Both the position numbers and the translations under genes were made by a program. This document shows, in pieces, positions 1 to 64,000 of a stretch of 64,000 nt of DNA; within the stretch, counting starts at the first letter, position 1; each line of letters begins with the position of its first letter. Source of the DNA: Mucilaginibacter glaciei (GTDB lineage: Bacteria > Bacteroidota > Bacteroidia > Sphingobacteriales > Sphingobacteriaceae); the NCBI RefSeq assembly GCF_014773245.1, contig NZ_JACWMX010000001.1:496001-560000 (forward strand). The letters are read 5' to 3'. Under the pieces are notes generated by a model. The model made no database searches and was not told the DNA's origin. It was given only the letters and a program-made list of their open reading frames with translations.

Positions 1-786
1 ATCGTGGTAAAAAATTTTTGTAGCGCTCCTGAAATCGAAAAGTTATATAGCACTGCCGTAAATGATGATGCCATGCGCAAAAACGCGCTCGATCTTAACG
101 ATCAGAGTGGCAAAAAAACGCGTTTGTCACTTTGGTTTACGCCGGGTAACGATGTTTTTGGCTATTTGACCAGAGCGGAGCGGATGATAGGCCCTGTTGG
201 GCAATTATTAGATGGCAATGCGCACGTATGCCACTTCCACTCAAAATTGATGCAAAAGGAACCTAAGGTTGGCGGTGCATGGGAGTGGCATCAGGACTAT
301 GGCTACTGGTACAAAAATCAATTCATGTTTCCTGATCAGTTGATGAGCGTAATGGTGGCACTTACCGATGCTAACCAGCAAAACGGCTGCCTGCAGGTCA
401 TTAAAGGCTCGCACAAGTTGGGACGCATAAATCATGGTTTTAGCGGCGAGCAGGTGGGTGCAGATATGACAATGGTGAATAATGCTCTGGAAACGATGGA
501 ACTGATCTATTGCGAGCTGAAAGCCGGTGATGCCTTGTTTTTTCATAGTAACCTTTTACACCGCTCTGAGGCAAACCTTTCGGATCATCCGCGCTGGTCT
601 ATCATCAGTTGCTATTCGCTGCAAAGCAATCTGGCTTATAACGAAACGTCTACTTCATGGAAAACCCCGGTAGATGTAGTGCCCGATGAAGCTATTTTAG
701 AATGGGATGCAGGGTCGCTTTCCAACAACGATTTCCTGGCAAAAGAGAATGATCCGGCTTTGAAAGAAACAGGCTGGGAGAAATAG
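1..786 (+). CDS. Phytanoyl-CoA dioxygenase (PhyH) family protein, 5' end cut off
   Basis: Non-haem Fe(II)/2-oxoglutarate oxygenase of the PhyH family; substrate unknown. The reading frame is open to base 1 (the residues before the first GTG read I-V-V-K-N-F, as in the usual GYIVVKNF start of PhyH proteins), so the true start lies upstream and the GTG at position 4 is not the start. Counting from that GTG, the facial triad is visible as H96-x-D98 (WHQDYG) and H186 (LLHRSEAN), with R197 placed to bind 2-oxoglutarate. The family usually has 250-300 residues, so only a short N-terminal piece is missing. It converges with the GH92 gene, with 52 bases between the two stop codons. PhyH proteins in bacteria hydroxylate many small molecules, so the exact role is open. 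Confidence 0.85.
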   Translation: MVVKNFCSAPEIEKLYSTAVNDDAMRKNALDLNDQSGKKTRLSLWFTPGNDVFGYLTRAERMIGPVGQLLDGNAHVCHFHSKLMQKEPKVGGAWEWHQDYGYWYKNQFMFPDQLMSVMVALTDANQQNGCLQVIKGSHKLGRINHGFSGEQVGADMTMVNNALETMELIYCELKAGDALFFHSNLLHRSEANLSDHPRWSIISCYSLQSNLAYNETSTSWKTPVDVVPDEAILEWDAGSLSNNDFLAKENDPALKETGWEK

Positions 787-838
787 TCAGTAAAGATAAA
801 GGTAAAAAGGATAAATACAAGGGAGCACTGTTCACTCA

Positions 839-3800
839 CTACTCCACTGTTATTTCATCTGCAAAAATGTATGACGGGCTGCCTTTACTCTCGTGCCAGT
901 CGGGTAGGAGGCCGTATTGTTTAGCTATCACTTTAATATAACGGGCGCGTGCATTTAACGGTGCAATATACTGTTGCGTTTGCGGCTCCTGTTCCTTTAC
1001 GTCTATCTTGCTCTCAACTGTTGTGGCCAGTTTGTAATTCTTTCCATCGTCAGATAACCAGTACTGCACGGCCTTTGGGAATACTATCCATGAACGGGTA
1101 TCTTGTAGAGCGCCTAAGCCTACTTGCTTAACCGTTTTTATTTGCCCCATATCTATTATCGCCTCCAGATCCTTACCCTGGTAGCCCTGCCAGTTGCCAA
1201 GGCGCCAGTTGGCTGTGCCATGAATGCCATTTATCAGCGTCTCGTCGCCCTGCGCTGAATAATTTGGCAGATATTTGTTGGTTAGCGAAATTTTTAGATC
1301 GCCACGTATCTTGATGAATTTCGCCTCATCTAAAAAACTAGTTTTTCCATTGCTAACAGCTATAGCCTTAACCGTTGTGTTTGATGAGATGATGAGTTTT
1401 TGCATGTAAAGTGCGGAATTTACAGTAGGGGTGCTGCCATCTGTGGTGTAATAGATCCTGGCCAAACTATCTGCGCATTTAATGTCAATGCTGATGGCTT
1501 GTTTAAAGGTTTTTACGCCTGAGATAATGTAAGGGTTAGGGACTATCAGTTCATCCGTGATCTTTGAGGTTGGTTTTTCCAAATCTTGTACAAAAAGTTT
1601 ATTGGCCAGCCGTCCGGTAAAAACTTCAAAGTCGCCGCCTTTAGCTATAGTCTCATAATCCAAATACAGTTTATCGTAGCTCTTTTTATCCAGGTTCATA
1701 CCTTGCAGGTACACGTTTTGGCGGCTAACTGTAGCACCGGGGTTGCCTACCGTAAAACGTTTGCCGTTCTCTAAACTGATAGTAATGTTTTCGAACTGCG
1801 GTATCCCTATCTGGAATTGCTGCTGCCCTGGCGAAGTATTATAAAAGCCCAAACAGCTCATTACATACCAGGCAGACATTTGCCCGCAATCTTCATTGCC
1901 CGATAAGCCGTCGGGAGCAGCGGAATACTGGTCGTTTATGATTTTGTTAACGTAATATTGTGTTTTATCAGGGGCGTCTGTAAAGTTATACAGGTAAGCG
2001 ATGTGGTGGCTGGGTTCATTACCGTGTGCGTACTGCCCAATAAGGCCGGTCACATCGTCCTGTTGGCGTCCGCTCAGTTTAGCATTAGTACTAAATAATT
2101 CATCCAGCTTAAGCTCAAAATTTAACTTGCCGCCCATTGATTTTATCAAGCCCTCGACATCCTGCGGAACTAGAAACGAGTACTGCCAAGCGTTGCCTTC
2201 CGTATAGTTGCTGTTGATCTCGGTAGGCTCGAACGGTTCGTACCAGCCGCCGTTATCGCGGGCCTGCATAAAGCCATTTTGGTTGTTATGAACGTTTTTC
2301 CAGTATTGCGCCCGCTTTATGTATTCGCTATAATCTTGTGGCTTGTTCAGCATTTTAGCCATTTGTGCAATACACCAATCGTCATAGGCGTACTCTAATG
2401 TTTTAGACACCGACTCATGTTCTACGTCGGCATTTACAGCCCCGGTTTTTCGGTAGTTATCCAGCCCGAACTGATTGCGGTTAACGGCAGCCTTCATAGC
2501 CATAAAAGCCTTTTCGGCATCGAAATCGCGGATGCCTTTCGCATAGGCATCAACAATTACCGGGATAGAATGGTTGCCTACCATGCAAAAGGTTTCGTTT
2601 GATGCCAGTGGCCATATCGGTAACAGTTTACCTTGATCATACATCGCCAAAAAACTTTTTATAAAATCAAGGGTGCGCTTGCGGTCTATCAGCGTGAGCA
2701 AGGGGTTCTCGGCCCTGAAGGTATCCCACAGGGAAAACACAGTATAGTAATTAAAGCCTGTTGCCGTATGGATCTGCTGGTCCATACCCCGGTATTGCCC
2801 ATCCACATCATTATAAATATTAGGGGCAAGCATGCAATGGTATAAGGCAGAGTAGAAGATGATTTGCTTATTTTTAGCGTTATCCGGCGTGGCGATCTTT
2901 TTAGGAGCCGGGCCGGTTGGATAACCGTAACTGTTATAGCGGCTATCGGCTTGTTGTTGTGAAACGGGCGGCGAGCCGCCCTCTACCTGGATTTTGTTGA
3001 GTTCGGTATTCCATAAAGCCTTTGTAGCTTTGGCGATTTTTTTAAAGTCGAAATCAGGCACTTCGCTATCTAAATTCTTTAGTGCTCCTTCGGTACTTAC
3101 GGCAGATATCCCCACTTTTGAAATCACATCTCCGGGGTTATCAAACTGCACAAACATCTTTACGTTTTTACCCTGCACCTTTTTTTCACCGGGCTGCAAT
3201 TGGTCATCCGATGCAATGCCGTAGCTTTTAAAAGGTTTGGAGAATTTAGCATAAAAATAAAGGTATTGATCTGAAGCCCATGATTTTGACCTGCGGAAAC
3301 CACGGATCTCGCGGTCGTTTACCACTTCTATCCATGAGTCCAACACTTGGTCGCGGTGTTGCAGGTCAATAATGATATTGGCCTCGGGCGTGTTTGGATA
3401 TTCATATTTATGCACACCAACGCGGGTAGTAGCGGTTAACTCAACGCCGATGTTATATTTGTCGAGCTTGGTTTTATAATAACCGGGCGAGGCCTCTTCA
3501 TTCTTTTTTTTAAAACCAGAGCGGTAATCTTTATTGCTGAATTGTGGTGTGCCGGTAGTAGGCATAAATAGTACGTCGCAATAATCTGCTATGCCGGTGC
3601 CGCTTAAATGCGTGTGCGAAAAGCCGTAAACCGTGGTGTCTGAATAGTGATAGCCCGATGAACCATCCCAGCCTTCCAGCCGGGTATCGGGGCTTAGCTG
3701 AACCATGCCGAATGGGGCTACAGCACCGGGATAAGTATGCCCGTGGCCACCGGTACCAATAAACGGATTAACATATTGGGAAAGATCCTTAAGTTTTAGT

Positions 3801-3883
3801 GGTTTTTCTTTTTTTTGTGCGAATGCGCTAATGGTAAAAAGGATCGCAATTATAATAACGGTGCCACGTAAAATCAATCTCAT
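839..3883 (-). CDS. GH92 family alpha-mannosidase with C-terminal CHB_HEX and F5/8 type C domains
   Basis: Exported exo-alpha-mannosidase of glycoside hydrolase family 92, a calcium-dependent family widespread in Bacteroidota and acting on high-mannose glycans. The start is the ATG at 3883; the TTG one codon upstream gives nothing extra. Residues 1-22 form a signal peptide ending AFAQ. The GH92 N-terminal motif YVNPFIGTGGHGHTYPG lies near residue 38, EGNAWQY near 550 carries the expected general acid Glu, and GNEDCGQMSAWY near 655 carries the expected base carboxylates. After about residue 760 come a chitobiase/hexosaminidase C-terminal type fold (YYTTDGSTPT near 805) and, to the end, a discoidin-like F5/8 type C domain (TANWRLGNWQGYQG). 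At 1014 residues it is longer than the usual 700-780 because of these two domains. It stands alone with no SusC/SusD pair nearby. Confidence 0.92.
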   Translation of the reverse strand: MRLILRGTVIIIAILFTISAFAQKKEKPLKLKDLSQYVNPFIGTGGHGHTYPGAVAPFGMVQLSPDTRLEGWDGSSGYHYSDTTVYGFSHTHLSGTGIADYCDVLFMPTTGTPQFSNKDYRSGFKKKNEEASPGYYKTKLDKYNIGVELTATTRVGVHKYEYPNTPEANIIIDLQHRDQVLDSWIEVVNDREIRGFRRSKSWASDQYLYFYAKFSKPFKSYGIASDDQLQPGEKKVQGKNVKMFVQFDNPGDVISKVGISAVSTEGALKNLDSEVPDFDFKKIAKATKALWNTELNKIQVEGGSPPVSQQQADSRYNSYGYPTGPAPKKIATPDNAKNKQIIFYSALYHCMLAPNIYNDVDGQYRGMDQQIHTATGFNYYTVFSLWDTFRAENPLLTLIDRKRTLDFIKSFLAMYDQGKLLPIWPLASNETFCMVGNHSIPVIVDAYAKGIRDFDAEKAFMAMKAAVNRNQFGLDNYRKTGAVNADVEHESVSKTLEYAYDDWCIAQMAKMLNKPQDYSEYIKRAQYWKNVHNNQNGFMQARDNGGWYEPFEPTEINSNYTEGNAWQYSFLVPQDVEGLIKSMGGKLNFELKLDELFSTNAKLSGRQQDDVTGLIGQYAHGNEPSHHIAYLYNFTDAPDKTQYYVNKIINDQYSAAPDGLSGNEDCGQMSAWYVMSCLGFYNTSPGQQQFQIGIPQFENITISLENGKRFTVGNPGATVSRQNVYLQGMNLDKKSYDKLYLDYETIAKGGDFEVFTGRLANKLFVQDLEKPTSKITDELIVPNPYIISGVKTFKQAISIDIKCADSLARIYYTTDGSTPTVNSALYMQKLIISSNTTVKAIAVSNGKTSFLDEAKFIKIRGDLKISLTNKYLPNYSAQGDETLINGIHGTANWRLGNWQGYQGKDLEAIIDMGQIKTVKQVGLGALQDTRSWIVFPKAVQYWLSDDGKNYKLATTVESKIDVKEQEPQTQQYIAPLNARARYIKVIAKQYGLLPDWHESKGSPSYIFADEITVE

Positions 3884-3935
3884 CAAAAATCCCGGTTAAT
3901 AATTTATTAACGCAAAATACTAAGATTTATTTATA

Positions 3936-4046
3936 GATGTGCAAATATGCGGATGTGCAAATGTGCAGAGGTTTTTAGATGTGTGGATATGCAGATGAGG
4001 ATTGATGTGCGAGTAAGCAAATATGCGGTGTGCAGAAGATGAGGAC
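3936..4046. repeat. Degenerate tandem repeat, unit like GATGTGCAAATATGC
   Basis: The gap between the GH92 and omega-amidase genes is filled with imperfect copies of GATGTGCAAATATGC: variants such as GATGTGCAAATGTGCAG, GATGTGTGGATATGCAG, and GATGTGCGAGTAAGCAAATATGC follow one another. The same unit recurs at 62835-62930, nearly 59 kb away, also between genes. No open frame of note uses it. It looks like a dispersed family of short intergenic repeats; the function is unknown. Confidence 0.7.
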
Positions 4047-4097
4047 ATAATCCGCATTCTGTTAATTCTTAAATCCTGAAAATTCTGATTCAGACAA

Positions 4098-4877
4098 TCA
4101 GTCTACTATCTCAAACTTATCTGCATCCTTCAAAAAAGGCATAGCACGGCGCGCTTTTTTTACCTCATCGCCAATGATAGAGAAAGTATAAATATCTTCT
4201 TCGTCGCGTTTGTAATAAACCACGTTGCCATTAGGGTCAATACAGGTCGAGTCGCCGGAATGGTAAACCTCATTGCCATCGTGGCCAACACGGTTTACGC
4301 CTATCACATAGCTTTGGTTCTCAACTGCACGGGCGGGGATAAGGGTGCGCCAGTGCAAGGCGCGCCTCTCGGGCCAATTAGCTACGATCAGCAACAGGTC
4401 ATAATCTTCATTAACGTTACGCAACCATACCGGGAAACGCAAGTCATAGCAGATCATCGGGCAAATTTTCCAGCCTTTTAATTCTACGATCAGTTTTTTT
4501 GTACCTGCCGTGTAAGTTTCATTTTCTTTGCCTAAAGCAAAAAGGTGGCGTTTATCATAATGCTCATAACTACCGTCGGGGCGCATCCAGATTAACCGGT
4601 TATAGAATTTATCGTTTTCTTTAATAATCAGGGTGCCGGTTACTATGCAATTATATTTTTGGGCGGTGGTTTGCATCCACTTCATGGTTTTGCCACCCAT
4701 TGACTCGCCCAAAGCTTCGGCATTCATACTGAAGCCTGTATTAAACATTTCGGGCAGGATAATGAGGTTGGTTTTTTCCCGTATGCCGGATAATCGTAAG
4801 GTTATATTTTGCAGGTTCTTTTCTATGTTTTCCCAAAATAAGTAACCCTGGAATACGGTAATTTTCAGATTATCCAT
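4098..4877 (-). CDS. Nitrilase-family omega-amidase (YafV-like)
   Basis: Cytoplasmic carbon-nitrogen hydrolase, 259 residues. The Glu-Lys-Cys triad of the nitrilase superfamily is visible as E43 (LPEMFNTGF), K109 (YDKRHLF) and C143 (MICYDLRFP). The GFSMN stretch after the Glu motif and the overall length fit the YafV/Nit2 omega-amidase branch, which hydrolyses 2-oxoglutaramate and 2-oxosuccinamate. It lies 56 bases downstream of an aminotransferase of the YbdL/KAT type, on the same strand. Glutamine transamination by such an enzyme produces 2-oxoglutaramate, which the omega-amidase then removes, so the pair forms a glutamine transaminase-omega-amidase pathway. The branch assignment is by motif and context; other nitrilase substrates cannot be excluded. 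Confidence 0.87.
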   Translation of the reverse strand: MDNLKITVFQGYLFWENIEKNLQNITLRLSGIREKTNLIILPEMFNTGFSMNAEALGESMGGKTMKWMQTTAQKYNCIVTGTLIIKENDKFYNRLIWMRPDGSYEHYDKRHLFALGKENETYTAGTKKLIVELKGWKICPMICYDLRFPVWLRNVNEDYDLLLIVANWPERRALHWRTLIPARAVENQSYVIGVNRVGHDGNEVYHSGDSTCIDPNGNVVYYKRDEEDIYTFSIIGDEVKKARRAMPFLKDADKFEIVD

Positions 4878-4933
4878 AATTGAATTTTAATTTTCGGCAA
4901 TAATTAAATTATACGTAAATATTTGCTGTACGG

Positions 4934-6079
4934 TTAAACCTTCGTCAATCTATCAACGGCTTTATCCAGTGTTTCTTGCCTTTTAGCAAAACAAAATCGC
5001 AGGATATGCCTGTCGATACCCTTGCGATAGAAGGCTGATACCGGTATGGCAGCCACCCCGGTTTCCATTGTCAGCCTAACAGCAAAGTCGGTATCTTTTT
5101 CGTCAGTAACGTTATCATAAGCTACTGATTGGAAGTATGATCCCGAGCATGGTAATAATTCAAAGCGGGTTTGTTCTAATCCTTTACGAAAGTAATCGCG
5201 TTTTTCCTGGAAAAAATCAGGCAGGCTTAGATAAGTGTTTTCGTCTTTCAAATATTCGGCAATAGCATGCTGTATGGGTGCGTTTACACTAAATACCAAA
5301 AACTGGTGAATCTTTCTGAACTCCTGCATCAAATAAGCAGGAGCAAGGCAATAGCCCATTTTCCAACCGGTGGCGTGAAACGTTTTCCCGAACGAGGATA
5401 CGATGAAACTCCGTTGCTGCAATTCGGGATAGCGGGCCATGCTGTGATGTGTTTGGCCATCGTAGATGAGGTGCTCATAAACCTCGTCACTCAAAATCAA
5501 AATGTCTTGATTTTTTACTAACGCGCTTAATTCGTCGATATCTTCTTTAGTCAGTATAGTAGCGGTTGGGTTATGCGGGGAGTTGAGGATGATCATTTTT
5601 GTTTTATTATTGATCAGCCTCTTTACCATATCCCAGGCTATACGATAATTAGGCGGTTCTAACTCTAATGATTTCACTACGCCACCCATGAGCTTAATGG
5701 CGGGGGCATAGCAGTCATAAGCAGGCTCAAATATGATAACCTCATCATTGGGATGAATAACCGCGCTAATGGCTGTAAAAATGGCTTGTGTACCACCGGC
5801 GGTGACGGTGATCTCCAATTCGGGATCGTAAACGGCACCGTATAATTTTTCGGTTTTTATGGCTATCTGCTCACGCAATGCCATTAAGCCGGGCATTGGG
5901 GCGTATTGATTGTGCCCGTTTTGCATCGCCTTGTTTACAAGTTCGATTAACTGCGGCGAGCAGTCATAATCCGGGAAGCCTTGTGATAAGTTAATGGCGC
6001 CAACCTCATTTGCCAAAGCCGACATGACGGTAAATATAGTTGTGCCGGTTTGGGGTAGTTTTGAAATTACAGGTATCAT
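4934..6079 (-). CDS. Class I/II PLP aminotransferase (YbdL/kynurenine aminotransferase type)
   Basis: Fold-type I PLP-dependent aminotransferase of 381 residues. Visible PLP contacts are N170 (NSPHNP), D198 (LSDEVYEH), the Schiff-base lysine K232 (SSFGKTFHATGWK), and R361 (ILRFCFAK) for the substrate carboxylate. The N-terminal INLSQGFPDYD and the GKTFHATGWKMGY stretch match the methionine/glutamine-preferring YbdL and KAT/GTK family. YbdL-type enzymes accept methionine and glutamine, including for salvage of 2-oxo-4-methylthiobutyrate. The adjacent omega-amidase supports the glutamine side of the reaction. The ATG at 6079 is a good start because the family N-terminus follows at once. Confidence 0.9.
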   Translation of the reverse strand: MIPVISKLPQTGTTIFTVMSALANEVGAINLSQGFPDYDCSPQLIELVNKAMQNGHNQYAPMPGLMALREQIAIKTEKLYGAVYDPELEITVTAGGTQAIFTAISAVIHPNDEVIIFEPAYDCYAPAIKLMGGVVKSLELEPPNYRIAWDMVKRLINNKTKMIILNSPHNPTATILTKEDIDELSALVKNQDILILSDEVYEHLIYDGQTHHSMARYPELQQRSFIVSSFGKTFHATGWKMGYCLAPAYLMQEFRKIHQFLVFSVNAPIQHAIAEYLKDENTYLSLPDFFQEKRDYFRKGLEQTRFELLPCSGSYFQSVAYDNVTDEKDTDFAVRLTMETGVAAIPVSAFYRKGIDRHILRFCFAKRQETLDKAVDRLTKV

Positions 6080-6150
6080 TAAAGGCTAAATTAGCCAAAA
6101 AATAGAACAGAGCCGTATTTGTTGAAAAAATGAATATGCTACTACACTAC

Positions 6151-7398
6151 TTAATCCACGTTCCAAAACTTATCTGCATTGTTGGTACGGTACCAAATTA
6201 TCTTTGTGCCCGTTGCTTTTTTTGTACTGACGGATATCTGTGGTGTTTGCAAAAAATAATCTAACGGCAGCAAACTCACATAACTAACCTCCTTGTTTTT
6301 GCCGGGTGTTTGATAGTCATATTCGCTTTTAAGCGGGCTGTACATCATGTAAAGATTTTTAGCCATATACCTGTAAAGATAATCCTCTTTTTTAACTGCC
6401 ATTCTATTGTTCCAATTGGCATCGGTGTTTATGGCGAGTGGTTTGTTAGTCACCAAATACTCGCGCACCTCTTGTATACTTAGTATTTCGCCTTTATCAT
6501 CAGTTACATAAGCGTTATTTGTAGGGTCTACCCAGATCCATTTATGTTTGGCGGATACATATACTACATTGATCACATGAGAATCGAAATCCCTTTTTAA
6601 ACTATCTTTTGGAAAGCAATAAACTTTGCGTGTTTTCCAGCCCATTGCCAAATAGCAATCCTGCAATACCGAGGCTAATTCGCCGCACGATACGCCTACC
6701 TTGCGCGCTTTAGCCGCACCTATTATTTCGTCGGCGTTGATGAGTGTTATGCCGCTTTCGTGCTGCCCGTCGTGGTTAACGGAATTGTGTACCCAATGCA
6801 AAATGTTTAGCATTTTTGAAACTTCGGTACCTGTACCTGCAACCGAGTCCAGTTTTAATTTCTTACGAAGTGTTACCAACTCTGGCGCATTGGCCTGTTG
6901 GTAACTAAAAGCAGGGATAGCCCGCCTCTCCGCGTTATTATATTTGCCGGCCTTTTGCAAAATATACATGTAATCGGTAGTAGCTCGGATGCGTTCTGCA
7001 AGGCCTTGAAATTTTACATCATCCCTTATAGTAGCAAAATCGCTGTCCTCCAGTAAGTGTTTGTAATTTTGGTAACCCTTAACAATGGCACTATCCAGGT
7101 ATTGTAACGCATCGGCTTTTTGGTTTATTAGCGCATAAACGCAGCTTAAATTGTAATAAGCACCTAACAAGTTTCCCTGGTAATAAACCTTGTCTTCCTT
7201 ATTTAAGGTTTTATATCTTCCCGCAAAAACCGCGACTATTTTTCTCGCGCCTTCGGCATCGCGGCTATCGTATGCTTTTTGTAAAAGGTCGCTTTGTTTT
7301 TGCGCGTAAGGGGTAAACTGTTTTTGCGATTCCGTTTGTGCAAATAAAGTGCCTGCGGTGTAAAGGCTAAAGACTAATAAAAGGCAATAAAACTTCAT
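6151..7398 (-). CDS. Exported protein with transglutaminase-like domain
   Basis: 415 residues with a signal peptide (residues 1-20, ending LFAQ). The first 130 or so residues are helical and repeat-like (YYNLSCVYALINQKADALQYLDSAI resembles a TPR repeat, followed by a region with DVKF as in other TPR tails). The C-terminal half has a transglutaminase/cysteine-protease core: C238 (VSCGELASVLQ), H274 (FDSHVINVVY) and D291 (WVDPTNNA) form the expected Cys-His-Asp triad. It probably acts in the periplasm or at the surface; a peptidase or a crosslinking role cannot be told apart by sequence. It sits between the aminotransferase and the small exported protein without close coupling. Confidence 0.75.
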   Translation of the reverse strand: MKFYCLLLVFSLYTAGTLFAQTESQKQFTPYAQKQSDLLQKAYDSRDAEGARKIVAVFAGRYKTLNKEDKVYYQGNLLGAYYNLSCVYALINQKADALQYLDSAIVKGYQNYKHLLEDSDFATIRDDVKFQGLAERIRATTDYMYILQKAGKYNNAERRAIPAFSYQQANAPELVTLRKKLKLDSVAGTGTEVSKMLNILHWVHNSVNHDGQHESGITLINADEIIGAAKARKVGVSCGELASVLQDCYLAMGWKTRKVYCFPKDSLKRDFDSHVINVVYVSAKHKWIWVDPTNNAYVTDDKGEILSIQEVREYLVTNKPLAINTDANWNNRMAVKKEDYLYRYMAKNLYMMYSPLKSEYDYQTPGKNKEVSYVSLLPLDYFLQTPQISVSTKKATGTKIIWYRTNNADKFWNVD

Positions 7399-7416
7399 AA
7401 AGATTGATCGTAATAG

Positions 7417-7935
7417 TTACAAGCCCAACAGCCTTTTCTTTTGGGCATCGTATTCGGCTTGCGTTATCGCACCGGCGTCTAATAGCTTTTTCAATTTTAA
7501 GATCTCGTCGGCGACGCTCAATGTTTGGGTGGTGCCTGAAGCGGCTTTATCATTACAGGGCAGCACTTCGCAGGTTTGTATGGCATCATCAATAGTGAGA
7601 TTAATATTTAAAGGCGCATCTGCCTTTACAACAAACGTTATTTTTTGCGCGCCGTTGATCTTTGACGATTTGATATTCTTGATTACAACGGCGGTATTGG
7701 CATACGTTTTATCGATATTGAGTTGGTCGCCCCGTTGCTGTTTATGAGCCAGGAATGCACCAATGCCACCCATTTGCATATAATTGAAGGAGCCGTTAGG
7801 GGCCGACCCGCGACCAAGCTTTACAGTGTCGCCAATTTTATAGTTAACGCCGTTTGTGGCTTTATATTCTGTCAGCTTTTGTGCATAACCCTTAAGCGAT
7901 ACGATGAGCAATATAAATAAGAGTGCTTTTTTCAT
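7417..7935 (-). CDS. Exported SHOCT-domain protein
   Basis: 172 residues from the ATG at 7935; the open frame extends 18 codons further upstream but only this ATG places a signal peptide (KKALLFILLIVSLKGYAQ) at the N-terminus. The final 30 residues (EILKLKKLLDAGAITQAEYDAQKKRLLGL) match the SHOCT short C-terminal domain, an oligomerisation motif found at the end of many bacterial membrane or secreted proteins. The middle part is not recognised. It is 18 bases upstream of the transglutaminase-like gene on the same strand, so the two are probably cotranscribed. Confidence 0.75.
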   Translation of the reverse strand: MKKALLFILLIVSLKGYAQKLTEYKATNGVNYKIGDTVKLGRGSAPNGSFNYMQMGGIGAFLAHKQQRGDQLNIDKTYANTAVVIKNIKSSKINGAQKITFVVKADAPLNINLTIDDAIQTCEVLPCNDKAASGTTQTLSVADEILKLKKLLDAGAITQAEYDAQKKRLLGL

Positions 7936-8060
7936 TTGAGTGATATGGAGTGGTGTTAGGTTAGTGCCATAAATATAAGAATAAAGCAATATTATTTTGT
8001 ACAGCTAATTTATTAAAGCTTAACATTCCTTGTTTTAGGGCTAATAACTAACTTAGTAAA

Positions 8061-9032
8061 ATGAAATTTTTTAAGCCCCTTTTTGCTGTTTTAATAATTG
8101 CTTCTGCTGTTTCCTGTAACTCAACTAAAACGCCGGGCATACCTACCGTTGGATTTATAGATGCCTTTGAAGATGCAACCATATCTCAGGCAAAAACAGG
8201 TTTTACAGACGCCCTGAAAAAGAACGGTTACAGCGAAGAACAAAATAATATCAAGATAGATTACCGCAACGCACAGGGTAGTATCCCTACGCTTACGCAG
8301 ATAGTGAACTACTTTGTATCGGAAAAGGTAGACCTGCTGGCAACTTCAACCACGCTATCTACCGTAGCTGCAATACAAAAAACTAAGACTATCCCTATCT
8401 TCCAGATGGTGTCACCAACGCCCGCTCGCATGAAGGTGATGGATGCTAACGGTAAAGTCCCCTCAAACCTTTACGGTACAATGGAAGATTTGAATTATAT
8501 CGATACTTCTTTCGCCATTATTCCCAAATTATTAAAGCCTAAAAACGGGCAACTAACGGTTGGTATGATCTTTAATCAGTCGGAGCCACAATCTGCAGAT
8601 GCTTTGGAGCGGATAAAGGGATTGGCGGCCAAGCTTAATATCAAAATCATCGCCTTGCCATTAAATTCATCTGCCGATGCACAACTGGTTACCCAGGCAT
8701 TGCTTAATAAAAACATCGATGCATTTTTTGCCAACCCTGATAATACCGTATTTGCCGCTTTTGAAACTATCCTAAAAAGCTGTAACGAAAAGAATGTTCC
8801 CATATTTACCAGCGAGGCTGGTTTAGTACAGCGCGGGGCGGTGGCTGCCTTTGGCGCCGATATTTACCAATGGGGTTATCAAAGTGGTTTACAGGCGGCA
8901 CAGTTTTTAAAAACGCACAAAACCGATGGCATTAAACTGGAGATGGTTAAAGTGCGTAAACGTGTTTACAATGCCGGGGCTGCAAAAAAGTATCAAATCA
9001 CTATACCCGATGGGTTTGAAGCTGTAAAATAA
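8061..9032 (+). CDS. ABC transporter substrate-binding lipoprotein (TrpX-like)
   Basis: 323 residues, signal peptide with lipobox ending SAVSC (C19), so a lipoprotein. The fold is the periplasmic binding protein type 1 of the ABC_sub_bind family (VGFIDAFEDATISQAKTGFTDALKKNGY; VDLLATSTTLSTVAAIQ; IPIFTSEAGLVQRGAVAAFGADIYQWGYQ spread along its length). In Firmicutes relatives (TrpX, YhaP-type operons) such proteins bind tryptophan or tyrosine. Gene order binding protein, permease, ATPase with one base between this stop and the permease ATG shows a translationally coupled importer. The ligand here is inferred only from the family. Confidence 0.88.
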   Translation: MKFFKPLFAVLIIASAVSCNSTKTPGIPTVGFIDAFEDATISQAKTGFTDALKKNGYSEEQNNIKIDYRNAQGSIPTLTQIVNYFVSEKVDLLATSTTLSTVAAIQKTKTIPIFQMVSPTPARMKVMDANGKVPSNLYGTMEDLNYIDTSFAIIPKLLKPKNGQLTVGMIFNQSEPQSADALERIKGLAAKLNIKIIALPLNSSADAQLVTQALLNKNIDAFFANPDNTVFAAFETILKSCNEKNVPIFTSEAGLVQRGAVAAFGADIYQWGYQSGLQAAQFLKTHKTDGIKLEMVKVRKRVYNAGAAKKYQITIPDGFEAVK

Positions 9033-9033
9033 A

Positions 9034-9900
9034 ATGGATTTTTACCTTACCGCTTTAATTCAGGGATTATGTTTTGCCGGGATAGCCTTTGGCATCTATA
9101 TCTCCATGAAGATTTTTAATATTCCCGATATCACTACAGATGGCAGCTATGCCCTGGGTGGGGTGGTTACCGGTGCCATGCTAACACATAACCAGCCGGG
9201 CTATCTCATTTTCCCTGCCGTGATTTTGGCGGGCGCTCTGGCAGGTGCCTTAACCGGGTTTATTCATACCAAGCTAAAAATAAACGCGCTGCTGGCGGGC
9301 ATATTGGTGATGACGGCACTTTACTCTATTAACCTCACTATTCTTGGCCGTTCAAATGTGCCATTGTTGAGTATGCCCAACTTATTTACCCTGATTAATC
9401 TAACTACTAATGTTAACCAGAACTCTCTGTTCATATTGGCTGCTTTTGTTGTCGGCATAACGTTAATAATCGGTTATCTGCTAAAAACAGATTTTGGCAT
9501 AGCGATGCGCGCAACCGGGAATAGCGAGCAGATGATAAGGGCTTTAGGGGTCAATACCGACAGAATGAAGATCATTGGCCTGGCCATTGCCAACGCGTTA
9601 ACCGCGTTGAGTGGTTACCTGATAGCCCAGCAACAAGGCTTCGCCGATATCAGTATGGGCATAGGCATCGTGATAGTGGGTCTGGGCTCGGTCATCATTG
9701 CCGAAACCATTATTAACTGGCGGCAGATCACTTCTGTTTGGCTGAGTTTAATACTGGTATTAGCCGGTGCGATCATCTTTCAGTTTGTGTTAGCTTTTAC
9801 CTTAAGCATAGGAGTAGATGCCAACCTGTTGAAGTTGGTAACCGCTGTATTTGTATTATTAATTGTCGGCTTGCCGCGTTTAGCCTCCCGTAAAGCATGA
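9034..9900 (+). CDS. ABC transporter permease (TrpY-like, branched-chain amino acid permease family)
   Basis: 288 residues, almost wholly hydrophobic, with about eight to nine membrane segments. The stretch GLCFAGIAFGIYISMKIFNIPDITTDGSY near the N-terminus and GIAMRATGNSEQMIRALGVN near residue 160 are hallmarks of the BPD_transp_2 permease family; the second is the cytoplasmic coupling loop that contacts the ATPase. The start codon follows the stop of the binding protein by one base and the gene overlaps the ATPase by four bases (ATGA), so the three are one translation unit. Confidence 0.9.
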   Translation: MDFYLTALIQGLCFAGIAFGIYISMKIFNIPDITTDGSYALGGVVTGAMLTHNQPGYLIFPAVILAGALAGALTGFIHTKLKINALLAGILVMTALYSINLTILGRSNVPLLSMPNLFTLINLTTNVNQNSLFILAAFVVGITLIIGYLLKTDFGIAMRATGNSEQMIRALGVNTDRMKIIGLAIANALTALSGYLIAQQQGFADISMGIGIVIVGLGSVIIAETIINWRQITSVWLSLILVLAGAIIFQFVLAFTLSIGVDANLLKLVTAVFVLLIVGLPRLASRKA

Positions 9901-10646
9901 TAGAGATCAAAGGCATTACCCAAACATTTAATACAGGTAAAACTAACCAGGTAACAGCAATAGACAACGTATCGCTTAATATTGAACAAGACGAGTTCGT
10001 GGTAATCGTAGGCGCTAACGGCTCCGGTAAAACAACATTGCTAAACCTCATCGCCGGTAACCTTAGCCCAAATAAAGGCACCATTGTCATTGAAGGTAAC
10101 GACGTGACCAGATTGCCCGAGTATAGCCGCAGCAAATGGATAGCGAGGATCTTTCAAAACCCCTTATCAGGTACCGCGGGCGATCTGAGCATTATAGACA
10201 ATTTCAGGCTGGCGGCAATCCGTACTAAACCCAAAGGTTTATTTATAGGTAAGGATGCCGCGTTTAGCAAATTAGTAAAGGAACAGATCGCTACGTTAAA
10301 TATGGGCCTGGAAGATAAGATAGAGCAGCCTATTGGTACGCTTTCCGGCGGGCAGCGGCAGGCGCTTACTTTATTAATGAGCGTAATGGACGAATGTAAG
10401 ATCTTATTACTGGATGAACCTACGGCGGCACTCGACCCAAAATCAGCAGCAAATGTGATGGGCATTGCTAACAATTTGATAAAAGAGTACAAGCTTACCG
10501 CAATACTGGTCACCCACAATTTGAAAGATGCGGTAAATTATGGGTCGCGGGTTATCCAGATGGGCGAGGGGGCTGTTTTAAAAGATATAATTGGGCCCGA
10601 AAAACAACAATTGAAGCAAAGTGAGCTTTTTGATTGGTTTGGATAA
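9897..10646 (+). CDS. ABC transporter ATP-binding protein (TrpZ-like)
   Basis: 249 residues; complete ABC ATPase. Walker A GANGSGKT is at 39-46, the Q-loop IFQNP near 85, the signature LSGGQ at 149-153, Walker B ILLLDEP at 169-175 with catalytic E174, and the switch His in LVTHN near 206. Its start overlaps the permease stop by ATGA. The group is the uncharacterised importer ATPase (COG1101 type) that always travels with ABC_sub_bind proteins. Energises uptake of the ligand bound by the upstream lipoprotein. Confidence 0.92.
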   Translation: MIEIKGITQTFNTGKTNQVTAIDNVSLNIEQDEFVVIVGANGSGKTTLLNLIAGNLSPNKGTIVIEGNDVTRLPEYSRSKWIARIFQNPLSGTAGDLSIIDNFRLAAIRTKPKGLFIGKDAAFSKLVKEQIATLNMGLEDKIEQPIGTLSGGQRQALTLLMSVMDECKILLLDEPTAALDPKSAANVMGIANNLIKEYKLTAILVTHNLKDAVNYGSRVIQMGEGAVLKDIIGPEKQQLKQSELFDWFG

Positions 10647-10680
10647 ATTATGGCAAAGAAATTGTATTGCCATAAGCACC

Positions 10681-10935
10681 ATGAAGAGCAACACATTTGA
10701 AAATATATTCGACGCTTACCAGTTAGTAGGCGGCGCAAAAATAAAAAGCAAAAAACACGACGAGGTTTATGAACTTGGAGCCTATGACGGCAATAAGCGT
10801 GGCTACACGCTTTACGCTTTTGAAGACGGTGTAAGGTTTGAAGATTTCAGTGTTATCATTTCAGAGAATGAATTGATGAATAACTACCTGATAGAAAAAA
10901 CAAAGATGCCGTTAATTCAAAGGTTGGCTGCATAA
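10681..10935 (+). CDS. Small hypothetical protein
   Basis: 84 residues from the ATG at 10681 (KSNTFENIFDAYQLVGG). The open frame runs 20 codons further upstream into the ABC ATPase gene, but that part reads unlike a natural N-terminus. Mixed alpha/beta composition, no signal peptide or membrane segment, no recognised domain. It follows the ABC operon by 34 bases and is followed by a strong terminator, so it may be the last gene of that transcript. Confidence 0.6.
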   Translation: MKSNTFENIFDAYQLVGGAKIKSKKHDEVYELGAYDGNKRGYTLYAFEDGVRFEDFSVIISENELMNNYLIEKTKMPLIQRLAA

Positions 10936-10937
10936 AT

Positions 10938-10973
10938 AAAAACGGGCGTTCATATTCTGGAAGCCCGTTTTTA
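10938..10973. terminator. Bidirectional intrinsic terminator
   Basis: AAAACGGGC and GCCCGTTTTT are complementary around a 13-base loop, with A-tract on the left and T-tract on the right. It lies between the converging 84-residue gene and the YeeE/YedE gene and can serve both. Confidence 0.85.
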
Positions 10974-10979
10974 TATCGA

Positions 10980-11390
10980 TCAATGGGGCAGCTTTTCTCG
11001 CAGTAAACCATATACCCAAGTGCCCGCAATTGCGCTCAGCAAGGTGGCAATTATCACCAGGTAGCCGCTTCCTATCAATGCGAATAAAGGCCCGGGGCAT
11101 GCACCGGTAATGGCCCATCCGAAGCCAAATATCAACCCGCCATAAACATTACCCCAGTTGAACTTTTTATCGGGTATGACTATAGGCTCCTGATGAATCG
11201 TTTTTAAACCGAACCGTTTAATGATCTGGATAGAAATAATGCCCACTACAATGGCACTGCCTATTACACCATACATGTGAAAGGCCTGGAAACGAAACAT
11301 CTCTTGTATGCGAAACCAGGAGATCACCTCCGCCTTAACGATTACAATTCCAAACAGCATGCCCAGTAGGCTGAATTTTATATTTTTCAT
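10980..11390 (-). CDS. YeeE/YedE family half-transporter, second subunit (DUF6691-like)
   Basis: 136 residues from the ATG at 11390, which overlaps the stop of the upstream YeeE-like gene by four bases (ATGA); the longer frame would intrude far into that gene. Four to five membrane segments. The motif GWAITGACPGPLFALIG carries C98 in the GxCPGP context that is conserved in this family. In the full-length thiosulfate transporter YeeE (TsuA) conserved cysteines along the path bind thiosulfate; here the protein is split in two genes, as in Xylella and Bacteroidota. Together with the neighbour it probably moves thiosulfate or another reduced sulfur compound across the inner membrane. Confidence 0.85.
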   Translation of the reverse strand: MKNIKFSLLGMLFGIVIVKAEVISWFRIQEMFRFQAFHMYGVIGSAIVVGIISIQIIKRFGLKTIHQEPIVIPDKKFNWGNVYGGLIFGFGWAITGACPGPLFALIGSGYLVIIATLLSAIAGTWVYGLLREKLPH

Positions 11391-11947
11391 AGCTGCACCA
11401 AGTAAGGTAAAATAAACCAGGTCATGATAAAGCCGCCAACCATAAAACAACAGGTAGCCACTAAAGACGGCCATTGCAAATTAGATATGCCCATAATAGC
11501 ATGTCCCGAAGTACAACCCCCTGCATAGCGGGTGCCAAAACCTACCAAAAAACCGCCAACTATGATGAACACAAAGCCCTTTAGTGTAAACAGCTGACTA
11601 AAACTGAATACATCTTGCGGTAGCAATCCGTTAAAATCTTTAACGCCTTCTTGTTTGAGTAAGGCAACTGTATCCGGGTTAATATTAACGGCGCCGGGCA
11701 CCGACAAAAAATAGGTGGCAATAAAGCCCCCAGCAATAATGCCTAATGCAAAAAATAAGTTCCAGCTTTCCTTTTTCCAATCGTATTTAAAGAAAGCAAT
11801 ATTGGCGGGGATATAGGCAGCGCACACCTGGCGCAGCGTTGATGAGATGCCGAAAGTTTTATTACCCATTAACAATAACGCCGGGACGATCAGCCCGATC
11901 AGTGGGCCGGCCACATACCAGGGCCAGGGTTGTTTGATAAAGTCCAT
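11387..11947 (-). CDS. YeeE/YedE family half-transporter, first subunit
   Basis: 186 residues with about five membrane segments. The family motif YAGGCTSGHAIMG with C145 (GxCTxGH) is present, and the segment before it, GGFLVGFGTRYAGG, is also typical. A loop of about 30 residues between the segments near 80 and 125 is longer than the minimum. It is 23 bases downstream of the DsrE-like gene and overlaps the second half-transporter by ATGA, so both halves are made together. The expected substrate from family knowledge is thiosulfate or sulfide-derived sulfur; this is inference. Confidence 0.87.
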   Translation of the reverse strand: MDFIKQPWPWYVAGPLIGLIVPALLLMGNKTFGISSTLRQVCAAYIPANIAFFKYDWKKESWNLFFALGIIAGGFIATYFLSVPGAVNINPDTVALLKQEGVKDFNGLLPQDVFSFSQLFTLKGFVFIIVGGFLVGFGTRYAGGCTSGHAIMGISNLQWPSLVATCCFMVGGFIMTWFILPYLVQL

Positions 11948-11970
11948 TTTTATTTATCTAACAGATTAAA

Positions 11971-12414
11971 CTATGGGTGCACTGCTGCCCAGCCTTCCTG
12001 CTGGCGTATAATGATCTCGCCGTTACCGCTCGGTACGTAATTAATGAACGGGAATAAAGTAGCTGTATCAATTTGGCGCTCTCTGATCGTATTATTGCAT
12101 TGCGATAGTATCACCCCCTTTTTTTGTAAGGCCAGCAAAGTTTCTTCATAAGGGTTTTCCTTCATAAATGTGGCTGTGCCGTCACCAAAAACCACCAGTT
12201 CCAATTCTATCTTGCCTTTCAGGCGGGCATCATCCATAGCATTATCCATATTACGTAGAGTGGCTTTAATTTTTGCAGGGTCGTTACTGTTCAGGTAATA
12301 AATGGCTTTGTAATGGGCCTTGGTTGCTTCGGCCCCTTTGAAATTTTGCGCCATAACAGGCTTGATCAGTAACAGGGCAATAATTACCAGCGTAAATTTG
12401 AATAGCTTTTTCAT
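11971..12414 (-). CDS. Exported DsrE/DsrF-like protein
   Basis: 147 residues with a signal peptide (residues 1-22, ending PVMAQ). The rest fits the DsrE/F-like fold: a strand ELVVFGDGTATF followed by helix and the strand VILSQCNNTIRE with a single conserved cysteine, C106, near the position used for persulfide transfer in DsrE and TusD. Most DsrE proteins are cytoplasmic; exported versions are frequent in Bacteroidota and proteobacterial sulfur clusters. It lies between the diheme cytochrome and the YeeE pair (gaps 34 and 23 bases), which supports a sulfur carrier role in the periplasm. Confidence 0.8.
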   Translation of the reverse strand: MKKLFKFTLVIIALLLIKPVMAQNFKGAEATKAHYKAIYYLNSNDPAKIKATLRNMDNAMDDARLKGKIELELVVFGDGTATFMKENPYEETLLALQKKGVILSQCNNTIRERQIDTATLFPFINYVPSGNGEIIIRQQEGWAAVHP

Positions 12415-12448
12415 GGTTTGTGTTTGTTTATATTCTTTTATTAGTCAG

Positions 12449-13495
12449 TTATTTTTGAGCGTTTTTAATAGGTTTAAACGGGCCAAGCTTATGCTGCTTT
12501 TCGCTAAAAGTATCTATATATGGCCCAAACGGAAAGTCGATAGGTTTTTTCATCAGGTCGGGCCAATCCCTTTGCTGGTCTTTATGCGGGCGGGGTTGCG
12601 TGTTTACAAAGGCAGCAACATTCCAGGCTTCCTCATTTGTTAGTTGTGGGTTTTGATAAGTAGCACCCAACGGCATGTTATTTTTTACAAACCCCGCAAA
12701 ATTCCCCAACCGGTACATGCCCGCACCATCGTTATAACTATTTTTACCCCATAACGGGGGATAGGTGTAAGTGATTTGATCGGTAGCATGCACACCTTCT
12801 CCTTTTTCCCCGTGGCAGCTTTGGCATTTTGCTGCAAAAATTATTTTCCCCTTAGCCGGGTCTGCCGCTTCATCCAAAAAAGGTAGCTTTTCGGTAGCAT
12901 TACCAAACATTTCCTGCCCTTTTTTAACATCGCGGCCCAACCATTTCATATAAGATAGTATGGCCTGCACTTCTTTGCCTGCCGTATCCGGCACTTTACC
13001 GGCAAGGCTGCGTTCAAAACATTCAGCAATCCTTTCGGCGGGTTTCGCCATCCTGCCACTGCGGTTACTCAGTTTGGGGTAGCCGGAAATAAAGCTTGCA
13101 AAGTTATTCCCGAATAGCTTAGTGCCGGCATCAAGGTGGCAGTTTTGGCAATTCATACCGTTGGTAATTTGTGCGACGCTACCTTTTGGCCCAAAATATT
13201 GAGCAGTATGGGCCAAAAGTTCGCGGCCATATTTAATGGTTTCACCCGCTTTACCCTTTGGTATGGTATTTTCACCAGGCGCCTTCCAGGCATTTACAGA
13301 GGTTAGACGCGGCGTAGCGTCTAAAGAGTTTGCATTTGTTGGCTTAATTCCGGCTGCTATCTTGCCCGGATTACTATTAAAAGGATGAAGTAGTGATACG
13401 ATGAGTATACTGATACAAGCAGCAATGATTAGTGCGATATATATCATATAACGCATTTTCCTTTTTGCATCTTTTTCTCCTTCTTTACCACTCAT
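12449..13495 (-). CDS. tsdA: Membrane-anchored diheme cytochrome c, thiosulfate dehydrogenase TsdA type
   Basis: 348 residues. One membrane anchor at 15-36, then two cytochrome c domains with CxxCH at 116-120 (NCQNCHLDAG) and 224-228 (KCQSCHGEKG). The stretch AERIAECFERSLAG contains C159, at the place of the cysteine that ligates the active-site haem 1 in TsdA of Allochromatium; the N-terminal CQNCHLDAG block also matches TsdA. Haem 2 probably has M274 (NNMPLG) as sixth ligand; the lysine that precedes this Met in Allochromatium TsdA is Asn here. TsdA oxidises two thiosulfate to tetrathionate, or works in reverse. It heads a four-gene minus-strand operon with DsrE-like and YeeE/YedE genes. 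Unlike soluble TsdA it is anchored to the membrane. Symbol is by motif only. Confidence 0.82.
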   Translation of the reverse strand: MSGKEGEKDAKRKMRYMIYIALIIAACISILIVSLLHPFNSNPGKIAAGIKPTNANSLDATPRLTSVNAWKAPGENTIPKGKAGETIKYGRELLAHTAQYFGPKGSVAQITNGMNCQNCHLDAGTKLFGNNFASFISGYPKLSNRSGRMAKPAERIAECFERSLAGKVPDTAGKEVQAILSYMKWLGRDVKKGQEMFGNATEKLPFLDEAADPAKGKIIFAAKCQSCHGEKGEGVHATDQITYTYPPLWGKNSYNDGAGMYRLGNFAGFVKNNMPLGATYQNPQLTNEEAWNVAAFVNTQPRPHKDQQRDWPDLMKKPIDFPFGPYIDTFSEKQHKLGPFKPIKNAQK

Positions 13496-13647
13496 CCAAT
13501 CCTGTTCGTGTTGGTTTTAAAATTATGTGAATATAGCCGTATTTTTTGATCGATATAAAGTAATTCAATAACCAAAGCATGCCCGTTTACGTAAATTCAT
13601 ATTTTTAAATAAATAAACATAACTGGTGGTAACGCTATTAGATCGCC

Positions 13648-13675
13648 TTGGTTCGCAATAATAAAACTATCTTAG
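13648..13675 (+). promoter_or_regulatory. Possible promoter of the L,D-transpeptidase gene
   Basis: TTG at 13648 and TATCTTAG at 13668-13675 (one mismatch to the TAnnTTTG -7 box), 17 bases apart, six bases before the ATG. Weak match; the very short leader would make the message nearly leaderless. Confidence 0.3.
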
Positions 13676-13681
13676 CCTGTC

Positions 13682-15313
13682 ATGAATATTAACCGTTACA
13701 GATCGATCATATCGTTGTTATTTGTAGTTGCCCTATTTATTTGCGCATGTAACCAGGAAGCTAAAAAGCCTGCGCGCAAAAAAGCTAAAAAACATTGGGA
13801 TAACACCATTCCCGGCAGTTTTAGTCAGCAGGTTGATCTGAAACTGGATAGTAACCAGGTAGATAGCTTCTTTACACATTATCCGGATCTGAAAGCATAC
13901 GGTGATCAGGTGAAGAGCTTTTATCGCAACAGGCAGTTTGCTTACGCCTGGTATGAAAACGGGCAGGTGATAGAACAAGCAAATAACCTGGCTAACCGGG
14001 TAATGAACCTGGAGAACGATGGTGTTTATAAACAGATCCCCTATAAAAAAACGCTTGATTCGCTATTGAATGGTGCGGGTGCTAAATCAAAATCGACAAA
14101 ACCTGATCTGACGCTCGACCTGATGCTAACCTCGCAGTATTTTGCCTTTGCTAAGATGGTTTATGATGGCGAAGATGCATCAGTTAGTAAAGCTAACGGC
14201 TGGAATGTGCCCCGAAAAAAAGTGAATTATAACCAGTATCTGGATAGTTTGTTAAAAAAGCCCGCAAAGCAACAGGCTGATGAACCGGTTTACCGTCAGT
14301 ATGATTTGCTGAAGAGCTTCCTGAAAAAATACCGCGCTTTAGATACTGCCGAAAAATGGTTGCCCATTACCACAAAAAAGCTAAAGACAGGGGATAGCAG
14401 CCTGGCTGTTAAACAGGTAAAACGCCGGTTATACTTGCTGGAGGATTATAAGGGCGACACCCTAAGTAGTAAATACGATACAAGTTTAAAAGCTGCCGTA
14501 AAGATCTTTCAGCGCAGAAACGGGCTTGCCGCAAGCGGTGCGGTTGATGCCGGTACATTGGCAGCTATGAACGTTCCGCTTAAAACGCGCATTATGCAAA
14601 TACTTGTGAATATGGAGCGCAGCCGTTGGTTGCCGGTTACCATAAGCGGCGATTACCTGGCGGTAAACATCCCGGAGTTTCAGCTGCATGTATACCATGC
14701 CGATAGCCTTTTATGGAATTGTAATGTAGTGGTGGGCCAAACCACACACCCAACAACCATATTTTCTGGCGATATCAAATATGTTGTTTTTAGTCCTTAT
14801 TGGAATGTGCCGCCAAGTATTGTACGCAATGAGGTTCTGCCCGGCATCAAACGCAATAGTAATTATTTAAGCGCCCACCGTATGGAAATAACCAGTAAGG
14901 AAGATGGTTTGCCGGTGGTAAGGCAAAAACCAGGTGAAGCAAATTCATTGGGACTGGTTAAATTCCTGTTCCCTAACAGTTATAATATTTACCTGCATGA
15001 TACCCCTTCAAAATCATTGTTCGGCGAAACCTCAAGGGCCTTTAGTCATGGTTGTATCCGTGTGCTCGAACCGGCTAAACTGGCTAATTTCCTTTTAGCC
15101 GATAGCGCCAAATGGAGCCCCGCAACGATAAAAAAGGCGATGCATGCGGGTAAAGAGCAATATATCACCCTAAAGAAAAAGGTGCCGGTATTTATTGCTT
15201 ATTTTACCGCATTTACAGACAGGGATAACCGTTTGAATTTCCGAAAGGATATTTATAACCTGGATGACCGCCTGGCCGCCACGCTGATATCCGGGCAGAT
15301 TGCAGCAAAGTAA
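13682..15313 (+). CDS. L,D-transpeptidase (YcbB/LdtD-like) lipoprotein
   Basis: 543 residues. The signal peptide ends in FICACN, so C21 or C23 is a likely lipidation site. Layout as in YcbB: an N-terminal scaffold domain (60-230), a peptidoglycan-binding type 1 domain (DSSLAVKQVKRRLYLLEDY to SGAVDAGTLAAMN, about 238-297), and the YkuD catalytic domain from about 323 with the SHGCIRV motif, H456 and catalytic C458. It makes 3-3 crosslinks in peptidoglycan or anchors proteins to it from the periplasmic face. Single gene, divergent from the cytochrome operon and ended by a terminator. Confidence 0.92.
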   Translation: MNINRYRSIISLLFVVALFICACNQEAKKPARKKAKKHWDNTIPGSFSQQVDLKLDSNQVDSFFTHYPDLKAYGDQVKSFYRNRQFAYAWYENGQVIEQANNLANRVMNLENDGVYKQIPYKKTLDSLLNGAGAKSKSTKPDLTLDLMLTSQYFAFAKMVYDGEDASVSKANGWNVPRKKVNYNQYLDSLLKKPAKQQADEPVYRQYDLLKSFLKKYRALDTAEKWLPITTKKLKTGDSSLAVKQVKRRLYLLEDYKGDTLSSKYDTSLKAAVKIFQRRNGLAASGAVDAGTLAAMNVPLKTRIMQILVNMERSRWLPVTISGDYLAVNIPEFQLHVYHADSLLWNCNVVVGQTTHPTTIFSGDIKYVVFSPYWNVPPSIVRNEVLPGIKRNSNYLSAHRMEITSKEDGLPVVRQKPGEANSLGLVKFLFPNSYNIYLHDTPSKSLFGETSRAFSHGCIRVLEPAKLANFLLADSAKWSPATIKKAMHAGKEQYITLKKKVPVFIAYFTAFTDRDNRLNFRKDIYNLDDRLAATLISGQIAAK

Positions 15314-15330
15314 TCGTAACTCCGGTAATA

Positions 15331-15370
15331 AAAAGAGGCTGGTCATAATCTATGACACAGCCTTTTTTAT
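15331..15370. terminator. Intrinsic terminator between converging genes
   Basis: GGCTGGTCATA and TATGACACAGCC pair (one bulged A) around ATC, flanked by AAAA on the left and TTTTTT on the right. Serves the L,D-transpeptidase and probably the SDR gene from the other side. Confidence 0.85.
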
Positions 15371-15403
15371 TAAGTTTAGCTAAAGCCCTTTAACGCTAAC
15401 GCT

Positions 15404-16168
15404 TTATAAACTCATTCCCCCCGCAACTTCAATTCGTTGCCCGTTAATCCATCCGGCATCTTCTGTACATAAAAATGCAACAACTCCGCCAATGTCATCC
15501 GGCAAACCCACACGGCCTAATGCGGTAATACTTGCTATGTGTGCATTAATTTCTTTATTATCTCTTGTGCGGCCGCCACCAAAATCGGTTTCAATTGCAC
15601 CGGGCGCTACAACGTTAGCTGCTATGCGCCTTGGGCCTAATTCTTTTGCCAAAAACCGGGTAAGCACTTCAACAGCACCCTTCATAGATCCATAAGCCGA
15701 TGAACCGGGAAATGACACCCGCGCAAGCCCTGACGAGATATTAATTATCCGGCCACCATCGTTAATAAACGGCAACGATTTTTGGGTCAGGAAAAATACA
15801 CCCTTGTAATGAATATTTAAAGCCGTATCAAATTGCTCTTCAGTAGTTTCGGCAAAAGGCGCATAAAGGGCCGTTCCTGCATTGTTGATCAGGAAATCGA
15901 AATTGGTGCTGCCATTTTGCTCATTTAAATATCCGGTAACCTGTTTCAAAAAGCCATCGAACGATTTGATATTACCGGCATCTAACTGAAAGGTAATCGC
16001 TTTTTGCCCCATAGCCAGAATCTCTGCCACCACCTTATCTGCCTCTTCTTTATTGGTGTTATAAGTAAGCACCACATCTATGCCTTTTTTGGCCAGGCTG
16101 ATAGCCATATTCCTGCCTAAACCGCGGCTACCGCCGGTTACCAATGCTATTTTATTTTTGATGCTCAT
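15404..16168 (-). CDS. SDR family oxidoreductase
   Basis: 254 residues, classical short-chain dehydrogenase/reductase. The cofactor motif TGGSRGLG is at 11-18, NNAG at 95-98, and the catalytic residues are S145 or S146 (NISSG), Y159 and K163 (YGSMK). The insertion NEQNGSTNF before NNAG is typical of a Bacteroidota subgroup. C-terminal NGQRIEVAGGMSL is like that of 3-oxoacyl-ACP reductase relatives. NADP(H) preference is suggested by the basic residue of GGSRG. The substrate cannot be told. Single gene. Confidence 0.9.
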   Translation of the reverse strand: MSIKNKIALVTGGSRGLGRNMAISLAKKGIDVVLTYNTNKEEADKVVAEILAMGQKAITFQLDAGNIKSFDGFLKQVTGYLNEQNGSTNFDFLINNAGTALYAPFAETTEEQFDTALNIHYKGVFFLTQKSLPFINDGGRIINISSGLARVSFPGSSAYGSMKGAVEVLTRFLAKELGPRRIAANVVAPGAIETDFGGGRTRDNKEINAHIASITALGRVGLPDDIGGVVAFLCTEDAGWINGQRIEVAGGMSL

Positions 16169-16415
16169 TTTATATAATTATAGATAGTTGTCAACTTAAC
16201 CAACAGATGTTAGGGCTGGATGTTTTGTGTTAATTAATGGTGTATTACACTGGCCCAAATGCTGTAAATAAAAGTAATAATTGCATAGGAGGTATTTGTT
16301 TTTAGTGTAGTAATAGCAATATCAGCTACAGAATAAGCTATAGGGCATATTAGAATAGTTTTTATTTATACGTATGTTTTGTAATATATTTAGCAAACCA
16401 ATACTATCATAATTA

Positions 16416-17909
16416 ATGGCTATAGGATTTACACCAAAACACATTGAGAATTTACCGCTTGACGACCTTAACCAACAGCAATTTATTGTACTTGCTATTG
16501 AAGCTATAGAAACGTTGAAGTGGCGGGTTGATTATGTAAGCCCTAACGGAATTATTGCCTATACAAATAAAGGGATCTTTGCTACTAACGCTGCTATTGA
16601 AATAAAGATAACAGATGGATATGCAATATTAAAAAGCGAATCAACAGGTTCTGAAATGTTCGACCTCGGTAAAAATAAAAAGTTTATCCGCGCGTTCATA
16701 TCCGTTTTTAACGAGCTAAAATTGAGCCTATCGTTAGAAGAGATAGAAAGCCGCTATAATGAATTGTGCGAAACTTTTTTGCCTGAAGAGGAAGATATCC
16801 TGAACATGCCGCCGCCTACTACTACGGATAAGATAAAGAACTTATTTTCTATTTTCCGGCCAACACACGGTTATTATATAACCCCGCTTCTCATCAATAT
16901 AAATATTGCAATCTTTTTGATGATGTTGTTGGCAGGGGTTAACATATTAACGCCCGATAATACCAGTCTGATTAGCTGGGGGGCGAATTTTAGGCCGATA
17001 ACTTTAGATGGTCAATGGTGGCGTTTGGTAACAAATTGCTTTTTACATATTGGTATATTGCATTTGATATTTAATATGTACGCTTTAGTTTACATTGGTA
17101 TATTATTAGAGCCATATCTTGGTAGCAAGCGTTTTGTTGCAGCTTATTTGTTAATCGGCATTGTAGCCAGTACTACCAGTTTGGCATGGCATCAGCTTAC
17201 TATAAGTGCCGGCGCTTCGGGTGCTATATTTGGTTTATATGGTGTTTTCCTGGCTTTGCTTACTACCAACCTAATTGATAAAAAATCACGTAAACCACTA
17301 CTTACAAGTATAGGTGTATTTGTTGTGTTTAACTTATTAAATGGCTTTAAGGCAGGTATTGATAATGCCGCGCATGTGGGAGGGTTATTAAGCGGTATCG
17401 TTATTGGTTATGCTTTTATACCGAGCCTAAAAAGTACAGACTATGATAATATTGAGGATATAGAAAATAAGTCTGTTGCTATCTCATCAATAGTGATTTT
17501 GGTTGCTGTTTACTTTGCCTTGGCCCACATACCTAATGATTTGGGTAAATATGACGCCAGTATGCAAACTTTCGTAAAAACAGAAACGAAGGCACTTAAC
17601 ATACTTACGGATACGGCCAGCAGGAACAAATATCGTATAGCCTATGAAATAAAATACAAAGGTGTGCCGTATTGGGAAGAGAACTTAAAATTGCTTGACG
17701 AAGCAGATAAACTGAATATACCCTATCGGTTTCATCATCGTAATGCACAGTTAAAGGCTTATTGTTTGTTACGGATAGAAACCTATAATTTGATTTATAA
17801 AAGCATTGACGAAAAAACCTTCAAATATCAGGCGCAGATTATAGCCAATAATGATCGAATCTTACAAATGATTACCGAGCTACGTGAACATGAAAAAGAA
17901 GGTGAATAA
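16416..17909 (+). CDS. Rhomboid family intramembrane serine protease with N-terminal extension
   Basis: 497 residues. Rhomboid core from about 150 to 335 with six or more membrane segments: the HxxxxHLxxN motif (H211, H216, N220), catalytic S268 in GASGAIFG, and catalytic H320 in NAAHVGG. The 140 residues before the core form a soluble domain (MAIGFTPKHIENLPLDDLNQ onward, strand-rich, no recognised fold), and about 150 residues after it carry one further membrane segment (352-372) and a helical tail. Only the central part is explained by the family, which usually has 200-300 residues. Substrate unknown. Confidence 0.88.
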   Translation: MAIGFTPKHIENLPLDDLNQQQFIVLAIEAIETLKWRVDYVSPNGIIAYTNKGIFATNAAIEIKITDGYAILKSESTGSEMFDLGKNKKFIRAFISVFNELKLSLSLEEIESRYNELCETFLPEEEDILNMPPPTTTDKIKNLFSIFRPTHGYYITPLLININIAIFLMMLLAGVNILTPDNTSLISWGANFRPITLDGQWWRLVTNCFLHIGILHLIFNMYALVYIGILLEPYLGSKRFVAAYLLIGIVASTTSLAWHQLTISAGASGAIFGLYGVFLALLTTNLIDKKSRKPLLTSIGVFVVFNLLNGFKAGIDNAAHVGGLLSGIVIGYAFIPSLKSTDYDNIEDIENKSVAISSIVILVAVYFALAHIPNDLGKYDASMQTFVKTETKALNILTDTASRNKYRIAYEIKYKGVPYWEENLKLLDEADKLNIPYRFHHRNAQLKAYCLLRIETYNLIYKSIDEKTFKYQAQIIANNDRILQMITELREHEKEGE

Positions 17910-18140
17910 TTGAGATATTGCGTTAAGAAATTAATTATAAAAAAATGTTCAACTGATGAAATTTACGCTATCCTTATTCTCATTATTGTAGCACTTGTTA
18001 GCCGACCACATCAGGATGCAAAAGTGCTAACCCACAAACTGGTCAGTGCAGAAACTAAGGAAATTTATAACAAATTAGTAAAAATCATGCGGGACATTCA
18101 TGCAAATCCGAAATTGGCCGGTAATGAAAACACTAAGTAA
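17910..18140 (+). CDS. Doubtful small membrane protein or frameshifted remnant
   Basis: A 76-codon frame opening with TTG directly after the rhomboid stop; one hydrophobic segment (IYAILILIIVALV) then a charged helical tail. No ATG is available near the start. In another frame an ATG at 17957 gives MKFTLSLFSLL and then stops, which looks like the start of a signal peptide; joining it to the tail needs a frameshift. So this may be a real small gene with a rare start, or a decayed exported peptide. Low certainty. Confidence 0.2.
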   Translation: MRYCVKKLIIKKCSTDEIYAILILIIVALVSRPHQDAKVLTHKLVSAETKEIYNKLVKIMRDIHANPKLAGNENTK

Positions 18141-18344
18141 AAAACAAGATGCCTTTCTCTGGAATATATTAGTCGCGATACACCCTGCCGCCGCAAGTTT
18201 CCCCTTTTTTAATTCGCTACTCCTCCGGTAGTGTGGCAAGCTAAATGCATCACTTTGCTTGATTAAAGGCCGAATACTAATGAGGTTGTTTAACAGCTTC
18301 TACTGTTAGCTACCCTATGCAAATTATTTATTAACAATCTGTGA

Positions 18345-18371
18345 ATGCTAATATTTTTAGCATTATGTTTG
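18345..18371 (+). promoter_or_regulatory. Operator and -7 box of the imuA-imuB-dnaE2 operon
   Basis: A perfect inverted repeat ATGCTAA-N5-TTAGCAT occupies 18345-18363 and is followed at once by TATGTTTG (18364-18371), an exact Bacteroidota -7 box, 16 bases before the imuA ATG. A third half-site TTAGCAT lies at 18381-18387, touching the ATG. A repressor bound here would cover the promoter. A 19-bp site identical at 14 positions overlaps the promoter of the radical SAM repair gene at 36168. The regulator is not in the window. Confidence 0.75.
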
Positions 18372-18387
18372 TAATTGTTTTTAGCAT

Positions 18388-19107
18388 ATGGAAAACAGGC
18401 AACAGGTCATTGGCAAATTGAGGCAGGATTTACTGCACTGGGAAGGTTATAAACCACCAGTATCTGGCCGTTATGAACAATTGGGCCTTGGTGCTTTAGA
18501 GCATGTTTTCCCCAACGGTGTATTTCCTAAAAACTGTATCCATGAATTGGTGTGCGCTTCCATAGAGCAGGCTGCCGCATCCGGCGGCTTTGTAAGCGCA
18601 GTCTTATCTTTATTGATACAAACAGGTGGTGTTTGTGTTTGGATAGGGCGTGCCCGGCGTTTATATGCACCGGCATTGGCTGCTTTTGGTGTGGCACCGC
18701 ACCAGGTTATCTTTATCACTTTACATAAAGACAAGGATGCGCTTTGGGTTATGGAAGAAGCACTGAAATGTACGGGGCTCACTGCTGTGGTTTGTGAGCT
18801 GCGGGAAATGGATTTCAAACAATCGCGTCGTTTTCAGCTGGCGGTCGAAAGTAGCCGGGTGACGGGTTTTGTATTACGAAATGCTACGGATAAGTTAAGC
18901 TCAACGGCATGTGCGGCAAGATGGCAGATAAAGTCTTTACCGAGTACGGAACTGGATGGGTTACCCGGCCTGGGCTTTTTGCGCTGGCAGGTAGATTTGC
19001 TAAAAGTACGTAATGGCCATACAGGGAGCTGGCAACTGGAGTGGCAGGATGGGTGTTTCGTTCCAGTTAAAGAGCTCATCATTAATGAAGAAAGGCAGGT
19101 AGGTTGA
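18388..19107 (+). CDS. imuA: ImuA, RecA-like mutasome accessory protein
   Basis: 239 residues with the RecA/SulA-like layout of ImuA: LGLGALEHVFPNGVFPKNCIHELV at the N-terminus, then a degenerate nucleotide-binding region (AAASGGFVSAVLSLL instead of a proper Walker A) and VCVWIGRARRLYAPALAAFGV. ImuA works with ImuB and DnaE2 in damage-induced translesion synthesis. Gene order imuA-imuB-dnaE2, with three bases to imuB, makes the assignment firm. The strong palindromic operator upstream fits damage control. Confidence 0.92.
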   Translation: MENRQQVIGKLRQDLLHWEGYKPPVSGRYEQLGLGALEHVFPNGVFPKNCIHELVCASIEQAAASGGFVSAVLSLLIQTGGVCVWIGRARRLYAPALAAFGVAPHQVIFITLHKDKDALWVMEEALKCTGLTAVVCELREMDFKQSRRFQLAVESSRVTGFVLRNATDKLSSTACAARWQIKSLPSTELDGLPGLGFLRWQVDLLKVRNGHTGSWQLEWQDGCFVPVKELIINEERQVG

Positions 19108-19110
19108 GCG

Positions 19111-20607
19111 ATGCAGAAACGTTTTATGGCTATTTGGTTTGGGCATTTGCTGACAGACGGGCTGGCGCGGCGGCGGCCGGAATTAAAAGATGTGCCGTTT
19201 GTATTGGTGGCACCGGTCAAGAATAAAATTATTATTACCGCTGCCAGCGCTGCTGCTGAAAAGGAAGGTGCTTTTACCGGGATGGCGGTGGCGGATGCAA
19301 GATCGGCTGTTCCGGACCTGTTGGCTATTGATGCCGTGTCCGGCCAGGCCGCTAATCTTTTACGGTTAATTGGTTTGGGCTGTATTCGTTACACCCCTAT
19401 AGTTTCGCTTAACCTGCCGGATGGTTTGATGCTGGATATATCTGGTTGCGCGCATTTGTGGGGTGGCGAAAGGGAGTATCTAAAAGAAATTGTATTGAAA
19501 TTAAGGGCAGCGGGTTTTGATGCCCGGGCCGCTATTGCCGATACGGTAGGAGCAGCGTGGGCAGTGGCCCGGTATGCGGCCCGCCGACCTATTATTGGCT
19601 CGGGTGAGCAAGCATCGGCGATTGCCGGTTTGCCGCCGGCGGCTTTACGCTTACCGCCGGAGATTTTAGAAAAACTGCAAAAATTAGGTTTTCGGAATAT
19701 CGGCCCGCTACTGGATATTGCCCCGCAAAGCCTGCGCCGCCGTTTTGGTACCAACTTACTCTTACGTATCGACCAGGCATTGGGCCGCGTTGATGAATAT
19801 CCCGAAGCCTTGGTACCACCAGTTCCCTACACCGAACGGTTGCCCTCCTTAGAGCCTATACGGACTGTGCCGGGCATTGAGATCGCTATTGAAAAATTAC
19901 TGGAAATGCTTTGCCTGCGCCTGCAATCAGATGGTTTGGGTATCCGTAAAGCTATTTTAAAATGCCACCGTATTGATGGGCGTAAAGTGCAGGTTGGTAT
20001 CACAACAACCAAAGGGTCGCATAGCGTTAGCCACCTGTTACGGCTGTTCAGGCTGCAAATTGATAAGATAGAACCAGCGCTCGGGATTGAGCTATTTATA
20101 ATGGAAGCCACGCGTACCGAAGAAATGGATGTGGTGCAGGAGCAGCTTTGGGCCGAAGCTAAAGGATTGGGTGATACCTCGCTTGCCGAATTACTTGACC
20201 GTATTGCCGGTAAGGTTGGTGCTAATGTCATTCAACGATTTTTACCGGCAGAAAGCCATTGGCCCGAACGCTCGATTAAACTGGCCGTTTCGTTAGACGA
20301 ACAGCCGCAAACAGCTTGGTCGGCGTTACCACGCCCTATTCGTTTATTAAACCAACCCGAAACTATTGAAGTAATGGCCTTGGTGCCCGATCATCCACCC
20401 AAACTTTTTGTACATAAAGGTAAACGGCATACGATTGCCAAAGCCGACGGCCCCGAACGTATAGGGCGGGAGTGGTGGCAGGATAGCGGCCAGCACAGGG
20501 ATTATTATATAGTTGAAGACAGCGAAGGCTGCCGCTATTGGGTGTTCCGTTCAGGGCATTATGATGGCGGCGATGCGCAATGGTATTTACATGGATATTT
20601 TGCCTGA
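19111..20607 (+). CDS. imuB: ImuB, Y-family polymerase homologue
   Basis: 498 residues with Y-family polymerase layout: N-terminal palm (FMAIWFGHLLTDGLARRRPELKD spread over the first 27 residues), the second palm motif LDISGCAHLWGGE near 107, helix-hairpin-helix region near 195, then little finger and a C-terminal tail. The metal-binding Asp of the first motif (FxxxDxDxFFA in active enzymes) is replaced (IWFGHLLTD), and the SxDE motif reads LDIS, as expected for ImuB, which is a scaffold without polymerase activity. It links ImuA, the beta clamp and DnaE2. The dnaE2 ATG overlaps its stop (TGATG). Confidence 0.93.
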   Translation: MQKRFMAIWFGHLLTDGLARRRPELKDVPFVLVAPVKNKIIITAASAAAEKEGAFTGMAVADARSAVPDLLAIDAVSGQAANLLRLIGLGCIRYTPIVSLNLPDGLMLDISGCAHLWGGEREYLKEIVLKLRAAGFDARAAIADTVGAAWAVARYAARRPIIGSGEQASAIAGLPPAALRLPPEILEKLQKLGFRNIGPLLDIAPQSLRRRFGTNLLLRIDQALGRVDEYPEALVPPVPYTERLPSLEPIRTVPGIEIAIEKLLEMLCLRLQSDGLGIRKAILKCHRIDGRKVQVGITTTKGSHSVSHLLRLFRLQIDKIEPALGIELFIMEATRTEEMDVVQEQLWAEAKGLGDTSLAELLDRIAGKVGANVIQRFLPAESHWPERSIKLAVSLDEQPQTAWSALPRPIRLLNQPETIEVMALVPDHPPKLFVHKGKRHTIAKADGPERIGREWWQDSGQHRDYYIVEDSEGCRYWVFRSGHYDGGDAQWYLHGYFA

Positions 20608-23600
20608 TGGAATACGCCGAGTTACAAGTCACCTCTAACTTTAGTTTTCTGCGCGGCGGCTCGCACCCCCATGAACTGGCAGATCAGGCAGCGGCATTAG
20701 GGTATTTTGCTATCGCCATAACCGACCGTAATTCTTTTGCCGGAATTGTGCGTGCCCATATGGCCGCTAAAGCTGCTGGGATTCAGTTTATACCGGCCTG
20801 CCGTTTAGACTTGGTGGATGGGACAAGTTTACTGGCGTATCCTACCAATATTACAGCTTACGGGCGTTTATCCGCTTTATTAACTTTGGGTAATCTGCGG
20901 GCAGAAAAAGGAGAATGCAAACTTTACAAAAAAGATATCTATGAACATGCAAAGGATGTGCTGTTTATTGCTGTGCCGCCAGAAAAATTAAACAGCAAAT
21001 TTGAATTTGACGCCGAATTTCTAAATGATTTAGATGAATATAAGGCACATTTTGGGCGGGCCTTATACGTTTCCGCTTCTTTTAATTACCAGGGCCAGGA
21101 TGCCAAACGGTTGTTTAGACTGATGGAAACGGGCGTGCCTTTAGTGGCTACCGGTGATGTGCATTATCACCAGCCCTCGTGCAGGGAATTACAGGATGTG
21201 CTTACTTGTATCCGCGAGAAATGTACCATTCATACTGCGGGCTTTCATTTGCATCCTAATGCCGAGCGCCATCTAAAAGAATTGGCCGAAATAGAACGTT
21301 TATTTATAAAATATCCGCAGGCAATTAACAATGCGAAAGCTATTGCCGGTTCCTGCACTTTTTCATTAGATGAACTCAAGTATCTGGAGCCTGAAGAAGT
21401 ATTGGTAGAGGGCCTTACAACGCAACAACGGTTAACGCAACTGACCTGGGCAGGCGCGAAAGTCTGTTTTGGTGACCCGATCCCCCAAAAACAGCAGGAA
21501 CAAATTGAATTTGAACTGGCCTTTATCGAAAAGCGCAAATTGGCCTGGTATTTCCTGCGGGTTTACCATTATACCCAAAAAGCAGAAGAGCTCGGTATCC
21601 TGCACCAGGGGCGGGGCTCGGCAGCAAATTCTACAGTTTGTTTTTGTTTAGGTATTACCGCCGTTAATCCGGCTAAATCACGTTTGCTGTTTTCCCGTTT
21701 TATGTCTGATGCGCGGGATGAATGGCCAGACATAGACGTGGATTTTGAGCATGAGCGGCGGGAAGAAATCATCCAGTTTATATATAATGATTACGGCCGT
21801 GACCGGGCGGCTATTGTAGCTACGGTGATGCAGGAACAGCACAAAGGCGCCATCCGCGATGTGGGTAAAGCCTTGGGCTTATCTGAAGATACCATAAAAC
21901 GCATAGGGGGGACGATCTGGAGTTTTAGGGAAGAGGGTTTTGATGAAACCCGTTTGCGGGAGCAAGGTTTAAACCCTAAAGACCCACTGATCCTGAAAGT
22001 GTTGCAACTCGTGAGCCAGCTAATCGGCTTTCCACGGCAACTCGGTCAACATACTGGCGGCTTTGTTATTACCGAAGGCAAGCTGTCTGACCTTTGCCCG
22101 GTGATGAATGCTACGATGGAAAACCGTACGCAGGTAGAGTGGAATAAAGATGACCTGGAAGACCTCCGGATTTTGAAAGTGGATGTTTTGGGATTGGGTA
22201 TGCTAACCATGATCCGTAAGGCTTTTGATCTGGTTTGGCAGCATTACGGCCGCAAACTTACTCTGGCTAATGTACCGCAGGATGATGTGCTTGTTTATGA
22301 TATGATCTGCAAAGCGGATACCATCGGTGTGTTTCAAATAGAGAGCAGGGCGCAAATGTCCATGCTGCCACGCTTAAAACCCCGCTGTTTTTATGACCTG
22401 GTGATAGAGGTGGCTATTGTACGGCCCGGCCCGATACAGGGCGATATGGTGCACCCGTATTTACGGCGACGCGATGGGCTGGAAATACCGGAATATCCCA
22501 AACCTGAGCTGGAAGAAATCTTGAAACGGACAATGGGCGTCCCGCTATTTCAGGAGCAGGCAATGGAAATAGCCATTGTTGCGGCGGGATTCACGCCGGG
22601 TGAAGCTGATCAGCTGCGCCGAAGTATGGCCTCGTTTAAAGCCAATGGCAAGCTACATATGTATGAAAAGAAAATGGTTGATGGCATGATGGAGCGCGGT
22701 TATGAAGAAGACTTCTCACGGCGGGTGTTTAAGCAATTGCAGGGTTTTGAGGGCTATGGTTTCCCGGAAAGCCATGCGGCTTCGTTCGCGCTGTTAGTTT
22801 ATATTTCCTCATGGCTCAAATGTCATTATCCGGATGCTTTTTGCGCCGCGCTGCTCAACAGCCAGCCTATGGGTTTTTATCAGCCCGCACAAATCGTCCA
22901 GGACGCCCGTAATCACCAGGTAAACATCTTACCTGCAGATGTTAATTATTCGGAGTGGGATAATACACTCGAACAAAAAGACGGTAAATATTACGCGGTC
23001 CGTTTAGGTTTCCGGCAGATCAAAGGGCTGCGGGAAGAGGACATGCTTACCTTGGTGACGATGCGCGATAAGGGTTATATTCATGTTGATCAACTTCGCT
23101 CGGTGGGCGTACCTGAAGCTGCCCTGGAAAAGTTAGCCGATGCTGACGCTTTCAGATCGATAGGTGCCGACCGCCGCACGGCCTTATGGGAGGTATCTGC
23201 TTTGGCCGACCGGCCTATTGGTTTGTTTGACGGACAAATTTCTGAAACGTTGCTGGAAGATACCGTACCCTTGCCGCTCATGACCCGTGGTGAGCATGTG
23301 GTACAGGATTATGTTTCTACCGGCCTTTCGTTGAAAGATCATCCGGTAAGCCTGGTACGCCCTCAATTAACCCGCTTACGGAACGTTCGCGTTAGTGACC
23401 TGGCTAATTATAAAGACGGCAGCTTTGTGCGCCTGGCCGGTCTTATCACCGTACGCCAACGCCCCGGCACCGCCAAAGGTGTATTATTTATGACGCTCGA
23501 AGACGAAACAGGTTCAGCCAACCTGGTAGTTTGGCAGCAGCTGTTTGATAAATATCGCAAAGAGATTGTGCAATCAAAACTCCTGATGGTAGCGGGGAAA

Positions 23601-23804
23601 CTGCAAATTGCCAATGGGGTAACGCATTTGGTTGTGCGCCAATGTTTTAATATGAGCGTGTTACTGCGCAGCCTTACCCAAACCGACCTGCCACAAACCC
23701 TGATGCGTGGCGATGAAACTACCCAGCCCGTTAATTACGACGGGCGGTCGGGCCCGGCGGTTTCCGCAGAAGGCGCTTTTCATAAAGGCCGTAATTTTCA
23801 TTGA
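20607..23804 (+). CDS. dnaE2: Error-prone DNA polymerase III alpha subunit DnaE2
   Basis: 1065 residues from the ATG at 20607, which shares one base with the imuB stop; an earlier TTG or GTG in the frame lies inside imuB and is less likely. N-terminal PHP domain begins YAELQVTSNFSFLRGGSHP. The C-family palm motif PDIDVDF is near residue 375, with the catalytic aspartates. GRGSAANS near 345 and FPESHAASFALLVY near 720 are hallmarks. A C-terminal OB-fold (FVRLAGLITVRQRPGTAKG) follows. Length fits DnaE2 (1050-1090), shorter than DnaE1. It is the catalytic part of the mutasome. Confidence 0.95.
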   Translation: MEYAELQVTSNFSFLRGGSHPHELADQAAALGYFAIAITDRNSFAGIVRAHMAAKAAGIQFIPACRLDLVDGTSLLAYPTNITAYGRLSALLTLGNLRAEKGECKLYKKDIYEHAKDVLFIAVPPEKLNSKFEFDAEFLNDLDEYKAHFGRALYVSASFNYQGQDAKRLFRLMETGVPLVATGDVHYHQPSCRELQDVLTCIREKCTIHTAGFHLHPNAERHLKELAEIERLFIKYPQAINNAKAIAGSCTFSLDELKYLEPEEVLVEGLTTQQRLTQLTWAGAKVCFGDPIPQKQQEQIEFELAFIEKRKLAWYFLRVYHYTQKAEELGILHQGRGSAANSTVCFCLGITAVNPAKSRLLFSRFMSDARDEWPDIDVDFEHERREEIIQFIYNDYGRDRAAIVATVMQEQHKGAIRDVGKALGLSEDTIKRIGGTIWSFREEGFDETRLREQGLNPKDPLILKVLQLVSQLIGFPRQLGQHTGGFVITEGKLSDLCPVMNATMENRTQVEWNKDDLEDLRILKVDVLGLGMLTMIRKAFDLVWQHYGRKLTLANVPQDDVLVYDMICKADTIGVFQIESRAQMSMLPRLKPRCFYDLVIEVAIVRPGPIQGDMVHPYLRRRDGLEIPEYPKPELEEILKRTMGVPLFQEQAMEIAIVAAGFTPGEADQLRRSMASFKANGKLHMYEKKMVDGMMERGYEEDFSRRVFKQLQGFEGYGFPESHAASFALLVYISSWLKCHYPDAFCAALLNSQPMGFYQPAQIVQDARNHQVNILPADVNYSEWDNTLEQKDGKYYAVRLGFRQIKGLREEDMLTLVTMRDKGYIHVDQLRSVGVPEAALEKLADADAFRSIGADRRTALWEVSALADRPIGLFDGQISETLLEDTVPLPLMTRGEHVVQDYVSTGLSLKDHPVSLVRPQLTRLRNVRVSDLANYKDGSFVRLAGLITVRQRPGTAKGVLFMTLEDETGSANLVVWQQLFDKYRKEIVQSKLLMVAGKLQIANGVTHLVVRQCFNMSVLLRSLTQTDLPQTLMRGDETTQPVNYDGRSGPAVSAEGAFHKGRNFH

Positions 23805-23933
23805 TCAGCCAGGTTATGTCTTAAAAGTATGACAGGCCTATCGTTATGAAATTCAGAATCCATGAATTTTCATAATGCATTTCAACGTACGCTTGCAGAT
23901 TTCGATTTTTTAAATAAGGTAGAAATAACGCAT

Positions 23934-23970
23934 AAAAAAACCCTCTAAACTTTCGATTCAGAGGGTTTTG
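23934..23970. terminator. Bidirectional terminator between dnaE2 and tRNA-Pro
   Basis: AAACCCTC and GAGGGTTTT pair around a loop of 15 bases. A-tract on the left and T-tract on the right allow it to act on the dnaE2 transcript and on the tRNA transcript. Confidence 0.8.
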
Positions 23971-23990
23971 ATACTTGGTATCGCTTGTTG

Positions 23991-24064
23991 TCGGGATGGC
24001 AGGATTCGAACCTGCGGCCTCCACATCCCAAATGTGGCGCGATACCGGGCTACGCTACATCCCG
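23991..24064 (-). tRNA. tRNA-Pro (anticodon UGG)
   Basis: 74 bases on the minus strand. Acceptor arms CGGGATG and CATCCCG pair, followed by the discriminator A (position 23991). The anticodon stem CCACA/TGTGG encloses the loop TTTGGGA with anticodon TGG. The T-arm GCAGG-TTCGAAT-CCTGC is perfect, and the D-arm region GCGTAGCCCGGTATCGCGC is normal. CCA is not encoded. Confidence 0.97.
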
Positions 24065-24080
24065 TTCCCGATTGGGTTTG

Positions 24081-24109
24081 CAAAAGTAGGATTTTAAATC
24101 AACTTGCAA
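24081..24109 (-). promoter_or_regulatory. Promoter of tRNA-Pro
   Basis: On the minus strand TTG (24109-24107), an 18-base spacer, then TACTTTTG (24088-24081), an exact TAnnTTTG -7 box, 16 bases before the tRNA 5' end. The following 24110-24293 is AT-rich and I see no gene or clear signal in it. Confidence 0.75.
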
Positions 24110-24293
24110 AACTTTTTTTAGAAGAAGTTTAACGTTATCCCATAACCCATTCATTTGCATGGTATTGAATTTCAATAATTTTTTACTGATAAAGGTTTGG
24201 TTGCAAAAAAAAGCTTTTTACGCATTGAAAAAGTAAAATATCTCAAAATGCAATACCAAAATTTAATGTGGATAAATATCGGAGCTACAAATA

Positions 24294-24325
24294 AAAAGCC
24301 TGCAATTGTTAGTTGCAGGCTTTAA
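24294..24325 (-). terminator. Terminator of the RND efflux operon
   Basis: AAAGCCTGCAA and TTGCAGGCTTT pair perfectly around a TTGTTAG loop. It lies 21 bases beyond the adaptor stop; on the minus strand the stem is followed by T-rich sequence. Confidence 0.85.
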
Positions 24326-24345
24326 CATAAGTAGGGTAGGGTATC

Positions 24346-25455
24346 TTATTCGGCTTTGGCAGGGCCGGTTTTCACATCGCTGTTATCTCTTATTTCTTCG
24401 TTAGCAATTTTTATGATCTGGTCTCCTTCAGTTAGCGGGCCAAATACTTCGGTTTTATCATCGGCGGTACGGCCTGTTTTTACAGCCACCCAATGCGCCT
24501 TGTTACCCGTCACCTTTATTACGTAAACCCCTTGTGTAGAGTTTAGTACTGCCTTTGCAGGCACTATAAATGTGCCATCGGCGCCGCTAAAGGGGATATG
24601 TACTTCGGCAACCATACCGGGCAATAGCTTTTTATCGGTGTTGGTCACATCCATCTCGGTACGCTGTGAGCGTAAGCGTGCATCCAAGGCACCGGATAAG
24701 CGGGTAACTCTGGCCGTGAAATTTTGTCCCGGAAAGGCTTTAACCGTAAAGTTGACTTCGCTTTTGTTATTTAAAACGCCGGTGTAGCTTTCAGGTACGC
24801 TAACGGCAAGGCGCAGTTTCTTTTGCTCCTGCAGGGTAAATACGGGTAACTCAGAGCCTTTACCCGATGGGCCTACATATGCACCCATGCTTACGTTACG
24901 GGCGGTGATAATCCCGTCGAACGGGGCGCGGATCTGTAAATAGTTACGGTTATCACCCACTTCGCGCAAAGACGCGCGCGCTGATTGCAATTGCGCCAGG
25001 TCTGAATTTTGTTTGGCAAGTGCCAGGTCCAGCTCATTTGGCGATACAGTACCCGGCGTTTTGCTGGTTTGGAGTAAACGGTTATAAGTAGCCTTGCTGG
25101 ATTGATATAGTGCCTCCTGTGATTGCAGTCGTGACTGGGCACCCGATAGCTGGGAATTAAATTCAGGGGCTTCCATGGTCGCCAGCAGGTCGCCCGCATG
25201 TACCTGTGAGCCGATATCAACATTCAGTTTTTTAATAAAACTGTTCACTTTGGCATAAAGGTCTACCTGTTGGTAAGCAACCAGTTCGCCCGGTATATCA
25301 ACAGATGTACTCAACACCCCTTTTTTCAACGGCACTACTTCAAGTACTGGTGCTTCGTCCACTTCGGCTTTTTTTTCTTCTTTAGGGCCGCAGGCCTGCA
25401 GGGTAAACGCAAGCATTGCTATTTTTATAAAGTTTATTGCTGATGACTTATTCAT
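24346..25455 (-). CDS. RND efflux periplasmic adaptor lipoprotein
   Basis: 369 residues. Lipobox LQAC with C22. Membrane fusion protein layout: biotinyl-lipoyl half-motif VNSFIKKLNVDIGSQVHAGDLLATMEAPEF near 75-100, a coiled-coil hairpin (SRLQSQEALYQSSKATYNRLL to LQSARASLREVGD, about 105-170), second lipoyl half (IRAPFDGIITARNVSMGAYV), then beta-barrel and membrane-proximal domains. Joins the inner-membrane pump to the TolC-type channel. Last gene of the operon, five bases after the pump gene. Confidence 0.93.
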   Translation of the reverse strand: MNKSSAINFIKIAMLAFTLQACGPKEEKKAEVDEAPVLEVVPLKKGVLSTSVDIPGELVAYQQVDLYAKVNSFIKKLNVDIGSQVHAGDLLATMEAPEFNSQLSGAQSRLQSQEALYQSSKATYNRLLQTSKTPGTVSPNELDLALAKQNSDLAQLQSARASLREVGDNRNYLQIRAPFDGIITARNVSMGAYVGPSGKGSELPVFTLQEQKKLRLAVSVPESYTGVLNNKSEVNFTVKAFPGQNFTARVTRLSGALDARLRSQRTEMDVTNTDKKLLPGMVAEVHIPFSGADGTFIVPAKAVLNSTQGVYVIKVTGNKAHWVAVKTGRTADDKTEVFGPLTEGDQIIKIANEEIRDNSDVKTGPAKAE

Positions 25456-25460
25456 AAAAT

Positions 25461-28400
25461 TTATGACAGGTTAGTTGTTGTATTAACATAAAATTTGCTC
25501 TCTTCATCTTCCGGGTCTAACGATACGCTTTGGGTGGTAGCTTTGCCCTGGCCCCATGCGAAGGCAAGTGGTAATATGAACAAAGCCGCAAAGGTTGACG
25601 CGATAAGCCCGCCTACTACGGCCCTGCCAAGTGGCGAAGATTGATCACCGGCCTCGCCTAAGCCGCTGGCCATAGGTATCATCCCTACCACCATGGCCAA
25701 TGCTGTCATTACAATGGGGCGCATACGCAGGGCTGCAGCTTCTTTGGCAGATAATGTTGCATCGCCGTTCACCTTACGTAATTGCTCGGCATTCGTAATC
25801 AAGAGTACCGCATTTGAAATAGATACCCCTACCGACATGATCATACCCATGTACGATTGGAGGTTTAGGGTAGACCCGCACAAAAGAAGCAACGTTAAAG
25901 AGCCCAACATTACCGCCGGAACCGTTACCAGTACTACTGCCGATACTTTGAACGACTGAAAGTTAGCCGCCAGCATCAAAAATATAACCAGGATGGCTAC
26001 CACCAAACCGTTTTGCAGGCTGTCCATGGTATCTGTCAGCGTACTGCTTAAACCAATCAGTTCAACGCTTAAACCGCGTGGCAGTTCGCCAAGTTTGGCA
26101 ATGGCGTTGTTAACATCCTTAGTAGCCGACCCAAGGTCTTTGTTATTAAGGTTGGCTGTTACCGATAATACCGGCAAGGCACCCAGGTTATCATTTTCGC
26201 CATAGGTTGTACCGGGGGTTATGGTCGCCACATCGTTAATAGTCGGGCGGCTCGAATTGCGCAGTACCGGGATCTCTCCAATATTAATGATACTGTTCAT
26301 CTTGCTTTCGGGCACCTCTACCTGGACACCGTAACTGTAGTTCGATTTCTCGTCTATCCAGATGTTTTTATCCGTGTAACGCGATGACGACGTTGACGCC
26401 GTTAAGGAGCGCGAAATATCATTTACATCAACCCCTAACTGGGCTGCACGCTGCCTGTCAATCTCTATGTTTAATGAGGGGTATTTGGTTGACTGGCCCA
26501 ACTGTACATCCCGCAGATAATCAATCGTTTTAAGTTTGGCTATCAATTTGTTGGCATAAACTTCGTTCACTTTTTTATCACGGCCCGATACCCTTACTTC
26601 AACAGGTGTTGGCGAGCCCTGGCTTAAGATCTTATCAGTCAACTCAATCGGTTCAAAAGATAATTTTACATCGGGCATATCCTGAGCAATTTTGGCCCTG
26701 ATCTTTTCTTTCAGCTCATCAAGGTTGGTTTTGTAACCCTCTTTAAGTCCCACCTGCAATACAGCTTCAGAGGGCTGTGCCATCCATAAAAATATCGGGC
26801 TGATGGAGAAGAGGGGTGGATGCGCGCCCACGTAGGCTGATGTGATATCGATATTATCTTTACCGGTTATCGCCTTAATATCTTCTATAGCTTTAAGTGT
26901 TTTTGCTTCAGTTCCCTCTACACGTGTGCCCTCAACAGCGCGTAGACGGACCGCAAACTGGCTTCCGTTTACTTTCGGCAAAACGTCGCGCCCTATGCTG
27001 TACATGAAGTATCCGGCTATCACGCATGATATGATGATATATGCAGTAACAATAGGCTTATGAAAAGGCATTATCCTGTCGATAAAGCGCATATAGCTTA
27101 GCCTGATGCGCTCAAACCGGCCTACCTTGCCGTCATGGTTGCTATCAGCATGTTCAACCAATGCTTTTTTCTGTACCCAGGTATTGTGCTCACCGGCGTT
27201 GTCTAAGCCCGATGCCGCAAATTCTTCACCGTCGGTCATGTTTTGCCCATCAGGTTTTTTGTGATGGTTCACTTTCATGATCCAGTTGGCCATTACAGGT
27301 ACAAACGTTTGAGCCAGGAAGTAAGAAATGATCATACTGAAACCAATGGCCAATGCCAGCGGCAGGAATAACGATCCCGGTATGCCGCCCATAGTAAATG
27401 CAGGCGCAAATACCGCCAGGATACAAAACAGGATCAGCAATTTTGGGAAGGCGATCTCCTTACAGGCATCCCATATGGCCAGCGCCTTAGGCTTGCCCAT
27501 ATCAAAGTGTTGGTGAATGTTTTCGATAGTTACCGTACTTTCATCGACCAGGATACCGATAGCCAAAGCCAGGCCGCTCAACGTCATGATGTTGATGGTT
27601 TGCCCAAACAGGCTCAGGAATAAAACAGACGAGATAATAGCGATGGGGATGGTCAGTATCACGATCAACGCACCCCGCGGGTCGCCCAGGAACATCAATA
27701 CCATTAACCCCGTCAATATTGCGCCGATAGTTCCTTCGGTAATTAAACTTTTAACGGAATTGATCACGTAGGTGGATTGATCAAACTCATAGCTGATCTT
27801 TACATCTGGCGGCAGTTGTGCCTGTATTTTTGGGATTGACTTTTTTAATTTCTGAACAACTTCCCAGGTAGATGCATCGGCACTTTTAGCAACGTTAAGG
27901 TATACCGAACGCTTGCCATTTACCAAAGCATAGCCGGTGGTGATATCTGCGCCATCCTCTATTTTGGCGACATCACCCAGGTATAAATTCTGAATACCTC
28001 CTTTAAATAGCGGGATCTTTTCAAAATCTTTTAACGAGTGGATCATGGTATTGGTTGGTGTAATATAGTTGGTGTTACCAATACGCACGTTGCCTGATGG
28101 GGATGTTAAATTATTTATCCTTAATGCCTCTACCAACTGATCGGGCGTTAAATTATGCGACCGGAGCATTTCCGGATCGGCCTTAACCAGTATGGTACGC
28201 ACGTTACCACCGAACGGCGGTGGGGCAACCAAACCGGGGATCTGGGTGAAGGATGCTCGTACGTAAACGTTGGCTAAATCGGCCAGATCATTATTACTGC
28301 GGGTGGCGCTGCTTAATACCATTTGCCCAACAGGCAAGGTGGATGCATCAAATCTGATGATAAAGGGCGGGTTAGAACCGGGCGGGAATATAGCCTGGAT

Positions 28401-28742
28401 CCTGTTGGCAAAGGCACTTACCTCGGCCGCGGCCTGTGCCATGTTGGTACCCGCGTAAAAGTTGATCTTCATCAGCGTAAGGCCCTGGATGTTTTTTGTC
28501 TCGATACTTTTTACGCCGTTCACGAAAAGCAATATGTTGATATACTGCTTGCCAAACATGGCTTCCATTTGTGATGGTGTATAACCCGAAAAAGGGTGGG
28601 AGATATAAATAACCGGCAGATCTAACTTAGGGAAGATATCAACCTTGATGGTAGTGGCGGATTTTATCCCGAAGAATAATAAACCGGCCACCAATACCAT
28701 TATTGTAATGGGTTGACGTAGCGCAAAACGAATTAAATTCAT
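25461..28742 (-). CDS. RND efflux permease with an EF-hand loop in the central cytoplasmic linker
   Basis: 1093 residues, twelve membrane segments, two large periplasmic loops. N-terminus FALRQPITIMVLVAGLLFFG is typical of the family. In segment 4 the proton-relay region reads GILVDESTV (D400), with one Asp where HAE1 pumps have two. It is about 50 residues longer than AcrB; the extra part is the linker between segments 6 and 7 (about 490-560), which contains D533-S-N535-H-D537-G-K-V-G-R-F-E544, an exact canonical EF-hand calcium loop. Substrates unknown; HAE1-like pumps export hydrophobic compounds. Ten bases after the TolC gene and five bases before the adaptor. Confidence 0.93.
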   Translation of the reverse strand: MNLIRFALRQPITIMVLVAGLLFFGIKSATTIKVDIFPKLDLPVIYISHPFSGYTPSQMEAMFGKQYINILLFVNGVKSIETKNIQGLTLMKINFYAGTNMAQAAAEVSAFANRIQAIFPPGSNPPFIIRFDASTLPVGQMVLSSATRSNNDLADLANVYVRASFTQIPGLVAPPPFGGNVRTILVKADPEMLRSHNLTPDQLVEALRINNLTSPSGNVRIGNTNYITPTNTMIHSLKDFEKIPLFKGGIQNLYLGDVAKIEDGADITTGYALVNGKRSVYLNVAKSADASTWEVVQKLKKSIPKIQAQLPPDVKISYEFDQSTYVINSVKSLITEGTIGAILTGLMVLMFLGDPRGALIVILTIPIAIISSVLFLSLFGQTINIMTLSGLALAIGILVDESTVTIENIHQHFDMGKPKALAIWDACKEIAFPKLLILFCILAVFAPAFTMGGIPGSLFLPLALAIGFSMIISYFLAQTFVPVMANWIMKVNHHKKPDGQNMTDGEEFAASGLDNAGEHNTWVQKKALVEHADSNHDGKVGRFERIRLSYMRFIDRIMPFHKPIVTAYIIISCVIAGYFMYSIGRDVLPKVNGSQFAVRLRAVEGTRVEGTEAKTLKAIEDIKAITGKDNIDITSAYVGAHPPLFSISPIFLWMAQPSEAVLQVGLKEGYKTNLDELKEKIRAKIAQDMPDVKLSFEPIELTDKILSQGSPTPVEVRVSGRDKKVNEVYANKLIAKLKTIDYLRDVQLGQSTKYPSLNIEIDRQRAAQLGVDVNDISRSLTASTSSSRYTDKNIWIDEKSNYSYGVQVEVPESKMNSIINIGEIPVLRNSSRPTINDVATITPGTTYGENDNLGALPVLSVTANLNNKDLGSATKDVNNAIAKLGELPRGLSVELIGLSSTLTDTMDSLQNGLVVAILVIFLMLAANFQSFKVSAVVLVTVPAVMLGSLTLLLLCGSTLNLQSYMGMIMSVGVSISNAVLLITNAEQLRKVNGDATLSAKEAAALRMRPIVMTALAMVVGMIPMASGLGEAGDQSSPLGRAVVGGLIASTFAALFILPLAFAWGQGKATTQSVSLDPEDEESKFYVNTTTNLS

Positions 28743-28751
28743 TATTGTAGA

Positions 28752-30146
28752 TTAAAGTTCATTTATAAAAAGGTTGAAATCGCCTGCGGCTGCGGCCTTT
28801 AACAACAATGCCTGCCAAACATTATTATAGGCAATATCCCTGTCTGTTTCGGCACGGATAAGCGCATAACGGGCCTGTGTTACATCAACTAAATTAGATA
28901 ACCCATTTTTATATAATACCGATTTTTGGATCCAGGCATCCGAGGCCGCCTTTATCTGCACAGGTACTTCGCGGTAGTTGGATAATGCGTTCCTGATCTT
29001 AGCATCAGATAGGTTTAATTGGGCATTCAGTTCTAATTTGGTTTGATCGTACTCGTCCTGTAAACCCAGGCTTATGTAGCGCTGCGCCTTTACCTGTTGC
29101 GATATACGCAGTGGCTGCGTTAAGTTCCAGGTAACCCCCACGCCTATGAGGTAGTTAGACCGGGTTGGTTTGATACCATCACCGTAGTTGGTGGTATAAG
29201 CGTTTTGGTTAACAGAGTATAAATTGCTAAATCCCGATCCTCTTGTTTGGAATACTCCAACTAAAGAAAAAACCGGGTAATTAAAAGTTTTAAAGTAGGC
29301 GGCCTGCTTGTCGCTCACATCAATGCGGCTTTTATAAAAGCTAAGTAAAGGGTGGTTTGATACGGCATCGGGTGTGTTTGGTGTCGTAATATTTGCCGGT
29401 ACACGGTTGATGAACAAACTATCTAAATTGAAATTATAGTTGTCGGAGCCGATGAGTACGGCCAGATTTTTTGCCTGTTGCTGCTCGGCATCCAATGCCT
29501 GGGTTAGCAAGATTTTTGCACCGGAGATCTCCGCATTGGCCTGCGATGAATCTACGCCCGCTATCAATCCGCCTTTTGCGCGGGCAATGACCACTTGCCT
29601 GAAGGTATCTGCGCGGTTTAAATTTTTACGGTACGATGCCGTAAGCCTTTGAGCGGCCAATAAATTCAAATAAGCTGCGGAAACGCGCACTTCCTGCTGA
29701 AAGATCTCTTGCTGTAAATCGTTATTATCTCTTGTAGCTGCGGCCTCGGCAGATTTGATCTTTTCTTTAGCGCGGCCAAAGGCGAAAAAATCCCAGTTAA
29801 CGTTGGTTAAATACAGTGCCCCAAATGCGGCATTCCAGTTTTGATGATCTAAGGGGAGGCCCGAAGATGCAACGCCCAAACCGCCGAACCCGTAAAGCGG
29901 GCCATTTTGGCCGTTAACGGTGCCGTAATCCTGTTGTGCACTAATGTTAAGGTTGGGCAAGTAATCGCGTTTGGCTTGTACTGCACTTGCCTTTGACGCA
30001 TTTGCGTAATTCGCTTTGGCCTTTACGGTACCGTAGTTGGTAACCGCTTGCCGCACAGCATCTTTTAATGTTAATGTTTGTTGTGCCTGTGCACTCTCTG
30101 CTATAAGTAGCGCAGACAGATAAAGTAGTGGTTGTAGTATCTTCAT
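28752..30146 (-). CDS. TolC family outer membrane channel protein
   Basis: 464 residues from the ATG at 30146 (KILQPLLYLSALLIAESAQAQ, a signal peptide); a TTG four codons upstream is less likely. The protein has the duplicated OEP layout, long helices with LTLKDAVRQAVTNYGTVKAKANYANASKA near the N-terminus and ALSNYREVPVQIKAASDAWIQKSVLYKNGLSNLVDVTQARYALI near the C-terminus (each given only in part by position). Outer-membrane barrel and periplasmic tunnel for the pump encoded downstream. First gene of the efflux set after the two-component pair; the gap to the kinase is 123 bases. Confidence 0.93.
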   Translation of the reverse strand: MKILQPLLYLSALLIAESAQAQQTLTLKDAVRQAVTNYGTVKAKANYANASKASAVQAKRDYLPNLNISAQQDYGTVNGQNGPLYGFGGLGVASSGLPLDHQNWNAAFGALYLTNVNWDFFAFGRAKEKIKSAEAAATRDNNDLQQEIFQQEVRVSAAYLNLLAAQRLTASYRKNLNRADTFRQVVIARAKGGLIAGVDSSQANAEISGAKILLTQALDAEQQQAKNLAVLIGSDNYNFNLDSLFINRVPANITTPNTPDAVSNHPLLSFYKSRIDVSDKQAAYFKTFNYPVFSLVGVFQTRGSGFSNLYSVNQNAYTTNYGDGIKPTRSNYLIGVGVTWNLTQPLRISQQVKAQRYISLGLQDEYDQTKLELNAQLNLSDAKIRNALSNYREVPVQIKAASDAWIQKSVLYKNGLSNLVDVTQARYALIRAETDRDIAYNNVWQALLLKAAAAGDFNLFINEL

Positions 30147-30269
30147 GTAAAACCCCAAATTTGCGGTTACCTGTGTAGCAATCGTTACGCAAGGGTATCA
30201 CATCTTTTTGAAGCAATTTTGAAGCGTTAGTACTAAATTGCTAATTATAATACGTTTTTGACAATTATA

Positions 30270-31595
30270 TTACGCAAGTGCTACGTTTTCTTCAAATTTA
30301 AAGACGTTTGCCGGTTCCGGCTTATTTATGCCGGGCTGCTCATCTGTAAATTTCACCTTTAGTATGTGCAGGTTATCAGCATAAGTATAGCAAACCTTGA
30401 ACTTGTTCACGTTGCAAATTTGCCTTACGATAGAAAGGCCCAGGCCGATACTATCGGCAGACTGATTGCTTTTTTTGAAACGGCGGAACAGTAATTCAGG
30501 TTCTATTTCAGGCGCCAGCCCTGTGTTTTTTATTGTAAGCGCGTTTTTGGTGAGCTTTATATCTATTTGGCCATCTTCTAAATTGTACCTTATGGCGTTA
30601 CTTACCAGATTGGTTACCAGTATTTCGGCCAACACAGGGTGGATGTTTAAGTGTACTTCCTTATCGATTTTTTGTGTGATTGAAAGGTTCTTCATCTGGA
30701 TCCAGTTCTCAAAAGAATGGAGGGCCTCGCGGGTAATAGTACAGAACTTAACACTTTCGTTGGTTTCAAACTCGTAATTATCCAGCTTAGTCAAGAGCAG
30801 TAGCGAACGATTGATCTTAACCAGCTTTTCTACCGCATTGTGCATATCATCAATCAATACAGCCTGATTCTCGCGGATATCAGTTTCGGTAAGCAACTCC
30901 AATTTAGTACGGATTACGGCCAAAGGGGTTTGCACTTCGTGCGATGCATTTTCGCTGAATTCCTTTACCCGGCCATAATCTTCCAGGGCGATGTCGGTCA
31001 TCTTCTTTAAAAAAAAGTTCAGTTGTTTAAATTCTTCGGTGTTGGTTTTGGTCAGCTCTATCTTCTCCTTTTGCCTCAGGCTAAAGTTTTGGATGATCTT
31101 TAAGGCGTTGGCAAACGGCAGCAATAAATACCGGGATATGATCCTTGCAGAAATAGCCACCAGTATACTTATCAATAGCATTTTCCAGAATAACGCCTGG
31201 ATCATACCATGTAAAATATCAGCCCCGCGGGTTACATAGTTGTAGGTATATATGCTGTATACTTTGTTGTTGATGCTGTAATACGATATCACATCCAGTT
31301 TGCATTCTTCGCGTTTAAGTTCGGTATTGTAAAAATTGTAGTTGCTGGTGTGTGTAGTTTGCGCGGGCATTGATTTTACAACCTTGATCTCAATTGGCCT
31401 GTCCAGCATATATTGGTGTGGTGGCTGGCCGGCCTTTATCTGCATGGCCACTTTATCATTCACATCCTTTAAGCGCGCTATCTCGGCCTGCCGAACGTTA
31501 TCTTTAATACTACGGTACGATATGACCATGCTTAGCGGTGTTACTAAAAACACTACTCCAACTATCCATAAAGTAAGTTTATCAATCAGTTTCAT
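30270..31595 (-). CDS. Sensor histidine kinase
   Basis: 441 residues. Two membrane segments (9-27 and 131-152) enclose a periplasmic sensor of about 100 residues. A HAMP-like stretch follows. The phosphoacceptor is H219 in ENASHEVQTPLAVI (Bacteroidota variant of SHELRTP). ATP-binding boxes: NLVSNAIRYNLEDG (N box), LTIKNTG (G1) and SIGLGLSIVRQIC (G2). Its start overlaps the response regulator stop by four bases, so both are made together. It is directly upstream of the RND operon on the same strand, so it probably senses a pump substrate or envelope stress. Confidence 0.93.
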   Translation of the reverse strand: MKLIDKLTLWIVGVVFLVTPLSMVISYRSIKDNVRQAEIARLKDVNDKVAMQIKAGQPPHQYMLDRPIEIKVVKSMPAQTTHTSNYNFYNTELKREECKLDVISYYSINNKVYSIYTYNYVTRGADILHGMIQALFWKMLLISILVAISARIISRYLLLPFANALKIIQNFSLRQKEKIELTKTNTEEFKQLNFFLKKMTDIALEDYGRVKEFSENASHEVQTPLAVIRTKLELLTETDIRENQAVLIDDMHNAVEKLVKINRSLLLLTKLDNYEFETNESVKFCTITREALHSFENWIQMKNLSITQKIDKEVHLNIHPVLAEILVTNLVSNAIRYNLEDGQIDIKLTKNALTIKNTGLAPEIEPELLFRRFKKSNQSADSIGLGLSIVRQICNVNKFKVCYTYADNLHILKVKFTDEQPGINKPEPANVFKFEENVALA

Positions 31596-32287
31596 GCCTC
31601 TGGTGTGTTTGATTTGAAACGATACCCTAAACCGTAAACGGTATCGATATAGTCTGTGCCGTTAACCAGGCTTATTTTTTTGCGCAGGTTTTTAACATGC
31701 TGATACACAAAATCTAAGTTAGCCAAATTATCAGTGTAATCGCCCCAAAGGTGGGCTGCTATTGCCTGGCGCGACAGCACCCTGTTTTTGTTCACCATAA
31801 AATACATCAGCAGATCGAATTCTTTACGGGTAATATCCAATAAATTATTGTTGATGAAAGCCTCGAAAGTATCGGTGTTCAGGCTTATTTCGTTAAAGGT
31901 TACCAGTTTATCATTATTGCCGTCCAGGCTTTTGCGGCGATATATAGCCCGGATGCGCGCGTGCAGTTCCGAAAGATGAAAAGGCTTGGTCAGATAATCA
32001 TCTGCCCCCTCTTCCAATCCTTCTATCTTATCATCCAGGGCTTCTTTCGCCGATATGATGAGCACGCCGCTACTGATCTTTTCGGCCTTGATAAAACGCA
32101 GCACATCCAACCCGTTACCATCGGGCAGCATAATATCCAGCAGGATGCAGTCGTACGAAAAAGAGAGGAGTTTTTCTTTTGCTTCGGCAATCGTTTCGGC
32201 CATTTCGCAAACGTACCCGGCCATCGATAAAAAATCGTGGATGCTTTTAGCAAGTTCCTTATTGTCCTCTAAGGCCAGTACCTTCAT
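31592..32287 (-). CDS. OmpR-family response regulator
   Basis: 231 residues. Receiver domain with acidic pocket E7-D8, phosphoacceptor D51 (LLDIMLPDG) and the KPF switch Lys near 102. C-terminal winged helix DNA-binding domain (about 130-225) ending VYGLGYRF. First gene of a five-gene minus-strand set: regulator, kinase, TolC, RND pump, adaptor. The ATG at 32287 must be the start because D8 belongs to the active site; a -7 box lies only four bases upstream. Confidence 0.94.
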   Translation of the reverse strand: MKVLALEDNKELAKSIHDFLSMAGYVCEMAETIAEAKEKLLSFSYDCILLDIMLPDGNGLDVLRFIKAEKISSGVLIISAKEALDDKIEGLEEGADDYLTKPFHLSELHARIRAIYRRKSLDGNNDKLVTFNEISLNTDTFEAFINNNLLDITRKEFDLLMYFMVNKNRVLSRQAIAAHLWGDYTDNLANLDFVYQHVKNLRKKISLVNGTDYIDTVYGLGYRFKSNTPEA

Positions 32288-32291
32288 CCAG

Positions 32292-32318
32292 CAAATATAA
32301 AATGCAATTCTGTATCAA
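32292..32318 (-). promoter_or_regulatory. Promoter of the two-component/RND set
   Basis: On the minus strand TTG (32318-32316), 16 bases, then TATATTTG (32299-32292), an exact TAnnTTTG box. It ends four bases before the response regulator ATG, so the message is probably leaderless. Confidence 0.65.
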
Positions 32319-32354
32319 TTTTGAAACGGCGATAATGTGATATACAAATTACCT

Positions 32355-33380
32355 TTAATGCTGATCTTTAATGTTTTGCGGCTTGCGTTGAAAGCTCCAC
32401 ACCAGGTAAACTAGCGCAGGGAGAATAAATAAACTACCTATCAGCAAAGCCGATCCCAACGCGACAATAGTTTTATCGGCGCCATGATCGTTGATCAGAG
32501 ACAGGTAGCCACCATTCTTCAAAATAACAATATTAGGGTAGTGCTTGTAAGTGGTGGTCAATAAGATCATGGTGACCTGGAAACCCGCGAGCACCCGGAT
32601 AATATACCGCTTGCCCCGGTAGATTAAAATCCAAAGCAAAATTAACGAGATACTGGCCAAACTTACAGCGGCAATGCCAATGATATTGCCAAATACCCAT
32701 TGAATGAGCGGGATATGTTCTGCGACTGAAGCTGCAAATACCGATGCCCCGGCTACTACCGCAGCCACATTCATTAATTTAGCTTTGCGGATAAAACGCT
32801 TTTGTTCGGACGCTTCGTTGGTTTCGCCGATCAAATATATGGCGGCAAGGAAACCGCAGAGCGCTACTGTAAAGAAACCGATAGAAACCGAGAACCAATT
32901 GAGCCAGCTGTAAATGTAAGCCGACATAAAGTCTGTCGCATGCAAATCTATCCGGCCGGATACCGCACTGCCTGCTATGATGCCCAGAAAAAGAGGGGTG
33001 ATGAAACTGGAGTATACAAAGATCTTGTTATACACTTTCTGCATATCGTCTATCACGGCATCGTAATTACGGAACGTAAGGGCAGTGCCGCGGGCAATGA
33101 TTCCCATCAGCATGATAACCAACGGGATATGCAGATAGGTCGACATGGTGGTATAAATCACCGGGAATCCTACAAACAGAATTACTATAGCGATAATGAG
33201 CCACATGTGGTTAGCTTCCCAAATGGGGCCAATAGCATTATACATGGTTTGGCGGGTGCGCATTTTGTTGGGTTTGGAGGTGAACATTTCTATGATCCCC
33301 GCACCAAAATCGGCGCCGCCCATTACCAGGTAAAGTAACAAAGCCAGCCACAAAAATAATATCACAACGTATAACATCAT
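32355..33380 (-). CDS. cydB: Cytochrome bd ubiquinol oxidase subunit II
   Basis: 341 residues from the ATG at 33380 (MMLYVVILFLWLALLLYLVMGGADFG). The frame opens earlier with an ATG at 33419, but that start would overlap cydA by 29 bases and adds 13 residues not usual for the family; the next Met at 33377 is equally possible. Eight or nine membrane segments. GGADFGAGI is the family start motif, and NHMWLII near 60 is also typical. With CydA it forms the bd oxidase of the inner membrane, which reduces oxygen with quinol without pumping protons and has a high oxygen affinity. Confidence 0.92.
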   Translation of the reverse strand: MMLYVVILFLWLALLLYLVMGGADFGAGIIEMFTSKPNKMRTRQTMYNAIGPIWEANHMWLIIAIVILFVGFPVIYTTMSTYLHIPLVIMLMGIIARGTALTFRNYDAVIDDMQKVYNKIFVYSSFITPLFLGIIAGSAVSGRIDLHATDFMSAYIYSWLNWFSVSIGFFTVALCGFLAAIYLIGETNEASEQKRFIRKAKLMNVAAVVAGASVFAASVAEHIPLIQWVFGNIIGIAAVSLASISLILLWILIYRGKRYIIRVLAGFQVTMILLTTTYKHYPNIVILKNGGYLSLINDHGADKTIVALGSALLIGSLFILPALVYLVWSFQRKPQNIKDQH

Positions 33381-33390
33381 TTGATCATAG

Positions 33391-34716
33391 TTAATGGGTA
33401 GATGGTTTAGTATTATCATAAATCTCGGGTACCATTTTTATTTGCCTGTATAATAGAAAAATAACGGCCACGCTTAAAGTTAAATACACAGCCGTAAAAA
33501 GGTAAAACGAATAGCCGATCCCCGGCATTGGTGTTACAGCGTCTTTAGTACGCATAATGCCCTGGATAATCCAGGGTTGCCGGCCTACTTCTGTTACCGT
33601 CCATCCGGCTTCAATCGCTATAAAACCGACAGGGGTGGCGGCAATAAATAGTTTTAAAAACCAGGTCTTATCAAACCAGTTGCGTTTTTTGAACTGGGCT
33701 ATCAGATAAATAACCCCAATACCCATCATCAGCATCCCCAGCGCCACCATGATCTGGAAAGAGTAGTGCGTAACAGCAATAGGCGGCTGGTCGCGCTCCG
33801 GGATCTGGTCTAAACCTTTTACCGGTGTTTTAAAATCATCGTGTACCATAAAACTGAGTAAACCTGGCAATTCTAAAGCATAGTCTACTTTTTTATTTTT
33901 AACATCGGGTATGCCACCAATGATAAGTGGCGAATATTCTTCTGTTTTAAAGTGCGCTTCCATGGCGGCTAATTTAGCGGGCTGCCTTTTGGCTACCATC
34001 TTGGCCGATATATCGCCGCTTAATGGCTGCAATATACTGGCAACGATGCCGAAAACCGCAGCTATCCGGAATGCCTTTTTATGAAAGTTGATGTTCTTTT
34101 GCCGCATGATCATTAGCGCATGCACACCAGCCACTGCAAAGCCCGTAGCGGCAAAAGCGGCGATAGACATGTGTAACGCTTGCGAAAACCACGCGGGATT
34201 AAACATGGCCTTTATCGGGTCGATATTAGTGTATTTTCCGTTGATGTAATCAAAACCCGTCGGGCTGTTCATCCAGCTATTAGCCGATACCACAAGGATG
34301 CCCGAAGCGATGCCGCTGATGCCTACAACCACCCCGGTAAACCAATGGAACCATTTGTTAAACCGGTTCCATCCGTATAAGTAAAAGCCTAATGCTATGG
34401 CCTCTATAAAGAATGCTGTCCCTTCTAATGAAAAGGGCATCCCGAAAATAGGCCCGGCGTGTTTCATAAACTCCGGCCATAGTAAACCTAACTCGAATGA
34501 CAGCACCGTGCCCGATACGGCGCCAGTTGCGAAGAAGATGGCAACCCCTTTGCTCCAGGCTTTGGTTACATTTTTATAAACGGGTTTATTGGTTTTGAGC
34601 CACAGATAATGCGACACCGCCATAAAGAAGGGCATCACCATACCGATGCAGGAAAATATGATGTGAAAGCCTAAAGAGAGCGCCATTTGCGAGCGCGCGG
34701 CCATAAAATTATCCAT
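33391..34716 (-). CDS. cydA: Cytochrome bd ubiquinol oxidase subunit I
   Basis: 441 residues. H18 (LGFHIIFS) is the expected haem ligand near the N-terminus; further ligands are in SQALHMSIAAF (His near 184) and the Met-rich HYSFQIMVALGMLMMG. GSLEGTAFFIEAIALGFYLYGWN-type helix is present (FSLEGTAFFIEAI). The protein is shorter than E. coli CydA (522) because the C-terminal part of the Q-loop is missing, as in the short Q-loop, cyanide-insensitive type. First gene of the cydAB pair, ten bases before cydB. A long inverted repeat lies 57 bases upstream. Confidence 0.94.
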   Translation of the reverse strand: MDNFMAARSQMALSLGFHIIFSCIGMVMPFFMAVSHYLWLKTNKPVYKNVTKAWSKGVAIFFATGAVSGTVLSFELGLLWPEFMKHAGPIFGMPFSLEGTAFFIEAIALGFYLYGWNRFNKWFHWFTGVVVGISGIASGILVVSANSWMNSPTGFDYINGKYTNIDPIKAMFNPAWFSQALHMSIAAFAATGFAVAGVHALMIMRQKNINFHKKAFRIAAVFGIVASILQPLSGDISAKMVAKRQPAKLAAMEAHFKTEEYSPLIIGGIPDVKNKKVDYALELPGLLSFMVHDDFKTPVKGLDQIPERDQPPIAVTHYSFQIMVALGMLMMGIGVIYLIAQFKKRNWFDKTWFLKLFIAATPVGFIAIEAGWTVTEVGRQPWIIQGIMRTKDAVTPMPGIGYSFYLFTAVYLTLSVAVIFLLYRQIKMVPEIYDNTKPSTH

Positions 34717-34772
34717 GGTGCAAGTTACCCACTATGTTGCACGAAATGAACTTTTTACGAGTGTATAAAGCC

Positions 34773-34809
34773 TTTTTTGAAATTTAGAACGAATACAAAT
34801 TTCAAAAAA
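34773..34809. repeat. Perfect 13-bp inverted repeat upstream of cydA
   Basis: TTTTTTGAAATTT (34773-34785) and AAATTTCAAAAAA (34797-34809) are exact reverse complements around 11 bases. It lies between the UBP zinc finger gene stop (34819) and the cydA start (34716), both on the minus strand. It could end transcription from the zinc finger gene or be an operator for cydAB; the A/T-only arms are weak for a terminator. Confidence 0.6.
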
Positions 34810-34818
34810 ATTAGGTAA

Positions 34819-35091
34819 TCAATATTCTACAAATTGCTCATCGGGGTAGCACCATAACCAACGCTCGCCGGGCTGAGCCGATGCGATAACCGGGTGTTGC
34901 TCTTTATGATAATGTTTGGTCATGTGCTGATGTTCCGACTGGTCGCAGCAGAGCGTTACGCCGCAGGTTTGGCAGGTGCGTAAATGAAACCACTCCGCAC
35001 CTATCTTCACACATTCCTCGCAAACGTGGTCGTCACTTAATTTAACCTGGATTATGGCCTGTAAATGTTGGCAAAGCGATGGGTCGTCCAT
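34819..35091 (-). CDS. UBP-type zinc finger protein
   Basis: 90 residues from the ATG at 35091; the frame is open further up but the first part would overlap the divergent promoter region and does not look like the family. Possible zinc ligands C7, H9, C24, C27, C40, C43, C48, H54, H60 and H66 follow the spacing of the ZnF-UBP domain, with the C-terminal HPVIASAQPGERWLWCYPD typical of bacterial members. In eukaryotes this domain binds ubiquitin C-termini; bacterial stand-alone versions have no known function. Divergent from the CDF transporter. Confidence 0.82.
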   Translation of the reverse strand: MDDPSLCQHLQAIIQVKLSDDHVCEECVKIGAEWFHLRTCQTCGVTLCCDQSEHQHMTKHYHKEQHPVIASAQPGERWLWCYPDEQFVEY

Positions 35092-35199
35092 ATATAGAGT
35101 GTTTTGGTTATCAAATTTAACAAAGAAATATCTACATCTAAGGTAAATCTCAAACCGCTCAAACATTCACGCGCAAAATTCATTACCATACTATTATAT

Positions 35200-36123
35200 A
35201 TGGCATCATCTAAAGCATCCATTTACAGCGCGCTTATAGCCAACCTCCTTATTGCGGTCACCAAATTTGTAGCCGGCGCAATTAGTAATAGCGGTGCTAT
35301 GATAGCAGAGGGGATCCACTCGGTTGTTGATACGGTAAACGAATTGCTGCTTTTGTTAGGCCTGCACCAAAGTAAAAAGAAACCCGATAGCACCCACCCG
35401 TTTGGATATGGTAAAGAGCTTTACTTCTGGTCGTTCATCGTATCTATCCTCATATTCGGTTTAGGCGGTGGTATTTCCATTTACCAGGGCATCCATCATA
35501 TTGTCGAACCAGAGCCGTTAACCAACCCAACTATCAACTACATCGTGTTGGGCCTGTCTATCGTTTTCGAGGGGGCTTCATTGGTGGTAGCTGCTAAACA
35601 CTTTAACAAATCCCGCGGAGAAACCCCCTGGTGGGAAGCAATAGTTAAGAGTAAAGATCCGTCTAACTTCCTGGTATTGTTTGAGGATGGTGCCGCTGTT
35701 GCCGGGCTATTCATCGTATTGATCTGTACATTTTTAAACCACCAATATCATATGCCGATGCTGGATGGCGTAGCCTCCATCTTAGTGGGATTGGTTTTAG
35801 TAGCTGTATCGGCCATACTTGCACGCGAAAGCCGCAGTTTGCTGATGGGCGAAGGCATCTCGCCCGAAACCAAAATCAAGATCTGTAAACTGGTTGAGCG
35901 TGATAAGGCAGTTACCAAAGTGATGCACATCCTTTCCACCTATCAATCACCGGATGAGATTTTACTGATGCTGATCCTGAATTTTGAAGATGAATTGGAT
36001 ACGGCCGGGATCAATGAAGCTATCGACCGGATCCGCGCCGACGTGAAAGCCGAATGGACGTTGGTCCGCTTTGTAATCATCCAGCCCGAAACTATCGCGC
36101 ATCAGGACACCTATATGGAGTAA
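35200..36123 (+). CDS. Cation diffusion facilitator transporter (ZnT9/SLC30A9-like)
   Basis: 307 residues from the ATG at 35200 (ASSKASIYSALIANLLIAVTKF); the longer frame adds 32 polar residues that do not fit. Six membrane segments and a C-terminal cytoplasmic domain. The metal site in segment 2 reads H40-x-x-x-D44 (EGIHSVVDTVN), and segment 5 has FEDGAAVAG (E162, D163). HPFGYG in the first cytoplasmic loop and EDGAAVAG are typical for the subgroup near SLC30A9. It exports zinc or a related divalent metal in exchange for protons. Confidence 0.88.
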   Translation: MASSKASIYSALIANLLIAVTKFVAGAISNSGAMIAEGIHSVVDTVNELLLLLGLHQSKKKPDSTHPFGYGKELYFWSFIVSILIFGLGGGISIYQGIHHIVEPEPLTNPTINYIVLGLSIVFEGASLVVAAKHFNKSRGETPWWEAIVKSKDPSNFLVLFEDGAAVAGLFIVLICTFLNHQYHMPMLDGVASILVGLVLVAVSAILARESRSLLMGEGISPETKIKICKLVERDKAVTKVMHILSTYQSPDEILLMLILNFEDELDTAGINEAIDRIRADVKAEWTLVRFVIIQPETIAHQDTYME

Positions 36124-36167
36124 AGTATCTTTAAATTTCTTAAAATATATTCTTTCAAAGTTATTAA

Positions 36168-36191
36168 TTGCTAATAATATTAGTAATTTTG
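36168..36191 (+). promoter_or_regulatory. Operator and -7 box of the radical SAM repair pair
   Basis: TTGCTAATAATATTAGTAA (36168-36186) is a near-palindrome identical at 14 of 19 positions to the palindrome in front of imuA. It overlaps by three bases the -7 box TAATTTTG (36184-36191), seven bases before the ATG. The placement relative to the -7 box is the same as at imuA, so the same repressor is likely. Confidence 0.7.
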
Positions 36192-36198
36192 ACTTGAT

Positions 36199-37455
36199 AT
36201 GGATGCAGAAAGAATAACGGAGAAGTTGAATATTTTGGCAGATGCCGCCAAATACGATGTGTCGTGTTCATCGAGCGGGAGTAAACGAAAGAACGAAAAT
36301 AAGGGCTTGGGCAATGCCAGTAATGGAATTTGCCACTCTTATACCGAGGACGGGCGTTGCGTATCGCTTTTAAAGATCCTGCTTACCAATCACTGCATTT
36401 TTGACTGTGCTTACTGCGTATCGCGCAAAAGCAACGATATTAAGCGGGCGGCATTTACCGTGCAGGAGGTGGTTGATCTAACGATCAATTTTTATCGCCG
36501 TAATTATATCGAAGGGTTATTCCTTAGTTCGGGTATTTTTAAAGATGCCGATTATACGATGGAAAGGCTGGTGCGCATCGCCAAAAAACTGCGTACCGAG
36601 CACAAATTTAACGGCTATATCCATCTCAAGTCGATCCCCGGTGCCAGCGACGAGCTGATGAATGAGGCAGGCCTGTATGCCGACCGCCTGAGTGTTAACC
36701 TCGAAATGCCTACCGAAGCCGGTTTAAAACTATTGGCCCCGGATAAGAACCAGGCAGATATGATCAAACCGATGGGTTATTTAAAAGATGCCATTATCCT
36801 GCATAAAGAAGAAAAGAAGCTTTTTAAAAAAGCGCCCATATTTGCACCGGCCGGGCAAAGTACGCAAGTGATCATTGGGGCCACGCCCGAGAATGATAGC
36901 GAAGTGTTGCAGTCGGCCAATTATTTTTACAAAAATTTTAATTTAAAGCGGGTTTATTATTCGGGCTATGTGCCGGTTTTAGCAGATAGCCGTTTGCCCA
37001 CCCTAAACACTGCCGTGCCCATGGTGCGCGAAAACCGCTTATACCAGGCCGACTGGCTAATGCGCTTTTACGGCTTTAAGGTAAACGAGATAGTGAATAC
37101 ACAGCAACCGCATCTCGATCTGGATATCGATCCTAAATTAGGTTGGGCCATCCGTAATATGCAGGCATTTCCCGTAGATGTGAACAAAGCTGATCTACAA
37201 ATGATCTTACGTGTGCCCGGCGTAGGTTTATTATCTGCCCAGAAAATAGTGAGTGCCCGCAAATTTGGTAAGCTGAACTGGGATCATTTAAAGAAGATAG
37301 GAGTGGCCATAAACCGCGCTAAATATTTTATTGTGTGCCAAAGCAATGAATTTGAACGCCGCGACCTTACCGGCAATAATATTAAGCAGTTTATACTGGC
37401 TACATCGCAAAGTAAATATATAAAGAGCACGCAAAGTCAGCTTAGCTTGTTTTAA
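36199..37455 (+). CDS. Putative DNA modification/repair radical SAM protein (TIGR03916 type)
   Basis: 418 residues. The radical SAM iron-sulfur site is C66-x3-C70-x2-C73 (NHCIFDCAYC). N-terminal DAAKYDVSCSSSGS and GICHSYTEDGRCVSLLK, with C23, C45 and C54, are specific to this family and might bind a second cluster. The C-terminus has a helix-hairpin-helix DNA-binding motif (LRVPGVGLLSAQKIVSARKFG, near 336-356, given in part). The family is annotated as linked to uracil-DNA glycosylase-like proteins; its reaction is unknown. It shares one base with the partner gene (TAATG). Confidence 0.9.
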   Translation: MDAERITEKLNILADAAKYDVSCSSSGSKRKNENKGLGNASNGICHSYTEDGRCVSLLKILLTNHCIFDCAYCVSRKSNDIKRAAFTVQEVVDLTINFYRRNYIEGLFLSSGIFKDADYTMERLVRIAKKLRTEHKFNGYIHLKSIPGASDELMNEAGLYADRLSVNLEMPTEAGLKLLAPDKNQADMIKPMGYLKDAIILHKEEKKLFKKAPIFAPAGQSTQVIIGATPENDSEVLQSANYFYKNFNLKRVYYSGYVPVLADSRLPTLNTAVPMVRENRLYQADWLMRFYGFKVNEIVNTQQPHLDLDIDPKLGWAIRNMQAFPVDVNKADLQMILRVPGVGLLSAQKIVSARKFGKLNWDHLKKIGVAINRAKYFIVCQSNEFERRDLTGNNIKQFILATSQSKYIKSTQSQLSLF

Positions 37456-38219
37456 TGATGATGACCACCTTGTTATATGACGGATCGTTTGAAGGCTTAC
37501 TTACGGCGGTGTTTGAAGTGTATGAGCATAAAATGGATGCCGTTAATCTGGTCAAAACAGGTAAATATACTACAGCCATGTTTGAGCAGGTAATAACTAT
37601 AGTGACGGACGAAGCGAGGGCAACAAGGGTATTAAAAGGGCTAAAAACAAAGCTATCTCCAATGGGGGTGCAGCGATTATACGCAGCCCACCTTGCCGAA
37701 ATGGATGACGAAGACAACAATTTAATAGGGTTTATTCGGTACGCATTCAATAGCGACAAAAACATTGAGGAAGATTATGGTAACCGCTTTGTAGTGCGGG
37801 TGTCTGAAATGGTGCGTATGGTAAGGCGTGAAAAGCACAGAATGGAGGCTTTCGTGCGGTTCCAAAAACTTAAGGATGAAACCTTTTATGCGTCGGTAGA
37901 GCCTGATTTTAATGTACTGCCGCTACTGATCCGTCATTTTAAAAGCCGTTATGCCGACCAGCGCTGGATAATTTACGACCTGAAACGAAATTATGGTTTG
38001 TACTACGATTTGCACGATACCCAATATATCACCCTTGATTTTGCAGAAAGTAATAAGCCAAGCGATTTAATGACTGCCTTTTCCGAGGAGGAAGGGATCT
38101 ACCAGCATCTATGGAAGAATTATTTCAACAGCGTAAACATCAAATCGCGCAAGAATACTAAGCTTCATATCCGCCATATTCCCAAAAGATATTGGAAGCA
38201 TTTAACCGAGAAAATTTAG
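37455..38219 (+). CDS. TIGR03915 family putative DNA repair/metabolism protein
   Basis: 254 residues; the ATG at 37455 overlaps the radical SAM stop, and two further ATG codons follow at once. TTLLYDGSFEGLLTAVFEVYE near the N-terminus and RHFKSRYADQRWIIYDLKRNYGLYYD in the middle are characteristic of the protein that always neighbours the radical SAM protein. The function is unknown; in other bacteria it is sometimes fused to a uracil-DNA glycosylase superfamily domain, which is absent here (the usual short form). A role in DNA repair is inferred from the family link and the shared operator with imuA. Confidence 0.87.
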   Translation: MMMTTLLYDGSFEGLLTAVFEVYEHKMDAVNLVKTGKYTTAMFEQVITIVTDEARATRVLKGLKTKLSPMGVQRLYAAHLAEMDDEDNNLIGFIRYAFNSDKNIEEDYGNRFVVRVSEMVRMVRREKHRMEAFVRFQKLKDETFYASVEPDFNVLPLLIRHFKSRYADQRWIIYDLKRNYGLYYDLHDTQYITLDFAESNKPSDLMTAFSEEEGIYQHLWKNYFNSVNIKSRKNTKLHIRHIPKRYWKHLTEKI

Positions 38220-38273
38220 CTGTTCCTGATTTTAAGCATTCTTAATCTGCGGTTGAGCAGGCAAAAACGCTTT

Positions 38274-38294
38274 AGCTTGTGGAGAAGCTTTTTG
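38274..38294 (+). terminator. Possible terminator after the repair pair
   Basis: AGCTT-GTGGAG-AAGCT followed by TTTTG, 54 bases beyond the stop. Only five base pairs, so uncertain. Confidence 0.4.
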
Positions 38295-38404
38295 TTTATA
38301 AAGCTGCAACCTGATTGTCTTTTCGCTTCAATCGTTCAAATATCGATGTGGATAACAGTTAAATAAATGTTAACAACGTGTTAAAAAGAAATGTAAAAAA
38401 GTGC

Positions 38405-38436
38405 TTGACAAATGTTGGTTTAAGTCCCTATATTGT
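38405..38436 (+). promoter_or_regulatory. Strong promoter of the candidate structured RNA
   Basis: TTGACA (38405-38410), 18-base spacer, TATATTGT (38429-38436). It is an almost perfect consensus of the kind seen at rRNA and other highly expressed genes, and no protein gene starts behind it. A single DnaA-box-like TGTGGATAA lies upstream at 38347-38355. Confidence 0.7.
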
Positions 38437-38442
38437 AATCAA

Positions 38443-39056
38443 CAAGAACGACGTACTTTGACAGCCTTTCAGGAATACAGAAACTTAATCGGGTGACCTT
38501 TCGGGCGAACTAAAGATAAGGGAAGTACCTGAACTACATAAACAGAAATAAAATACGAAAGTAATTTACGAAGATGTTGTAGTTAAAGAGGTATTATGAA
38601 TGCTGCAAGATTCTATGGAGGAAGGCAGATTTTTATAATGACCTTGAAGCAATCGGCGTTTGCAAACAATGAGCAATCAGCATTCAATTGAATACGATTC
38701 GGTCAGTGTTGCAAGGATAACGACAGTGTCGACTTCCCCTCGGGAGATGGACGATATCAGGTTCCGCAGATAACAATACTTAGTCAGCGTCCCGCAAGGG
38801 CACGGGTTAGGCAGCGTCGAACGGATTTGATGGAGTTACCTCCGCAAGGAGACAGACCAAGTCCGCATTTCATGCCAACATTTGGTCGTATCATTATTCT
38901 CATGAGTAAAGATCGATCAACGTTAGCAATTAACAAAGAGGAGATCAGGTCGGTTAATTTACACAAAACTTGTTAGTCAAATGAGTGACTATGGTCAGTC
39001 AGGCGGTCAGGAAACGGGAGTCAATTCGCAAGAGTAGGCTTCCGTTTTCCTATTTT
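38443..39056 (+). ncRNA. Candidate large structured non-coding RNA, about 600 nt
   Basis: No protein gene of normal size fits in 38220-39226, yet this part is GC-richer than typical spacers and folds by eye into many local helices. TTCAGG/CCTGAA (38468/38528) encloses CTTAATC/GATAAG. AACTACA/TGTAGTT (38532/38578) encloses a hairpin with TAAAATAC and GTAATTTA closed by GAAA. CCC-GCAA-GGG lies near 38790. CGGATTTG/CAAGTCCG (38822/38858) encloses CTCC-GCAA-GGAG. TAGTCA/TGACTA lies at 38974/38986. At the end AGGAAACGGGAG pairs with CTTCCGTTTTCCT (39008-39051), terminator-like but with a poor T-tract. It contains none of the conserved parts of RNase P RNA, tmRNA, SRP RNA or 6S that I know. A 31-codon frame (38596-38691) lies inside. 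Ends are estimates. Confidence 0.65.
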
Positions 39057-39226
39057 GGGGTAAGTTGTAAATTTTATCAAAGTTTAAAGGGTAGATAACG
39101 TTGAAAAAGTATTTACTTAAAAAGACAAATAGTATTCAATAGGACATTACCCTTACAACCTTTCCACACTTATCATTTTCCCAACATTTTTATTTGTTGC
39201 CAATCAAAAACCCTACTTTGTGATCC
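39057..39226 (+). other. AT-rich spacer before the PhoH-like gene
   Basis: Follows the structured RNA. It is AT-rich and without a convincing gene; it must hold the promoter of the PhoH-like gene, but I see no exact TAnnTTTG box (nearest is TACTTTG at 39214-39220, one base short). Confidence 0.4.
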
Positions 39227-40579
39227 ATGATAAAGGATGCAGATAAATTGGACAGGAAGAAAAAAATATTTGTGCTGGATACATCTGTTATCCTTTACGA
39301 TCATAACGCATTCGAGAATTTCCAGGAGCACGATGTGGCTATCCCCATCCAGGTGCTGGAAGAGCTGGACAATATGAAAAGCGGTAACGATACCCGCAAC
39401 TTTGAGGCCCGCAGCTTTATCCGGCTGATGGACGATATGGCTAAAAACCGGCTCGTCAACCAATGGATCCCGCTGAATGGTAAAAGCAAAGGCAATTTTA
39501 AAGTTATACTGGATGTAAAGAATAGCAGCGCCGATGCCGAGCTGGTTTTCGGGTCAGAAAAATTAGATCACCGTATCCTGAACGCTGCCCTGGGTGTACA
39601 GTTCGAAAACCCCGATAAAAAAGTGATCCTGGTATCGAAGGATATCTGCCTGCGCTTAAAAGCAAAAGCACTTAATCTGAATGCCGAAGATTACGAAACA
39701 GGTAAGGTTAAAAACCTTGACGAATTGTATAGCGGCAAAACAACGCTTAATAAGATCACCGAAAAGGTTTTGGGGAAACTGAACAAAAACGATACGTTAC
39801 CCGGTACCGAACTGGAGATAGAACCCAACGCCGGCAATCAATTCTATATACTGAACAGCAAAGGTGGTGCCGCTGCATCAGCTTTTTATAATTCGCAAAG
39901 CGGACAGGTGGAAAAGGTTACTGACCAGCCCGCGTTAAACATATACCCGCGCAACCCAGAGCAGGCCTTCGCTATACACGCTCTGCTGCACCCGGATATT
40001 AAGTTAGTGACTATACAAGGTAACGCCGGTACAGGTAAAACGCTGTTGGCATTGGCCAGCGCGCTGGAACAACGCAAGCATTACCGTCAAATCTTCGTAA
40101 CACGCCCTATTGTGCCGTTAAGTAATAAAGACATCGGCTTTTTGCCCGGTGATGTTAAATCAAAGATCGACCCCTATATGGCGCCAATATGGGATAACCT
40201 TAAATTTATTAAAGACCAGTTTGCCGAAGACGAGAAGATGCAGGCCAAAATAGACGAATTGGTCGCTAATGATAAGATCTCTATCACCCCGCTGGCGTTC
40301 ATCCGCGGGCGAACGCTGAGCAAGATCTTCTTTATTGTTGACGAAGCACAGAACCTGACTCCGCATGAGGTAAAAACCATCATATCCCGCGCGGGGGAGA
40401 ACAGCAAATTTGTTTTCACCGGTGATATTTACCAGATAGATACCCCTTATCTGGATGCAGAAAGTAACGGACTATCTTACCTTATCGACAAGGCAAAAGG
40501 CCACCCGCTTTATGCGCACATCACCCTGCAAAAAGGTGAACGAAGTGAGCTGGCTAATTTGGCGAACGATTTGTTATAG
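39227..40579 (+). CDS. PhoH family ATPase with N-terminal PIN domain
   Basis: 450 residues. PIN domain at about 12-150 with D18 (VLDTSVILYD), E45/E46 (VLEELDNMK) and further Asp residues forming a probable Mg-dependent ribonuclease site. PhoH ATPase at about 240-445 with Walker A GNAGTGKT (265-272) and Walker B FFIVDEAQN (368-376). PIN-PhoH (PhoH2-type) proteins are RNA helicase-nuclease enzymes, found as toxins in mycobacterial PhoAT and widely in Bacteroidota without the antitoxin. No antitoxin gene is adjacent here; the upstream neighbour is the structured RNA. Confidence 0.92.
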   Translation: MIKDADKLDRKKKIFVLDTSVILYDHNAFENFQEHDVAIPIQVLEELDNMKSGNDTRNFEARSFIRLMDDMAKNRLVNQWIPLNGKSKGNFKVILDVKNSSADAELVFGSEKLDHRILNAALGVQFENPDKKVILVSKDICLRLKAKALNLNAEDYETGKVKNLDELYSGKTTLNKITEKVLGKLNKNDTLPGTELEIEPNAGNQFYILNSKGGAAASAFYNSQSGQVEKVTDQPALNIYPRNPEQAFAIHALLHPDIKLVTIQGNAGTGKTLLALASALEQRKHYRQIFVTRPIVPLSNKDIGFLPGDVKSKIDPYMAPIWDNLKFIKDQFAEDEKMQAKIDELVANDKISITPLAFIRGRTLSKIFFIVDEAQNLTPHEVKTIISRAGENSKFVFTGDIYQIDTPYLDAESNGLSYLIDKAKGHPLYAHITLQKGERSELANLANDLL

Positions 40580-40593
40580 GCCCAATAAAAAGT

Positions 40594-40680
40594 ATGTCAT
40601 TGCGAGCGATAGCGTGGCAATCTCATTGGACAAGCGAATATGCTGGGATTGCCGCGTCGCTGCGCTTCTCGCAATAACAT
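40594..40680. repeat. 87-bp palindromic intergenic repeat
   Basis: Ends ATGTCATTGCGAG (40594) and CTCGCAATAACAT (to 40680) are inverted repeats (12 of 13 match). Inner arms GCGTGGCAATCTC and GGGATTGCCGCG are also near-complementary, so the whole could fold as one long hairpin. TGTCATTGCGAG repeats of this kind are common between genes in many Bacteroidota and other genomes. It sits between converging genes and has no coding capacity. Confidence 0.75.
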
Positions 40681-40703
40681 TTTAAAAGATAAACTGAGGC
40701 GTC

Positions 40704-42872
40704 TTACCTCATCACGTTTTCGGTGATCTTGGCAATATCGATACTGATCTTATTAATAAAACCCAGCTGCTCCTTCATCAGTACATCATCAACCGTCAAC
40801 GGGATTTTTTCGGGTTCGGGTTTAATAGCATCAATTTTAACAGGGTCCGGTGCGGGGGCTTCCGGGATGGGTAATTCGCCCATCAGTTTTTTATTGGTGT
40901 CTTTTAAAACGGCAATACTTCGTTTTACCAATTTTAACGTATCGGCATGTGGTTTTTGCGGCCCACTTTTAATTAGTGCCGAAGCAATATTGGCAATGTA
41001 AGAAGATAGAATATGATTAAGCACCACAAATTTGTGAATATCCTTAATATTACGCTGCTTACTTTTCGGTTCGGAGGTCATCCGTTCAAAGGTTGCCGAT
41101 AAGTTGGCCGAGGTTACATATACGTCCTTCCTTGCCAGTTTATACTCGGTAACCGTTACTTCTTTTCCGGAGATGCTTTCAGAGATTTTGCGTAAATAAT
41201 TAACATTAGCGGATATCACAGCGGCCAGGCTTTCTTTAATCTGCTCGAACTCCCAGGTAGGGAAAATAAGGTAACTGGCTACAAAGGCAATGCTGGAGCC
41301 GATGATGGTATCGGTAATGCGTTCCTGAAAAATGTTATACTGCCCCAACCCTAAAAATTTGAAAAGGATAAGCACATAGGGCGTCATGAAAATTACGCTT
41401 ACCACATAATTTAATCGTAAAAAGCTGTAAGTGCCTATCATCAATATAACCAGCAATACAAACTGTGCCGTTTTATCCGGAATAAAAGTTAATGCCAAAA
41501 TACCGATAAATCCGCCACCTATGGTACCAATCAAACGCTGATAATTACGCTGTTTAGACAGGCTGAACCCCGGTTTTAAGATGACAATAATGGTAAGCAA
41601 CACCCAGTAACTATGACCGCCTAACGAAAAGTATTTGGAAGTGATAAACCCCACTAAACAAACCAAGGAAACCCGCAACGCGTGTTTAAATGTAGCCGAA
41701 TGGAAAGTAAGGTTATCTAAAATAATATGCGGAGCATAGTCCTGATGGGTTACAAACTTAGAATACTCGACGTCGCTTGCCGAATTATTCAGCAAACCAT
41801 CAGATGCTTTTGAATGGTAGTATTTAAAGATGTTCGAGATGTTTTTGGTCAGGTCGCGCAGATTAATGAGGATCTTTTTCAGCACCAGGTTACTGGTTTC
41901 TTTATCATCCAGCCCAATAGCGTCTATCTTTAATTTCAGTTGCTCCAACCGGAAATCGAGGTTACTTGATTTCTCGGGCCGCGAATTAGCTAATATCGAG
42001 TAGCCCACATTATCCAGTTCGGTAGCTACGTGTTGCAAATAATCTGCTATGTCGCCCAGCACTCCTGTTTGTTCAAACTTTTCGCGGATGGATGCATAGT
42101 CATAGTGGGTAGCCATGATCTGTTCAAACATGTCTACCAGGTCTATAAAAGTTAATACCAATATGCGACTGGCCGCGGTAGATTCCTTTACCAACACGCG
42201 GCTTTTAAAAAGCAATTCGCGAACGGCATCCTGGTGGTTGCTTACCTGAATCTGGGCCAATACCAACTTGCGGTAATTTTCGTCAATGTCAACTTCTATC
42301 CGATAAAAATCGGCCTTTATCCTCAGGAATTTAGCGATATCAGCTACATTCTCGCCTAATGTTTGCTGTGCCGCGCGGTACGGGCGTATACCGAAGAAAA
42401 CTAAAGCGAATACCATGTACCATAGCCCGCCGCCTAAAATACTGAGGGTATAATGAGGCAATTCCGATGGAGAGAGATCTTTATCCATGATAAATATCAT
42501 CACCAATAACGCGCAGGTACCTACAGATGCGGCCCGGTTACCGTATACATTAAACATGGAGAAGATGAACGAGAAGAGGGTGATCTCTAACCCCAGCGTA
42601 TAAACGTTCATCCGCGCAAAGCCTGTAATAATAGCTACTGCGATCAGGCAAAGGTTGCCCGCAGCCATTGCATTACGTTTATGGACAATAGGCCCGGGGC
42701 CGTCAATAGTGCAAATACACAGTGCGCCTAAAGACAAGGTGAGGCCCAGGTTGAAATTCCCTAATTCCATCATGACCAGCGAAGGGAGCAGGATGCCGGC
42801 CGTCATACGTAACCCGTCCGAAAAATACTGGCTGTAAAAAAAGCTTTTTATCTCTCGCTGATGGTTGATCAT
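40704..42872 (-). CDS. FUSC family integral membrane protein (YccS/YhfK-like)
   Basis: 722 residues from the ATG at 42872 (INHQREIKSFFYSQYFSDGLRM); a TTG six codons upstream is the only longer choice. Two sets of about five to six membrane segments (35-170 and 400-530) separated and followed by large helical cytoplasmic parts. The second set begins with FKHALRVSLVCLVGFITSKYF and contains HSYWVLLTIIVILKPGFSLSKQR (position about 423-447, given in part), the FUSC_2 signature. Related to aromatic acid exporters (AaeB) and YccS; substrate unknown. Single gene. Confidence 0.88.
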   Translation of the reverse strand: MINHQREIKSFFYSQYFSDGLRMTAGILLPSLVMMELGNFNLGLTLSLGALCICTIDGPGPIVHKRNAMAAGNLCLIAVAIITGFARMNVYTLGLEITLFSFIFSMFNVYGNRAASVGTCALLVMIFIMDKDLSPSELPHYTLSILGGGLWYMVFALVFFGIRPYRAAQQTLGENVADIAKFLRIKADFYRIEVDIDENYRKLVLAQIQVSNHQDAVRELLFKSRVLVKESTAASRILVLTFIDLVDMFEQIMATHYDYASIREKFEQTGVLGDIADYLQHVATELDNVGYSILANSRPEKSSNLDFRLEQLKLKIDAIGLDDKETSNLVLKKILINLRDLTKNISNIFKYYHSKASDGLLNNSASDVEYSKFVTHQDYAPHIILDNLTFHSATFKHALRVSLVCLVGFITSKYFSLGGHSYWVLLTIIVILKPGFSLSKQRNYQRLIGTIGGGFIGILALTFIPDKTAQFVLLVILMIGTYSFLRLNYVVSVIFMTPYVLILFKFLGLGQYNIFQERITDTIIGSSIAFVASYLIFPTWEFEQIKESLAAVISANVNYLRKISESISGKEVTVTEYKLARKDVYVTSANLSATFERMTSEPKSKQRNIKDIHKFVVLNHILSSYIANIASALIKSGPQKPHADTLKLVKRSIAVLKDTNKKLMGELPIPEAPAPDPVKIDAIKPEPEKIPLTVDDVLMKEQLGFINKISIDIAKITENVMR

Positions 42873-43049
42873 ATGGGGGTATTCGTACAATATTTTAATT
42901 GTGCAAAATTAAACAAATAAAGTTTGCGAGGGTTGTAATAACCAATATTGCATTGAAAAGGTTTAATTGTTATTAATTTGGGGGTTTTGCGTGCAAATAG
43001 ATTTTAGATACTTAAATTCACGCCGTAAACCTGCAAAATAGGGCTTACA

Positions 43050-43057
43050 TAAATTTG
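43050..43057 (+). promoter_or_regulatory. -7 box upstream of ppc
   Basis: TAAATTTG is an exact TAnnTTTG match, 16 bases before the ppc ATG. I see no clear -33 TTG at the right distance. Confidence 0.5.
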
Positions 43058-43073
43058 CCAAACCTGTATTATT

Positions 43074-45647
43074 ATGCTATCTACCCAAAGGCTCAGCCAA
43101 AGAGAAACAACATTTAATTATGAGGTTGTAAAACGTTTTGAACTTTATAACAGCCTTTTTCAAACGCTCCCTTTTTACCAGGTTAAGGATACAGGTATCC
43201 TGCTGCCATTTTTTAGTTCGCATTGCGATAAGGAAGTTGCCGGTAATAATTCGCCGTCAGACATTATCGAATCATTCTTCAAAAAATACGTACCGGACAT
43301 CGATCATCGCGAGCAGCTGAACCGCCTATTTCGTTTTATCCAATACATAGAGCGGCAGGTTGTTTTATTTGACGCCATCGAAGATTCATCGTTTAGCAAA
43401 GTAGGACGGGCAGATGATGCAGGCACCCTGCAAAGCCTTATCCAGCAAGCGGCGGTGAGCGAGCAGGCACGTACAAGCATCAGCGAGCAATTGCAGGATT
43501 TTTCTTTAAGGCTGGTGCTTACCGCTCACCCAACCCAGTTTTACCCGGGTGCTGTTTTAGGTATCATGACCGACCTGATAGAGGCGCTTAAAACGAACGA
43601 CATTACCAGTATTGATATTTTATTGCAGCAATTAGGTAAAACGCCTTTCTTTAACAAAACGTCGCCAACGCCTGTAGATGAGGCGGTTAGCCTGGTTTGG
43701 TTTTTAGAGAATATCTTTTACCATGCACTATCGGGCATCCAAGCCAAACTGGAGGATGAGTTTGCTTTAGATGGCAGCCATCAGGTATTAGAACTTGGTT
43801 TTTGGCCGGGCGGCGACAGGGACGGTAACCCGAACGTAACCACCGAGTCGACCCGCGAGGTGGCAAATTTATTAAGGCAAATCATTTACCGCTGCTATTA
43901 TCGCGATTTCCGGGTTTTAAAGCGCCGAATCACTTTCCGCGGCTTTGCAGATGATATCAGCAAGCTGGAAAAATTGCTATATGATAATGCATTCAACCCG
44001 CAGGATAAACCAAAGGACTTGCAGCCCGAAATGCTTACGCTGCTCAGGTCGATGCGCGAAACATTGGTAACAAGTCATGATAGTTTGTTTGTGGATATCC
44101 TGGATAATATGATCCAGAAAGTACAATTATTTGGGTCATATTTTGCCACACTGGATATCAGGCAGGATAGTCGCGTATTGCGCGATGTATTTAAATACTG
44201 CACCAAAAATATCTATACCGGGGTGCCTAAAGAGTATCACGACCAAAACGAAGAAACCAAAATAAAAAGCCTTCCGTTTAACCAGGCCGATTTTAAATGC
44301 CCGGAAACCGAAGATGATATGACCCGCGACACGCTGGATACCATCCGGCTGATGAAACAGATCCAGGTCAGTAACGGCGAAAAAGGCTGCCAGCGCTTTA
44401 TTATCAGCAATTGCCAGCAGGCGTCAGATATTTTGCAGTTGATAGATCTGTTTTTGTGGAGCGGTTGGGAAAAGGATAAGCTGAGTGTTGATTTTATGCC
44501 ATTGTTTGAAACCGTGAACGATTTGAAACACGCGAGCGATGTGATGGAGAAGCTATATACGCACTCGTTTTACAAAACTCACTTAAAAAGACGCGGAAAC
44601 AAACAAACCATTATGCTGGGCTTTAGCGATAGTACTAAAGATGGTGGCTATTTAATGGCTAACTGGAGTATCTATAAAGCTAAGGTAGAATTAACAGCCA
44701 TGGCGCGTAAATATGGTATAGCCCTTGCATTTTTTGATGGCAGGGGCGGGCCGCCCGCGCGTGGCGGCGGTAAAACGCATCGGTTTTACGCCTCAATGGG
44801 TAAAGAGATCGCTAACGAGAATATCCAGTTGACTATACAGGGGCAAACAGTAAGCTCGCAATATGGATCGGTAGAGACAGCAAGGTTCAATACCGAACAG
44901 CTGATCAACGCCGGTATCACATCGGCTTTGCACCCCAACCATCACGATCTGCTGGACGATAAGCATAAGGCGTTGATAGCCGACATGGCAGACGCCAGCC
45001 ACCATTTATTTCTCGCATTGCGCGAAGACCCTTTGTTTGTAGAATATTTGGAGAAATTCAGTCCGCTGAAATTGCTGTCACAGATCAATATCAGTAGCAG
45101 GCCCACCAAGCGTAATGCGGGCGCCAAAATGAAACTCGAAGACCTCCGGGCAATTAGCTTTGTAACCTCATGGAGCCAGCTAAAACAAAGCATCCCCGGT
45201 TTTTACGGCATGGGTACCGCATTAAAGAAAATGAAAGACGAGGGTAAATGGCAGGAGGTAAAGGATCTGTACTATTCATCAGGTTTTTTTAAGACCATGC
45301 TGGATAACTGTATGATGTCGATGTCTAAATCAGATTTCCGCGTGACAGCCTATCTGGAAAACGACGAAAAATTTGGTCAGTTTTGGAAAGGCCTGCGCGA
45401 TGAATTTGAATTAACCAAAAGCCTTTTATTAGAGTTGACCGATAGCAGCGTGATCATGGAGGAGTTCCCGGTAGAACGTCGCTCTATTGCTATCCGCGAG
45501 AAAATTGTATTGCCGCTGGTTATTATTCAGCATTATGCCCTACAGTTATTAAATAAAACTGATGATGAAGAAATGTCCGCAATTTATAATAAGCTGGTAA
45601 TCCGTACTGTATACGGAATTATTAACGCGGGTAGGAATTTGGTATAG
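43074..45647 (+). CDS. ppc: Phosphoenolpyruvate carboxylase
   Basis: 857 residues. Bicarbonate addition to PEP to give oxaloacetate, an anaplerotic step. Motifs: LTAHPTQFYPG with the catalytic His near 155, FWPGGDRDGNPNVT near 243-256, LGFSDSTKDGGYLMANW near 520, and FFDGRGGPPARGGG near 560 with the conserved Gly-rich loop and arginines. C-terminus ends AGRNLV, close to the usual NTG ending. Length is slightly below the 880-930 of most PEPC. Single gene with its own terminator. Confidence 0.96.
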   Translation: MLSTQRLSQRETTFNYEVVKRFELYNSLFQTLPFYQVKDTGILLPFFSSHCDKEVAGNNSPSDIIESFFKKYVPDIDHREQLNRLFRFIQYIERQVVLFDAIEDSSFSKVGRADDAGTLQSLIQQAAVSEQARTSISEQLQDFSLRLVLTAHPTQFYPGAVLGIMTDLIEALKTNDITSIDILLQQLGKTPFFNKTSPTPVDEAVSLVWFLENIFYHALSGIQAKLEDEFALDGSHQVLELGFWPGGDRDGNPNVTTESTREVANLLRQIIYRCYYRDFRVLKRRITFRGFADDISKLEKLLYDNAFNPQDKPKDLQPEMLTLLRSMRETLVTSHDSLFVDILDNMIQKVQLFGSYFATLDIRQDSRVLRDVFKYCTKNIYTGVPKEYHDQNEETKIKSLPFNQADFKCPETEDDMTRDTLDTIRLMKQIQVSNGEKGCQRFIISNCQQASDILQLIDLFLWSGWEKDKLSVDFMPLFETVNDLKHASDVMEKLYTHSFYKTHLKRRGNKQTIMLGFSDSTKDGGYLMANWSIYKAKVELTAMARKYGIALAFFDGRGGPPARGGGKTHRFYASMGKEIANENIQLTIQGQTVSSQYGSVETARFNTEQLINAGITSALHPNHHDLLDDKHKALIADMADASHHLFLALREDPLFVEYLEKFSPLKLLSQINISSRPTKRNAGAKMKLEDLRAISFVTSWSQLKQSIPGFYGMGTALKKMKDEGKWQEVKDLYYSSGFFKTMLDNCMMSMSKSDFRVTAYLENDEKFGQFWKGLRDEFELTKSLLLELTDSSVIMEEFPVERRSIAIREKIVLPLVIIQHYALQLLNKTDDEEMSAIYNKLVIRTVYGIINAGRNLV

Positions 45648-45663
45648 TATTAAAATTTAATTT

Positions 45664-45699
45664 TAATAGCGGCATCTTAAAGATGCTGCTATTTTTTTT
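45664..45699 (+). terminator. Terminator of ppc
   Basis: AATAGC-G-GCATCT and AGATGC-T-GCTATT pair (one mismatch) around TAA, followed by eight T. Confidence 0.9.
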
Positions 45700-45803
45700 C
45701 ATCAAAATTTCACCGAATGCTAACAATATCATTACATTGTAAATTATTATAAACCGTACGGCGCTAACTTTGTTGTACCACTATTATAACCTCTATATAT
45801 ACG

Positions 45804-46337
45804 ATGAAAAGATCATTCTGCATTGCTATAACGTTAGTGGTATTATTTGCAGCGCAAGCTTGTAACGATACCCGGAAAGCCAAAAATTATAACGACCGTA
45901 CCCTTGTTGACGATACCGGTATTGCACTCATAAAAGATGGGTTGGAATCTGGCAATACTGAAGTGATGCTATCTCAACTGGCCGAAAAGCAATCGCAAAA
46001 TACAAAGGTTAAGGAGTTTGCCAAAATGATGATAAACGATCATACTGCTTTAGGGGAGGAGCTTAAGAAATTGGCTACCGATAAACACGTAAGTTTGACA
46101 GATACCTTGAACCAGGAACATAAACTGTTAATTGATAGCCTGGCCACAAAAACTGGTGCCGATTTTGACCATAGCTATATGCAAGCCATGGTGATAGATC
46201 ATGAAAAAGCCGTTAAAACGTTTAGGGCGGCATCGAAAAACACGGATGCGTCAGTAAATAAACTGGCTACCAAAACCTTACCGCAGTTGGAAGGACATTT
46301 GGAAGAAGCAAATAAGATTTGCGCGATGTTAAAATAG
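45804..46337 (+). CDS. DUF4142 family lipoprotein
   Basis: 177 residues. Signal peptide with lipobox AQAC (C20). The rest is an all-helical bundle like DUF4142 (ferritin-like layout): GIALIKDGLESGNTEVMLSQLAEKQSQN, VKEFAKMMINDHTALGEELKKLA, and DFDHSYMQAMVIDHEKAVKTF (each by position 43-140). Histidines in MMINDH and MVIDHE are typical. Exported helical bundle proteins of this kind are common in soil Bacteroidota and proteobacteria; function unknown. Confidence 0.88.
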   Translation: MKRSFCIAITLVVLFAAQACNDTRKAKNYNDRTLVDDTGIALIKDGLESGNTEVMLSQLAEKQSQNTKVKEFAKMMINDHTALGEELKKLATDKHVSLTDTLNQEHKLLIDSLATKTGADFDHSYMQAMVIDHEKAVKTFRAASKNTDASVNKLATKTLPQLEGHLEEANKICAMLK

Positions 46338-46360
46338 AATTTGCATCACACATTAAACAC

Positions 46361-46391
46361 ACAGGCGTAGTTATCAACTGCGCCTTTTTTG
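46361..46391 (+). terminator. Terminator of the DUF4142 gene
   Basis: AGGCGTAGTT and AACTGCGCCT pair (one G-T pair) around a short loop, followed by TTTTTT. The remaining bases up to 46553 are AT-rich leader of the next gene. Confidence 0.8.
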
Positions 46392-46553
46392 TTTAAGGTT
46401 ATTTTTAATTAATAGGAGGGTCTATACAATAAACGATAACAGATTTAAAAATCAAGGGTATGATAACATATTGCAAACTGAATAAATAACAAATAGCGTA
46501 TATCAGTTGTTAAAGATTCAGCGTTTAGACTAAAACAGCGTTTACACCCTTTT

Positions 46554-47315
46554 ATGAAAAAAATATTTACAATTTTATTTGTTGCTGGCGTAATCATCGG
46601 CACAACTACTGTTAAGGCACAGTCTACCAAATCAAGTATGGAAGACCGTTTCTTTAAAAAAGATATCTCAGGTGCGGCATTGCTGCAGGTAGGCTATCGC
46701 CAAACAGATCTTAGCCAGCTAAATGGTTACCTTGCCCAAAATGGTATTCCGGCCATATCTAATAACAACTATTGGATAAATGCAGCCATGCAAAAAGTTT
46801 ACAAGAAATGGATTACAGAGCATGGTATCGGTTTTACCATCCCTAACTCGTCAGAAGCTAACGGCATCAAGGCCCGTTATTCACAAGCTGCGCTTTTTCT
46901 GAGGTTTGGTTATAATTTATCTAAATCTTCCAACTTTCAGATGTATCCATTCGCTGGCGTCAGTGCAAATTTAGCCATGTTTAACATTAAGGATAAAACA
47001 GGTATTGAGAGTACCCCGAATTTTGCGCAGGAAATTTTAAATAAAACTTCCAGCAAAACACTTTATCAAACCAAATTAGGTGTTGACCTGGGTTTAGGGT
47101 TTGATTACTTGTTCAAAGTGAAATCGAAAGAAATGGAACATATAACTTTGGATAGGAGCATTCCGGTAGGCTTCCGCCTGGGTTACCACATAGGTGCCGC
47201 ACAAAGTGATTTTAAGGTTGACGATCACAAACTAAGCAACGGCCCAACTGATAAGAACAGCGCATTTTTTGCAACGGTTAGTTTTGGGTTAGGTTACCAT
47301 ATAACCAAACGATAA
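46554..47315 (+). CDS. Exported protein, probable outer-membrane beta-barrel
   Basis: 253 residues. Signal peptide KKIFTILFVAGVIIGTTTVKAQ. The mature part alternates hydrophobic and polar residues with aromatic girdles (YSQAALFLRFGYNL, FQMYPFAGVSANLAMF, TLYQTKLGVDLGLGFDYLF, VGFRLGYHIGAAQSDF, and a C-terminal ATVSFGLGYHITKR), consistent with an eight to ten strand barrel. No family name recognised. Single gene with its own terminator. Confidence 0.7.
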   Translation: MKKIFTILFVAGVIIGTTTVKAQSTKSSMEDRFFKKDISGAALLQVGYRQTDLSQLNGYLAQNGIPAISNNNYWINAAMQKVYKKWITEHGIGFTIPNSSEANGIKARYSQAALFLRFGYNLSKSSNFQMYPFAGVSANLAMFNIKDKTGIESTPNFAQEILNKTSSKTLYQTKLGVDLGLGFDYLFKVKSKEMEHITLDRSIPVGFRLGYHIGAAQSDFKVDDHKLSNGPTDKNSAFFATVSFGLGYHITKR

Positions 47316-47334
47316 AGTTAAATCTCCAATGAGG

Positions 47335-47362
47335 ATGGCCCGGATTACCGGGCCATTTTTTT
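47335..47362. terminator. Terminator after the beta-barrel gene
   Basis: ATGGCCCGG-ATTA-CCGGGCCAT is a perfect nine-pair hairpin followed by seven T. Confidence 0.95.
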
Positions 47363-47377
47363 GTGGTCAGTTTATCT

Positions 47378-47417
47378 AAAAATCTCTAATTCTTTAAAAG
47401 AAAATTAGAGATTTTTA
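47378..47417 (-). terminator. AT-rich hairpin after the DUF4268 gene
   Basis: AAAAATCTCTAATT and AATTAGAGATTTTT pair around 12 bases. It lies 17 bases past the stop of the minus-strand DUF4268 gene and likely ends it. A further half copy (AGAGATT) follows at once. Confidence 0.7.
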
Positions 47418-47433
47418 GAGATTATCTGATGCA

Positions 47434-47889
47434 TTAGAACTCAAATGCTGCTTTCGCATTGTTCCAGAATTCATCCAGCGCAACGATGCGGGGTTTGAAA
47501 AAGGAGATAAGTTTAGGCCAGTCGCCTTGTTGGTAAATGCTTACCGGGCCTGTTTCTTTTACTATTCGGCTGATTGTTTTTCCGTAATTATCGGTGGTAT
47601 GTAACTGCCAGTCCCAATCTTCGGCCAGGCTGCTGCGCAGCATGGTTTTGTAGGTAGCAAATTGCTCGAAAAATAGCTGCTGTAGCTCTTTGTCAGGGTG
47701 GTTCATTTCGATAGCTATGGTAGCTAATTTATTGTCAGCCTGCATTTTAAAGTTAATATGCTTAACGCCGGTTTTATAATTCACCCAGTTGGTCCGCAAG
47801 CCATCGGCCGAAAGTACCGGCTGCATATATTGCCCGAACGCCGTCCAAAAAGCTTGTTTAAATTGTGATGCCTGTTCTTTACTGTACAT
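47434..47889 (-). CDS. DUF4268 domain protein
   Basis: 151 residues covering one DUF4268 domain: FWTAFGQYMQPVLSADG near the N-terminus, INFKMQADNKLATIAIEM in the middle and DWPKLISFFKPRIVALDEFW near the C-terminus. No signal peptide. The domain is found alone or at the C-terminus of nuclease-like proteins; the function is not known. Bacteroidota often carry this stand-alone form. Divergent from the SMP-30 gene. Confidence 0.85.
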   Translation of the reverse strand: MYSKEQASQFKQAFWTAFGQYMQPVLSADGLRTNWVNYKTGVKHINFKMQADNKLATIAIEMNHPDKELQQLFFEQFATYKTMLRSSLAEDWDWQLHTTDNYGKTISRIVKETGPVSIYQQGDWPKLISFFKPRIVALDEFWNNAKAAFEF

Positions 47890-48015
47890 ACTTTGTTAAA
47901 ATGCCTGTTTGAAATTATTAATAGGGTTAAACATAAAGTAATAATTATAAAAGCCCCAATTAATTACCCATTAAAACCCCTGCCGATTATTTACATTAGC
48001 AAACCAATTATTGCT

Positions 48016-48909
48016 ATGAAAATCAACATCACAAGCTATATCATCTGTTTATCGCTATTTGTATCAGCAGCGTTCGCCCAGCAGGAAAACCTATATGATA
48101 CCCTGAGTAAGCCAAAACTGATATCAAGGCAATTCAAATTTACAGAAGGCCCCGCAGTTGATAAAAAAGGGAATATTTTTTTTACCGATCAACCTAATAA
48201 CAAGATCTGGAAATATAATACCGAAGGAAAGCTGTCCATCTTTTTGGATAGCGCTGGCAGAGCCAATGGAACATACTTTGATAAAAAAGGGAATCTGATT
48301 GTTTGTGCCGATGAGCATGATCAGCTATGGTCGGTTAGCCCGGATAAGAAGGTGAAAGTGCTGATTAAAGACTACCAAGGCTTTTTACTGAACGGGCCTA
48401 ACGATCTTTGGGTGCGCCCCAACGGCGATATATACATAACCGACCCCTATTACCAACGCCCGTGGTGGACACGTACGAAGCCCGACCTGCTCGATCAAAA
48501 AGTGTTTTATTTACCCAAAGGTGCAACCCAGCCTGTTCCGTTAGATGATAGTTTAAAACGCCCAAACGGTATTGTGGGGACACCTGATGGAAAAACATTG
48601 TATGTGGCAGATATAGGCGATAGTAAGATCTATAAATACAGTATTAAGGCAGACGGTACGTTGGCTAACAAAAAAGTTCACCTCAGGCAGGGGGCTGATG
48701 GTATGACACTTGATGCCCTGGGCAATCTATACCTGGCAGGTAATGGCATCGCTATTTTTAACCCGCAAGGTATCCAGATAGGGCATATCGAGATCCCGGA
48801 ACCCTGGAGCGCAAACGTATGTTTCGGCGGCAAAAACCGCGACCTGCTTTTTATCACAGCATCTACAGCAATCTATACCCTTAAAATGAATGTAAAAGGA
48901 GTTGAATAG
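48016..48909 (+). CDS. SMP-30/gluconolactonase family exported hydrolase
   Basis: 297 residues from the ATG at 48016, which opens a signal peptide (KINITSYIICLSLFVSAAFAQ); the longer TTG frame is not needed. Six-bladed propeller of the SMP-30/LRE family: FTEGPAVDKKGNIFFTDQPNNKIW gives the metal-binding Glu (position about 43), NGPNDLWVRPNGDIYITDP the Asn/Asp ligands, and LKRPNGIVGTPDGKTLYVADIGD the last site. It probably hydrolyses a sugar lactone or related ester in the periplasm. Stands alone. Confidence 0.9.
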   Translation: MKINITSYIICLSLFVSAAFAQQENLYDTLSKPKLISRQFKFTEGPAVDKKGNIFFTDQPNNKIWKYNTEGKLSIFLDSAGRANGTYFDKKGNLIVCADEHDQLWSVSPDKKVKVLIKDYQGFLLNGPNDLWVRPNGDIYITDPYYQRPWWTRTKPDLLDQKVFYLPKGATQPVPLDDSLKRPNGIVGTPDGKTLYVADIGDSKIYKYSIKADGTLANKKVHLRQGADGMTLDALGNLYLAGNGIAIFNPQGIQIGHIEIPEPWSANVCFGGKNRDLLFITASTAIYTLKMNVKGVE

Positions 48910-48925
48910 CTTTAAAACTTACTCG

Positions 48926-50101
48926 TTATTTTTTGCGCTGCGATTTCTCCCAGGCGGCGTTCTGTGATTTTTTAAAATACCGGATAATGCCCATAAACAC
49001 CGCATAGTTCATGATGCAAAAATAGTAGGGTATAAATAAAGCTTTAACCCTTAATTGCCTTTTCTCCAATATAAAACCCAAAATTGCCGACAGGTAAAAA
49101 ATCACCTGCCCTGCAAATAGCACGCTGTAAAACCATCCGTCGCCTGCAAAGGCTAAAGCCAGGTTAGCCAAGAAGGCGATGATCATAAAAAAGGGTGTAA
49201 CCGTCCACCTTAATACCCGGTGGCTTACATATTGGAAAGACAAAATTGGATATTTGAACGAGAATAACAGGGGTTTTAGTCGCAAAACCGATTGGATGCC
49301 GCCCGCAGCTATCCTGATTTTACGTTTTAATTCCTCAACAACATTTTCTGAAGCATTTTCTAAGGCATAGGCATCAGGCTCATATACAATACGATATCCT
49401 TGCGCTGCTATCAGCATAGAGATCATAAAATCGTCCAGAATGGTGTCCGGCTCTACGTTTTGATAAAGATTGCGCCTCACGCTGAACAATTCGCCTGCTG
49501 CACCCACCACAGAGTATAACTCTGAGTCCCATTTTTTTAAGGTCGATTCATATTTCCAATAAAAACCTTCGCCTGCCGCGCTCGCATCGGCATTTTCATC
49601 TATCTGTACACGTTTTTCACCGGCCACCGCACCCACGGTTGCGTCGCTGTAATGCCGGCAAATGCGGGTCATGGCCTCTTTGTTCAAAAAAGTATTGGCG
49701 TCGGTAAAAACCACCACTTCGGTAGTTACATACTCCATAGCCCTGTGTATGGCAGCTATTTTGCCGGCACGCTCGGGCCTGTGCAATAATTGTATTTCGG
49801 GATACTGGCTAATAATATCTGCAGTCTTATCGTCAGACCCATCGGTCACAAATAAAAACTTCAGTTTGCCTGCAGGGTAGTTAAGCGCGAGGCAATTTGC
49901 AATCTTGTCGGCCATGTAATGCTCTTCGTTGTAGGCAGCAACAACCAGGGTACATTCAGGGAGTTCCTCGTCGGCCACAACCAGTAGTACAGGTTTGCCC
50001 TTAAAGGCCCGTTTTAGTTTGATGATAAAATACAGCAAAATGCCGTAGCCTACGTAAGTGTAAAAGGCAATAAAAAGGCTAACCCAAAATACTATTTTCA
50101 T
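48926..50101 (-). CDS. Family 2 glycosyltransferase, membrane bound
   Basis: 391 residues. N-terminal membrane segment (2-24), then a GT-A domain: TLVVAAYNEEHYMADKI near 52, VVFTDANTFLNKEAM near 130 (DxN in place of DxD), ILDDFMISMLIAAQGYRI near 220 with the ED/DD acceptor motif, and RKIRIAAGGIQS near 265. Three C-terminal membrane segments (about 285-375). This layout is that of processive or polyisoprenyl-linked sugar transferases (BcsA/NodC-like). Overlaps the upstream glycosyltransferase by four bases (ATGA). Probably makes a surface polysaccharide. Confidence 0.87.
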   Translation of the reverse strand: MKIVFWVSLFIAFYTYVGYGILLYFIIKLKRAFKGKPVLLVVADEELPECTLVVAAYNEEHYMADKIANCLALNYPAGKLKFLFVTDGSDDKTADIISQYPEIQLLHRPERAGKIAAIHRAMEYVTTEVVVFTDANTFLNKEAMTRICRHYSDATVGAVAGEKRVQIDENADASAAGEGFYWKYESTLKKWDSELYSVVGAAGELFSVRRNLYQNVEPDTILDDFMISMLIAAQGYRIVYEPDAYALENASENVVEELKRKIRIAAGGIQSVLRLKPLLFSFKYPILSFQYVSHRVLRWTVTPFFMIIAFLANLALAFAGDGWFYSVLFAGQVIFYLSAILGFILEKRQLRVKALFIPYYFCIMNYAVFMGIIRYFKKSQNAAWEKSQRKK

Positions 50102-51021
50102 GAAGTTTTATTAAGTGTGTAACCTAAATCGTTACTGTTTTTGCGATGTGTAATGTTCCACCAGATAGCGCGTAGCAGCAGGCCTACAAAGTTGAAACGT
50201 TTTTCTTTTATGTAATTAATAATATTACGGGGCGATACCACCAGCAAAAAGTAAACGTAAAATACAAATGCTTTAAATGCCGGTGCATTTTTACGGATAA
50301 AAAGTATGCGGTTGCGGTTCATAAAATACTCCTTAACCGGGCTATTTTTGCCAACGCTGATAGATTCTTTATGAAATATAACGGCATCACCACGCACCCA
50401 GGCCTGGTAACCAGCCCGGTTAATGCGCTCGCCCCAATCTACTTCTTCAAAATATAGAAAGAAGTTTTCGGCCATTAGTCCGGCTTTTTCTGTAGCAGAC
50501 CGTTTTATTATCATGGCTGCACCATGGCAATAGCCCGTTTGCCCTTTTAAGTTATCAAACTGGCCGTTGTCTGTTTGCCCTTTACCTATTGCATGATTAC
50601 GGCCTGTGTAGTAATCAACCAAAGTAAAGCCCGCATATTGTATGGTGTTTTTATTACTGTAATATTTAATGAGCGGGGATATGATGCCAACGTGCGGCTC
50701 GCTATCCAGAACATCAACCAGTTTCTGTATAAGGCCCGGCGTAAATTCGGTGTCGTTATTCACCAAAAAAAAGTAGTCGCCCGTAGCATTTTCAATACCT
50801 AAATTATTGCCCCCGGCGAAACCCCTGTTAACTTTCGAGCGTATAAAAGTAACGTCGGGGTATTTAAGTTTCCAATGGGGTACCGGGTTTACCGCGCTGG
50901 CATTGTCAACAACAATTATTTCGACATTATGGTAGGTATTGGTATCCGTTATCGACGTTAAAAGCTCCTCTGTTACATTGGGGTGATTGAAATTTACAGT
51001 AATAACAGAGACTCGGGCCAT
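50098..51021 (-). CDS. Family 2 glycosyltransferase (rhamnosyltransferase-like)
   Basis: 307 residues. GT-A domain with ARVSVITVNFNHPNVTEELL at the start, VDNAS near 38, RGFAGGNNLGIENATGDYFFLVNNDTEF near 65-95 (NND as the DxD) and FFLYFEEVDWGERINRAGY near 188-206, the pattern of WbbL/RfbF-type rhamnosyltransferases. One hydrophobic stretch near 253-270. First gene of the pair with the membrane-bound transferase. Confidence 0.9.
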   Translation of the reverse strand: MARVSVITVNFNHPNVTEELLTSITDTNTYHNVEIIVVDNASAVNPVPHWKLKYPDVTFIRSKVNRGFAGGNNLGIENATGDYFFLVNNDTEFTPGLIQKLVDVLDSEPHVGIISPLIKYYSNKNTIQYAGFTLVDYYTGRNHAIGKGQTDNGQFDNLKGQTGYCHGAAMIIKRSATEKAGLMAENFFLYFEEVDWGERINRAGYQAWVRGDAVIFHKESISVGKNSPVKEYFMNRNRILFIRKNAPAFKAFVFYVYFLLVVSPRNIINYIKEKRFNFVGLLLRAIWWNITHRKNSNDLGYTLNKTS

Positions 51022-51090
51022 ACTATACGTTGTTATATTTAAACGGTATAATTATAATAAAAGTTAGGCATTTAACCACCATTTAGCGCA

Positions 51091-51591
51091 TTGGATAATA
51101 AACAAATTGTTGATGAAGTTGCATTGCTGGAGATGAAGGCCGATGAACTGGTAGCCTTACTCCAAAAAGGTATTGTTGGTAAAGACAAAACCCGCGCCAT
51201 ACAAGAGCGTGTATATCATGCGCTTGACAACGAAACCGTGCCGCAGGCAATAGGTGCGTTCACGGAGTTAGATGCCGTTGACGACCGGTTGGAATTATTG
51301 AACGAATTTGAGTTCCTGCTATCGCACCATAAGCTGGATAGTGCCACAACAAGCACCTACCTATCTCAGGAACGTTTAAAAAAAGGTGTCATCGTAGCCA
51401 TAGGCATCATCATGATCACATTAGGTATGGCCATGATCATCATGCCTGCGCCTCCGTATTTTGAAATGTTCACCATCTTTCATTTTAACCAAAACGATGG
51501 TGTAACGTTGATGGACCTGATCGCTTTGCTAATTGTATTTACGGGTGTATATTTGTTTTTGAGTTCTGTGTTGAAAAAACAGTCTGTATAA
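51091..51591 (+). CDS. Small membrane protein of unknown function
   Basis: 166 residues starting with TTG at 51091; upstream in the same frame the next stop is at 51073 with no ATG, and the next Met (51133) would cut an amphipathic helix. N-terminal 100 residues are helical and acidic; two membrane segments follow (VIVAIGIIMITLGMAMIIM about 110-128 and MDLIALLIVFTGVYLFL about 145-162). It is 13 bases before the phosphatase gene and may belong to that cluster. Not recognised. Confidence 0.65.
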   Translation: MDNKQIVDEVALLEMKADELVALLQKGIVGKDKTRAIQERVYHALDNETVPQAIGAFTELDAVDDRLELLNEFEFLLSHHKLDSATTSTYLSQERLKKGVIVAIGIIMITLGMAMIIMPAPPYFEMFTIFHFNQNDGVTLMDLIALLIVFTGVYLFLSSVLKKQSV

Positions 51592-51604
51592 CCTACTTAC
51601 TCTT

Positions 51605-52756
51605 ATGCCGGTATCAAAAAAGATCTTATTAGTTGATGATAACCGGCTGGTGTTAGAAATGATGGGTAAAGCGCTGGATAAAGAGGGCTTTTACTGTATG
51701 AAGGCTATATCGGCAGCTGCTGCTTTGGAAATATTGATTAAGGAGCGACCGGACTTGATCTTGTCCGACTACCATATGCCCGATGTTAACGGGTTTCAGT
51801 TCAGGCAGAATCTTATTGATTCTGAGTTTAGGGATATCCCGTTCATGTTTCTTACATCCGAGGTAGATAACAAGCTGATGCTGGAAGGTATTAACCTGGA
51901 TGCGGTTGATTACATTTTAAAAGATACCCCTATACCCGTTATTGTAACCAAAATAGACAACTTTTTAAGTACCGTTAGGGAGCAGCACGAGCGTACATTA
52001 CAGGAATTAAGTAAGGCTGCAATTGCATTAAATCTCAATTCCATCCCGAAAAAAATACCGGTGGTTAAAGGATTCGATATCGATTTTTGGCATAAGCCTT
52101 ATCAAAATTATCCGGGCGGCGATTTTATTGATTTTATCACCATTAATGATCGTTATACTTTTGTAGTACTGGGCGATGTTATGGGCAAAAAATGGGGTGC
52201 ATGGTATTTCTCGTTCGGTTTTTTAAGTTACATCCGCGCAGCAGTACGCATTTGTGTTGCCGAAGGTAATTACGCGACTAAAAGCATCCTGCAAAAAATA
52301 AATTCGGTGGTATACCATGATCCGGTGGTGAGCGATGTGCTGTCGAGCCTTTCCCTGTTGATGATTGATGCCGAATGCGGAGAGATCAAATACTCCGGAG
52401 CGGGCGATCTGCCTTTACTTTACTATGATGCCTCCGTAGGCCAGAGCCGGCAAATTACTTCATCGGGCATGTTGTTAGGTTTAATGATCGATGGTGACTT
52501 TGATGAGATCGTGATCAAACTGGAAACCGGATACAAATTATATGTCTTAACTGATGGCATAATCGATTTTGAAGGGACAGATGGTAAAAGAACTGATTAT
52601 AACACTTTTGCCCAGGCTATCCAATCATTTTTTAACCAGCCCTTTACAGCCTTTAAAAACAGCGCCTTCCTGAAAGACAAAACGGCCAATCATATTGATG
52701 ACTGCAGCTTAATTTATATTGAAAAAAAATCTGATGATAGTAACAACACAAATTAA
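51605..52756 (+). CDS. Response regulator with PP2C (SpoIIE/RsbU) phosphatase domain
   Basis: 383 residues. Receiver at 1-125 with D11, D12, phosphoacceptor D55 (LSDYHMPD) and switch K106. Then a PP2C phosphatase domain of the SpoIIE type (about 155-375): YPGGDFIDF with the metal-binding Asp, VVLGDVMGKKWGAW, SGAGDLPLLYYD, LTDGIIDFEG and DDCSLIYIEK. Signal input by a kinase outside the window switches dephosphorylation of the STAS protein encoded next. The STAS gene starts 23 bases before its stop. Confidence 0.93.
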   Translation: MPVSKKILLVDDNRLVLEMMGKALDKEGFYCMKAISAAAALEILIKERPDLILSDYHMPDVNGFQFRQNLIDSEFRDIPFMFLTSEVDNKLMLEGINLDAVDYILKDTPIPVIVTKIDNFLSTVREQHERTLQELSKAAIALNLNSIPKKIPVVKGFDIDFWHKPYQNYPGGDFIDFITINDRYTFVVLGDVMGKKWGAWYFSFGFLSYIRAAVRICVAEGNYATKSILQKINSVVYHDPVVSDVLSSLSLLMIDAECGEIKYSGAGDLPLLYYDASVGQSRQITSSGMLLGLMIDGDFDEIVIKLETGYKLYVLTDGIIDFEGTDGKRTDYNTFAQAIQSFFNQPFTAFKNSAFLKDKTANHIDDCSLIYIEKKSDDSNNTN

Positions 52757-53069
52757 CGGTGCTGCATTAGTGGCTAACGTAACTGCCGCCGAAGCTAACC
52801 TTATGGTGGCCGATGCCTTTAAAGCTGATTTAGCATCGCTAATAGACGACGGTAATAAACTCATTGTCGTGAATTTTGCAGCCGTGATTTATGTAGACAG
52901 CTCATTTTTAGGTGCTTTGGTATCGGGATTGAAATATGCGATGGCTAACCAGGCCGAAATTGTGGTTGCCGGGTTGAACAAAGATATCTTTGGCCTTTTT
53001 CAATTGATAAGGCTTGATAAAGCTTTTAAGATATTCACTACAGTAGATGAAGCAGCAAAAAGCAGGTAA
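52734..53069 (+). CDS. STAS domain anti-anti-sigma factor-like protein
   Basis: 111 residues from the ATG at 52734. The open frame begins five codons earlier with TTG but this ATG fits. STAS fold: LIVVNFAAVIYVDSSFLGALVSGLKYA carries S56/S57 in the usual phosphorylation site (VDSS). Target of the upstream PP2C phosphatase and of the downstream ATPase acting as kinase. It overlaps the next gene by one base (TAATG). Partner could be a sigma factor or another regulator; none is in the window. Confidence 0.88.
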   Translation: MIVTTQINGAALVANVTAAEANLMVADAFKADLASLIDDGNKLIVVNFAAVIYVDSSFLGALVSGLKYAMANQAEIVVAGLNKDIFGLFQLIRLDKAFKIFTTVDEAAKSR

Positions 53070-53632
53070 TGGGCGAGGCGAATGTTAGAAAGCAGTTTTT
53101 ATTTACCAACCGGGCAGATGACCTGTATCCGCTATTAACAACTATCATTAGTTTTATTGTGGGCGAGATTGAGGTTACAGATGACATCGAGTTCAAATTA
53201 AAAGTAATTTTAATGGAGTTGCTAACCAACTCTTTAAAGCACTCGGGAACTGAAGAGGCCGCAATAGAAGTAGCACTGAATGCTAACGGATTTGTGATCA
53301 CAAAATGTGACAGTGGCAAACCCCTGCAGTTTAACTCTGATGCTGGTGAGCTTGCACTATCTGTAAATCAATCCTACCTGGAAAATAATGTTTTCGATAT
53401 TTATGGCGACACCACCTGTAGTTTAAAGGGTAGGGTTAACAGTGCACATGGTATCAGTTTTTTTGTGGTTGATAATGATGAGCCGGCGGGCGGTGAAGAA
53501 TTTAAAAAACAGCTTGTAGAGCACTATGGTTTGATAATTATAGCCAAAGCTGCTGATAAATTTGAGTATAGGTTTGACAGAAACAAAAACGTCAATAAAT
53601 TTATAATCACTATCTTTACCCCATACAGGTGA
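53069..53632 (+). CDS. Anti-sigma-like serine kinase (HATPase)
   Basis: 187 residues. GHKL ATPase: N box VILMELLTNSLKHSG at 47-60 with E50 and N54, G1-type CDSGKPL near 95 and a degenerate lid. No membrane segment. Resembles RsbW/SpoIIAB-type kinases that phosphorylate a STAS protein and hold a target in check. With the phosphatase and STAS genes it completes a partner-switch. The G2 loop is poor, so catalytic competence should be viewed with care. Confidence 0.82.
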   Translation: MGEANVRKQFLFTNRADDLYPLLTTIISFIVGEIEVTDDIEFKLKVILMELLTNSLKHSGTEEAAIEVALNANGFVITKCDSGKPLQFNSDAGELALSVNQSYLENNVFDIYGDTTCSLKGRVNSAHGISFFVVDNDEPAGGEEFKKQLVEHYGLIIIAKAADKFEYRFDRNKNVNKFIITIFTPYR

Positions 53633-53708
53633 ATGCCTTTGAAAAATTTAATTTTATTGCACGGTACTTTGAATTATCCCTACAGGTATCAAACAAAATA
53701 TAACGCAA

Positions 53709-54806
53709 ATGACTGTATCGGGGATAAAGAATAGGGTAGATTCTTTAGATTATTTGCGCGGACTTGCCGCAGTGGGTATAATGGTGTACCATATGAATTT
53801 GTACACCAGCGGTGAGCCAGATTCTGCTACACTTATAGCCAAAGTCAAAATTTACGGGGTAATCATCTTTTTTATTTTAAGTGGCTTAACGCTTTATAAA
53901 GTAAATGTAAACCATTTTGTGTTAAGCAAATCTTCGCTCACACAGTTTTACATCAAACGCTTTTTTAGGATAGTACCACTTTTGTACCTCGCTACTATTT
54001 TAACAGCTATTTTTTACTTCCAACCCGAGTATTTATCGGTTAAAAAAATTATAGCCAACGTTACCGTTTTGCCCGGGGCATTTAAACCCGAAACCTTTAT
54101 AGCAAGAGGGGCCTGGTCAATAGGCGATGAATTGTTTTTTTATATGCTCTTCCCTTTTTTATTATGGATGGCCAGGAAACATAAAGCCTTGTTTTTAGGC
54201 TTAACGGCATTAAGCTTTATCATAGTAATTTATTTCAGTTTTTTTAAACTAAGCCCCCAATTAACGTCAGGTTATCAATGGGCGATATATGTTAGCCCCT
54301 TAAACCATGCTTTTTATTTTATTACAGGTATCGCATTAGGGTTGATCGAGGATAGAGGTAAATTTAGGATATGGAGTGTATTTGCAATTATCGCAGTATT
54401 TATGCTGGTTGTTTTTTACCCGGTATCTGGTGAACCAGCTGTGTTAATCACAGGGTGGATCAGGTTGATAATAAGCGCACTGGTGATATTGTTATGCTAT
54501 CTTTTTTATAAAACAGATTTTGATTTTCTGCCCGGTTTTATAAAAAAAGCATTACACACCCTGGGTATGATCAGCTACTCGCTTTATCTCCTTCATCCGG
54601 TGATCTATTCTATGCTCCTGTTTTTTGCAGGATCATTGTTTGGAACTAACCCCCTGTTATTGATCATGTCAACTATCGTAATTACCCTGGTTGTAAGTTA
54701 TTTTACCTATCATTATTTTGAACTGTATTTTATTGGTACAGGTAAAAAATTCTCATCAAAATACAGCAATGCAAAGCAATCCAAATTAAAAAATGAGGCC
54801 TGGTAA
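53709..54806 (+). CDS. Acyltransferase 3 family membrane protein (OafA/YrhL-like)
   Basis: 365 residues with about ten membrane segments. SLDYLRGLAAVGIMVYHMN at the N-terminus gives the R-x10-H motif of the family (R19 and H28 approximately), KRFFRIVPLLYLATI and ARGAWSIGDELFFYMLFP are the second and third typical blocks. Transfers acyl groups (often acetyl) to sugars of exopolysaccharide or lipopolysaccharide at the membrane. It follows the partner-switch genes by 76 bases and may be independent. Confidence 0.9.
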   Translation: MTVSGIKNRVDSLDYLRGLAAVGIMVYHMNLYTSGEPDSATLIAKVKIYGVIIFFILSGLTLYKVNVNHFVLSKSSLTQFYIKRFFRIVPLLYLATILTAIFYFQPEYLSVKKIIANVTVLPGAFKPETFIARGAWSIGDELFFYMLFPFLLWMARKHKALFLGLTALSFIIVIYFSFFKLSPQLTSGYQWAIYVSPLNHAFYFITGIALGLIEDRGKFRIWSVFAIIAVFMLVVFYPVSGEPAVLITGWIRLIISALVILLCYLFYKTDFDFLPGFIKKALHTLGMISYSLYLLHPVIYSMLLFFAGSLFGTNPLLLIMSTIVITLVVSYFTYHYFELYFIGTGKKFSSKYSNAKQSKLKNEAW

Positions 54807-54934
54807 AGCAATTGTATTCTCATTATTCAGTTTGAAAAAAACTAACCGCATTAGCCATAAGGAATAGCAGCTAACATTTTAAAACTATCCGGGATGCTCA
54901 AATAATTTTGTAAATTCAATTTTAATAGTTTGAG

Positions 54935-55402
54935 ATGCCGGTTATCAATTGGTTAAAATACAGATCTGTAATTGGGTATGGCCTATTATTGGCCGCATTG
55001 CTGTTTTTTTTAAAGTGGTTAGAGTGGCGGTTTGTAATTGTAAATTACTCTTTGGAAATATATGTTGGGTTAACGGCCATTCTTTATACAGCGCTTGGTA
55101 TTTGGCTTGCGCTTAAGCTAATCACCCCCAAAACTAATACGGTATATGTTGAAGCGGAAAGCTACCCGATAGAAGCTTTTGTGCAATATGAATTTGAGTT
55201 GCAAAAGAGCGGAATAAGTAACCGCGAGTTAGATGTGCTCCAGTTAATGGCACAGGGCTTAAGTAACCAACAGATCGCCGAACGCTTATTTGTATCTTTA
55301 AATACCGTTAAAACCCATTCATCAAAACTTTTTGAAAAGCTGCAGGTTCAAAGGCGCACTCAGGCAATAGAAAAGGCCAAGCGGCTAAATCTGATACCAT
55401 AG
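54935..55402 (+). CDS. Membrane-anchored LuxR-type transcription regulator
   Basis: 155 residues. Two membrane segments at about 12-28 and 41-62 with only a short loop between; then a LuxR-type helix-turn-helix at about 92-152 (ISNRELDVLQLMAQGLSNQQIAERL, VSLNTVKTHSSKLFEKL). No receiver or sensor domain. Such proteins stand next to DUF4199 and VOC genes in many Bacteroidota, as here. Regulates probably the two genes downstream; the signal is unknown. DNA binding from the membrane is implied. Confidence 0.88.
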   Translation: MPVINWLKYRSVIGYGLLLAALLFFLKWLEWRFVIVNYSLEIYVGLTAILYTALGIWLALKLITPKTNTVYVEAESYPIEAFVQYEFELQKSGISNRELDVLQLMAQGLSNQQIAERLFVSLNTVKTHSSKLFEKLQVQRRTQAIEKAKRLNLIP

Positions 55403-55512
55403 CCTCTGCAAATGGTATTTATTTATCGAATATTTACAAAATCATCCTAAAGTATGAGTGATAAAAATTTGCTGATGCGCACTTTTGAGCCATAAACTTT
55501 AAAACATAAAAG

Positions 55513-56052
55513 ATGAAAAGAAATGTAATAGTGTTCGGGCTGCTTTCGGGAGCCTTGATCTCCACGTTTACGGTGATTACAATGGCTGTTTGTTACCGAT
55601 CGCCCCAATTTGAAGGAAGCATGGTAATGGGCTTTTCGGCAATGCTTATAGCCTTTTCATTTATATTTGTCGCAGTAAAAAACTACCGCGATAAATATAA
55701 TGATGGCTTTGTAAGTTTTGGAAAGGCGTTTCAAATCGGTTTGCTGATCTCTCTTATCGGGTCCACTATGTATGTGCTGGCCTGGGCGACAGAGTATCAT
55801 TTTTTTATGCCCGATTGGATGGAAAGGTATACTGCCCATTCCTTGCAAACCCTGCACGCAAGTGGTAAAAGCGCCAATGTAATTGCCGAAAAAACCAAAG
55901 AAATTAAAGCGATGAATGAATCCTATAAAAGCCCGGTAATTTTTACGCTGTATACTTATGCCGAAATTTTACCCATGGGTATACTCGTTTCACTAATAGC
56001 TGCTTTGATCCTAAAACGGAAGTCAAATACCGATAAAATAAAACACGCATAA
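55513..56052 (+). CDS. DUF4199 family membrane protein
   Basis: 179 residues with four membrane segments: 5-28, 38-54, 70-90 and 150-170. YNDGFVSFGKAFQIGLLISLIGSTMYVLAW in the middle (by position 58-88) is the DUF4199 signature. A soluble loop of about 50 residues between segments 3 and 4. Function unknown; it usually accompanies a LuxR regulator and a VOC protein. 111 bases after the LuxR gene and ten bases before the VOC gene. Confidence 0.88.
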   Translation: MKRNVIVFGLLSGALISTFTVITMAVCYRSPQFEGSMVMGFSAMLIAFSFIFVAVKNYRDKYNDGFVSFGKAFQIGLLISLIGSTMYVLAWATEYHFFMPDWMERYTAHSLQTLHASGKSANVIAEKTKEIKAMNESYKSPVIFTLYTYAEILPMGILVSLIAALILKRKSNTDKIKHA

Positions 56053-56061
56053 TTAATATTT

Positions 56062-56448
56062 ATGAAAATTACCGTAACCAGCATTTTTGTAGATAACCAG
56101 GAAAAGGCACTACAATTTTACACGGAGATTTTGGGGTTTGTTATAAAGAACAACATCCCGATGGGGGAGTTTAAGTGGCTCACCGTGGTATCATCTGAGG
56201 TACAGGATGGTGTTGAATTGTTGCTGGAACCTAATAATAACCCGGCAGCTTTAGCTTTCCAAACGGCTATCCGTGAGCAGGGCATCCCGGTAACCATGTT
56301 TTATGTTACAGATATCGATACAGAGTATGCCCGATTAATATCCGCAGGAGTAACCTTTAAAATGCCACCAACCCTGGCAGGGCCTGTCAAAATAGCCGTG
56401 TTTGATGATACCTGCGGCAACTGGATCCAGATATACCAAATGGTGTAA
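56062..56448 (+). CDS. VOC family (glyoxalase/bleomycin resistance) protein
   Basis: 128 residues. Typical VOC half-barrels: ITVTSIFVDNQEKALQFYTEILGFVIKNN at the start and PVTMFYVTDIDTEYARLISAGVTFKMPPT, ending GNWIQIYQM with the last metal-binding Gln/Glu position. The His found first in metal-binding members is replaced by Thr or Ser (VTSIFV), so metal binding is uncertain. Possibly a glyoxalase or a resistance protein; the substrate is unknown. Last gene of the LuxR cluster. Confidence 0.88.
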   Translation: MKITVTSIFVDNQEKALQFYTEILGFVIKNNIPMGEFKWLTVVSSEVQDGVELLLEPNNNPAALAFQTAIREQGIPVTMFYVTDIDTEYARLISAGVTFKMPPTLAGPVKIAVFDDTCGNWIQIYQMV

Positions 56449-56488
56449 AACAACAAAAGGGCGTTCTTGAAAGCCCTTTTGTTGTTTT
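56447..56488. terminator. Strong bidirectional terminator
   Basis: AAAACAACAAAAGGGC (56447-56462) and GCCCTTTTGTTGTTTT (56473-56488) are perfect complements around ten bases. It ends both the VOC gene and the rseP transcript converging on it. Confidence 0.95.
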
Positions 56489-56505
56489 ATGAGAAAACTA
56501 ATAGC

Positions 56506-57867
56506 TTAGTGTTTAGCTATTTGCTTTAATATGTCGTTCCCAAAAGCAAATACCATCAGGGAGATAAGCAAAACGAAGCCTACTATCTGAGCGCGTTCTA
56601 AAAACTTATCGCTTAAAGGTTTGCCTTTTATCATTTCCACGATCAGGAATACCGTGTGCCCGCCATCTAATCCTGGAATAGGTAGTAAATTGGTTAGCGC
56701 TAAAACCATCGAAAGGAAGCCTACAAGGCTCCAAAATCTTATCCAGTCTACATGGCTGCCAAACATTACCGCGATGCCTATAGGGCTTGATATGGCCTTG
56801 CGCGCCTTAACCTGCCCGGTGAATATCTTACTGATCCCTTTAGCATTATCCGTAAACATACCCCATGCTTTGGTCGCACCAACAGGCAGCGACCCAAAGA
56901 AACCATATTTAATAGTAGTGTCTTTCGGCAGATCTGTTTTTACAGATATTCCGTATAAACCTTGTGTTGGGTCTTTAAAGCCCAGCATACCATCTTTATT
57001 AACCTCGGCAGTTAATGGTACTTCTGCGCCGTTGCGTTTAATCGCTAAACCGACCGGTTTATTTTTAAATTTCTTTAATTCTGTTTGGAACTCGTCATAG
57101 AATTTTACGGGTACACCATTTACCGCTACCACGCTATCGCCTTTTTGTAAACCTGCTTTCGCGGCGTTACTTTTAGGGATTACAGTTGCCACTACAAATG
57201 TGGTACGCGGTAATCGGCCGATGAATTCTTCGATACCATAGTCAGACAAATCATTCAAAATGGTAGGAGGAACTTTAACGTCAAGCTTTTGATCGCCGCG
57301 TTGTACGTTCAAAACTGTTTTATCTAAAAGGACCTTTGAACTGATCAGATCTTCGAACCTTACGATTGGCTTATCATTCACCCCAATGATCTTATCACCG
57401 GCGCGCAAGCCCATTTTTTGGCCGATAGTACCCGGTACAATACCGTTTTTGATATTGGCATTTGGGATGTACGTTTCGCCGTAGCGGATGGTCATCACCC
57501 AAAAGATGAAGATACCCACAATGATGTTTACGATAATACCACCCAGCATCACAATTAAACGCTGCCAGGCCGGTTTCGAACGGAACTCCCATGGCTGCGG
57601 CGGGCCGGCCAGTTGGTCGGTATCCATAGATTCGTCTATCATCCCGGCAATTTTTACGTAACCACCTAAGGGTAACCAGCCTATACCATACTCAACACCT
57701 TTATAGTTAAATTTAAAAAGGCTAAAATTCCATGCATCAAAGAACAGGTAAAACTTCTCTACTTTTATTCCGAAAGCGCGGGCTGCTATAAAATGCCCAA
57801 ACTCGTGTAGTATCACTAAAATTGAAAGACCAAGTATTAATTGGCCGGCCATGATCAAAACGCTCAT
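56506..57867 (-). CDS. rseP: RseP-like site-2 intramembrane metalloprotease
   Basis: 453 residues. Zinc site HEFGH (H21, E22, H25) in the first membrane segment and LPIPGLDGGH with D401 in a later one. Two PDZ domains lie between (about 140-200 and 220-290; GTIGQKMGLRAGDKIIGVND and KSNAAKAGLQKGDSVVAVNGVP are the carboxylate-binding loops). Length and layout match RseP (450). In other bacteria it cleaves anti-sigma factors and signal-peptide remnants. Adjacent to dxr, a very common pairing. Confidence 0.95.
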   Translation of the reverse strand: MSVLIMAGQLILGLSILVILHEFGHFIAARAFGIKVEKFYLFFDAWNFSLFKFNYKGVEYGIGWLPLGGYVKIAGMIDESMDTDQLAGPPQPWEFRSKPAWQRLIVMLGGIIVNIIVGIFIFWVMTIRYGETYIPNANIKNGIVPGTIGQKMGLRAGDKIIGVNDKPIVRFEDLISSKVLLDKTVLNVQRGDQKLDVKVPPTILNDLSDYGIEEFIGRLPRTTFVVATVIPKSNAAKAGLQKGDSVVAVNGVPVKFYDEFQTELKKFKNKPVGLAIKRNGAEVPLTAEVNKDGMLGFKDPTQGLYGISVKTDLPKDTTIKYGFFGSLPVGATKAWGMFTDNAKGISKIFTGQVKARKAISSPIGIAVMFGSHVDWIRFWSLVGFLSMVLALTNLLPIPGLDGGHTVFLIVEMIKGKPLSDKFLERAQIVGFVLLISLMVFAFGNDILKQIAKH

Positions 57868-57883
57868 TCCGTATTATTATATA

Positions 57884-59074
57884 TTAAGATTGTAATGCCT
57901 TTAACGGCGTTTTATGTATTAAATTTTGCGCAAATATGCGTGTTTCTTTATCAGTATTCAAATAGTCGGTAAGGGAGGGCTTTTCTATATAAACTATTTG
58001 CTGCATGCAGGTTTCAATTATATCGCTCATGGCCAAAAAGCCGGTGGTGTTATTTAAAAATGCCGCTACCGCTATCTCATTTGCGGCGTTAATGATGCAG
58101 GGCATATTACCGCCACGGTTTAAAGCTTCATAGGCTAATTGCAGGTTACGAAATGTATCCGTATCCGGCTGTTCAAAACTCAGGTTAGGGTAATCAACAA
58201 AGCTAAAACGTTTAAAGTTGTTTTGCACCCTGCCCGGATAGGTAAGGGCATATTGGATAGGCAGCTTCATATCCGGCAAACCCATTTGGGCCTTAATGGA
58301 ACCATCTGCAAACTGCACCATAGAATGGATGATTGATTGCGGGTGCACGATCACGTCGATCTGATCTGCCTCCAGGTCAAACAGCCATTTCGCTTCTATC
58401 ACCTCCAGGCCTTTGTTCATTAACGAGGCCGAGTCGATAGTGATCTTGGCACCCATTACCCAGTTAGGGTGTTTCAGTGCCTGCTCGCGGGTGACGGACG
58501 ATAAAAAGTCGGTGGATTTGCCCCTGAAAGGGCCGCCTGATGCCGTAATGATGATCTTCTCGATCTGGTTATCTTCTTCACCTGCAAGGCATTGGAAAAT
58601 GGCCGAGTGTTCGCTGTCTACCGGTAATATTTTTACGTTGTGCTTTTTGGCAAGGCTGGTAATCATCTCACCCGCAACTACTAAAGTTTCCTTGTTGGCT
58701 AACGCGATATCCTTCCCGGCTTTTATAGCATTGATAGTAGGCTCCAAACCTGCAAAGCCAACCATTGCGGTTAACACGATGTCGATATCGGCATGGGTAA
58801 CCATCTCTTTAATGGCGTTGTAACCGGCTAATACTTTGATGGGTAAATGCGCCAGGGCGTCTTTTACCTGCGCGTATTTACTTTCATCGCAAATGATGGC
58901 ATATTCGGGCACAAATTCAATAGCTTGCTGAATAAGCAGGTATGCGTTAGCATTTGCGGTAAGCATAAACGCCCTCAACAAACCGGGGTTATCTTTAATC
59001 ACCTCCAGCGTTTGTGTGCCTATGCTACCTGTAGAGCCAAGAATGGCTATATTTTTTATAAGATTATTGTTCAA
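57884..59074 (-). CDS. dxr: 1-deoxy-D-xylulose-5-phosphate reductoisomerase
   Basis: 396 residues. Second step of the MEP isoprenoid pathway (DXP to MEP with NADPH). NADPH motif GSTGSIG at 13-19; metal-binding LPVDSEHSAIFQ near 150; ASGGPFRGKS near 180; SLMNKGLEVIEA near 218. The start codon is TTG at 59074: the frame has a stop just upstream with no ATG or GTG between, and the NADPH motif sits too near for any internal start. One base after the stop of the upstream gene, so translation is probably coupled. Precedes rseP by 16 bases. Confidence 0.96.
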   Translation of the reverse strand: MNNNLIKNIAILGSTGSIGTQTLEVIKDNPGLLRAFMLTANANAYLLIQQAIEFVPEYAIICDESKYAQVKDALAHLPIKVLAGYNAIKEMVTHADIDIVLTAMVGFAGLEPTINAIKAGKDIALANKETLVVAGEMITSLAKKHNVKILPVDSEHSAIFQCLAGEEDNQIEKIIITASGGPFRGKSTDFLSSVTREQALKHPNWVMGAKITIDSASLMNKGLEVIEAKWLFDLEADQIDVIVHPQSIIHSMVQFADGSIKAQMGLPDMKLPIQYALTYPGRVQNNFKRFSFVDYPNLSFEQPDTDTFRNLQLAYEALNRGGNMPCIINAANEIAVAAFLNNTTGFLAMSDIIETCMQQIVYIEKPSLTDYLNTDKETRIFAQNLIHKTPLKALQS

Positions 59075-59075
59075 T

Positions 59076-59600
59076 TTACTGGTTTACTATTTGGCTTGCC
59101 TTAAAAACGTTCGTCCATTTAAATACGTAAACGGTTGGGAAGGTGGCGCTTTTTAAAGCAACAAAATTAACATATAAAGTTTTATCCCCCTGTATAACGT
59201 AATAAAGCTGCGATTCGGGTTTTGGGCTGTTTTTAAACGAGGGCGATTCAATTTTGTATAAGATCCACTGGCGGCCTGATTTAACGCCCTGCTCAATCAC
59301 TGTTAATTTGGCTAAGGGCGCATTCTTTTTGGTTTGGGCGAATAACATAGGAGGCACTTTACTTATAACGGGTACCTTCATGTTTTTGTATGACATCATG
59401 GTAGCCATTATCGTCCAGTTGGTCAATGTCTCCTTGCCGGGGATCAGTTCGATCATATTAGCAGCGGACGTTTTCTGATTCGACCCAACCTTCCAATTAT
59501 ATTCTCCCGGCCAGGCAATTTTAAGGGTTTCTGTTGTTTGAGCCAATACCGATACAATTGTAAAGCCTGTTAACAAAAAGGTCAGGAATGATTTTTTCAT
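59076..59600 (-). CDS. Exported hypothetical protein upstream of dxr
   Basis: 174 residues. Signal peptide KKSFLTFLLTGFTIVSVLAQ. The mature part is beta-rich without a recognised domain (WPGEYNWKVGSNQKT, SGRQWILYKIESP, YYVIQGDKTLYVNFVALKS). No cysteines, no lipobox. The stop overlaps nearly with the dxr TTG, so it probably drives dxr translation. Found between a GH3-type gene and dxr; no function inferred. Confidence 0.75.
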   Translation of the reverse strand: MKKSFLTFLLTGFTIVSVLAQTTETLKIAWPGEYNWKVGSNQKTSAANMIELIPGKETLTNWTIMATMMSYKNMKVPVISKVPPMLFAQTKKNAPLAKLTVIEQGVKSGRQWILYKIESPSFKNSPKPESQLYYVIQGDKTLYVNFVALKSATFPTVYVFKWTNVFKASQIVNQ

Positions 59601-59611
59601 ATCAGTTTGCT

Positions 59612-61111
59612 TTATATTATATAAATCGTCAACTCGTCGGCAATTTTCCGGTCATTCGCCAGCCTGGGCACTTTATTCTGTCCGCCGAGCTTACCCTGGC
59701 TGCGCATATAATTAATAAAGGTATCCTTTTTTAAACTTCTGACTATTAAAGGTTGCAATATGTTACCGGCTATAAGGTCAAAATAGTAAATATTTTTTTG
59801 CTGCAGTGCCCGGTCAACCTTCATTGCAAAAGTGGTCAGATCTGCAGGCTCTTTGCCAAATTCTACAAACCATTCGTGGTAAGGCAGTTGGCTTTCTGCT
59901 GGCGCAACCTGTGGTGCCACCGTAAACTCAACCACTTCAACGCCTTCTTGTTTGGCAACGGTCATTAAAGCGTGTTCTACCTCTTCGCCAATCACGTGCT
60001 CGCCAAAGGCAGAAATGTAATGCTTAATACGCCCGCTTACTACAATGCGGTAAGGGTTTTTGGAAACAAATTTAACCGTATCGCCCAGGCTGTAGCCCCA
60101 TAAACCCGCGCTGGTGTTCAATATCAGGGCATAGTTTTTTTCCAGTTCCACATCTTTAATGTTGATTCGGGTAGGGTTATCATTAAAATATTCTTCTGAG
60201 GGGATAAACTCGTAAAAGATGCCGGCATCAACCATCAGTAAAAGCCCTTTTTCTTTTTGCGAGTCCTGGAAAGCGATAAAACCCTCAGAAGCCGGATAGG
60301 TTTCTATCGAATCTATCTGCGTGCCAATCACTTCTTCCATCCGGGCGCGGTAAGGCTCGTAATTTACGCCGCCATGCACAAACAGCTTAAAGTTAGGGAA
60401 GATATCCTTGATCTTTTTATCGCCCGAAACCGCCGATAACCGGTCGAAATACATCTGGCACCAGGGTGGGATGCCCGATATCAGGCGCAGATCTTCTTTT
60501 GCAGTTTCTTGCACAATGGCATCCACTTTCTCCTCCCAATCTTCAATGCAATTGGTCGGATAGGATGGAAGTCGGTTTTTTTGTAAATAGCCTGGCACAT
60601 GATGAGCGACAATGCCTGACAAGCGCCCTGTTGATATACCATTCTTTTCATTAAGAACCGGGCTGCCTTGCAGGAAGATCATCTTCCCGTCTACAAAATC
60701 GGCTTTGCCGGTTTCATAAATATAGCTTAATAAAGCATTACGTGCGGCTTTAATATGTTCCGGCAAGCTCTCTTTAGAGATAGGAATATACTTTACCCCC
60801 GATGTTGTACCCGATGTTTTGGCCAGATAGGAGGGTTTGCCCGGCCACATCACATTAGCTTCGCCTTTAATTACCCGGTCAATGTAAGGGCGCAATTCCT
60901 CATAATCGCGGATAGGTACGTTCTTTTTAAAATCTTCGTAACTGTTTATTAAAGCGAATTGATGATCGGTACCAAATGCGGTGTTTTTAGCAGTATACAC
61001 CAGATCACTAAAGGTTTTCTGCTGCAAAGTAACCGCGTTTTGCCGGATATGGTTGAGTTGCCTGTTTACTAACGAGGCAAATACTTTGCTGAGTACCGCT
61101 TTTAAACCCAT
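59612..61111 (-). CDS. GH3 auxin-responsive promoter family adenylating enzyme
   Basis: 499 residues. ANL superfamily acyl-adenylating/acyl-amide ligase of the GH3 type: P-loop TSGTTSGVK at 99-107 (YLAKTSGTTSGVKYIPIS), YPASEGFIAFQ near 285, YSLGDTVKFVSKNPYRIVVSGRIKHYISAFGEHV near 340-373 (in part). In plants GH3 enzymes join amino acids to jasmonate or auxin; bacterial ones are common in Bacteroidota, with unknown substrates. No sign of carrier protein genes nearby. Starts three bases after the upstream gene. Confidence 0.9.
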   Translation of the reverse strand: MGLKAVLSKVFASLVNRQLNHIRQNAVTLQQKTFSDLVYTAKNTAFGTDHQFALINSYEDFKKNVPIRDYEELRPYIDRVIKGEANVMWPGKPSYLAKTSGTTSGVKYIPISKESLPEHIKAARNALLSYIYETGKADFVDGKMIFLQGSPVLNEKNGISTGRLSGIVAHHVPGYLQKNRLPSYPTNCIEDWEEKVDAIVQETAKEDLRLISGIPPWCQMYFDRLSAVSGDKKIKDIFPNFKLFVHGGVNYEPYRARMEEVIGTQIDSIETYPASEGFIAFQDSQKEKGLLLMVDAGIFYEFIPSEEYFNDNPTRINIKDVELEKNYALILNTSAGLWGYSLGDTVKFVSKNPYRIVVSGRIKHYISAFGEHVIGEEVEHALMTVAKQEGVEVVEFTVAPQVAPAESQLPYHEWFVEFGKEPADLTTFAMKVDRALQQKNIYYFDLIAGNILQPLIVRSLKKDTFINYMRSQGKLGGQNKVPRLANDRKIADELTIYII

Positions 61112-61113
61112 AG

Positions 61114-61848
61114 TTAGTTGGTTTCGGCAATGTCGTCATCTACATCCTGGTGGCTGTAAATAAGCTTGCGATAGGTTACCGCAAGGATGATGTTTACAAA
61201 AGGATAAGTGAACAATATAGCTATAGATATAAGCGGATTGATCTGCGAAAGTTTTGCCGGCAAGGCGATCAATAAAATAATGATGCCTAAAATTAAAACC
61301 ACCTTTAACAAATAACCCTTGGTGAGCTGGAAGCTTTGTCTTAAAGATTCTATCGGGCCCGATGCATCATCCACAACAAAATTATTGAAGAACATGATGC
61401 GTAAGGCCAGGTACAAACCAATAAGGCCTGATATAACCTGGACGGCAAACTGCAGGTCTTCGTACCCCGCATTTTCCAGATAATCTATAACTATGGTTAA
61501 ATTAGTTATTACGAAGGCAAAAATGAATACAACCGCCAAGTAGCTCCATACCATTTTAGCCTTAGGGATCACCTGGATAAATTCGAATTCGTAATATTCG
61601 CTATCTATTAAAGTAAATATTAATTTATATAAACCGAGGGTAGTGTATGCCTGCAGCCAGATGAGTACAAAGGTTACCAGCATTGACCACCAAAAATCTG
61701 TAGGCGAATACATAAAACCAACAATAAGCCCCAATATACCCAGTAGCAAAAAAGCAATAACCGAATAAACAATGATCGTTACAAAGTTCTTTTTGAAGAT
61801 GTCCCAGGATGTTTTTATGGTCTCTGCAACTGAAAAAGGGTGGTACAT
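61114..61848 (-). CDS. Multi-pass membrane protein (YciC-like)
   Basis: 244 residues with six membrane segments. HPFSVAETIKTSWDIFKKNFVTIIVYSV at the start and GPIESLRQSFQLTKGYLLKVVLI near 165-185 are a repeated pattern of amphipathic helix then membrane helix, as in YciC and glycerophosphodiester phosphodiesterase membrane domains. Function unknown. Three bases before the GH3 gene and ten bases after the glycosyltransferase, so part of the same operon. Confidence 0.8.
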   Translation of the reverse strand: MYHPFSVAETIKTSWDIFKKNFVTIIVYSVIAFLLLGILGLIVGFMYSPTDFWWSMLVTFVLIWLQAYTTLGLYKLIFTLIDSEYYEFEFIQVIPKAKMVWSYLAVVFIFAFVITNLTIVIDYLENAGYEDLQFAVQVISGLIGLYLALRIMFFNNFVVDDASGPIESLRQSFQLTKGYLLKVVLILGIIILLIALPAKLSQINPLISIAILFTYPFVNIILAVTYRKLIYSHQDVDDDIAETN

Positions 61849-61857
61849 GCTACGTTT

Positions 61858-62826
61858 TTATGATCTTTTTAAAATAACCCGCTTCCAGTAATCCTGCATA
61901 AATCCTAAGCCGTAGGCAGTGAGTTGTGTGAAGGCCGCTATTATGCTCAAAAATGCGATTTTTGCTGATTTGTTTTTCCACCAAGCGTGAAAAAATATCA
62001 ACATAATGTAAACAGCTAACAATACATTACACAATACAGCAACGGGCCATTGTAATACATTAGCTATTAACGTAAACAACAGGCCGAGTGTAACAAATGC
62101 CGGGAAAAAGTGCACCAGCTTTAACTGCGAAGGGAAGAATTTGTAAATGTTGATGCGCGCGCGACCAAAAAAATGGATCTGTTTATAAAACTTCAAAAAA
62201 TCGGTGCGGCGCTTGTGATAAACAATAGCATTAGGTATCAGCCCTATCTTGTAGCCAAGTGAATGAATACGGATGCTGTACTCGATATCTTCGCCCAGGC
62301 GGGTAATGATAAAGCCGCCTGCCTTTTCCCAAACCCGGCGCGAGATCCCCATATTAAAACTCCGTGGATGAAACTGGCCGATCCCTTTTTTGCCACCGCG
62401 GATGCCACCCGTAGTAAAAGGTGAGGTCATGGAGTAACTAATAGCCTTTTGTAACGGCGTAAAAGAAGGGTGCGCACCATCGGGGCCGCCATAAGCATCC
62501 AGCCAGTTCGTGTTTAAGGAGTCGTTTACCATTTGAAGGTAATCTGCAGGGATCAGGCAGTCAGAGTCGAAGATGATAAAGTAATCCCCCTTTGCACGCT
62601 CAAACCCAAAGTTGCGGGTAAAGCCTTGGCCTTCATTAGCTTTCTCAAAGTATCTGATATCCAATCGATCTGCAAAACCTTTTACAATTTCATCAGCCTT
62701 GTTTACAGATCCATCCTCGATAACCAAAACCTCAAACTCTTTATAGGTTTGCAATGTAAGCGTTTGCAGTAACTCACTGATCTCTTGCGGGCGGTTGTAT
62801 AAAGGGATGATGATAGATAAAAACAT
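61858..62826 (-). CDS. Family 2 glycosyltransferase
   Basis: 322 residues. GT-A domain: SIIIPLYNRPQEISELLQTL at the N-terminus, VLVIEDGSVNKADE, FIIFDSDCLIP near 90 (the DSD motif), and RRVWEKAGGF near 165 with the LGEDIEYSIRIHSLGYKI acceptor motif. Two C-terminal membrane segments (about 240-285). Probably adds sugars in lipid-linked polysaccharide. First gene of an operon with the YciC-like, GH3, exported, dxr and rseP genes (gaps 9, 2, 11, 1 and 16 bases). Confidence 0.9.
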   Translation of the reverse strand: MFLSIIIPLYNRPQEISELLQTLTLQTYKEFEVLVIEDGSVNKADEIVKGFADRLDIRYFEKANEGQGFTRNFGFERAKGDYFIIFDSDCLIPADYLQMVNDSLNTNWLDAYGGPDGAHPSFTPLQKAISYSMTSPFTTGGIRGGKKGIGQFHPRSFNMGISRRVWEKAGGFIITRLGEDIEYSIRIHSLGYKIGLIPNAIVYHKRRTDFLKFYKQIHFFGRARINIYKFFPSQLKLVHFFPAFVTLGLLFTLIANVLQWPVAVLCNVLLAVYIMLIFFHAWWKNKSAKIAFLSIIAAFTQLTAYGLGFMQDYWKRVILKRS

Positions 62827-62834
62827 TCAAATTA

Positions 62835-62930
62835 AATGTGCAGATATGCTGATGTGCAAATATGCAGATGAAAAATCTTTAATAAATTATAGAACAAACA
62901 GGTATCTGCACATCAGAAATTTGCAAATCC
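62835..62930. repeat. Short intergenic repeat, GATGTGCAAATATGC family
   Basis: AATGTGCAGATATGCTGATGTGCAAATATGCAGATG is present in pieces (two copies of the unit at 62835-62870), followed by an inverted copy TCTGCACATCAG...TTTGCAAATCC (62906-62930). Same family as 3936-4046. Fills the gap between two glycosyltransferase genes. Confidence 0.65.
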
Positions 62931-62938
62931 GTAAATAC

Positions 62939-63889
62939 TTAAATCGTGTCTTCTATTTGGTATTTATTACGTTCTGATGCGCTGCGCGATACCAATTCCG
63001 CAACAAAGCCGGTTAAAAATAATTGCGATCCCAGCAATATGGCCACTAAGGCAAAGTAAAAAAGCGGGTTGTCGGTCGGTTGCCTCGGCACTACGTGGTG
63101 CGACAGGTCTATCAGTTTATCGGCTATCAGCCATATAGCTAACCCAATGCCTGTAAAAAAGCTTAAGGTACCCATCATACCAAAAAAGTGCATAGGGCGT
63201 TTACCAAACTTGCCTACAAAAAATATCGAAAGCAGATCAAGAAAACCATTGATAAACCTGCTCCACCCGAATTTGGTTTTACCATACTTGCGGGGGCGGT
63301 GCTCCACAATCTGCTCACCAATTTTAGTAAAACCTGCCCATTTGGCCAGCACCGGGATATAACGATGCATTTCGCCATAAACTTCGATGTTTTTAACTAC
63401 CGCTTTGCGATACGACTTCAAGCCGCAATTAAAATCATGCAGGTTAGGTATACCGCTCATTTTACGCGTTGCGGAATTAAAAAGCTTGGTAGGTATAGTT
63501 TTAGTTAAAGGGTCATAACGTTTTGCTTTCCAGCCGGATATGAGGTCGTAGCCGTCATCCGCAATGCGGCGGTAAAGGGCAGGGATCTCATCGGGGCTAT
63601 CCTGCAAATCGGCATCCATCGTAATGATCACATTACCGCGGGCCGCCTCAAAACCAGTGTTTAAAGCGGCAGATTTGCCATAGTTTCGGCGGAACCTGAT
63701 ACCTTGTATAAAAGGGTTGTTTTCCTTTAATTTAACGATCATATCCCAAGACCCATCTTTGCTGCCATCATCGATCAGGATGATCTCGTAGGTGTAATTA
63801 TTGTCGGCCATTACGCGGCTTATCCATGTGGTAAGTTCGGGTAACGATTCTACTTCATCATAAAGTGGTACTACAACTGATATATCCAT
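62939..63889 (-). CDS. Polyprenyl-phosphate glycosyltransferase (DPM1/GtrB-like)
   Basis: 316 residues. GT2 domain: SVVVPLYDEVESLPEL at the N-terminus, EIILIDDGSKDGSWD near 36-50, GKSAALNTGFEAA near 70-83, and MDADLQDSPDEIP near 90-102 with the DADLQD metal/nucleotide site. FNCGLKSYR near 155 is the typical second motif. Two C-terminal membrane segments (230-255 and 273-298), as in GtrB and ArnC. It charges undecaprenyl phosphate with a sugar for a downstream transferase. Divergent upstream region reaches the window edge; 63890-64000 is AT-rich without a gene I can see. Confidence 0.92.
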   Translation of the reverse strand: MDISVVVPLYDEVESLPELTTWISRVMADNNYTYEIILIDDGSKDGSWDMIVKLKENNPFIQGIRFRRNYGKSAALNTGFEAARGNVIITMDADLQDSPDEIPALYRRIADDGYDLISGWKAKRYDPLTKTIPTKLFNSATRKMSGIPNLHDFNCGLKSYRKAVVKNIEVYGEMHRYIPVLAKWAGFTKIGEQIVEHRPRKYGKTKFGWSRFINGFLDLLSIFFVGKFGKRPMHFFGMMGTLSFFTGIGLAIWLIADKLIDLSHHVVPRQPTDNPLFYFALVAILLGSQLFLTGFVAELVSRSASERNKYQIEDTI

Positions 63890-64000
63890 CTATCGGAGAA
63901 AAATGCCGGGCTTTTATAATTAACCAATAGCATTACCTGCAAAAATATAAAAAATAGGCAACCGATTTAAGTTAGTTTTTTTAATCAATAGTTAGGTTTC

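Follow-up and report, generated by a model that had tools for sequence, protein, structure and literature searches.

What is encoded in the 1007-nt gap (38220-39226) between a DUF4130 gene that ends at 38219 and a phoH gene that starts at 39227? The window analysed here is a 64,000-nt stretch of Mucilaginibacter glaciei DNA, and the original prediction described this part of it as a 1-kb gene-free stretch carrying a candidate new large structured RNA. The gap is indeed free of plausible genes on both strands, and there is no plus-strand open reading frame of at least 50 aa between 38220 and 39226. The sequence comparisons given below support well the view that the locus is an independent structured non-coding RNA gene with its own predicted promoter and terminator. 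The features of the gene and of its neighbour are as follows.

38405 to 38436, plus strand: promoter, TTGACA (38405-38410), 18 nt and TATATTGT (38429-38436), of the Bacteroidota-type TTG/TAnnTTnG form; read directly and conserved ahead of homologues
38438 to 39049, plus strand: non-coding RNA gene, long form of about 610 nt; blastn and covariance-model homologues, no Rfam match, out-of-frame indels
38441 to 38446, plus strand: 5' strand (AACAAG) of P1, a long-range closing helix; pairs with 38969-38974, with compensatory changes
38447 to 38467, plus strand: near-invariant block AACGACGTACTTTGACAGCCT, apparently single-stranded and the most conserved segment; 5' alignment and motif pattern in family records
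38470 to 38531, plus strand: 5' domain, with helices 38470-38478/38525-38531, 38484-38487/38517-38520 and 38492-38494/38509-38511 and a UUCG hairpin (38498-38505); covariation
38532 to 38584, plus strand: stem 38532-38537/38577-38584, ending in a GAAA hairpin (38554-38563); long forms, z 6.8 and 3.6
38588 to 38645, plus strand: stem-loop with a UAUG/UACG loop, 38588-38597/38635-38645, 38603-38606/38625-38628 and 38611-38613/38618-38620; long forms, z 3.7, 6.2 and 6.6
38722 to 38863, plus strand: long-form domain, helix 38735-38746/38840-38852 around a GCAA hairpin (38791-38800); z 8.0 and 6.9
38950 to 38974, plus strand: conserved 3' block TCGGTTAATTTACACAAAACTTGTT, whose CTTGTT (38969-38974) is the 3' strand of P1; 3' alignment and P1 test
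38987 to 38996, plus strand: hairpin GAC(UAUG)GUC with a UNCG-like loop; covariation in 116 aligned 3' modules
39010 to 39049, plus strand: terminator hairpin with an internal loop and a UC-GCAA-GA cap, followed by a T-rich tract; covariation
39227 to 40579, plus strand: phoH2, a PIN_4 RNase domain (15-157) fused to a PhoH ATPase/helicase domain (239-437), the proposed partner; Pfam, and a phyletic pattern the same as that of the RNA in 251 genomes

We place the putative 5' end of the RNA just before the AACGACGTAC block, from the promoter spacing and the conserved 5' motif; the 3' end was taken from the terminator. The promoter and the terminator-like hairpin had both been named in the original prediction, and both were found again in relatives. 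A similar promoter form, TTG-N19-21-TAnnTT, precedes 75 of 111 homologues, as against 2.4% in shuffled upstream DNA, and the 11-bp stem of the terminator carries double changes in 9 of its 11 pairs across 116 3' modules. A protein-coding reading of 38438-39049 was rejected, as indels among the long forms do not keep the frame (13 of 420 are multiples of three). Upstream of the RNA, at 36199-38219, lie genes for a radical SAM (HHH) protein and DUF4130, which are kept beside it in most Mucilaginibacter in the order radical SAM, DUF4130, RNA, phoH2. This is probably a DNA modification or repair pair, and nothing seen here ties it to the RNA.

Homologues were sought by blastn among Sphingobacteriaceae, as had been proposed, and they exist. 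Of 60 relatives searched, 33 have related DNA, each of them in the same genus, and the 5' 137 nt alone gave matches in 79 of 301 family genomes, the weakest of them short. Homologues of 330 to 610 nt occur across Sphingobacteriaceae, in the soil bacteria Mucilaginibacter and Pedobacter and in Daejeonella and others, and keep the order 5' motif, P1 helix and 3' module with terminator. They fall into forms of about 600 nt (23 copies), of 330-350 nt (46) and of lengths between or beyond these (21). The 5' and 3' ends are common to both main size classes and the middle is variable; the region 38722-38863 is missing from the short forms. The pattern of the near-invariant 5' block was matched in Mucilaginibacter, Pedobacter and Daejeonella records, and was absent from a draw of 345 genomes of the class outside Sphingobacteriaceae. 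From the family alignments we built two models, R1 for the 5' part and R2 for the 3' part, whose E-values are rough. With R2 the RNA was detected in 124 of the 251 family genomes searched, which represent 11 of the 25 genera. Among the 123 genomes that also have PIN-PhoH (see below), 102 have one R2 copy, 19 have two and 2 have three; at five loci (L020, L063, L072, L075 and L077) tandem copies lie within a few kb and are often mutually diverged. The RNA is chromosomal and vertically inherited, and a mobile element, phage or plasmid origin was rejected, as phage, plasmid and viral collections gave no match to it.

The structure is conserved beyond the sequence itself. The single-sequence fold (-169.6 kcal/mol) is more stable than that of shuffled sequences (-147.9 +/- 5.5; z -3.9, from only 20 shuffles). 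In the 5' module, 57 aligned sequences keep 95.5% of the pairs of a 15-pair structure with 90 double changes, and the covariation score is 0.293 compared with 0.129 for shuffled alignments and at most 0.107 for slid controls; its three helices reach z values of 4.2, 7.7 and 3.9 in the long forms. Among 116 aligned 3' modules, 21 of 23 pairs change on both sides (score 0.463, 0.202 when shuffled, slid controls at most 0.128); fitting this alignment to the model biases it towards the structure, and its controls are nonetheless far off. In 107 copies, P1 pairing is kept up by compensatory changes of several kinds (0.171 compared with 0.104 +/- 0.008 shuffled), with its 3' strand located by a fuzzy motif blind to the 5' partner. 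Most copies have AUCAAG/CUUGAU, the window has AACAAG/CUUGUU, and others have AUUAAG/CUUAAU or AUCAAU/AUUGAU. Relatedness of the sequences can inflate such scores. Because the shuffled, slid and cross-genus evidence combine, chance is a very unlikely explanation, and the observation of a structured RNA is confirmed, far beyond chance. Covariation, which had been put forward as a check in the original prediction, is strong in the 5' module, the 3' module, P1 and the long-form helices.

The original prediction of three helices capped by GNRA loops stands in part. The loops are present (GAAA at 38557-38560, GCAA at 38794-38797 and at 38844-38847), and covariation in a long-form alignment of 21 sequences backs the hairpins 38554-38563 (z 3.6) and 38791-38800 (z 6.9). 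The third hairpin, 38840-38851, competes with helix 38735-38746/38840-38852, which is better supported (z 8.0). A fourth GNRA loop, GCAA at 39028-39031, lies within the terminator hairpin. Three things go beyond what had been described: the helix that closes the 5' end onto the 3' end, the occurrence of shorter forms among relatives, and the association with the phoH gene next door.

Does this RNA belong to a known class? A search of the window with Rfam 15, at the gathering cut-off and permissively, gave nothing above cut-off and noise at loose thresholds. Diverse homologues likewise gave nothing above cut-off with a set that included RNase P, tmRNA, SRP, 6S, OLE, ROOL and GOLLD, so that the lack of resemblance to RNase P RNA, tmRNA, SRP and 6S noted at the outset was borne out. 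Sub-threshold scores for BTnc231, c-di-AMP, Termite-leu, toga_FSE, CRISPR-DR27 and mir-1175 were judged to be chance. Pedo-repair (RF01715) and BTnc231 (RF04180) are, like this RNA, found in Bacteroidota. The Pedo-repair model found no match at E<=5 in 17 Pedobacter loci; BTnc231 reached 22.8 bits in one homologue (L002), far below its cut-off of 80.4 and with many broken pairs, and had no match above cut-off in 61 genomes of the phylum. The 6S-Flavo model (RF01685) gave no matches in the genome G000, but control genomes likewise gave none; the window scan had none at the locus. We found no paper on this RNA or on any RNA partner of PhoH2 among open-licence full texts. With no Rfam family, existing homologues and strong covariation, the candidacy as a new large structured RNA is upheld, and the predicted 330-610-nt RNA is well supported as a previously uncatalogued structured class. 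Few long structured RNA classes are known in the Bacteroidota phylum, to which this adds a new one. The comparison originally drawn with OLE, ROOL and GOLLD holds for size and ornateness: all are intergenic, conserved, several hundred nt long and rich in tetraloop-capped helices, and OLE also has protein partners. It does not extend to relationship, as neither the window nor the homologues match their models. Those RNAs come from different taxa, and the RNA described here is conserved at its ends, not in its middle, and spans a twofold range of lengths.

The gene downstream offers a clue to function. Its product has both PIN_4 (116 bits) and PhoH (170 bits) domains above the Pfam cut-offs, the architecture of PhoH2. 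Searching 251 family genomes for PIN-PhoH proteins at E<=1e-100 yielded 124 genomes, and comparison with the R2 matches gave 123 genomes with both, 126 with neither, one with the RNA only (G183) and one with the protein only (G252). In G183 the match comes without the 5' motif and looks like an ordinary terminator. In G252 the RNA is cut by a contig end (R1 match C84:252-355) and phoH2 begins near another contig end. In a separate check, 29 genomes scored as lacking the RNA had a canonical PhoH of about 325 aa alone, or none in two incomplete genomes, and nine RNA-bearing genomes also had PIN-PhoH. In G071 (C7:387355-388008), which has two RNA copies, PIN-PhoH was matched over the C-terminal PhoH half alone, in a 219-aa frame. 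Fisher's test gives p 1e-70 for the co-occurrence, a value that ignores ancestry. On a tree of 75 genomes made from one marker, Dxr, the RNA and PhoH2 are jointly gained or lost at least 9 times, and the supported independent pairs agree in 6 of 6 cases (p 0.031). These become at least 11 changes and 8 of 8 pairs (p 0.008) with G108 and G191, which are less securely scored as absent (no R1 match, and not among the R2 or PIN-PhoH matches). The association of the RNA with PhoH2 across Sphingobacteriaceae thus appears well supported, and the joint presence and absence suggests that the two work together.

Physical linkage complicates this reading. In 105 of the 123 genomes the RNA and phoH2 lie within 5.5 kb of each other, and some of the joint losses could therefore be single deletions of a linked block. 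The RNA might then work on its own in housekeeping or regulation, as a sponge or scaffold for example, and sit beside phoH2 with a distribution shared through linked inheritance and deletion rather than function. The shared gene order in most Mucilaginibacter is in keeping with this, as is the observation that outside Sphingobacteriaceae the RNA and PIN-PhoH are often unlinked or PIN-PhoH is seen alone. However, both are kept in the other 18 genomes, where over 5.5 kb separates them or they lie on different contigs, which argues against simple co-deletion, although the linked cases could still be co-deletion. Moreover, none of the 251 genomes securely keeps one without the other, and in two distant families (f24 and f13) phoH2 again has a match as its neighbour, oppositely oriented. 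We therefore regard a stand-alone RNA as doubtful, if a serious contender. Far less credible is a cis-regulatory leader or attenuator of phoH2, despite the usual position of the RNA upstream of and co-directional with that gene. The RNA has its own promoter and a strong terminator that separates it from phoH2, it occurs in tandem and remote copies, and in many genomes it is divergent or unlinked. Divergent orientation is found in L178 and g27 within Sphingobacteriaceae and in f24 and f13 outside, and such flips indicate that the RNA is not a phoH2 leader, a reading that we rejected as highly improbable.

PhoH proteins are near-universal and poorly understood, and a large conserved RNA that co-occurs with PhoH2 is a concrete, testable candidate partner that would turn an orphan RNA into part of an RNA-protein system. 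In type III toxin-antitoxin systems (toxIN), an RNA gene precedes that of the RNase and a terminator separates the two, a layout shared by the locus described here. The mycobacterial PhoH2 is reported to be a hexameric, ATP-dependent helicase and sequence-preferring RNase that acts from single-stranded regions, and is described as part of a toxin-antitoxin system whose other member, the small protein PhoAT, is encoded upstream of it (PMC7390352). Our system shares the PIN-PhoH fusion and, as proposed, a small dedicated partner encoded just upstream; PhoAT is a short co-transcribed protein, whereas here the partner would be an RNA whose gene has a promoter and a terminator of its own. We found no PhoAT-type short protein upstream of phoH2 among plus-strand frames of at least 50 aa in 38220-39226.

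We propose that the RNA is probably a dedicated partner of PIN-PhoH (PhoH2), which would bind its conserved ends and have its activity controlled by the RNA. The conserved single-stranded ends would be recognised by the PhoH2 hexamer, with the near-invariant block beside P1 (38447-38467), a candidate protein or RNA contact, as a natural docking site. Once bound, the RNA might control the unwinding and cutting of other RNAs by PhoH2, either holding the enzyme in check or positioning it, a role comparable to that proposed for PhoAT in mycobacteria. Binding and control of PhoH2 by the RNA, if real, would amount to a novel type of RNA-protein machine or an RNase under RNA control; failing that, there would still be a conserved RNA of up to 610 nt to explain.

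A narrower form of this partnership is an RNA antitoxin of type III style, in which the RNA sequesters PhoH2 and the free RNase is toxic. The toxIN-like layout, the toxin-antitoxin description of mycobacterial PhoH2 with PhoAT (PMC7390352) and the lack of any secure PIN-PhoH without the RNA in Sphingobacteriaceae are consistent with it. Against it, the RNA without the protein was not found either, although a lone antitoxin should be tolerated, and this favours mutual dependence over a pure antitoxin. PIN-PhoH is also not a ToxN-like endoribonuclease. The RNA is long, can lie elsewhere in the genome and in most genomes is non-repetitive, lacking the repeat-type organisation of such antitoxins. 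It is inherited vertically on the chromosome, with none seen in plasmids, phages or viral contigs. An antitoxin role thus seems unlikely. Alternatively, the RNA may act elsewhere in the cell and be one of the chief substrates of PhoH2, which would mature or degrade it. This would fit the unwinding and cutting of structured RNA from single-stranded regions (PMC7390352) and the near-invariant, apparently single-stranded 5' block (38447-38467), but would not by itself explain the loss of PhoH2 wherever the RNA is absent, and mycobacterial PhoH2 has other targets; we consider it rather improbable.

How far does the proposed PhoH2 partnership extend? R2 gives matches in other families of the class. 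In four of these (f10, f15, f24 and f65) the match comes with a P1 helix and a different conserved 5' motif, CAAGTGAGRGATAAAAGG; a 3' block, AATAACAGTAGCTTGGC, and the same terminator with a GNRA cap are shared as well. The P1 core varies compensatorily among them (UCAAG/CUUGA, CCAAG/CUUGG and ACAAG/CUUGU), and none of these matches has an Rfam match. Distant members of the RNA family are therefore likely in at least four other families, a placement that draws on short conserved parts. Weak R2 matches in G407, G439, G632 and G183 were set aside, as they resemble terminators alone. PIN-PhoH occurs with no detectable RNA nearby in most other families of the class; R2 and motif searches of 27 such loci found none beside it, and the upstream gaps are mostly short. 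The partnership may have arisen locally, or the RNA may have diverged beyond the R1 and R2 models. It is thus conceivable, and we suggest it tentatively as somewhat short of an even prospect, that a class-wide Bacteroidia ribonucleoprotein exists in which an obligate large RNA binds the PhoH2 hexamer and controls or guides the RNase-helicase, which would make it the first RNA-partnered PhoH2 system.

Several of the distant loci have features of their own. In one (L170, f13), a weak R2 match with neither of the known 5' motifs lies beside a divergent phoH2 and may be a further diverged member. In another (L160, f65), the RNA copy is directly downstream of a gene with a DnaK-like C-terminus, and phoH2 is on another contig. 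Two f15 loci (L162 and L172) contain, about 550 nt upstream of the 3' match, several internal tandem modules, roughly GTTTGAGACGGGTAACCGCAGAAGTGC, with UUCG-type hairpins; these long forms look as if they had grown by module duplication.
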